NCBI GenBank assembly: GCA_002841115.1
Contig: PHEC01000042.1
Coordinates: 1 to 36,147, forward strand
Length of the DNA: 36,147 nt
Direction of reading: 5' to 3'
Origin: Alphaproteobacteria bacterium HGW-Alphaproteobacteria-6
GTDB taxonomy: Bacteria; Pseudomonadota; Alphaproteobacteria; Rhodobacterales; Rhodobacteraceae
This document shows positions 1 to 36,147 of this stretch, one piece after another. The translations under genes and the position numbers were made by a program. The stretch's first letter is position 1; each line of letters starts with the position of its first letter. The notes below the pieces were generated by a model that was not told the DNA's origin, ran no database searches, and saw only the letters and a list, made by a program, of their open reading frames with translations.

Positions 1-218
1 CCGACGACCTGCCGATCTACACCGTCGATCATTCCTGCGTCACGCCTTGCACCCACAATCCCCTGGGGGTGAAGGGCTGCGGCGAGGCCGGCGCCATCGG
101 CAGCCCGCCGGCGGTGGTCAACGCGGTGATCGACGCGCTCAACCGCGGCGGCCACAAGGTCGCGCATATCGACATGCCGCTCAGCCCGTCGCGGGTCTGG
201 GCAGCGATGCAGGGCTGA
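1..218 (+). CDS. Molybdenum hydroxylase large subunit, C-terminal end (partial)
   Basis: Only the last 71 codons (reading from base 3) are in the window, so the N-terminus lies upstream. The tail holds the motif GVKGCGEAGAIGSP, with the glutamate that in xanthine dehydrogenase and CO dehydrogenase large subunits sits at the Mo-pterin cofactor and acts as general base. The enzyme would be a cytoplasmic heterotrimer of a Mo subunit, a FAD subunit and a 2Fe-2S subunit. The FAD subunit follows after 11 bases. The order L then M is that of coxSLM-type clusters, usually form II or other xanthine-dehydrogenase-like enzymes. The substrate cannot be told, because the active-site loop that separates true CO dehydrogenase from its relatives is outside the window. 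Confidence 0.85.
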   Translation, partial: DDLPIYTVDHSCVTPCTHNPLGVKGCGEAGAIGSPPAVVNAVIDALNRGGHKVAHIDMPLSPSRVWAAMQG

Positions 219-229
219 GGAGCAGGGAC

Positions 230-1021
230 ATGTATGCATTCGAGTTCGTGAAACCGAAAAGCCTTGCCGAGGCGGTGACGGCGCTCGGCCGTGACGAGGC
301 GCAGGCGCTGGGCGGCGGGCAGACCCTGATTCCGACGCTGAAAAGCCGGCTGGCCTCGCCCGCCGTGCTGGTCAGCCTGTCGGGCATTGCCGAGATGCAG
401 GGCATCTGCACCGGCGATGACGGGGCGCTGTGCATCGGCGGCGCCACCACCCATGCGGCGGTGGCGGCCGAGGCAGGGGCGAAATACCCCGCCCTGGCCG
501 CGCTGGCCGGCGGCATCGGCGATCCGGCGGTGCGCAATCGCGGCACCATCGGCGGCAGCCTGGCCAACAACGACCCCTCGGCCTGCTATCCGGCCGGCGC
601 GCTGGGATCGGGCGCGACCATCGTCACCAATACCCGGCGGATCGCGGCCGATGATTTCTTCGAGGGCATGTTCACCACAGCGCTCAACCCCGGCGAGATC
701 ATCACCGAGGTGCGGTTCCCGGTGCCCGAGCGGGCGAATTACCAGAAATTCCTCCAGCCGGCCTCGCGCTTTGCCCTGACCGGGGTATTCGTCGCGAAAT
801 ACAAGGGCGGCGTGCGGGTGGCGGTGACCGGGGCCTCGGAAAACGGCGTCTTCCGCTGGTCCGAGGCCGAGGCCGCGCTGGCGAAATCCTTCACCGCCGA
901 GGCGGTCAAGGGCCTGTCGGCCAGTGCCGAGGGCATGATCGGCGACATCCACGGCAGCCCCGAATACCGCGCCCATCTGGTCAAGGTGCTGACCGCGCGG
1001 GCGGTGACGGCGGCCGGCTGA
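230..1021 (+). CDS. coxM: FAD-binding subunit of molybdenum hydroxylase (CoxM-like)
   Basis: 263 residues, normal length for subunit M of xanthine/CO dehydrogenase-type enzymes. It binds FAD and passes electrons from the Mo and Fe-S subunits to an acceptor. Two FAD-pyrophosphate motifs are visible: GGGQTLIP at residues 28-35 and TIGGSLANNDP at about 106-116. The C-terminal part matches the CO dehydrogenase flavoprotein C-terminal domain. I chose ATG 230 because GAGGAG lies just upstream and the protein then starts MYAFEFVKPKSL, as usual for the family. The longer frame open from base 47 runs inside the large-subunit gene. Substrate unknown; the symbol is by family resemblance only. Confidence 0.9.
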   Translation: MYAFEFVKPKSLAEAVTALGRDEAQALGGGQTLIPTLKSRLASPAVLVSLSGIAEMQGICTGDDGALCIGGATTHAAVAAEAGAKYPALAALAGGIGDPAVRNRGTIGGSLANNDPSACYPAGALGSGATIVTNTRRIAADDFFEGMFTTALNPGEIITEVRFPVPERANYQKFLQPASRFALTGVFVAKYKGGVRVAVTGASENGVFRWSEAEAALAKSFTAEAVKGLSASAEGMIGDIHGSPEYRAHLVKVLTARAVTAAG

Positions 1022-1045
1022 GCCGACCAGACCGGCGAACAGGAT

Positions 1046-1078
1046 CGGGCGCGGGCCTTGGGGGGCCGCGCCCGTTTT
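1046..1078 (+). terminator. Rho-independent terminator after coxM
   Basis: CGGGCGCGG (1046-1054) pairs perfectly with CCGCGCCCG (1066-1074) across an 11-base loop, and TTTT follows at 1075-1078. It lies between the convergent coxM and rlmJ genes. The T tract is on the plus strand, so it mainly serves coxM. Confidence 0.8.
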
Positions 1079-1082
1079 CCTG

Positions 1083-1868
1083 TCAAAGGGCGGCGAAAAG
1101 CCGGCCGAGACGCGCCGCCTCGGCCTCGGTCCCGTAGGGCGCGTTGGTGATGAACAGCCCCGATCCGGCCATGCCGTGGCCGGGCCGGGCCGGGGGAAAG
1201 CGGACCTCGTGGCGCAGCACGCCGGGCAGATCCAGCGCTTCGAGCGCCGCCAGCATCGGCCGGTGGCGGCGGTCGGCAAGGATCGGATACCAGAGCGCGA
1301 TGATCCCGACGTTCCACTTGCGCGCAACCTGCGCGATCAGCCGGGGCAGGGCCTCGTAATCGGCCTTCACCTCGTAGGACGGATCGATCAGCATCAGCCC
1401 GCGGCGCGGATCGGGCGGGGTCAGCGCCAGCGCCAGCGCGGCCGCGTCGATCTGCCGGCAATGCGCGTCATAGGGCAGCATCGCATCGCAAAGGGCGGCG
1501 AATTCCTGCGGGTGCAACTCGCCCAGATGGATCCGGTCGCCGGGGCGCAGCAGATGTGCTGCAACCAGCGGCGAGCCGGGATAGGCCTGCGGGCCGTGGC
1601 GCCGCCGCACCTCGGCCAGCACCCGCGCATAGGGGTGGTCTGGGGCGAACCAGCCGCGCCGCCCGGCGGCCATGATCCCCTGCGCCGCCTCGCCGGTCTT
1701 CAGCGCCTCGGCCGCGTCGAGCGCATAAAGCCCGCGCCCGGCATGGGTTTCCAGATAGCTGAGCGGTTTGTCCTTGGCGGTCAGATAGGCGAGCATCACC
1801 GCCAGAAGCGCGTGCTTGTGGACATCGGCCAGGTTGCCGGCGTGATAGCCATGCTGATAGGACAGCAT
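1083..1868 (-). CDS. rlmJ: 23S rRNA (adenine-N6)-methyltransferase RlmJ
   Basis: 261 residues, slightly shorter than the 280 of E. coli RlmJ, which methylates A2030 of 23S rRNA using S-adenosylmethionine. The N-terminus MLSYQHGYHAGNLADVHKH is diagnostic. ETHAGRGLY (about 40-48) is the SAM-binding loop. The catalytic motif reads IDPSYEVKADYEAL at about 161-174. E. coli has DPPYE there, so a serine replaces the second proline. The ATG lies five bases after the infC stop codon, so the two genes are probably co-transcribed and translationally coupled. The C-terminus converges on coxM across a strong hairpin. Confidence 0.93.
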   Translation of the reverse strand: MLSYQHGYHAGNLADVHKHALLAVMLAYLTAKDKPLSYLETHAGRGLYALDAAEALKTGEAAQGIMAAGRRGWFAPDHPYARVLAEVRRRHGPQAYPGSPLVAAHLLRPGDRIHLGELHPQEFAALCDAMLPYDAHCRQIDAAALALALTPPDPRRGLMLIDPSYEVKADYEALPRLIAQVARKWNVGIIALWYPILADRRHRPMLAALEALDLPGVLRHEVRFPPARPGHGMAGSGLFITNAPYGTEAEAARLGRLFAAL

Positions 1869-1869
1869 C

Positions 1870-1885
1870 GGGCCTATTTCGGCCC
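1870..1885 (-). other. Small hairpin spanning the infC stop codon
   Basis: GGGCC (1870-1874) and GGCCC (1881-1885) can pair across six bases. The infC stop codon (complement of 1874-1876) is inside, and the rlmJ ATG (1866-1868) lies just beyond. It could sequester the rlmJ initiation region until infC ribosomes open it. No T tract follows, so it is not a typical terminator. The functional reading is inference. Confidence 0.35.
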
Positions 1886-2413
1886 GATCATCATCACCAT
1901 CTGCCGGCCTTCCAGCCGCGGCATGTTCTCGACCTTGCCGATCTCGGCGACATCGTCGGCGACCCGGTTCAGCAGATCGAGGCCAAGCTGCTGGTGCGCC
2001 ATCTCGCGGCCGCGAAAGCGCAGCGTCACCTTGACCTTGTCGCCACCCTCGAGAAACTTGACCACGGATCGCATCTTGACCTCGTAGTCATGGATGTCGG
2101 TGCCGGGGCGGAACTTGATTTCCTTGATCTCGATGATGTGCTGCTTCTTGCGCGCCTCGGCCTCGCGCTTCTGGTTCTCGTATTTGAACTTGCCGAAATC
2201 CATGATCTTGCAGACCGGCGGTTCCGCATTGGGCGAGATCTCGACCAGGTCGAGCCCGGCCTCTTCGGCCAGGGCCATTGCCCGGGCGGGGGTCACCACG
2301 CCGACGTTTTCCCCCTCTGCGCCGATCAGGCGAATTTCGGGGGCGCGGATGCGATCGTTGACGCGAGGGCCGGTGTCCCGTTGCGGCGGGGCGTTGTGCG
2401 GTCTGCGAGCTAT
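1874..2413 (-). CDS. infC: Translation initiation factor IF-3, apparent AUA start
   Basis: IF-3 binds the 30S subunit, blocks premature 50S joining and rejects non-canonical start codons. The N-domain ([15 protein letters not shown]), the linker ([17 protein letters not shown]) and the C-domain ([15 protein letters not shown], ending [10 protein letters not shown]) are intact. With the start used here it has 179 residues and begins [10 protein letters not shown]. An ATG exists at 2429-2431, but the only good Shine-Dalgarno, AGAAGGAG (2421-2428), lies downstream of it and seven bases before an in-frame ATA (2411-2413). I therefore take ATA as the start. This parallels the AUU start of E. coli infC, through which IF-3 represses itself. 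Second gene downstream is rlmJ. Confidence 0.9.
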
Positions 2414-2428
2414 GGTGGCACTCCTTCT
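2411..2428 (-). promoter_or_regulatory. infC ribosome-binding site with ATA start codon
   Basis: On the minus strand AGAAGGAG (2421-2428) is followed by seven bases and ATA (2411-2413). This spacing is ideal for ATA and impossible for the upstream in-frame ATG at 2429-2431. A rare start codon on infC is the known device for IF-3 autoregulation in other bacteria. Confidence 0.7.
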
Positions 2429-2588
2429 CATGGTTGCCGGGTTTCGTGGCGCGCAAGGTAGTCGCGCCGAATGGCTGATTCAAGCCGGATTCCGTGCGCC
2501 CCTTGCGGCGACGCTTTTCAAGCGGCCGCGAACCTGTCATGGGCTATGCTGATCGGTGCACGATTGTGTGAACGAAAAGGACCAAGCG

Positions 2589-3035
2589 ATGAACAAGAAT
2601 ACGATGATCGGGCTGGTGATCCTCGTCCTCGCCGGTGGGGGTTACTGGTATTACAGCGCCAACCAGCGCGCCGCCGAAGAGGCGGCGGCGGTGCAGAGGG
2701 CCGCCGATGATGCCGCCGCCTCCGCCGCCAAAGCGGCCGAGGAGGCCGCCGCCAAGGCCGCAGCCGATGCCAAGGCCGCCGAGGAGGCTGCCGCCAAGGC
2801 CGCCGCCGATGCCGCCGCCGCCGTTCAGGATGCCGGAACCGCCGCCGTCGATGCCGTCACCGACCTGTTCGATCCGGCGAATTTCGACCAGGCTTCGGTC
2901 AATGCCGCGATCGACGGATCGAGCCTTGATGACGCGGCCAAGGGCACGCTGAAAGCCGCGCTGGAAGTGGCCAAGAACAGCCCGGAGCTTCTGGCCACCA
3001 CCCTGGCCGAGATCAAGGCCGCGCTCGGGCTTTGA
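2589..3035 (+). CDS. Membrane-anchored alanine-rich coiled-coil protein
   Basis: 148 residues, no family recognised. ATG 2589 is chosen because AAAGGA sits seven bases upstream; an upstream ATG at 2556 lacks such a site. Residues about 4-20 form one transmembrane helix (IGLVILVLAGGGYWYY) with a short positive N-terminus. Residues about 30-85 are an Ala/Glu/Lys helix containing two near-identical copies of AAEEAAAKAAADAK, and the DNA is also tandemly repeated here. The last 50 residues (DLFDPANFDQASVNAAIDG onwards) look like a small helical domain. Expected topology is a membrane anchor, an extended periplasmic stalk and a C-terminal bundle. It is divergent from infC and followed by a strong hairpin. 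Function unknown. Confidence 0.75.
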   Translation: MNKNTMIGLVILVLAGGGYWYYSANQRAAEEAAAVQRAADDAAASAAKAAEEAAAKAAADAKAAEEAAAKAAADAAAAVQDAGTAAVDAVTDLFDPANFDQASVNAAIDGSSLDDAAKGTLKAALEVAKNSPELLATTLAEIKAALGL

Positions 3036-3044
3036 AGGGTGCGC

Positions 3045-3066
3045 GGGCCGGCCTTCGGGCCGGCCC
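3045..3066. terminator. Strong hairpin with TTCG tetraloop between convergent genes
   Basis: GGGCCGGCC (3045-3053) and GGCCGGCCC (3058-3066) form a perfect nine-base stem closed by TTCG. No T run follows on either strand, so it may be an mRNA 3' end or a Rho-assisted terminator shared by the gene at 2589-3035 and fpr. Confidence 0.5.
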
Positions 3067-3082
3067 ACAGCGGACGGCGGGC

Positions 3083-3910
3083 TCAGACCCCGTCGCCGAC
3101 GAAGGCCTTTTCCACGACATATTCGAGCGGCTCGGAATTGGCGCCCTCGCGCAGGCCGAAGCCTTCCAGCACCGCCTTGACGTCGATGTTGAAGGCGAGC
3201 GAGCCGCAGACCATGGCGCGGTCGGTCGCCGGATCCATCGGCGCCAGGCCGAGATCGGCAAAGACCTTGCCCGAGGCCAGATTGTCGGTGATCCGGCCCA
3301 TCTGGTGAAACTCTTCCCGCGTCGTCGTGGGATAGTATTTCAGCTTGTCGCCGACGAATTCGCCGATCAGCGGATCATCCTTCAGGCTTTCGACAAGCTG
3401 CCGCCCGTATTCCAGCTCGGCCACCGTGCGGCAGGTGTGCATCATGATGACGGTCTCATATTTCTCATAGGTCTCTGGGTCGCGCATCAGCGAGGCGAAG
3501 GGCGCGATGCCGGTGCCGGTTGCCAGGAACCACAGCCGCTTGCCGGGCAGAAGCGCGTCAAGCACCAGCGTGCCGACCGGCTTGGGGCGCAGGATGATCT
3601 GGTCGCCGGGCCGGATATGCTGAAGCCGCGAGGTCAGCGGGCCGTCCGGCACCTTGATCGAGTAGAACTCCAGCTCTTCGTCCCAGGACGGCGAGGCGAT
3701 CGAATAGGCGCGCAGCAAGGGTTTGCCGCGATCATCGAGAAGCCCGATCATCACGAACTCGCCCGAGCGGAAGCGCAAGGATTGCGGCCGCGTCACGCGG
3801 AAGGAGAACAGGCTGTCGGTCCAGTGACGGACCGTGGTGACCTGCTGCGCGTCGGGCAGGGTGCGGACGGGTCTGGCGGTTGCATCGTTCACGGTGTTCA
3901 GATCATTCAT
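3083..3910 (-). CDS. fpr: Ferredoxin--NADP(+) reductase
   Basis: 275 residues, the bacterial FPR subclass. It moves electrons between NADPH and ferredoxin or flavodoxin in the cytoplasm. The FAD motif RAYSIASP (about 68-75), the NADP pyrophosphate loop ATGTGIAPFASL (about 130-141), CGSLAF (about 237-242) and the C-terminal YVVEKAFVG tail, typical of Rhodobacter-type FPR, are all present. It lies 67 bases downstream of DUF934 in the same direction, so it may share the sulfur operon and supply reductant to CysI. The gap contains only a 12-bp palindrome (GGGGAAAACCCC, 3962-3973). The Shine-Dalgarno before ATG 3910 is weak. Confidence 0.93.
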   Translation of the reverse strand: MNDLNTVNDATARPVRTLPDAQQVTTVRHWTDSLFSFRVTRPQSLRFRSGEFVMIGLLDDRGKPLLRAYSIASPSWDEELEFYSIKVPDGPLTSRLQHIRPGDQIILRPKPVGTLVLDALLPGKRLWFLATGTGIAPFASLMRDPETYEKYETVIMMHTCRTVAELEYGRQLVESLKDDPLIGEFVGDKLKYYPTTTREEFHQMGRITDNLASGKVFADLGLAPMDPATDRAMVCGSLAFNIDVKAVLEGFGLREGANSEPLEYVVEKAFVGDGV

Positions 3911-3977
3911 CTCGGCCCGGGCGCAAGGCTGCCCGCCCCCCTTCTATTCAGGTTTTGGAATGGGGAAAACCCCGGCG

Positions 3978-4352
3978 TCACGCTTTCAGCCGCGACCGAT
4001 AGTCATGCGCGCGCCAATTGGCGCGCGCCAGCCACTGGTCCTCGGGCTGGCGCGCGGCCAGATCGTCGGAAATCTCGACCTCGTCAAAGCCCGACCGGCG
4101 CGCCATCGCATATTGATCGGCGATGACATGGCCGACCGCCCTGAGCCGGCCGCGGTAGCCCCGCGCCCGCAGGTGGCGCGCCAGGGTAAAGCCGCGCCCG
4201 TCCGAAAAGGCCGGGAAGCGGACGGCGATCAGCGCGACACCGTCGAAGGCTGCGGGCAGCGCGTCAAGCCCGCTGTCCGGGGCGATCACGATCGTCGCCC
4301 CGCCCTCATGATCTTCGGCGTGAAAGCCGTCGTCGCGCACGATGACACTCAT
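3978..4352 (-). CDS. DUF934 protein of the sulfite-reduction operon
   Basis: 124 residues. The sequence fits DUF934, a small family almost always found next to cysI/cysH in proteobacteria and annotated only as an oxidoreductase-like protein; its biochemical role is not established. Visible features are an acidic N-terminus (MSVIVRDDGF), a central ALIAVRFPAFSDGRGF and RGYRGRLRAVGHVIADQY, as in family members. The ATG overlaps the cysH stop codon in ATGA (4349-4352), with GGAGGGAGG upstream, so translation is coupled. Inference: an accessory factor for sulfite reductase assembly or electron supply. Confidence 0.85.
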   Translation of the reverse strand: MSVIVRDDGFHAEDHEGGATIVIAPDSGLDALPAAFDGVALIAVRFPAFSDGRGFTLARHLRARGYRGRLRAVGHVIADQYAMARRSGFDEVEISDDLAARQPEDQWLARANWRAHDYRSRLKA

Positions 4353-5113
4353 GCGACCTCCCTCCGGTCGTCCTGCGGGCTTGGGCCGCGCACCATCCGG
4401 CCATTCACGAAGTGAATGCCGCATTCGTCCTTTTCGCTTCCCCGCCAACGGCCTGCACGCGGGTCTTCACCCGGTTTCACGGCGCTGGTGCAGGGCGCGC
4501 AGCCGATCGACGGATAGCCATTGGCGACCAGCGGATGGCGCGGCAGGCGGTTGTTGACGATGTAGTCGGCGATGTCCTCGCGGCCCCAGTGGGCAAGCGG
4601 GTTGACCTTGATGCGCTTGCAGTCCTCGGCCTCGAAGAACTCGAGACCGGCGCGGCTGCCAGCCTGATAGCGCTTGCGCCCGGTGATCCAGCCGTCAAAG
4701 CCTTTCAGCGCGCGCTCCAGCGGCACCACCTTCCTGAGGTGGCAGCAGGCATCGGTGTCGGTCCGGTGCAGCCCGCCGTCGGGATCGCCCAGTGCGGTGT
4801 CGCGGCGGTCGGCGCGGATCATCCTGAGGTCGGTCAGGTTGAGCGTGGCGGCAAGCTCGCGCTGATAGGCCAGCGTCTCGGCAAAGAGCATCTCGGTATC
4901 AATGAAGATCACCGGCGTGCCGGGTGCGATCACCGAGACGAGGTGCAACAGCACCACCGATTCCGCGCCGAAGGACGAGACCAGCGCCAGATGGCCGACC
5001 TCGGGGTCGTTCAGCGCGCGTTCCAGCACCGCCGTCGCCGAATGATGCCGGTAGCGCCCGTTCAGCGCGGCGACCCGGGCATCGAGCGCGGGGAAGGGCG
5101 CCTCAAGCGGCAT
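4349..5113 (-). CDS. cysH: Adenylyl-sulfate (APS) reductase
   Basis: 254 residues. It reduces activated sulfate to sulfite with thioredoxin. The PP-loop SSFGAES is at residues 46-52. Two cysteine pairs, CC at 123-124 and CAPC at 205-208, are the 4Fe-4S ligands that mark APS reductases rather than the cluster-free PAPS enzyme of E. coli. The catalytic cysteine is in ECGIHF (C231). ATG 5113 gives a normal family N-terminus. The frame stays open upstream only as a shadow of cysI. The start overlaps the cysI end by 11 bases and the stop overlaps DUF934 by four. Confidence 0.93.
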   Translation of the reverse strand: MPLEAPFPALDARVAALNGRYRHHSATAVLERALNDPEVGHLALVSSFGAESVVLLHLVSVIAPGTPVIFIDTEMLFAETLAYQRELAATLNLTDLRMIRADRRDTALGDPDGGLHRTDTDACCHLRKVVPLERALKGFDGWITGRKRYQAGSRAGLEFFEAEDCKRIKVNPLAHWGREDIADYIVNNRLPRHPLVANGYPSIGCAPCTSAVKPGEDPRAGRWRGSEKDECGIHFVNGRMVRGPSPQDDRREVA

Positions 5114-6773
5114 CGCGGGCCGCCTCGGCGGGGTAGAGCGCGGCCTTGAACGGGCCGGCGCCAAGCCGGCGATAGGCATCGAGGAAGCTTTCCTCGCGGC
5201 CGGACCTGAGGCCAAGGTAGGCGCGCAGCAGGCGCTCGATCGCCGGCACGATCTCGTCATAGGCAAAGCCCGGGCCGGCACGCTCGCCGACCGTCATGGT
5301 CTCGGTATGGTCGCCGCCAAGGGTGATCTGATAGTTCTCGACCCCGGCGCGGTCGAGGCCGAGAATGCCGATATGGCCGACATGGTGATGGCCGCAGGCG
5401 TTGATGCAGCCCGAGATCTTGATCTTCAGCGCGCCGATCTCCGCTTCCAGCCCGAGGTCGCGGAAATGGGTCGCGATTTCCTGCGCGACCGGGATCGAGC
5501 GGGCGGTGGCCAGCGCGCAATAATCCATGCCCGGGCAGGCGATGATGTCCGAGACCAGGCCGATATTGGCGGTGGCGAGGCCTTCTGTCTTCAGCGCCGC
5601 GTGCAGCGCCGACAGGTCGGCCTTGCGGACATGCGGCAGGACCACGTTCTGCTCGTGGCTGATCCGGAGTTCGCCGTGGCTGTAGGTCTCGGCCAGATCG
5701 GCCAGAAGCCGCATCTGCGCCGCCGTCGCGTCGCCCGGCGTCTGCCCGTGCGCCTTGAGCGAGACGGTGACGATCGCATGGCCGGGCGCGCGGTGCGCGG
5801 CAAGGTTGGTATCGCTCCAGGCGCGGAACACCGGATCTGCCTTGCGGGCGGCGAGATAGCTGTCCTCGGGCGCGTCGCGAAAGGTCGGCGGGGCAAAGAA
5901 AGGTTCGATTCTGGCAAGGCCGCGCCGGGTGGCACCGCTGTATTCGCGGCGGAAATGGTCGAACTCTGCCTCGACAGCATCGCGGAAGGCTTCCATGCCG
6001 TTCTCGAAGACGGTGATCTTGACCCGCGCCTTGTACTTGTTGTCGCGCCGGCCCATCCGGTTGTAGGTGGCCAGGATCGCCTCGAGATAGGCCAGGAGGT
6101 CATCCTTTGCCAGGAACGGCCGGATCACCTGGCCGACCATCGGCGTGCGGCCAAGCCCGCCGCCGACCGTCACCTCGTAGCCGGTCTGCCGGTCGCCGCC
6201 GCGCAGGATGCGCAGGCCGATGTCATGCGACCGGGTCACCGCGCGGTCATGTGCCGATCCGGTCACGCCGATCTTGAACTTGCGCGGCAGGAACTGGAAC
6301 TCGGGGTGGTCGGTCGACCATTGCCGGATCAGTTCGGCGGTCGGGCGCGGATCCTCGACCTCGTCGGCGGCGGCGCCGGCGAAATGGTCGGCGGTGACGT
6401 TGCGGATGGTGTTGCCGCTGGTCTGGACCGCATGCATCCCGACATCGGCCAGCGCGTCGATCATGTCGGGCACATCAGAGAGCTTCGGCCAGTTGAACTG
6501 GATGTTCTGGCGCGTGGTGAAATGGCCGTATCCCTTGTCCCAGCGCTCGGCGATCATCGCAAGCTGGCGCAGTTTCGTCGGATCGAGGGTGCCGTAGGGG
6601 ATGGCGATGCGCAGCATGTAGGCGTGGAGCTGCAGGTAAAGCCCGTTCATCAGCCTGAGCGGGCGAAACTCGTCCTCGCTCAGCGATCCGTCGAGCCGGC
6701 GCGCGACCTGGGCGCGGAACTCGGCCGCGCGGTTGCGCACGAAGGCGGTGTCGAAATCCGAATAGTCATACAT
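5103..6773 (-). CDS. cysI: Sulfite reductase hemoprotein (nitrite/sulfite reductase family)
   Basis: 556 residues, usual for a one-subunit siroheme sulfite reductase. It carries out the six-electron reduction of sulfite to sulfide. Duplicated half-domains are visible. The first includes TTRQNIQFNWP and GNTIRNVTADHFAG. The second carries the cluster ligands CPGMDYC and CINAC, in which four cysteines hold the 4Fe-4S centre bridged to siroheme. No flavoprotein (CysJ) gene is present, so electrons probably come from ferredoxin, which fits the nearby fpr. ATG 6773 (MYDYSDFDTAF) overlaps the end of the DUF2849 gene by eight bases. Sulfite is favoured over nitrite because cysH follows. Confidence 0.93.
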   Translation of the reverse strand: MYDYSDFDTAFVRNRAAEFRAQVARRLDGSLSEDEFRPLRLMNGLYLQLHAYMLRIAIPYGTLDPTKLRQLAMIAERWDKGYGHFTTRQNIQFNWPKLSDVPDMIDALADVGMHAVQTSGNTIRNVTADHFAGAAADEVEDPRPTAELIRQWSTDHPEFQFLPRKFKIGVTGSAHDRAVTRSHDIGLRILRGGDRQTGYEVTVGGGLGRTPMVGQVIRPFLAKDDLLAYLEAILATYNRMGRRDNKYKARVKITVFENGMEAFRDAVEAEFDHFRREYSGATRRGLARIEPFFAPPTFRDAPEDSYLAARKADPVFRAWSDTNLAAHRAPGHAIVTVSLKAHGQTPGDATAAQMRLLADLAETYSHGELRISHEQNVVLPHVRKADLSALHAALKTEGLATANIGLVSDIIACPGMDYCALATARSIPVAQEIATHFRDLGLEAEIGALKIKISGCINACGHHHVGHIGILGLDRAGVENYQITLGGDHTETMTVGERAGPGFAYDEIVPAIERLLRAYLGLRSGREESFLDAYRRLGAGPFKAALYPAEAARDAA

Positions 6774-7086
6774 TGCCCGTCTCCCGGATGCCCGCCGCCT
6801 GCTTGCCGTGCGGATAGTTCGAGGGGCCGCGCGCGCGGAAGGCATCGCGGAAATGCACCGGCTCGGGGCCGTTCGGGCCGGGCCGGGCCTCGGCGAGGCA
6901 GGCGCCGACCACCAGGGCCTGCTGCGCCTCGGCATGGATCAGGCGGATCTGGCCATGCGCCTCGTCCTCGATCAGTTCGGCCTCGGCATGGTGGCGCGAC
7001 CAGCGGTCGTCGGCGGTCAGATAGACCACATCGCCCTCGACAAGGGCGTTGGCGGTGACGATCTTGGGGGTGAAGCGGCGGCTCAT
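6766..7086 (-). CDS. DUF2849 protein, first gene of the cys operon
   Basis: 106 residues. It matches DUF2849, a small alphaproteobacterial family encoded directly ahead of cysI; its function is unknown. The visible core is FTPKIVTANALVEGDVVYL, then RWSRHHAEAELIEDEAHGQI and a C-terminal RARGPSNYPHGKQA. There is no signal peptide or membrane helix. ATG 7086 starts MSRRFTPKIV; the frame upstream is open but falls in the regulatory gap. It overlaps cysI by eight bases. The siroheme synthase gene often found beside it is not in the window. Confidence 0.85.
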   Translation of the reverse strand: MSRRFTPKIVTANALVEGDVVYLTADDRWSRHHAEAELIEDEAHGQIRLIHAEAQQALVVGACLAEARPGPNGPEPVHFRDAFRARGPSNYPHGKQAAGIRETGNV

Positions 7087-7149
7087 GGCGGGGGTGTTCC
7101 TCGGCGGTGGCGGTCGGGTCCGGGGCGGATCGAGGGCGGTCGAATTCGC

Positions 7150-7170
7150 TTCCAATATAGGAAATTTTCC
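7150..7170 (-). promoter_or_regulatory. Candidate -10 and palindromic operator of the DUF2849-cysI operon
   Basis: An AT-rich island stands out in GC-rich sequence. On the minus strand TATATT (7154-7159) is a good -10 element. Immediately upstream of it is the palindrome GGAAA-T-TTTCC (7160-7170), and TTCC-N6-GGAA (7150-7163) overlaps the -10. No good -35 is visible, which suggests an activator-dependent promoter. Confidence 0.45.
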
Positions 7171-7202
7171 CGTAATCACGCCATATGTGCCACTGAATAA
7201 GG

Positions 7203-7219
7203 ACAGGTGTCTGACCTGT
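7203..7219. promoter_or_regulatory. Candidate Lrp operator ACAGGT-N5-ACCTGT
   Basis: A perfect inverted repeat, ACAGGT (7203-7208) and ACCTGT (7214-7219) with a five-base spacer, lies 45 bases before the lrp start and about 45 bases upstream of the candidate cys -10. The spacing suits an Lrp/AsnC dimer that controls both divergent units. Binding is inference. Confidence 0.45.
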
Positions 7220-7263
7220 TGGCGCATGGAAAGACAATATTCCTTTCTGGGGGAGAAATGCGA

Positions 7264-7725
7264 ATGTCGATCCGGCTGGACGAGATGGATCGGAAAATCC
7301 TCGCCGAGCTGCAAGAGGATGCCGGGCAGTCGCTGGACGAGATCGCACGCCGGGTCGGCTCGTCGAAGACCCCGGTCTGGAACCGGATCCGCAAGCTGCG
7401 CGAGGCCGGGGTGATCGGTCGCCAGACCGTGCTGCTGGACGCCGAGGCGCTGGGGCTCGAGGCCTGTTTCTTCGTGCTGATCCGCACCGCCGAACACGAG
7501 GCCGGCTGGCAGAAGACCTTTCTGAAGGCGCTGCGCGCGCGGCCCGAGGTGATGGAGGCGCATCGGCTGGCCGGCGACATCGACTATATCCTGAAGGTCC
7601 GGGTGAAGAATGCGCGGGCCTATGACAGCTTCTATCAGGCGCTGATCGCCGAGGTGCGGATCCACAACGTGACCGCACTTCTGAGCATGGAAGAGATCAA
7701 GTCGACGACGCTTTTGCCGCTTTGA
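7264..7725 (+). CDS. Lrp/AsnC-family transcriptional regulator
   Basis: 153 residues, usual for the family. Residues about 5-55 are the N-terminal helix-turn-helix domain (LDEMDRKILAELQEDAG, then LDEIARRVGSSKTPVWNRI). The rest is the RAM ligand-binding and oligomerisation domain (EVMEAHRLAGDIDYILKV). Of two ATGs, 7264 is chosen because GGGGGAG is eight bases away; ATG 7258 would leave only two bases. It is divergent from the sulfur operon with two palindromes in the shared gap. A role in sulfur or cysteine-responsive control is therefore likely but inferred. Confidence 0.88.
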   Translation: MSIRLDEMDRKILAELQEDAGQSLDEIARRVGSSKTPVWNRIRKLREAGVIGRQTVLLDAEALGLEACFFVLIRTAEHEAGWQKTFLKALRARPEVMEAHRLAGDIDYILKVRVKNARAYDSFYQALIAEVRIHNVTALLSMEEIKSTTLLPL

Positions 7726-7735
7726 CGCCGGGGCC

Positions 7736-7748
7736 GGGGCAGAGCCCC
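7736..7748. terminator. Short GC hairpin between lrp and the kinase gene
   Basis: GGGGC-AGA-GCCCC lies in the 54-base gap between two convergent genes. No T tract follows. It may be a weak bidirectional transcript end or a fragment of the GGGGC-N3-GCCCC repeat seen at 16495. Confidence 0.3.
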
Positions 7749-7779
7749 TCCGGATGCTTCCGCGCGATGTCCGGCCTTG

Positions 7780-8724
7780 TCAGCCCTTGCGCTTCCAGGC
7801 CTTCATCGTGGCCAGCGTGTGATCGAACGACCTCACCCCGGCATCCGAGCCAAGGCCGGAGGCCACCAGCCCCGCAACCCCTTGCGCGAACAGCACCGAA
7901 TCCTCGGGGTTCATGCGGTGGTGCAGCGCAGTGATGAAGCCCGAATCGAAGCCGTCGCCGCAACCGGTGGTATCAACGACCTTGATATCATAGGCCGGCA
8001 CATGGATCCGCGTGCCATCGGCCGAGGCGTAATAGGCGCCGTCGCCGCCCAGGGTGAAGACGCAGGTCCGCGCACCCTTGTCGAGATAGAAGCTGGCGCA
8101 ATCCTCGACCGCGGTCTGGCGCGACATGTCGCGGGCTTCCTCGATCGAGGGCATGAAATAGTCGATATGCGGCAAGAGCGGCAGCACCAGATCGGCGGTC
8201 TCATGACTTGCGGCGATCAGATCGAAGGTCACGGTGCAGCCGCGCCTTTTGGCCTCTTTCAGCAAGACCAGTGAGCGCTCGCCGTCCAGCCGCCTCAACA
8301 GGCCGGTGCCGCCGAGGTGAACGATGGGCGCATCGAAAACCTGATCATACATCGCTTCGGGCAGGTCGAAATGGTCGGAGGCACCGCGCACATGCAGGGC
8401 AGGGCGGTCGCCGTTCGGGCGCACGTTGAGGATGGTGGCCGAGGTCGGCACATTGCTCAGCCGCTGCATGGCCGAGGTGTCGATGTCGAAGCGGCCCATC
8501 GTGTCGATGACGAAATCGCCCTTCTCGTCATCGCCGACGGCGCCGACGGCCAGGCTTTTCAGGCCGAGCTTGGCGGTGTTGACCACGACGCCACCTGCGG
8601 TCCCCGCCACGGTCAGGCGGATTTCGTCGATGAATTCGACATTGCCGCGTTCCGGGATATGGGTGACCGGGCGGCCAAGGATGTCGAGAATGTAAAGCCC
8701 GATCACCGAAACGTCGTAGCGCAT
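7780..8724 (-). CDS. PfkB/ribokinase-family carbohydrate kinase
   Basis: 314 residues. It should transfer phosphate from ATP to a sugar or polyol-derived substrate in the cytoplasm. The N-terminal substrate region AGTAGGVVVNTAKLGL (about 39-54) and the C-terminal PfkB signature DTTGCGDGFDSGF (about 250-262) are clear. The second Asp of GCGD is the catalytic base. The usual GAGD is GCGD here. ATG 8724 has AGGGAGAG upstream. It is the last gene of the ABC transporter operon, 31 bases after the ATPase gene, which suggests it phosphorylates the imported compound or its oxidation product. The substrate cannot be read from sequence. Confidence 0.85.
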   Translation of the reverse strand: MRYDVSVIGLYILDILGRPVTHIPERGNVEFIDEIRLTVAGTAGGVVVNTAKLGLKSLAVGAVGDDEKGDFVIDTMGRFDIDTSAMQRLSNVPTSATILNVRPNGDRPALHVRGASDHFDLPEAMYDQVFDAPIVHLGGTGLLRRLDGERSLVLLKEAKRRGCTVTFDLIAASHETADLVLPLLPHIDYFMPSIEEARDMSRQTAVEDCASFYLDKGARTCVFTLGGDGAYYASADGTRIHVPAYDIKVVDTTGCGDGFDSGFITALHHRMNPEDSVLFAQGVAGLVASGLGSDAGVRSFDHTLATMKAWKRKG

Positions 8725-8755
8725 TCTTCTCTCCCTGGTTCGGGCGCGGCCGGGT

Positions 8756-9820
8756 TCAGCCCGCGACGCGGACCCCGTCGACATACAACATCACCCGGGC
8801 GTGCGGGACCATGAGGTTCACCGTGCCGCCGAGGTCCGCCGGCGGCGCGCCGACGGTATTGACCTTGACCGTGGCCCCGCCGACGCGAACGGTGGTCAGA
8901 TAGCGCCCGGCAATGCCGACCGCCTGATCGACAAGCGTGCCCGGCACACTTCCCGTCACGGCCTGCCCGCTCATCGTGACCCGCTCGGGGCGGATGCCAA
9001 TGGTGATTTCGCCCTTTGGCAGGTGCGCCGGGGCCGCAATCGGGCCGGCCAGAATGGCGGCATGAATACCGTCCGGTTGCAACGTTGCCGGGATGAAATT
9101 CATCCCCGGATTGCCCATGAACCAGCCGCCGAACGCGGTGGACGGCTCGGAATAGAGCACATGCGGCGCATCGTATTGCAGGATCTTGCCCGCCTTCATC
9201 AGCGCGATCTTGTCGGCCAGCGTCATCGCTTCGGTCTGGTCATGCGTCACATAGACGATGGTCTGCCGCAGCCGTCGCGTCACCCGCTTGAAAGCGTGGA
9301 TGAGTTGCAGCTTGGCCGCCACACCCATGTTGGTGGTCGGCTCGTCGAAGAGCACGATTTCCGACTGGCGCGCCACGGCGCGGCCGATCGCCACCTTCTG
9401 GCGACTGCCGATGTCGAGATCCTCGATGAAGGCGCGCGCCATCGGCCGCATGTCCAGAACGTCAAGCACCTCGTCAACGCGGCGCTGGCGTTCGGACTGG
9501 TCAAGCGCGCGGTCGTATTTCATCGGCAGGGCCAGGTTTTCGGCCACCGACAGCGTGGGATACATGACCGGATACTGAAAGACCATGCCGACATTGCGCT
9601 TGCGCGGCGGCAGGTCGGTCACGTCCTTGCCGCCGAAAAGCACGCGCCCGCTGGTGGGCTGCTCCAGCCCTGCCAGTATCCGCATCAAGGTGGTCTTGCC
9701 GCAGCCCGACGGACCCAGAAGGCAGGCGACCTCGCCGTCGGAAAAGGTCATGTCGATGTTGTCCACCGCCGCAAGATCGCCGAAACGCTTGGTGACATGG
9801 TCGATGACGATCTCAGCCAT
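8756..9820 (-). CDS. ABC importer ATPase with degenerate signature motif (GlpT-like)
   Basis: 354 residues, MalK/UgpC-like with a C-terminal OB-type regulatory domain. Walker A GPSGCGKTT (36-44), Q82, Walker B IVLFDE with catalytic E160, and H193 (VTHDQTEAM) are intact. The signature LSGGQ is replaced by LDIGS (135-139), and the D-loop reads TTNMG instead of SNLD. It can therefore supply a working Walker A/B/His half but not a normal signature half. It overlaps the other ATPase gene by eight bases, and that partner has the complementary defects. From memory the GlpT ATPase of the rhizobial glycerol importer shows similar changes. Confidence 0.88.
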   Translation of the reverse strand: MAEIVIDHVTKRFGDLAAVDNIDMTFSDGEVACLLGPSGCGKTTLMRILAGLEQPTSGRVLFGGKDVTDLPPRKRNVGMVFQYPVMYPTLSVAENLALPMKYDRALDQSERQRRVDEVLDVLDMRPMARAFIEDLDIGSRQKVAIGRAVARQSEIVLFDEPTTNMGVAAKLQLIHAFKRVTRRLRQTIVYVTHDQTEAMTLADKIALMKAGKILQYDAPHVLYSEPSTAFGGWFMGNPGMNFIPATLQPDGIHAAILAGPIAAPAHLPKGEITIGIRPERVTMSGQAVTGSVPGTLVDQAVGIAGRYLTTVRVGGATVKVNTVGAPPADLGGTVNLMVPHARVMLYVDGVRVAG

Positions 9821-10880
9821 GGGTGCCGGCCTTCCGCAAGGCGATGCTGCTGATCCGTGCCCCGGACGTCGCATCGAAAAGACAGACCTCGGCCGGGTCG
9901 ACCGTCACGCCGACCATGGCGTCGATTTCGGGCGGGGCGGTGTCGAGCAACGGCATCGCGGCGGTCAGTGCCTGACCCTGCATGTCAAGATAGACCACCG
10001 CCTCGCCACCAAGGTTTTCCACCAGCGTCACCCGCGCATCCGCGCCGTCGCCGAGCCGAAGATGCTCGGGGCGCAGGCCGACCACGACCTCGCCCGCGCC
10101 GTCCGCGGCAAACCGCAAGGGACCGGCCGTCAACTGACCCGCGGCAAGCCGGCCGGGCACAAGGTTGGCGCGCGGAAAGCCGATCAGTTCCAGCGCGCGG
10201 GCCGTGGCGGGCAGGTGATAGACCTCCGAAGGCGGTGCGGCCTGCACGATCCGGCCGCGGTCGAGCACGGCCAGGTGTTGCGCCATCGAAAGGGCTTCCA
10301 GCGAGTCGGCCGTGGCATAGAGAAAGGTCGCCTTCAACTCGTGGCGCAGGCCCTTCAACTCGTCCATCAGCCGCTCGCGCAGCTTGTAGTCAAGGCCGAC
10401 CAGCGGATCGTCGAGCACGAAGATCTCGGCGTCCTTCAGAAGGCCGCGCGCGACGGCGACGCGCTGTTTTTCGCCGCCCGACAGCTGGTCGGGGGTCTTC
10501 TTCAGGAGATGGGTGATCGACAGGATCCCGGCGGTGCGATCGACGCGCCGGGCGATCTCGTCCCTGGCAAAGCGCGCCAGCGTCAGCGGATAGGCCATGT
10601 TCTGCGCTACCGTCAGATGCGGATAAAGCGCAAAGCTTTGCGGCACATAACCAACCGGGCGCCGGGCGGGCGGATCATTGGCGATGTCGCGGCCGCCCAG
10701 CAGAATCTGGCCGCTATCGGGATGTTCCAGCCCGACGAGCAGACGAAACAGCACCGATTTGCCGGCTTTCGGTTCACCGCAGACGACCGTGAAGGAACCG
10801 GCCTCGACCGTCAGGTCCAAGGCATCGATCGCCCGGGTCCTGCCGTAGGATTTGGAGATATTCCTGAACTCAAGCGGCAT
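9813..10880 (-). CDS. ABC importer ATPase lacking catalytic Glu and His (GlpS-like)
   Basis: 355 residues, MalK-like with a C-terminal TOBE/OB region. Walker A GEPKAGKS (35-42), Q81, the consensus signature LSGGE (133-137) and the D-loop VGLD are present. Walker B ends LDD, so the catalytic Glu is Asp158, and the H-loop reads YATADSLEA with Ala191 in place of His. Such a subunit should be poorly hydrolytic alone but can give its signature to the partner's ATP site. It lies three bases after the small membrane protein gene and overlaps the next ATPase gene. An obligate heterodimer with the product of 8756-9820 is inferred. Confidence 0.88.
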   Translation of the reverse strand: MPLEFRNISKSYGRTRAIDALDLTVEAGSFTVVCGEPKAGKSVLFRLLVGLEHPDSGQILLGGRDIANDPPARRPVGYVPQSFALYPHLTVAQNMAYPLTLARFARDEIARRVDRTAGILSITHLLKKTPDQLSGGEKQRVAVARGLLKDAEIFVLDDPLVGLDYKLRERLMDELKGLRHELKATFLYATADSLEALSMAQHLAVLDRGRIVQAAPPSEVYHLPATARALELIGFPRANLVPGRLAAGQLTAGPLRFAADGAGEVVVGLRPEHLRLGDGADARVTLVENLGGEAVVYLDMQGQALTAAMPLLDTAPPEIDAMVGVTVDPAEVCLFDATSGARISSIALRKAGTHG

Positions 10881-10883
10881 GTT

Positions 10884-11170
10884 TCACTGTCCCAGGGTCG
10901 AGAAGGTGGGAACCAGCAAGATGCCCAGTGTGAAAATCCCGGCCATCACGGCCAGGATGACGGCGATGAACCTTGCGCTGGCCCGAAAGTCGGCGTCCTT
11001 GCGCAGGTTGCCGACCGCGATCTGAAGGAAGGTCGAAACCACCAGGGCCGACAACCCGACGCGGTAGCCGTTCACCGAATAGGTCTGCGCGATCAGCGCG
11101 ATACCGATGCACATGGTCACGATCAGCGTGGTTTCCAGCCGCTCGGCGAAGCTTCGGGGTTGCTTCATCA

Positions 11171-11171
<1 letters not shown>
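10884..11171 (-). CDS. Small three-helix membrane protein of the ABC operon
   Basis: 95 residues. Three hydrophobic segments are visible at about 14-30, 36-55 and 66-90. The N-terminus (MMKQPRSFAERLE) is positively charged. The start overlaps the upstream permease stop by one base (TGATG), and a second ATG follows at once (11166-11168). It sits between the permease and ATPase genes. In the rhizobial glycerol importer operon a small DUF2160 membrane protein occupies a comparable place, but I see no clear sequence match to it. Probably an accessory of this transporter; no family assigned. Confidence 0.75.
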
Positions 11172-11994
<823 letters not shown>

Positions 11995-11998
<4 letters not shown>

Positions 11999-12927
11999 CC
12001 TTCGGTTTCCTTCCGTCGGCGCAGGTTCAGCACATAGATGAACACCGATGTCATGGCGATCGAGATCAGCAGCAAGAGCACCGCATAGGCCGATGACCAG
12101 CCCATGTTGAAGCTCTCGAACGACTGTTTGTTGAGCTCCAAAGCCACAAGTCGGGTGTTCTGCCCCGGCCCGCCCTTGGTCATCGGGATGATCAGATCCA
12201 GCGTCTTGAAACTGTCGATGGTGCGCAAGAGGATGCCCAGCATCATGATGAACTTGCCGTGGTGCCAGATCACCAGCGTCAGGCGGCGCAGGAAGGGCAC
12301 GCGGTCAATCTCGGCGGCCTCGAGTTCCGCCTTTGGCACCGAACCGAGTGCGGCCAGCGTCATCAGCGTCATGAACGGTGTCCACATCCAGCAATCCACC
12401 GCCAGAACCGCCCAGAAAGCCAGTTTCGGATTGCCGAGGAAATCGATCGGGCCGGTTTCGACGACCGCGCGGATGAGGTAGTTCAGAACCCCGAAAGTCG
12501 GGTCATAGATGAAGCGGAAGAAGGTGCCCGTCGCCACCGGGGTCAGCACCATCGGCGCGAACAGAAGCGTCAGCGCGACCCGCCGGCCCGGCATGTTCCT
12601 GGACCCCCAGAACAGAAAGCCCAAGGCTGCACCCAGCAAGGTCTGGAACGCCACACCGCTGATCACGAAGGTGAAGGTGCGCGACAGGTCGAACCAGATC
12701 GCATTCTTGGCGTTGAAGATCCCCACGAAGTTCTTGAACCCGATGAACTCGGGCGGCACGCCGCCGGTCAGCGAATATTTGTAGAACGACAGGCCCAGCA
12801 GCCACAGCGTCGGAATGGTGTTGAACACGATGAAGAACATCATCACCGGGGCGAGAAGCACCAATACCCGCGCCCGCGGGTTATCCATCAGCCGACGACG
12901 GCCGGGGGTCTGCGTTGCCAATGACAT
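11995..12927 (-). CDS. Sugar ABC transporter permease, MalF/UgpA type
   Basis: 310 residues. After an Arg-rich cytoplasmic start (TPGRRRLMDNPRARVLV) there are about six transmembrane helices. The EAA loop is clear at AELEAAEIDRVPFLRRLTLV. FKTLDLIIPMTKGGPGQNT is the usual late-permease motif. ATG 12927 is used; the Shine-Dalgarno is weak (AGGGCGACG). An 81-base gap with a strong hairpin separates it from the solute-binding protein gene, so its expression is probably lower than that of the binding protein. Confidence 0.9.
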
Positions 12928-12961
12928 ATCGTCGCCCTGATCGGAAAACTGAGACAGGAAA

Positions 12962-12989
12962 GGATGCGGCGGACGGTGCCGCCGCATCC
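12962..12989 (-). terminator. Intercistronic hairpin between binding-protein and permease genes
   Basis: GGATGCGGCGG (12962-12972) and CCGCCGCATCC (12979-12989) form a perfect 11-base stem with a six-base loop. On the minus strand it is followed by a short T/C-rich stretch (TTTCCTGTCTC). It sits 20 bases after the binding-protein stop. It probably acts as a partial terminator and 3' stabiliser, like the malE-malF intercistronic region. Confidence 0.65.
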
Positions 12990-13008
12990 CACACCTTGCA
13001 AGGCAATC

Positions 13009-14478
13009 TTACAGCGAGATGCCTGCGCAAATGCCGCTCGGCTCGGTCTTCGCGACACCCTCGTCGAACAGGATCTGCTGCTGGGCACAAGCGATGTAGT
13101 TCATCACCGCCTGCGGATCGGTCGCCTGGTCGGTGACGAAGGCCGAGTAGCCCTCCTGCTGGACCGCCAGCATCTCCGAATACTTCGGATCATGCCAGAA
13201 GTCCTGCGACCGGCCATCCTCAAGCATGTACTTGAAGGTGCGGTTCCACGGGTTGATGTCATCGAAATCATCACGCGACAGCGTGGCCTTGTCGCAGGGG
13301 TTGCCGCCGCGCCTGGCGAATTCCAGCGTGGTTTCCGGAAGATACCACCAGTTCATGAAATCGATGGCAACCCGCATGTGGGCTTCGTCATTGAAGGCGT
13401 TGATCACCCAGGGCTGGCCACCCATCGACATGATGCGCTTGGCATCGGCACCCGTGCCATGCTTCGGCGGCGGAACGACAAGGACCTTGCCCTTCAGTTC
13501 CTCCGAGATCATCGCCGTGCCGACGGCGGCCCACTGGATCTGCGAGAAGACCTTGCCCTGCACGAACACGTCGATGCCTTCGCCGATGCCGAAGTTGGTG
13601 GCGCCCGGCGGCTGATACTTCAGCCAGCGCTTGAACTCGACCAGCGAGGCGGCGTTTTCCGGCGTGTTCAGGATGCCTTCGATCTGGCCGGTGGCCGGAT
13701 CCCAGATGCTGCCGCCACGGCTCCACAGGAAGTTGTTGAAGGCGCAGGTCGCGAAGTCATAGACACGGCTGTACTGCTGAGAGAAGCCCCACAGGCCGGC
13801 ATCCGGGCGGGTGAAGAATTCGGCGATCTTCTCGAATTCCTCCATGTTCATCTCGGCGAAGTCTTCCCAGGTCTGCGCCAGCCTGGTGCCATACCTGGCC
13901 TCGAAGGCGGCCTGCTCCTCGGGGTCTTCCAGCATGTCCTTGCGCACGAACAGCGCCTCGACGTCGCCTTCCTGCGGCAGACCCCAGATCTGGTCGGAAC
14001 CGTCGGGATAGGTCATGTAGGTGTCGACGACGGCCTTGGAATACCAGTCCAGCTGCAGTCCCGGGTTGTTCTTGATCACGTCGTTGAGGTTCAGGATCCA
14101 GCCCGGCTGTGCAAGCGCACCCAGCCACTGGCTGTCCGAGATGATGATGTTGAATTCCTGGCTCTTGGTCGCCAGCGAGGTCGCGGCCTTCTGGAACAGG
14201 TCGGAGAAGGGCGCTTCCTGGAAGGCGAAGGTTACGTCGTAGCCATATTTTGCCTTCACATATTCGGCAAACAGCGGCGACATGGCGACGCCCAGCGAGG
14301 ACGGCCCCCAGCCCGCGATCCCGAGGATCGTCATGTCGATCTTCTGGCCCTTGAGCGGATGGTCTTCAGCCAGAAGGCGGGTCGGCATCGAGCCGACGAT
14401 GGCGGCGGTGCCCAGTGCAATCCCGCTCCTGAGCGCGGACCGGCGCGAAACCTGCGGTGAAGTCGAAGTTCTTTTCAT
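13009..14478 (-). CDS. Family 1 extracellular solute-binding protein, Tat-type signal
   Basis: 489 residues. The N-terminus has SRRSALRSG followed by a hydrophobic stretch (IALGTAAIVGSM) and an AEDH cleavage region, which is a likely Tat signal peptide with twin Arg at about 13-14. The mature part is a long type 1 substrate-binding protein (MDMTILGIAGWGPSS-like start, later IWGLPQEGDVEALFVRKDML). It should capture the solute in the periplasm for the two permeases that follow. ATG 14478 has GGGAGG seven bases upstream. It is the first gene of the operon. Its size and operon partners resemble polyol or glycerol-type systems; the ligand is unknown. Confidence 0.9.
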   Translation of the reverse strand: MKRTSTSPQVSRRSALRSGIALGTAAIVGSMPTRLLAEDHPLKGQKIDMTILGIAGWGPSSLGVAMSPLFAEYVKAKYGYDVTFAFQEAPFSDLFQKAATSLATKSQEFNIIISDSQWLGALAQPGWILNLNDVIKNNPGLQLDWYSKAVVDTYMTYPDGSDQIWGLPQEGDVEALFVRKDMLEDPEEQAAFEARYGTRLAQTWEDFAEMNMEEFEKIAEFFTRPDAGLWGFSQQYSRVYDFATCAFNNFLWSRGGSIWDPATGQIEGILNTPENAASLVEFKRWLKYQPPGATNFGIGEGIDVFVQGKVFSQIQWAAVGTAMISEELKGKVLVVPPPKHGTGADAKRIMSMGGQPWVINAFNDEAHMRVAIDFMNWWYLPETTLEFARRGGNPCDKATLSRDDFDDINPWNRTFKYMLEDGRSQDFWHDPKYSEMLAVQQEGYSAFVTDQATDPQAVMNYIACAQQQILFDEGVAKTEPSGICAGISL

Positions 14479-14821
14479 GCGTATTCCTCCCGTTATTCTG
14501 GCACTCGCGGCAAGCGGCCGATCCTCCTGCGTCCGACCAGTGGCATTCGACGACTGCCCCGGCCCGCGACTCCGGAAAGGCGGCGTCAGGGAAGTGTTGC
14601 ACAATCGATGCTTCGGACATTAGTCAAAGGCTTTGAAACTTTGTCAACAACCAACTAGGGTCGCGCTCGATCGGCTTCGATGCCGGCATCGGATCTGTCC
14701 TCGACCGCGGCCCGCAAACCGGGACGAGGCAGGGCGCGGCGGTCTTTCCGATGCGATCGCCAGGCCGATGCCCGGGCGCGGTGCCGACTTGTCGGCGATG
14801 TCACGTTCGTTAGGGAAAACA
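14479..14821. other. Divergent intergenic region, transporter operon / dhaKL
   Basis: This 343-base stretch has no gene that I can support. Its central 14615-14655 is AT-rich and holds a good minus-strand promoter with an operator. On the plus strand TTGAAA (14633-14638), 17 bases, TAGGGT (14656-14661) is a poor but possible dhaK promoter that overlaps the other one. The remainder up to dhaK is GC-rich and without clear motifs. No regulator gene lies nearby. Confidence 0.5.
14619..14647 (-). promoter_or_regulatory. Promoter and palindromic operator of the ABC operon
   Basis: On the minus strand TTGACA (14642-14647) is separated by 17 bases from ACTAAT (14619-14624). The spacer contains most of the perfect palindrome TCAAAG-G-CTTTGA (14624-14636). 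A repressor bound there would block polymerase. Expected transcript start is near 14610, giving a leader of about 130 bases. Confidence 0.6.
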
Positions 14822-15829
14822 ATGGCTAAGACGAAAAAGATCATCAATTCCGGCGCCGCCGTCGTTGACGAAATGGTGGAGGGCATCTGCCTTGCCCACT
14901 CCGACCTTGTCATGGCGCTGCCGGACTCGCCGCGCTCTCTTGTCGCGCGCCACGGGCCGCGACCGGGCAAGGTGGGAATGGTGATTGGCGGCGGCTCGGG
15001 GCACGAACCATCGTTCCTGGGTTTTGTCGGCAAGGGGCTGGCCGATGCCGCCGCCGTCGGCAATGTCTTCGCCTCGCCGCCGCCGGATCCGATCCTCGCC
15101 TGTGCGCGAGCGGCGAGCAAGGGCGCGGGCGTGGTCTTCCTGTATGGCAACTATGCCGGCGACGTGATGAACTTCGACATGGCGGCGGAAATGGCGGCGA
15201 TGGAGGATATCGAGGTCCGCACCATCGTCACCACCGACGACGTGGCCTCGGCCCCGCCGGACCAGAAACACAAGCGTCGCGGGGTGGCGGGCAACTTCTT
15301 CGTCTTCAAGGCGGCCGGCGCCGCCTGCGACAAGATGTTGCCGATCGACGAGGTCGAGCGGATCGCGAACCTGGCCAACAGCCGGACCTATACCGTCGGC
15401 GTCGGCCTGTCGGCCTGTTCATTGCCGCAGACGCGCGTGCCGAACTTCCAGCTTGGCGAGGACGAGATGGAGATCGGTCTTGGTATCCACGGCGAGCCGG
15501 GGGTCGAGCGTGGGCCGCTGCGCACGGCCGATGCCATCGTCGACGACATGATCGATCGCATCTTCGCCGAGATGAAGCCGGCACGCGGCGACAGGGTGGC
15601 CCTGCTTGTCAACTCGCTGGGCGGCACACCACTGATGGAGCTTTATGTCATGAACCGCCGGGTGCGTCAGCGTCTGGCCGAGGCCGGGGTCGAGGTTCAC
15701 GCCACCTGGGTCGGGCCCTATTGCACCTCGCTTGAGGCGGCGGGGGCGTCGGTCACGCTTTTCCATCTCGACGACGAACTGACCGGGCTTCTGGATCGCC
15801 CCGCCGATTGCGCGATGTTCAGGGCATGA
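14822..15829 (+). CDS. dhaK: Dihydroxyacetone kinase subunit DhaK
   Basis: 335 residues, somewhat shorter than E. coli DhaK. It binds dihydroxyacetone or a similar short ketose covalently for phosphorylation by DhaL. GGGSGHEP (56-63) and D114 in NYAGDVMNFD form the substrate site. H223 in GIHGEPG is the hemiaminal-forming histidine. ATG 14822 gives MAKTKKIIN, close to the family N-terminus. The longer open frame upstream has no ribosome site. It is followed 11 bases later by dhaL. Paralogues of this family phosphorylate D- or L-erythrulose, so the substrate may be a tetrulose. Confidence 0.9.
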   Translation: MAKTKKIINSGAAVVDEMVEGICLAHSDLVMALPDSPRSLVARHGPRPGKVGMVIGGGSGHEPSFLGFVGKGLADAAAVGNVFASPPPDPILACARAASKGAGVVFLYGNYAGDVMNFDMAAEMAAMEDIEVRTIVTTDDVASAPPDQKHKRRGVAGNFFVFKAAGAACDKMLPIDEVERIANLANSRTYTVGVGLSACSLPQTRVPNFQLGEDEMEIGLGIHGEPGVERGPLRTADAIVDDMIDRIFAEMKPARGDRVALLVNSLGGTPLMELYVMNRRVRQRLAEAGVEVHATWVGPYCTSLEAAGASVTLFHLDDELTGLLDRPADCAMFRA

Positions 15830-15840
15830 GGGAGAGCCCG

Positions 15841-16479
15841 ATGGAATACGGCAGCCAGTCCTTCGTCGCCATGTTCGACGCGATCGCCCGGACCATGGAT
15901 GAAAACCGCGACCACCTTTGTGCGCTCGACGGTGTGATCGGGGATGCCGATCACGGCATTGCCATGCAGCAGGGGTTCAGTGCGGTGAAGCAGGCGGTGG
16001 ACGCGCTCGATGTCGCCACGGTCACCCCGACGGATGTGTTCAACACCGCCGCCAGGGTGTTTCTGAACGCGGTGGGCGCCTCGTCGGGGCCGCTTTATGC
16101 CACCGCCCTGATGCGCGCCGGGGCAACGCTCAGGGGCAAGACCGCAGCCTCGGGCCATGACCTGGCCGCACTGGTTCCGGCCATGACCAGGGGCATCGCC
16201 GATCGCGGCAAGGCGGCGCCGGGCGACAAGACCATGCTCGACACCTGGTCGTCGTCGTCGGCCCGGGTCGAGGCGATGCTTGATGCCGGGGCGGAGCCGG
16301 CGGCCATTCTTGCCGCAGCGATCGAGGCGGCAGAGGCGGGGGCGCAATCGACCATCGCGATGGAGGCCAGGATGGGCCGCGCCGCGAGACTGGGCGCGCG
16401 CTCTGTCGGCAACATGGATGCCGGAGCGGCCTCGGCGGCGGTTCTGATCAAGGCGATGCTGGGCAGTTTCGTCGCCTGA
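15841..16479 (+). CDS. dhaL: Dihydroxyacetone kinase subunit DhaL
   Basis: 212 residues, the usual length. It carries the nucleotide and hands the phosphate to the ketose bound on DhaK. The Mg-nucleotide motif LDGVIGDADHGIAM (about 27-40) holds the Asp cluster. GASSGPLYATAL and GDKTMLDTW are the other family motifs. ATG 15841 is chosen because GGGAGAG lies just upstream. No dhaM (PTS phosphodonor) is present, so either the donor is ATP or DhaM is elsewhere. It ends before a repeat, opposite the P450 gene. Confidence 0.9.
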   Translation: MEYGSQSFVAMFDAIARTMDENRDHLCALDGVIGDADHGIAMQQGFSAVKQAVDALDVATVTPTDVFNTAARVFLNAVGASSGPLYATALMRAGATLRGKTAASGHDLAALVPAMTRGIADRGKAAPGDKTMLDTWSSSSARVEAMLDAGAEPAAILAAAIEAAEAGAQSTIAMEARMGRAARLGARSVGNMDAGAASAAVLIKAMLGSFVA

Positions 16480-16494
16480 GGCCGGGGCCGTTGC

Positions 16495-16535
16495 GGGGCG
16501 CTGCCCCGGACCCCGAGGTATTTTCGCCAAGATGA
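16495..16535 (+). repeat. Rhodobacterales-type intergenic hairpin repeat
   Basis: GGGGC-GCT-GCCCC (16495-16507) is followed by GGACCCCGAGGTATTTTCG and CCAAGATGAAGG. I recall this pattern as a frequent intergenic sequence in Rhodobacteraceae. With its TATTTT tail it can act as a terminator for dhaL. It fills the 60-base gap between convergent genes. Confidence 0.5.
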
Positions 16536-16539
16536 AGGT

Positions 16540-17721
16540 TCAGCCGGCGATGACGAGGCTTTCGAGCCCGTGGAAGTGGTAAAGATCGGCGTAGCGCGGC
16601 GGTCGGGCGAGCCGCAGGCCGGGCCGGCGCGCGAAAAGGATCGGCAGGGCGGTGGCAAGCTCGAGCCGGGCCAGCGGTGCGCCGAGGCAGAAATGCAGTC
16701 CCGCGCCGAAGGAGAGATGGGTTTTCGCCGGGCGGCCGGGGTCGAAGCGGGCCGGTTGGTCCCAGGTGCCGGGATCGCGGTTGGCGGCGGCCAGCAGGCA
16801 GCCGACGCTATCGCCGCGGCGAAAGCTGTGGCCGGCGATCTCGACATCCTCGTAGGCGTGGCGGGTGAAGAGGTGCAGCGGCGGATCAAAGCGCAGGATC
16901 TCCTCGATGGTCGCCGCGACCCGGTCGGGGGCGAGGGCGGCGGCGCCGTGGCCGCGCTCAAGCAGCGCCTTCACCCCGTTGCCGATGGTATGCACGGTGG
17001 CCTCGTGCCCGGCGTTGAGCAAAAGGATGCAGGTGGCGATCATCTCGTCGGTCGAGAGCCTCTCGCCGTCGGCCCCGGCGGCGATCAGATGGGTGATGAG
17101 GTCATCGGCCGGGGTGGCGCGGCGGGCCTCGACATGGGCAGCAATGAAGGCGGCGAACTGCCTGGCGGCGGCGGCGGCGGCATCCTCGGTGGCGCGGCTG
17201 CGGCGCGCCTGATACATGCCGACCATGGCATTGGACCAGGCCAGAAGATCGTCGGCGCGCTCCTCGGGGACGCCGAGCAGGCGGGCGATGATGATCACCG
17301 GAAGCTTGCGGGCGAAATGCGCCAGAAGGTCGATTTCGCCGGCCGGGAAGGCGTCGATCAGCTGGTGGCTGAGGCTGGCGATCTCGGGGGCCAGCGCGTT
17401 GATGCGGCGCGAGGTGAAGGCGCGCAGCACCAGGGTGCGCAGCCGGGTGTGGCGCGGCGGCTCCAGTTCCAGCATCGAATGATCGTCGATGGCATGGAAT
17501 GGGGCGAGGTGGTCGGGCACCGGTTGGCGGCGTTCGGGCGGCACCTCGCGGCCGAAGCGGCGGTCGCGCAGGATCGCGCCGACGGCGGTGGCCGAGGTGG
17601 CGCAGACGAGGTCGTAGTCGGCCCAGTGAAAGAGCGGGCCGGCGGCGCGGGCGCGCTCGTAGAACGGATAGGGGTTCTGGACGAAGGCGTCATCGGTCGG
17701 CGATTGTGCGAGGCTTTGCAT
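16540..17721 (-). CDS. Cytochrome P450
   Basis: 393 residues, typical of soluble bacterial P450s. The heme motif FGAGLHFCLG with ligand C345, the I-helix AGHEAT for oxygen activation, and the ExxR helix EEILR are all intact. It should hydroxylate a small organic substrate with electrons from a ferredoxin and reductase encoded elsewhere. ATG 17721 (MQSLAQSPTDD) gives the normal N-terminus; the frame upstream is a shadow of tpiA. The gene lies 26 bases after tpiA in the same direction, so it may be read from the tpiA promoter. Substrate unknown. Confidence 0.92.
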   Translation of the reverse strand: MQSLAQSPTDDAFVQNPYPFYERARAAGPLFHWADYDLVCATSATAVGAILRDRRFGREVPPERRQPVPDHLAPFHAIDDHSMLELEPPRHTRLRTLVLRAFTSRRINALAPEIASLSHQLIDAFPAGEIDLLAHFARKLPVIIIARLLGVPEERADDLLAWSNAMVGMYQARRSRATEDAAAAAARQFAAFIAAHVEARRATPADDLITHLIAAGADGERLSTDEMIATCILLLNAGHEATVHTIGNGVKALLERGHGAAALAPDRVAATIEEILRFDPPLHLFTRHAYEDVEIAGHSFRRGDSVGCLLAAANRDPGTWDQPARFDPGRPAKTHLSFGAGLHFCLGAPLARLELATALPILFARRPGLRLARPPRYADLYHFHGLESLVIAG

Positions 17722-17747
17722 GATGTCGCCGGGGCGCGCGGGGCCGG

Positions 17748-18503
17748 TCAGCCGGCGGCGTCGAGCGCGGCGACGATGGCGCCGAAATCGGCCGCCTTCA
17801 GGCTGGCGCCGCCGACCAGCGCGCCATCGACATTGGCCACGGCGAAGATCGCGGCGGCGTTCGAGGGCTTGACCGAGCCGCCATAGAGCAGGCGGAACGC
17901 CTCGGCCCCGGCCTCGTCGCCGCAATGGGTCCTGAGGCTGAGGCGCAGGAAGTCATGCACCTCGGCGATCTGTTGCAGCGTCGGGGTGCGGCCGGTGCCG
18001 ATCGCCCAGACCGGCTCGTAGGCGATGACGGTATCGGCGCCGCTGGCGGTGGCGGGCAATGATCCGGCAAGCTGGCGGCCGATTACCGCGAGGGTTTCGC
18101 CGGCATCGCGCTGGGCTTCGGTCTCGCCGAGGCAGATCACCGCGACGAGGCCCGCCGCATGGGCGGCCTCGGCCTTGGCGCGGACCTCCGTGTCGGTCTC
18201 GCCGTGATCGGCGCGGCGTTCGGAATGGCCGAGGATGACATGGCTGGCGCCGGCCTCTTTCAGCATCGCCGCCGCGATGTCGCCGGTATGGGCGCCCGAG
18301 GCCGCGGCGTGGCAGTCCTGGCCGCCGACCATCACCGCGGTGCCCGCCGCGCGCTCTGCCATCGCGGCGATCAGCGTCGCCGGCGGGCAGAGCAGCACCT
18401 CGCAGTCCGCTGCGGGATGGGCCGCCGCCAGCGCCGCGACTTCGGCCAGGTCCTGCCGCGTGCCGTTCATCTTCCAGTTGCCGGCCGCCAGTTTCCGCCG
18501 CAT
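17748..18503 (-). CDS. tpiA: Triosephosphate isomerase
   Basis: 251 residues, full length. It interconverts dihydroxyacetone phosphate and glyceraldehyde 3-phosphate. The active-site residues are visible: N and K in AGNWKMNG (about 7-14), the catalytic His in LGHSERR, the catalytic Glu in [11 protein letters not shown] (loop 6) and the GGSVKPSNA phosphate loop. ATG 18503 has GGGGGGAAAA upstream. Its product links to the DhaK/DhaL product if that is dihydroxyacetone phosphate, but tpiA is also a housekeeping gene, so the proximity may be chance. Confidence 0.95.
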
Positions 18504-18630
18504 CGGTTTTCCCCCCGGGGTCAGGTTGCGCAAGGTCCTGCGGGCGAGCATGCAGGCGGGGACGGGATCGTCAAGGGCATCGCGTGCGGCCAGCGCCCGT
18601 CAGCCGACGTGATCTCGCCCTGCGCGACGC

Positions 18631-19002
18631 TCATGATGCGGGGGTGTCGGCGGGTGCGTCCTTGAACTTGATCGATTCGCCGCAGCCGCAGGCCTCGGCG
18701 ACATTGGGGTTGTTGAAGCGGAAGCCCGATTCCAGCAGCCCGGTCGCGTAATCGATCTCGGTGCCGAACAGGAACATCTGCGCCATCGGCGCGATCATCA
18801 CCCTGGCCCCGTCCTGTTCGACGACCGCGTCATGGGGCGCGGGTTCGGCGGCGAATTCCATGGTGTATTCCATGCCCGCGCAGCCGCCCTTCTTGACGCC
18901 AAGCCGCAGGCCATGGGCGCCGTCCTTCGCCATCAGGCGGGCAATCTGCGCCACCGCGCGCGGGGTCAGGGTAAGCGGGGCCTTGCCGGGAATGCCGAAC
19001 AT
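18631..19002 (-). CDS. A-type Fe-S cluster carrier (IscA/SufA/ErpA family)
   Basis: 123 residues. It carries assembled Fe-S clusters to target proteins. The three conserved cysteines are visible: GGCAGMEY (about 40-47) and CGCGES near residues 106-111. ATG 19002 has GGAGA upstream. In related genomes a carrier of this type usually follows the SufT-like gene at the end of the suf operon. Here the satD-like/DUF3307 pair lies between them. I do not choose among sufA, iscA and erpA. Confidence 0.92.
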   Translation of the reverse strand: MFGIPGKAPLTLTPRAVAQIARLMAKDGAHGLRLGVKKGGCAGMEYTMEFAAEPAPHDAVVEQDGARVMIAPMAQMFLFGTEIDYATGLLESGFRFNNPNVAEACGCGESIKFKDAPADTPAS

Positions 19003-19029
19003 CGCACGTCTCCGTTTCCTGAGTTCAAT

Positions 19030-19749
19030 CTAGGGCGTCGCGGCCGGAATTCCAATGGGCGGCAGCGCCGCCATCAGCGCCAGGGTCGCATGAGCCGCAA
19101 GAAGCGCCCAGCCGAAAGAGGCGAGCGTGCCGATGATGACGTATTCGCCGGCGCGCTGATCCTTCGAGGTGGTCTCGAATCTCAGCACCGATTTCGCCGC
19201 GACGAGAAAGCCGACGCCGGCGGATTGGCCGACCATCACCAGCAGGAAGATCAGCCCGCGCTCGAGAAGCCCGATCAGGGTGCCGCCGTTGGTCAGCCCC
19301 CTTGGCAGGTCGTCATCGGCCCAGGGCCGCATCAGGAGGCCGACCGCGAAGCCGCCGGCGCGGATCGCCAGGACCGCGCCGGCGAGCAGTGCCATCAGCG
19401 CCGGCAGCCAGCCCAGGCCGCCCCAGAGCCCACCGGCCCAGAGGTCGGGGCGCAGTGCGGCAAGGGCCGCGATGGCGGCAAGATGCGCGCCCTGATCGGC
19501 GAGGAAGGCGCCAAGCCCGGGTGCGGCCAGGCGCGATTTCAGCCCGTCGGTGGCAATGTGGAGCGCCGCGAGCACCAGCAGTTCCCAGGCATCGACCCGG
19601 CCAAGCGCCGCCTGCGCGGTGGCCAGCACGACCGCGCCGTGCAGAAGCAGAACCGGCAGGCGGCGCTTGTTTTCGGCGATCCACCGCGTCTGCAGGACGA
19701 AATCGGCGAGCGCATGGGCGAAAAGCAGGGCGGCGAAGGTTTCGGTCAT
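19030..19749 (-). CDS. DUF3307 polytopic membrane protein
   Basis: 239 residues with about six or seven hydrophobic segments. It matches DUF3307: the N-terminus has HALADFVLQTRWIAENK, and ALHIATDGLKSR is the second conserved His/Asp block, both in or near membrane helices. Function unknown. The ATG overlaps the stop of the upstream SatD-like gene in ATGA (19746-19749), so the two are coupled and presumably work together. DUF3307-SatD pairs are also known from Firmicutes. Inference: a membrane partner of the SatD-like DNA-binding protein. Confidence 0.82.
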   Translation of the reverse strand: MTETFAALLFAHALADFVLQTRWIAENKRRLPVLLLHGAVVLATAQAALGRVDAWELLVLAALHIATDGLKSRLAAPGLGAFLADQGAHLAAIAALAALRPDLWAGGLWGGLGWLPALMALLAGAVLAIRAGGFAVGLLMRPWADDDLPRGLTNGGTLIGLLERGLIFLLVMVGQSAGVGFLVAAKSVLRFETTSKDQRAGEYVIIGTLASFGWALLAAHATLALMAALPPIGIPAATP

Positions 19750-20408
19750 GCGGGTTCCTCTCCCGGTGGCACCGGCCTTTCCCATGCGTGGAGAATTCGC
19801 CGGATCGCAGGCCATCTGGCCCCGGCAAGGCGGGAACTGAGCGCCTGAGGTGAAATCCCGAGCGTCGCGGCGATTGCGGACTGGGTCGGGGCGTCGGGCG
19901 CGATCGCATGGGCTACCGCCTCGGCCTGTTCGGGCGTCCAGTCGCTGATCCGGTCGTCGAGAAGGCCGAAGAATGCCGCGCGAAGCGGGTTGATGCGGTC
20001 GCCGGCCAGTCGCAGCCGCTCGCCGCGAGCCATGCCGGCGAGGGCGCGGCCGGAGACCACGAAGGCCGCGCCGTGGGCGTCCGAGAGATCCGGCCCGGGG
20101 ACGTGATCGACGGATGCCAGACCAACGGCGATCCGGGTCGAGGGCAGGCCGGGAACGCCGGCGAGCCGCGCATACATCGACAGCGCCGCGCGCAGCCCGA
20201 AATGCCCGAGAGTGACAAGGATTTGCCAGCCATCGCCACGATAGCGCGTGAACCTGGTCGCTTCGACCGCGGTGTTTTCAGTGATATGCCAGTCCGCGAT
20301 GTCGGTGGCCGCGGCCGACAACACCTCCATTGCGCGGTCTATGCTGTGCGGGCTTGCCTCTGTCGAGGCCACAAGGTCGCCGGTTAGAACCGCCTGGATT
20401 GCTGTCAT
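19746..20408 (-). CDS. SatD-like protein: cyclase-like fold plus C-terminal HTH
   Basis: 220 residues. The N-terminal 135 follow the layout of class III nucleotidyl-cyclase domains: GDLVAST (10-16, first metal Asp position D11), YRGDGWQ (56-62, second Asp D59), RIAVGLASV (92-100) and HGAAFVVSGRALAGM (112-126). The substrate-selecting residues are not clearly conserved, so catalysis is doubtful and ligand binding more likely. Residues about 174-200 (TQSAIAATLGISPQALSSR) form a helix-turn-helix. The SatD name is a family resemblance. ATG 20408 abuts an array of three identical-geometry palindromes, its likely own operators. Coupled to DUF3307. Confidence 0.75.
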   Translation of the reverse strand: MTAIQAVLTGDLVASTEASPHSIDRAMEVLSAAATDIADWHITENTAVEATRFTRYRGDGWQILVTLGHFGLRAALSMYARLAGVPGLPSTRIAVGLASVDHVPGPDLSDAHGAAFVVSGRALAGMARGERLRLAGDRINPLRAAFFGLLDDRISDWTPEQAEAVAHAIAPDAPTQSAIAATLGISPQALSSRLAGARWPAIRRILHAWERPVPPGEEPA

Positions 20409-20409
20409 G

Positions 20410-20485
20410 TCAAGCCATCATGGTTGATCTCTTCAGATCAAGCTATATGACTTGATATCTAAAAAATCAAGCCTTTTTGCTTGAT
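20410..20485. promoter_or_regulatory. Three tandem palindromic operators upstream of satD-like gene
   Basis: TCAAGC-N8-TTGAT occurs three times with identical arm spacing at 20410-20428, 20438-20456 and 20467-20485. The repeats are offset by 28 and 29 bases. The spacers differ, so this is not simple duplication. The array fills the 76-base gap between the SufT-like stop and the satD-like ATG and is the AT-richest stretch nearby. It probably binds the SatD-like HTH protein for autorepression. Confidence 0.75.
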
Positions 20486-20850
20486 CACATGAAGCCCAGT
20501 TCCAGCCGCGCCTCGTCCGACATCATGTCCATGCCCCATTGCGGCTCGAAGGTCATCTCGACATCGACCTGCTTCACCCCGTCGAGCGGCTCGACCGCAT
20601 CGGCGACCCAGCCCGGCATCTCGCCGGCCACCGGGCAGCCGGGCGCGGTCAGGGTCATCACGATGTTGACCGCGTTCTCGGGCGAGATGTCGATCGTGTA
20701 GATCAGCCCGAGGTCGAAGATATTGACCGGGATTTCCGGGTCATAGACGCTGCGACAGGCATCGACCACGCGCTCGTAGAGCGGGTGCTGCGTGCTTGAG
20801 GGGCGGATCAGCGGTGCCCCTTCGATCGGGTCCTTGGGTTCTGCGGTCAT
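20485..20850 (-). CDS. SufT-like MIP18/DUF59 Fe-S assembly protein
   Basis: 121 residues. It belongs to the DUF59/MIP18 family, which helps in Fe-S cluster maturation. DPEIPVNIFDLGLIY (about 40-54) and the conserved cysteine in TAPGCPVAG (about 72-80) are clear. ATG 20850 starts MTAEPKDPIEG with GGAAGG upstream. The frame stays open into the repeat at 20953 but that part is not coding. Its stop codon overlaps the last base of the third operator of the satD-like gene. Placement after a suf operon beyond the window is likely, though the upstream neighbour here is tgt on the other strand. Confidence 0.9.
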   Translation of the reverse strand: MTAEPKDPIEGAPLIRPSSTQHPLYERVVDACRSVYDPEIPVNIFDLGLIYTIDISPENAVNIVMTLTAPGCPVAGEMPGWVADAVEPLDGVKQVDVEMTFEPQWGMDMMSDEARLELGFM

Positions 20851-20869
20851 CGGCGGCCTTCCGGTGTAG

Positions 20870-22372
<1,503 letters not shown>

Positions 22373-22686
22373 CAGGCTGCCGAAAAAGCACTTCGGGCAG
22401 TGTCTGGCGGGGAAACTGTTCCTGCCCCGCCATCCGATCCCGGCGCCGAGGGCCGCGCCCGACCCTGGGTGGGCGCTTTGCCACGCCGGGGTTGCGGTGC
22501 TTTATCGTAACCAGACCACTCCAACCGTCGAGCACTTTGCGACATTGCAATGCGCCCTCCCGCCGGGAGGGTCGGGCGCGGCCCGGGCTGGTCGCCCGGG
22601 CCAGAGCTTGTGGAAAGCGTTGCGAGGAACAATGTCCCGGGATTCTGGATTGAAACGTTCAGACGCCGGACTTTTTCAGCAGCCTG
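22373..22686. mobile_element. MITE-like element, 314 bp, with TIRs and TTAG duplication
   Basis: The left end CAGGCTGCCGAAAAAG and the inverted right end CAGGCTGCTGAAAAAG agree at 15 of 16 bases. TTAG flanks both sides (22369-22372 and 22687-22690). There is no transposase. Inside, CCGCGCCCGACCC (22453-22465) is the inverse of 22569-22581, and two more perfect hairpins occur at 22555-22571 and 22580-22602. The termini resemble those I associate with IS1182-type elements, but this is recall. Related copy at 20953-21208. Open frames inside it are not coding. Confidence 0.8.
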
Positions 22687-22814
22687 TTAGAGCATGTCGC
22701 GCAAAAGTGGGAACCGGCTTTGCGCTACTCGGACATGCGAAATCAAAAGGTTAGAGCATGTCGCGCAAAAGTGGGAACCGGTTTTGCGCTACTCGGACAT
22801 GCGAAATCAAAAGG
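22687..22814. repeat. 64-bp palindromic unit in tandem
   Basis: Two units (22687-22750 and 22751-22814) differ at one visible base (CCGGCTTT against CCGGTTTT). Each is an imperfect palindrome: GCATGTC pairs with GACATGC and GCGCAAAA or CGCAAA with the opposite TTTGCGC, around GTGGGAACC. It resembles the abundant GTGGGAACCGGTTTT palindromes of alphaproteobacterial genomes. The second unit is inside the ppx frame and encodes its last residues. The MITE-like element seems to have inserted at the TTAG that begins the first unit. Confidence 0.85.
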
Positions 22815-24379
22815 TTAGAGTGGGTCGCGTGAATGCGAATGAACGCGATCCGCCGCGCCTGCGCGCCGAGGGAATCGGCCAGCGACTGGAACCGCGCCTG
22901 GGCGACCTCGCCGAACAGGGCTTCGGCATCCGCGGTGATCTGCAATTCGAGGATCTTCTTCTTCGGCTGCCAGACCAGCGTGCCGGCCTGTTCGGGGGCG
23001 CGGATCGCGAACATCGCGCCAAAGCGCATCGCCTTGCCCAGCACTTCGGCTTCCTGGATCTGCTGGGGGTCGAGCAGCGAAAAGAGCGGCTCCATCCGCG
23101 ATCCGGCGCGCGAGTTCTTGTAGCGGTGCAGCAAGGCGAGGCCAAGGAACACCCGTTCGGGGTGGCTGAGCCCGCCGAGATTGGCGCGGGTGGCATTGTC
23201 GAAACAGGCCTCGGCCCGGTAGTCGGGATGGGCCCGCCAGGTGGTGTCGTGCAGAAGGCAGGCCGCCTTGACCATCCGCAGCCGCGCCGGGCTGGCCGAG
23301 CGGTAAAGCGGCGTCAGGAAGGCAAAAAGCTTCTTGCCGAAGCCGGGCATCCTGGCGGCGGTCTTCTCGGCAAAGCGGCAGGCCTCGATCAGCGGGTCGC
23401 GGCGGCGCAGCCGCTCGGGCATCTGCTCGTAAAGCAGGCCCTCGCGGATGCCGTAGGCCGAGACGTCGATTTCCTTCGGCCGGAACGTCAGCACCATCTG
23501 GCGCAGCACCTGGGCGGCCAGCGGCACCAGCGCCATCCGCGCCGCCGAGGTGCCGGTGCGCGCCCTGAGCGCCGCAAGGTCGCTTTCGGCGATCCAGTGC
23601 GCGGTCTGCAGCACCGATTTCGGCCCCATCCGGTATTCGTGCAGCACCGTCATCGGATAGGCCCGCCGTTCCATGTCGAGCCGGGCGAAGGCGCGCCACG
23701 AGCCGCCGACCAGATAGATCCGCTCGTGTTTCGTGCCGATCTCGGCGGCCAGCCCCTCGACGGTGCGGCGGATATGGGCGGCAAGCCCCTTCTGGCCGCC
23801 GCCGACCTCCTGCAGCCGGAACGGACCGAGCGCCGAGGTCAGGCGTCGGCCGATCTGCCCGCCCGAGACCTCGGCCAGTTCCATCGAGTTGCCGCCGATG
23901 TCGCAGACCAGCCCCTCGGCGCCGGGCCAGCCCAGCAGCACGCCCTGCGCCGACAGCCGCGCCTCCTCGCGCCCGTCGATGACCCAGAGCTTCAGCCCGG
24001 TCGCCGCCTCGACCTCGGCCTGGAACTCGGCCCCGTCGGCGGCCTCGCGCACCGCGGCGGTGGCAACGCAAGTGAGGTCGGGCAGGTCCATGCCGCGGGC
24101 CAGCGCGGCAAAGCGGCGCAATGCCGCCAGCGCGCGCACCCGGCCCTCGGGGTTCAGCCGGCCACTTTCGGCAAGGCCCTGGCCAAGCCCGGCCAGCACC
24201 TTTTCATTGTAGAAATAGGCCGGGCTGCGCGCCGCGCCGTCAAACACCACCAGCCGGACCGAGTTCGAGCCGACATCGACGACGCCGACCCGGCTGAGGG
24301 CGCGCGCCGAGGGGTCCTCGAACAGCGGCCGGCCGAAGGGGCCGGTCTCGTCGGTGCTGTCCTCGATGGTCGTGTCCAT
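22751..24379 (-). CDS. ppx: Ppx/GppA family exopolyphosphatase
   Basis: 542 residues. It hydrolyses polyphosphate ends or pppGpp and belongs to the ASKHA fold. GVVDVGSNSVRLVVFDG (about 32-48) and VCDIGGNSMELAEV are the two nucleotide/phosphate loops, and a C-terminal HD-like helical part follows (CLLHDTTWRAHPDY). The last 20 residues (LISHVRVAQNRFPLLRDML and the Leu before) are encoded by the palindromic repeat unit, so the original C-terminus was probably changed. It follows ppk by 48 bases and likely forms an operon with it. Specificity between polyP and pppGpp is not decidable from sequence. Confidence 0.9.
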   Translation of the reverse strand: MDTTIEDSTDETGPFGRPLFEDPSARALSRVGVVDVGSNSVRLVVFDGAARSPAYFYNEKVLAGLGQGLAESGRLNPEGRVRALAALRRFAALARGMDLPDLTCVATAAVREAADGAEFQAEVEAATGLKLWVIDGREEARLSAQGVLLGWPGAEGLVCDIGGNSMELAEVSGGQIGRRLTSALGPFRLQEVGGGQKGLAAHIRRTVEGLAAEIGTKHERIYLVGGSWRAFARLDMERRAYPMTVLHEYRMGPKSVLQTAHWIAESDLAALRARTGTSAARMALVPLAAQVLRQMVLTFRPKEIDVSAYGIREGLLYEQMPERLRRRDPLIEACRFAEKTAARMPGFGKKLFAFLTPLYRSASPARLRMVKAACLLHDTTWRAHPDYRAEACFDNATRANLGGLSHPERVFLGLALLHRYKNSRAGSRMEPLFSLLDPQQIQEAEVLGKAMRFGAMFAIRAPEQAGTLVWQPKKKILELQITADAEALFGEVAQARFQSLADSLGAQARRIAFIRIHATHSNLLISHVRVAQNRFPLLRDML

Positions 24380-24427
24380 GTCAAAGGCTCCCCCGAACCT
24401 TGCACCGGCCAGAGCGCGGCGCCGCCG

Positions 24428-26593
<2,166 letters not shown>

Positions 26594-26663
26594 GCTGGGC
26601 TTATCAAGGTGCCTTGTAACGGCCGGGTGACAGGTGCGGCACCGGGGATGAACACTCGGGCCA

Positions 26664-27344
26664 TCATGGCCCATCGCTGTCGGGCCTGTCCAGAACCGAA
26701 CGGGCCAGCGCCAGGCCGATCGGCCGGTTCTGCGCCAGCGCCGCCGCATCGAGGGCGGCGACCAGCACATCGGCGGCGGCAAAGGACCGGTCCATCCGCG
26801 CCACCAGCCAGGGGATCAGCCGCGCCGGCACCGCGACCTGCCGATCGGCGAAAAGCTTGGCCAGCACGGCCGCCAGCAGCGCGTCGTCGGGCGGGTCGAG
26901 CCGCGCGGTGGCGGCGGCCTGAAGCCGGCTGGCCAGGTCGGGCAGCACCATGGGCCAGCGGCCGGGGGCGCTGCGCGCGGTGATCAAAAGCCGGCCACCC
27001 TCGGCCAGAACCAGGTTGTGCAGGTGGAAAAGGGCGGTCTCGGCGGCAAGGTCGCCGGCGATCCGGTCGCCGTCCTCGACCACCACGGCGCGGGCCTGCG
27101 GCGGGGCGGGGCGGGCCGCCAGATCGTGCGCCGCGATCACCTCTGCCGCTTCGGCGCTGGCCCAGACCCGCGCGAGATGGCTTTTGCCGGCGCCCTCGGG
27201 GCCGATCAGCACCAGCTTTCCGGCCGGCCAGTCGCCGGGCGCCTCGAGTGCGGCCAGCGCCAGCGCATTGGCCGGCGAGACGAAGAAATCATCGCGCCCC
27301 AGTGCGGGGCGCACCGGCAGATCGAAGGCCAGCTGGCGCGGCAT
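26664..27344 (-). CDS. hdaA: DnaA inactivator homologue HdaA
   Basis: 226 residues. It is a DnaA-AAA+ paralogue without the DNA-binding domain that, with the sliding clamp, promotes hydrolysis of DnaA-ATP. The N-terminal RQLAFDLP resembles the clamp-binding peptide of Hda. Walker A is [11 protein letters not shown] (about 48-58), Walker B is VVVEDGD (Glu-Asp instead of Asp-Glu/Asp), sensor 1 is LLITARS, and the lid [14 protein letters not shown] follows. The ATG abuts the stop codon of the AI-2E permease gene directly (TGAATG), so translation is coupled. The order AI-2E permease, hdaA, ppk is usual in this bacterial group. Confidence 0.9.
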
Positions 27345-28442
27345 TCAGTCGTCGCCCCCAGTGTCGTTGTCCCCGACCTCGGGCTCCGCGGCTTCCAGAC
27401 CGCGGTAAAGCCGGCTGTCAAGGTATTGTGCCACGCCAAAGCGCGCGACCACGCCCAGCGCCGCCGCCACCGGCACCGCCACCAGCATGCCGACGAAGCC
27501 GAAGATCGTGCCGAAAGCCGACAGCGCGAACAACAGCCAGACCGGATGCAGCCCGACCGACTTGCCGACCAGCCGCGGCGTGATGACGTTGCCCTCAAGG
27601 AACTGGCCCAGCACGAAGATGCCGGCAACGATCGCGATCGCCAGCCAGTCGCCCCAGAACTGGTAAAGCGCCAGCCCGACCGCCAGCACCCCGCCGATGA
27701 TCGCGCCGACATAGGGGATGAAGGTGACCAGCCCGGCGATCGCCCCGACGATCAGGCCAAACTGCAACCCGGCGAGGATCAGCGCCACCGCGTAGAAGGT
27801 GCCGAGGATCAGGCAGACCGAGACCTGGCCGCGCACGAATCCGGCCAGCACCGCGTCGATCTCGCGCGCCAGGCGCCGGATCACCGCGCGGTGGTCGAGC
27901 GGCAGCCAGCCGTCGATCCGGCTGATCATGTGATCCCAGTCGAGCAGCAGGTAGAAGGCCACCACCGGCACCACGACGATGAAGACCAGCGCGTTGATCA
28001 CCGACAGCGCCGAACTGAGCAGGCCGGTCGCAAGCTCTCCGCCGCGCGCCTGGATGGTGCGGCCGAGCGAATTGAGCGTGTCGCGCACCACGCCTCCCTC
28101 GTCGAGAAGGCCGGGGAAGTGATCGTTGAGGAACTGGTGCAGGTTGCCGAAGATCGTCGGCGCGGCATTGACCAGCTGGCCAAGCTGGCGCACCAGCATC
28201 GGCACGACCAGAAGTGCCGCCAGCACGAAGACCATGGCCGCGATGACCGAGATCACCGATGTCGCCGCGGTCCGGCTCAGCCCCGCACGCTCCAGCCGGT
28301 CGGCGACCGGGTCGAGGAAATAGGCGATCGCGCCGCCGACGACGAAGGGCAGGATGACGTTGCCGATCCCCCAGAGAAGCGCGAAGAAGACCGCCGCCGC
28401 GATCCCCCAGTATCTCGCCTGCTGGCGTATCGGAAGTGCCAT
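27345..28442 (-). CDS. AI-2E family (PerM-type) transporter
   Basis: 365 residues with about eight hydrophobic helices. The AI-2E/PerM family is membrane-embedded; members have been linked to AI-2 export or ion transport, but most are uncharacterised. The conserved late motif is visible as [15 protein letters not shown], followed by [21 protein letters not shown], which is the family signature. The C-terminal tail is acidic ([13 protein letters not shown]). ATG 28442 is the first gene of a probable four-gene operon with hdaA, ppk1 and ppx. The substrate is not inferable. Confidence 0.9.
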
Positions 28443-28655
28443 CCCTCGCCTTTCGCCGCGTGGATCGTGACGGTCGCCGCGCCCGCCGCTGCCCGCGCCC
28501 GAGTCATCGCCGAAGCGGCGCGGTCATGCAAGGGTCAGGGGTGGGGATCAGGCGGGGCCCCGCAGGGCGATTGTGCCGGGGTGCGCGGGCCTGTCGGGGT
28601 TCCGGCCCGGGGCCACCCGGTGCCATGCGCCGGTGCAAGCCCTGCACGCGCCGCC

Positions 28656-28684
28656 TTGTCCTTCGGCGCGCGCATCTCTAAACC
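28656..28684 (+). promoter_or_regulatory. Weak candidate proS promoter
   Basis: TTGTCC (28656-28661), 17 bases, TAAACC (28679-28684), 35 bases before the proS start. The match to consensus is modest. The rest of the 276-base divergent gap (28443-28718) is GC-rich and contains a perfect 12-bp palindrome GCGGGGCCCCGC at 28552-28563. Confidence 0.3.
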
Positions 28685-28718
28685 GCTCGGCAGCCGTGTC
28701 TTTCCAGGGGTGCCCCGA

Positions 28719-30056
28719 ATGCGTCTGTCCCGCTACTTCCTGCCGGTCCTCAAGGAAAACCCGGCCGAGGCGCAGATCGTCTCGCATCGCTACATGCTGC
28801 GCGCCGGCATGATCAAGCAGCAGGCGGCGGGGATCTATTCCTGGCTGCCGCTCGGGTTGCGGGTCCTGCGCCGGATCGAGGCGATCGTGCATGACGAACA
28901 GCAGCGCGCCGGCCATATCCCGCTTCTGATGCCGACCCTGCAACCCGCCGATCTCTGGCGCGAGAGCGGGCGCTATGACGACTACGGCGCCGAGATGCTC
29001 AGGATCCGCGACCGGCACGAGCGCGACATGCTCTACGGGCCGACCAACGAAGAGATGATCACCGACATCTTCCGCGCCCATGTCGAAAGCTACAAGGCGC
29101 TGCCACTGACGCTTTACCACATCCAGTGGAAGTTCCGCGACGAGATCCGGCCGCGCTTCGGGGTGATGCGCGGGCGCGAGTTCCTGATGAAGGACGGCTA
29201 CAACTTCGACGTGGACAAGCCGGCGGCACTGCACGCCTACAACCGCCATATGGTCAGCTACCTGCGCACCTACGAGCGGATGGGCCTGACCGCGATCCCG
29301 ATGCGGGCGGCCTCCGGCCCGATCGGCGGCGACAATACGCACGAGTTCCTGGTGCTTGCGGCGACCGGCGAGTCAGAGGTCTTCTACGACGACCGGGTGA
29401 CGGCGCTCAGGCTGGGCGAGCGGCAGATCGACTATGACGACCGGGCTCAGGTGGCGGCGGTCTGCGAGGAATTCACCACGCTTTACGCGCGCACCGACGA
29501 GACCCATGACGAGGCCGCCTTTGCCGCCGTGCCGCAGGCGCACCGCAAGGTCGGGCGCGGCATCGAGGTCGGCCAGATCTTCTACTTCGGCACCAAGTAT
29601 TCCGAGCCGATGGGGGCGACGGTGGTCACCCCCGAGGGCGCCCGGGTGCCGGTGCACATGGGCAGCCACGGCATCGGCGTCTCGCGCCTTCTCGGCGCGA
29701 TCATCGAGGCCAGCCACGACGAGCGTGGCATCATCTGGCCCGAGGGCGTCACCCCCTTCCCGGTCGGCATCGTCAACCTCAAGCAGGGCGACGCGGCCAC
29801 CGACGCGGCCTGCGGCGCGATCTATGCCAGCCTGCGGGCGAAGGGGCTGGAGCCGCTTTACGACGACCGCGACGAACGGGCCGGGGCGAAATTCGCCACC
29901 ATGGACCTGATCGGCCTGCCGTGGCGGATCACCGTCGGGCCGCGCGGTCTTGCCGCCGGCACGGTCGAGCTGACCGCGCGCCGGACCGGCGAGGCCGAGG
30001 AGATGAGCCCCGAGGCCGCGGTGGCACGGGTGGCGGCGATCTACGCCGCGATCTGA
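28719..30056 (+). CDS. proS: Prolyl-tRNA synthetase, short alphaproteobacterial type
   Basis: 445 residues, against about 570 in E. coli. It charges tRNA-Pro. The class II motifs are clear: motif 2 in [21 protein letters not shown], of which [12 protein letters not shown] is the core, and motif 3 in [14 protein letters not shown]. The C-terminal anticodon-binding domain starts near [11 protein letters not shown]. The INS editing domain between motifs 2 and 3 is absent, which is normal for alphaproteobacteria; alanine mischarging is then cleared by a separate protein. ATG 28719 has AGGGG eight bases upstream and starts MRLSRYFLP as in the family. Confidence 0.95.
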
Positions 30057-30104
30057 GCCGCGATCCGGGCGCCGGGATCGGCGAAACCGGATCAGCGGCG
30101 CCAG

Positions 30105-30395
30105 TCAGGCGAAGACATCCTCGCGGGTCTCGAAGACCGGTGCCGCGCGCAACAGCGTCGCCAGCTTGTCGAGGTCGCCGCGCCCGGCGCGCCAGCCGAT
30201 ATAGGCTTCCTGATCCGCCTTGGTCTGCCAGCGCTCATAGACCAGCATGGCGTTGTCCTCCGCATCGGCACAGGCGCAAATGCCAAGGCAGCCCTCGAAG
30301 GCGCGGGTGTCTGGCAGGATCGCGGCCAGCGTGGCCTTCAGTGTCTCGAAGCTGTCGGGTTTGGCCTTGAGGTGCAGAAGAACGACGACGGACAT
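30105..30395 (-). CDS. ABM-domain protein, putative quinol monooxygenase (YgiN-like)
   Basis: 96 residues, a single antibiotic-biosynthesis-monooxygenase ferredoxin-like fold. MSVVVLLHLKAKPDSFE is the first strand and helix, EGCLGICACADAED the central part, and YERWQTKADQEAYIGW the conserved block with the typical E-x-W. Such proteins form dimers that oxidise quinols or degrade heme, or have no known activity. ATG 30395 has GGGAGG six bases upstream. It follows acnA downstream on the same strand after a strong hairpin, so it is probably transcribed on its own. Confidence 0.85.
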   Translation of the reverse strand: MSVVVLLHLKAKPDSFETLKATLAAILPDTRAFEGCLGICACADAEDNAMLVYERWQTKADQEAYIGWRAGRGDLDKLATLLRAAPVFETREDVFA

Positions 30396-30464
30396 GGGTT
30401 GCCTCCCTGTTGAGGCCCCCTGAATAGGCAAATCGCCAATGATCGGACAAACACGATGACGTGA

Positions 30465-30491
30465 GCGCCCCCCGGCCCGACCGGGGGGCGC
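30465..30491 (-). terminator. Strong hairpin after acnA
   Basis: GCGCCCCCCGG (30465-30475) and CCGGGGGGCGC (30481-30491) form a perfect 11-base stem with a five-base loop, ten bases beyond the acnA stop. There is no T tract. It probably marks or stabilises the acnA mRNA end. Confidence 0.6.
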
Positions 30492-30500
30492 CGGCGCGGT

Positions 30501-33251
<2,751 letters not shown>

Positions 33252-33342
33252 CGGTCTCTCCCTTCGGGTTGAGAATGGCGCGGTCTGTCCTGACGACCTG
33301 ATGCCGCAAGGGCGGGGGTCGATCAAGGGGCTTTCGCGTATT

Positions 33343-33371
33343 TGTATACCATTGTGCACAATAACCTGCAA
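33343..33371 (-). promoter_or_regulatory. Candidate acnA promoter with palindromic operator
   Basis: On the minus strand TTGCAG (33366-33371), 17 bases, TATACA (33343-33348). The spacer holds the perfect 12-bp palindrome ATTGTGCACAAT (33351-33362). The region is a clear AT-rich island. A dimeric repressor at this site would occlude the promoter. Regulator unknown. Confidence 0.5.
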
Positions 33372-33418
33372 CGGGATTTGGGCAATACCGGCGCCGGTCG
33401 TGCCGACCTCGCCAAAGC

Positions 33419-33446
33419 TTGATTGGCCTTTGCGCGGAGATATGAT
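33419..33446 (+). promoter_or_regulatory. Candidate promoter of the DUF1223 gene
   Basis: TTGATT (33419-33424), a 16-base spacer and TATGAT (33441-33446), a good -10. Transcription would begin near 33453, about 30 bases before the start codon. Confidence 0.55.
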
Positions 33447-33482
33447 CTAACCTTCGGCGCTAACAGGACTCGGATTGACACA

Positions 33483-34199
33483 ATGCGACATATCACCGCT
33501 GCGGCCTTCGGGCTGTGGGTCGGACTCGCCGGCGCCGTCATCGCCGCCGGCGACACCACAGACACAAGCCGCCCCGTGGTGGTCGAGCTTTTCACCTCGC
33601 AGGGCTGTTCGTCCTGCCCGCCGGCCGATGCGATGATCGCGGGCCTGGCGCCGCGCGATGACGTGATCGCCCTGGCGCTGCATGTCGATTACTGGGATTA
33701 CATCGGCTGGTCCGACATCTTCGCCAGCCCGGCCTATTCGGACCGCCAGCGCGACTATGCCGCCGCCGCCGGCAGCCGCGCGGTCTATACCCCGCAGATC
33801 GTCGTCGGCGGCGAGGGCCGGGTGATGGGCGCCAAGGCCGGCAAGCTGGGCGCGGCGATCGAGGCCGCGGCCGCCCGGCCCAGCCCGGTCCGCCTGACGC
33901 TGAGCCGCGACGGCGCGGCGCTGCACGTCAGCGCCAGCGCCGATGCGCCGCTTGACCGCGCGGTGGTAGTGCAGGTCGTGCGCTATATCCCCGAGCGGAT
34001 GGTGGCGATCGAGCGTGGCGAGAATGCCGGCAAGACCATCCATTACGCCAATATCGTCTCGGACTGGCGCAAGGTCGCGGACTGGGACGGGACGGCGCCG
34101 ATATCGCTCGACCTCAGCGTCGAAGGGACCGAACCGGTCGTCGTCATCGTGCAGGAGAAGGGCATGGGCTCGATCCTCGCCGCCGTCCGGCTGCGCTGA
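33483..34199 (+). CDS. Secreted DUF1223 protein, thioredoxin-like
   Basis: 238 residues. Residues 1-23 form a Sec signal peptide (TAAAFGLWVGLAGAVIAAG). DUF1223 follows: VVELFTSQGCSSCPPAD with a CxxC pair in a thioredoxin-like position, HVDYWDYIGWSD, and VYTPQIVVGG with the cis-Pro-type loop. The C-terminal half is a beta-rich domain. A periplasmic redox role is suggested by the fold, but no member that I know has a proven function. ATG 33483 is chosen because it starts the signal peptide. The Shine-Dalgarno is poor. Divergent from acnA. Confidence 0.85.
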   Translation: MRHITAAAFGLWVGLAGAVIAAGDTTDTSRPVVVELFTSQGCSSCPPADAMIAGLAPRDDVIALALHVDYWDYIGWSDIFASPAYSDRQRDYAAAAGSRAVYTPQIVVGGEGRVMGAKAGKLGAAIEAAAARPSPVRLTLSRDGAALHVSASADAPLDRAVVVQVVRYIPERMVAIERGENAGKTIHYANIVSDWRKVADWDGTAPISLDLSVEGTEPVVVIVQEKGMGSILAAVRLR

Positions 34200-34247
34200 C
34201 CGGCCGGCCGCAGCCCCTCCCGTCGGGCGCCCTCACGTCCAGCGCCA

Positions 34248-35180
34248 TCACTTCCAGCGGCGGTGAATCCACAGCCACTGGCCCATGTTGCTGCGGACCC
34301 GGGCCTCGAGACTGTCGTTGATCGCCTGGGTCATCGCCAGGGGATCGCCATGGGCGATCGGCGCCTCGGCGATGATCTCGAAGCCGATGCCGTCCTCCGC
34401 CCGGATGCCGTAGACCGGCACCAGAAGGGCGTCGTATTTCAGCGCCAGATCGGCCGCCGAGGTGGCGGTCATCGCCGGATGGCCGAAAAACGCAAGCCGC
34501 GCGCCATGGCCCATGTGCTGGTCCGACAATATCCCGAGCATGCCGCCGGCCTTGAGAAACCGCATCATCCCGGCCATGCCGCGATTGGAGCGCGCGAACA
34601 GCGGCTGGCTGATCGCCTCCATCGCGGCGATGTAATGGGCGTTGAACAGCCGGTTCGACATCGGCCGATAAAGGGCGGCGACCGGATAGCCGCGCGCCGC
34701 CATCGCCGCGCGCACCGCCTCGTAATTGCCGATATGGCCGGTGGCCACCACCACCGGGCGCCGCGCCGCCAGCGCCTCTTGCAGCGCCTCTCGGCCGGGG
34801 CCGGTGATCGGCAGGCGGCCGGCGCGGTCGGTGAACTCGGTGCCCGAGTAAAGCTCTGCCAGCGCCCGGCCGAGGTTGTCGGGCACCGCAAGCATCAGCC
34901 GGCGGACCTCGGCGCGCGGCAGGTCGGGGCAGACCAGGGCAAGATTGTCGCGCACCCGGCGGCGGTAGCCGGCCAGCGGCGCCACGATCCGCGCCACCAC
35001 CCAGCCGGCGGCGGCCAGGCGCCGCTCGTAGGGCAGCCGCAGCGCCAGCGCCATCAGCCCGCGAAAGACCGCATCGGTCAGCCGGTCGGACAGGCTGGCG
35101 GCGGCGGGCGGGGCAGGGCGAGGCGGGGCAGGGTGTGGCGGGGCGGTTTTGGGCGGGGCGGGATCGGCTGGCCTGGGCAT
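34248..35180 (-). CDS. Lipid A biosynthesis acyltransferase family (LpxL/HtrB-like)
   Basis: 310 residues. The family adds secondary acyl chains to Kdo-lipid A or acylates other lysolipids at the inner membrane. The catalytic HX4E motif is HIGNYE at 149-154. LSDQHMGHGARLAFFGHPA is the second conserved block, and the end NMGQWLWIHRRWK is typical. The start at ATG 35180 gives an unusual Pro/Ala-rich N-terminus (about 3-27, repeats of PAPP/PHPAPP) encoded by simple-sequence DNA; the family core starts near residue 30. A later start cannot be excluded. It follows the EamA gene by 50 bases. Confidence 0.85.
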   Translation of the reverse strand: MPRPADPAPPKTAPPHPAPPRPAPPAAASLSDRLTDAVFRGLMALALRLPYERRLAAAGWVVARIVAPLAGYRRRVRDNLALVCPDLPRAEVRRLMLAVPDNLGRALAELYSGTEFTDRAGRLPITGPGREALQEALAARRPVVVATGHIGNYEAVRAAMAARGYPVAALYRPMSNRLFNAHYIAAMEAISQPLFARSNRGMAGMMRFLKAGGMLGILSDQHMGHGARLAFFGHPAMTATSAADLALKYDALLVPVYGIRAEDGIGFEIIAEAPIAHGDPLAMTQAINDSLEARVRSNMGQWLWIHRRWK

Positions 35181-35230
35181 CTGATGTCTCCGGGCGGGTC
35201 CTTCCGCCGGGCGGGTCGGGGCGACGGCGG

Positions 35231-36112
35231 TCAGCCGCCGGCGCGGGCCAGCGCCGTCTCGCGGTGCCAGACATAAAGCCCGGCCGCCGCGATCACAAGC
35301 GCGCCGAGGATGGTGGCGCCGTCGGGCACCGCCCCGAAGAACAGCCAGCCCCAGAACGCCGCCAGGATCAGCCCGGCATAGCCGAAGGGCGCGATGGTGC
35401 CGGCCTCGGCCAGGGTGAAGGCGCGGATCAGGCAAAGCTGGGCGAGGCTGCCCAGCACCCCGATCAGCACAAAGCCCCACAGATCGCCAAGGGCAACCGG
35501 CTGCCAGACGAAGGGCACCAGCGCCGAGGTGATCAGCGTGCCGAGAAGTGCCGAATAGACCAGCGAGGTGCGCAGATCCTCGTCGCGCCCGACCCGCCGG
35601 GTGGCCAGGGCGAAACCGGCATAGCAGAAGGCCGCGGCCAGCGGCAGAAGGGCCGCCGGCACGAAGGCCCCCATCCCCGGACGGATCACGATCAGCGCGC
35701 CGACCAGCGCCGCGGCGATCCCGGTCAGGCGGCGCCGGCCGACCCGCTCGCCGAGAAAGACCGCGGCGCCGAGGGTGATCAGCACCGGGTTGATGTCCAT
35801 GATCGCGGTCGCCTCGGCCAGGCCGATATGGCCGAGCGAGGCGAAGAACAGCGCCGTGGCGCCGAACTGGAAGACCGAGCGCAGCGCCTGAAGGCCGGGG
35901 TAGCGGCTGCGGAGCACGACCGAAAGCCGCGGCGCGAACAGCACCAGCACCAGCGCGACCTGACCGAAATAACGCGCCCAGACCACCTGAAGCGGGCTGT
36001 AGCCGGTGCCGATCAGATGCTTGGCCAGCGCATCCATCACGGTGAAGACGGCGATCGCCAGCAGCATCATCGCGATGCCTTTGCGGGTGTCGGAACCGGG
36101 GCCGGCGGTCAT
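35231..36112 (-). CDS. EamA-family (DMT superfamily) transporter
   Basis: 293 residues with ten hydrophobic helices in two EamA repeats, the usual size for drug/metabolite exporters such as RhaT/YdcZ relatives. The first repeat includes VVWARYFGQVALVLVLFAP and ALFFASLGHIGLAEATAI; the second includes LATRRVGRDEDLRTSLVY and IAPFGYAGLILAAFWGWLFF. Substrate unknown. ATG 36112 gives MTAGPGSDTRKG before the first helix. It is in the same direction as the acyltransferase downstream and may be co-transcribed. The last 35 bases of the window hold nothing that I can assign. Confidence 0.88.
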   Translation of the reverse strand: MTAGPGSDTRKGIAMMLLAIAVFTVMDALAKHLIGTGYSPLQVVWARYFGQVALVLVLFAPRLSVVLRSRYPGLQALRSVFQFGATALFFASLGHIGLAEATAIMDINPVLITLGAAVFLGERVGRRRLTGIAAALVGALIVIRPGMGAFVPAALLPLAAAFCYAGFALATRRVGRDEDLRTSLVYSALLGTLITSALVPFVWQPVALGDLWGFVLIGVLGSLAQLCLIRAFTLAEAGTIAPFGYAGLILAAFWGWLFFGAVPDGATILGALVIAAAGLYVWHRETALARAGG

Positions 36113-36147
36113 GCCGGACCGCGGCGGATCGGGCAGGGTGCGGGGGG

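Follow-up and report, generated by a model that had tools for sequence, protein, structure and literature searches.

One-component regulators that control their own synthesis from operator arrays form a familiar class, in which a helix-turn-helix (HTH) gene lies under repeated dyads in its own promoter. Two further kinds of described system bear on the locus considered here, namely the class III nucleotidyl cyclases (Ma1120, Rv1900c, Cya2 and PycC) and Pycsar, presented in PMC11224242 as a pyrimidine cyclase working with an effector that is often a membrane protein. The locus lies in a stretch of 36,147 nucleotides from Alphaproteobacteria bacterium HGW-Alphaproteobacteria-6 (contig PHEC01000042.1), hereafter the window, where three dyads precede a gene for a SatD-like protein. 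Judging from sequence comparison, these dyads are very probably sites for the operon's own regulator, the SatD-like protein itself. A literature search, with most subscription journals outside its reach, found no description of this regulator, of its array or of a cyclase-type SatD.

On the minus strand, a sufT-type gene is followed by a 76-bp gap, the satD-like gene and a DUF3307 gene (Table 1). The sufT-type gene is the usual neighbour, its C-terminal motif being found no more than 195 bp upstream of satD in 48 of 51 loci, and it is not thought to be the target of the array. Farther along the window, a 192-bp direct repeat with 90% identity (20966-21157 and 22439-22630), which is a dispersed element, flanks a gene within 20870-22372 that looks tgt-like by eye, and positions 22686-22813 hold two tandem copies of 64 bp, with 98% identity, next to the gene at 22751-24379.

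Table 1. Features of the satD-like locus and its operator array (window coordinates)
Feature	Coordinates	Strand	Remarks
satD-like gene, 220 aa	19746..20408	-	class III cyclase-homology domain and C-terminal HTH
cyclase-homology domain, about residues 1-150	19959..20408	-	class III cyclases matched by Foldseek and HMM; aspartates D11 and D59
helix-turn-helix core, about residues 176-196	19821..19883	-	outer operator base varies together with residue 187
DUF3307 gene, long form, 239 aa	19030..19749	-	PF11750 at 41 bits (cut-off 23); ATGA overlap with the satD stop
sufT-type Fe-S assembly gene	20485..20850	-	TIGR02945 at 146.3 bits (cut-off 143.4)
putative operator dyad nearest the start codon	20410..20427	.	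TCAAG/CTTGA with one arm mismatch; ends 1 bp before the start codon
putative middle operator dyad	20438..20455	.	perfect TCAAG-N8-CTTGA
putative operator dyad adjoining the sufT-type stop codon	20467..20484	.	perfect; minus-strand T run follows

Exact copies of TCAAGC-N8-TTGAT stand at 20410-20428, 20438-20456 and 20467-20485, their starts being spaced by 28 and 29 bp; the only other one in the window is the opposite-strand reading of the last dyad. The symmetric unit is an 18-bp dyad, TCAAG-N8-CTTGA, which is perfect in the middle and sufT-side copies and carries a single arm mismatch in the copy nearest satD. Together, the three dyads fill the 76 bp between the sufT-type stop codon (20485-20487) and the satD-like start (20408). 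The preliminary description was therefore accurate in reporting three copies of identical geometry, 28 and 29 bp apart, that take up the whole intergenic region before the start codon. Chance as the origin of the array is rejected, for its chain score is 13.2 and the highest score among 5,000 dinucleotide shuffles is 5.9. Recent duplication is rejected as well, because the 8-bp spacers of the three dyads differ while the arms and the 29-bp spacing are kept in relatives, which upholds the earlier attribution of the array to selection. The estimate of close to three helical turns per repeat, by contrast, has to be corrected: at 10.5 bp per turn, 29 bp make about 2.76 turns, and adjacent dyads therefore point to different faces of the DNA.

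Conservation before orthologues had been named beforehand as a check, and it was followed in 118 non-redundant loci: 52 of a first set, from which two loci with only partial weak matches (L045 and L046) had been dropped, and 66 of a second set, made up of the best 80 of 230 from named genomes plus L078, i.e. 81 loci before 15 duplicates were removed. With a threshold that was passed by 0.5% of shuffles and by six of 113 control segments, an array scored before satD in 107 of the 118 loci (the second set being drawn from the best 80 of 230 plus L078), so that the expectation was not refuted; seven of these 107 carry arrays both there and in the gap between satD and DUF3307. In four of the 118 (L023, L042, L078 and L127) an array scored in the latter gap only, and in the remaining seven no array scored at all, although two of these, L020 and L022, show one by eye in the satD-DUF3307 gap. 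The upstream region of L041, whose protein row begins at a downstream start, was shifted by hand for this scoring and is absent from the palindrome count over 51 regions and from the arm comparison; the automatic register of that comparison was wrong for L013, L056 and L059. Palindromes with 5-bp arms peak at a spacer of 8, there being 77 of them in 51 upstream regions, compared with 7.25 +/- 2.63 over 100 shuffle rounds and with seven in the control segments. When no spacing rule was imposed, the distances between like dyads fell mostly at 29 bp (126 cases), followed by 28 (25) and 30 (8), and again at the double period of 58 (41), 57 (14) and 56 (6), with 15 other distances between 24 and 60. 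Since the half-site itself changes among relatives (TCAAG, GCAAG, GCAAA, GCAAC, GCAGG, GAAAG and ACAGG), this peak means that the 29-bp phase as such is conserved. The final 18-mer stops 2 bp short of the start codon in 42 of the 107 arrays before satD, compared with 1 bp in the window.

How widely is this gene distributed? Of 198 genomes of the family, 40 carry relatives of the SatD-like protein (two of them through partial weak matches only), as do 17 of 61 relative genomes, both nearer and wider. The family profile matched 75 of 244 genomes of the order at E <= 0.001, some of them through the cyclase or the HTH part only. Among 289 class-wide genomes 12 matched, three of them at full length, all in the window's family. 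Three contigs labelled as Gemmatimonadetes/Gemmatimonadales MAGs (L135, L173 and L178) also carry a satD-like gene, two of them with arrays, reflecting either horizontal transfer or mis-binned contigs.

Which protein would recognise a half-site that drifts in this manner? A pointer comes from residue 187 of the SatD-like protein, where the recognition helix starts: Arg187 is paired with an outer G in 69 loci and any other residue with T or A in 39, and with two discordant cases (L122 and L123) the count stands at 108 concordant loci out of 110 callable ones. In this count the tie, L117, was left out, and L056, L059 and L040 were put in register by eye. The rule dates from the first 52 loci; 65 further loci came later, of which 38 and 19 agree with its two halves and two disagree (57 of 59 callable loci), one is a tie and five are without an array. 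Mapped on a tree that leaves out the HTH, the two traits change no fewer than eight and nine times. Well-supported branches provide three independent pairs that differ in residue 187, in which the operator changes in the same direction 3.0 times on average over 200 pairings and never in the opposite one, and a sign test on these three pairs is not significant (median p 0.25). Given so few independent pairs, shared ancestry explains part of the 108/110 agreement; a second trait, linking residue 192 with the fifth base, was picked after the data had been seen and carries no weight. Half-sites that track the recognition helix make the SatD-like protein the likely binder. This agrees with the autoregulation proposed earlier, as does the HTH that had been assigned to the gene product, which is found by the family profile, the window protein alone falling below the Pfam cut-off. 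The natural series of half-sites (TCAAG, GCAAG, GCAAA, GCAAC, ACAGG and others), together with the matching helices, also offers a ready set for working out a DNA-recognition code.

The other end of the protein is of a different kind. The whole-protein predicted model has a mean pLDDT of 95.4, and Foldseek returned 28 matches to it at E <= 0.001, 27 of them class III cyclase chains and one a GGDEF domain (E 3e-5 to 1e-3, probability 1.00, TM by target up to 0.63), with the cUMP synthase 7r65 at rank 8. The family HMM finds the cyclase Ma1120 (E 6e-4, residues 2-99), with D11 and D59 aligned to both metal aspartates, and it also matches MarR-type HTHs (residues 153-203). The predicted model thus assigns the N-terminal part to the class III nucleotidyl-cyclase fold, and the two metal aspartates are retained. 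D11 is present in all 117 rows that have a residue at this place and D59 in 118 of 118, as are W61 and G120; R55 occurs in 117 of 118 and R121 in 63 of 118, and a GDGWQ loop is nearly invariant in the 118 loci. Arg55 stands at what we take, from the general class III motif, to be the place of the class III substrate lysine, and the transition-state asparagine is apparently absent (the HMM alignment ends at residue 99). The change from Lys to Arg and the apparently missing Asn point to a pocket for binding more than to a standard cyclase, and since Arg121, considered here for the transition-state arginine, is likewise kept in no more than 63 of 118, the domain may lack a working cyclase activity.

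The second gene of the operon was examined in the 52 loci of the first set and in six distant loci considered below (L184-L189), gap lengths being taken from the start codon nearest the match. The preliminary description had run satD and DUF3307 together under one name; DUF3307 is a separate, next gene and seemingly a target in its own right, since some relatives have an array before it. A DUF3307 frame follows satD in 51 of the 52 loci, and the remaining one, L016, is cut short and has a similar beginning. The gap between the two genes measures at least 37 bp in 13 of the 52 loci, and in nine of these 13 it holds a second scoring array with the same kind of arms, versus none of the other 39 (Fisher p 2e-7); L024 and L058, also with gaps of at least 37 bp, show no array there, and in L041 a dyad pair overlaps the gene end. 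Arrays thus mark both promoters, the one before satD and the one in the satD-DUF3307 gap. If the genes overlap, as they do in the window, a single array can serve the two of them. The predicted model of the DUF3307 product is all-helical (pLDDT 93.7) and its sequence hydrophobic by eye; it is probably a membrane protein. Neither a PDB fold match to the model (best E 0.97) nor a PDB match to the sequence at E <= 1 was obtained. PF11750 occurs in 76 of the 198 family genomes, as the long form next to satD and as shorter open frames elsewhere. A tblastn search of phage records gave no DUF3307 match at E <= 0.01, and one list of annotated genes, in PMC8504454, includes a jumbo-phage ORF annotated as DUF3307.

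The array, its conservation and phasing, the co-variation with the HTH and the predicted fold are what is seen here, and from them we infer binding, a dimer, repression, a ligand and an output, as parts of one circuit. The SatD-like protein would bind the dyads through its C-terminal HTH, probably as one dimer per dyad, and neighbouring dimers, one every 29 bp, would wind round the promoter and shut it. Their binding may be cooperative, as the preliminary description suggested. The array would most likely repress the satD-DUF3307 operon, because it abuts the start codon, where RNA polymerase must act. The cyclase-homology domain would keep a pocket for metal and nucleotide and would most likely sense, less likely make, a nucleotide, whose presence in the pocket would set operator occupancy and, with it, the amount of DUF3307 protein. 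We hold such a one-component regulator, repressing its own gene and DUF3307 and sensing a nucleotide through a cyclase-type pocket, to be highly probable.

Could the same protein bind the same array to a different end, either as an activator or as a working cyclase, the actual signal being its product? The nearly invariant metal aspartates and GDGWQ loop are expected of an enzyme just as they are of a sensor, and a cUMP synthase ranks among the top eight fold matches. Activators, however, rarely bind directly at a start codon, which is where these sites lie, and Arg55 at the lysine place and the apparently absent asparagine, both located from the general class III motif, speak against catalysis. 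The activator or active-cyclase alternative accordingly has a minor though appreciable chance of being right.

It counts against the proposed circuit that no consensus sigma-70 promoter was found in the window. When 81 relatives are aligned by their last site, T reaches 65% and A 81% at positions 8-9, and a TTG in the arm of the preceding site is 17 bp apart from this TA core, giving a -10/-35 register that ends at the start codon; only 28% and 38% of the rows match TATAAT and TTGACA, respectively, in four or more places, and in the window the register is weak. From this pattern we infer a candidate promoter inside the array. With the last dyad 1-2 bp before the start codon there is no room for a ribosome site, which suggests a leaderless transcript; leaderless mRNAs are reported from alphaproteobacteria (PMC3616915).

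The same stretch invites a reading at the level of RNA, in which the dyads are hairpins (a terminator of the sufT-type gene, an attenuator or a satD leader) and not DNA operators. A 92-nt RNA from it folds better than shuffles (z -3.99), which is nevertheless expected of any dyad array, and the scan called 20465-20486, the sufT-side dyad with its minus-strand T run, terminator-like. Tails rich in T, with at least five T in 8 nt, come after 32% of the 107 first sites, 17% of the 82 in the middle and 3% of the 107 last ones, and the sufT-side dyad may combine an operator with the terminator of the upstream gene in one element. Hairpins, however, need neither shared arms nor a fixed 29-bp phase nor a link to the HTH, all three of which are observed; arrays recur in satD-DUF3307 gaps, and no Rfam family matches 20300-20700 at E <= 1. 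As a replacement for operators bound by the SatD-like protein, hairpins are thus very improbable.

Scans made without reference to genes bear on the specificity of the array. Two CAAG-N8-CTTG dyads at 28-30 bp from one another, taken as a strict pattern, occur in 13 of 198 whole genomes, in 12 directly before a satD-like gene, compared with three of 198 for the reversed control. In the window's own assembly (3.77 Mb, 87% complete) the strict double pattern occurs once, as the window array, and the exact dyad at one other place (C189), inside an open reading frame. Allowing one mismatch yields 99 dyad matches in this genome, against 66 for the reversed control. With the double pattern single and 99 matches set against 66, a many-site regulon was rejected, which leaves room for a few extra sites beyond the matches listed. 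That another regulator, for instance an Fe-S regulator of suf genes, owns the sites is the least probable alternative of all, for although the sufT-type gene is the usual upstream neighbour, the arm sequence follows the HTH of the adjacent SatD-like protein, three loci without an upstream sufT motif (L021, L028 and L044) still score arrays, four loci by score have theirs before DUF3307 alone, and the sole strict array away from satD among the 198 genomes (G056) lies inside an open frame.

Is the design of a SatD-like regulator with its phased array confined to this family? The window protein does not match PF16264 (SatD) at E <= 1, the best of 52 family members reaches 16.4 bits where the Pfam cut-off is 29, and neither the 61 relative genomes nor the control genomes contain a PF16264 match at E <= 0.001. 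Profile-profile comparison by hhalign with four SatD proteins is nonetheless collinear and near full length (98.5% probability, 199 columns), the E-value being pairwise and the second alignment having only four rows, so the earlier label 'satD-like' holds in the sense of a remote kinship. Across the phylum, PF16264 matches six of 349 genomes, four over the cut-off, these four being the SatD proteins just compared, and all six distant SatD-type loci have a DUF3307-related frame just downstream (HMM E <= 3e-11), at full length in L188 and L189 and with the C-terminal half only in L184-L187, which suggests that this half of the long DUF3307 protein is the core partner of SatD. Array-like dyads precede four of the six genes: in L184, L185 and L186 none of 1,000 shuffles each reaches the score (the starts used for L185 and L186 being internal Met codons chosen by hand), and in L187 the array is weaker, with 25 of 1,000 shuffles reaching it. 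L188 (124 of 1,000 shuffles) and L189 have no scoring array in the 130 bp searched; L188 does contain a perfect pair of TCACA-N8-TGTGA dyads at a distance of 28 bp, of which the more remote lies outside these 130 bp. The array design may therefore be a property of SatD proteins at large. It is conceivable, if somewhat short of an even chance, that SatD-type proteins are widespread one-component factors with a class III nucleotidyl-cyclase domain as sensor, in which binding of a nucleotide or second messenger at a conserved two-metal site gates a 29-bp-phased array controlling a DUF3307 membrane effector.

For SatD and DUF3307, an uncharacterised pair, the proposal supplies a testable circuit with a regulator, an operator, a target and a nucleotide-type sensor pocket. 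On the wider reading of SatD-type proteins, a cyclase fold would have been turned into a DNA-bound nucleotide switch; housed in a transcription factor, such a fold would bring second-messenger enzymes and gene regulation together within a single protein. With Pycsar the locus shares a cyclase-type protein encoded beside a probable membrane protein, and it differs by its HTH and operator array; among 52 SatD-like and 49 DUF3307 members PADLOC found no Pycsar model at E <= 1. An anti-phage system was considered and rejected, the PADLOC matches being weak for the SatD-like members and limited to one at E 0.56 for DUF3307. The class III nucleotidyl cyclases resemble the SatD-like protein in predicted fold and in both metal aspartates, whereas the SatD-like protein is fused to an HTH, has Arg55 where Lys is expected and apparently lacks the Asn. 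With the autoregulated one-component regulators the satD-like array has in common an HTH gene and repeated dyads in its own promoter; it departs from them in keeping a 29-bp phase while the half-site changes and in serving a protein with a cyclase-type sensor domain. Autoregulated operator arrays are already known; the variant described here combines a tight array that drifts in sequence yet stays in phase with a probable sensor of the cyclase type.
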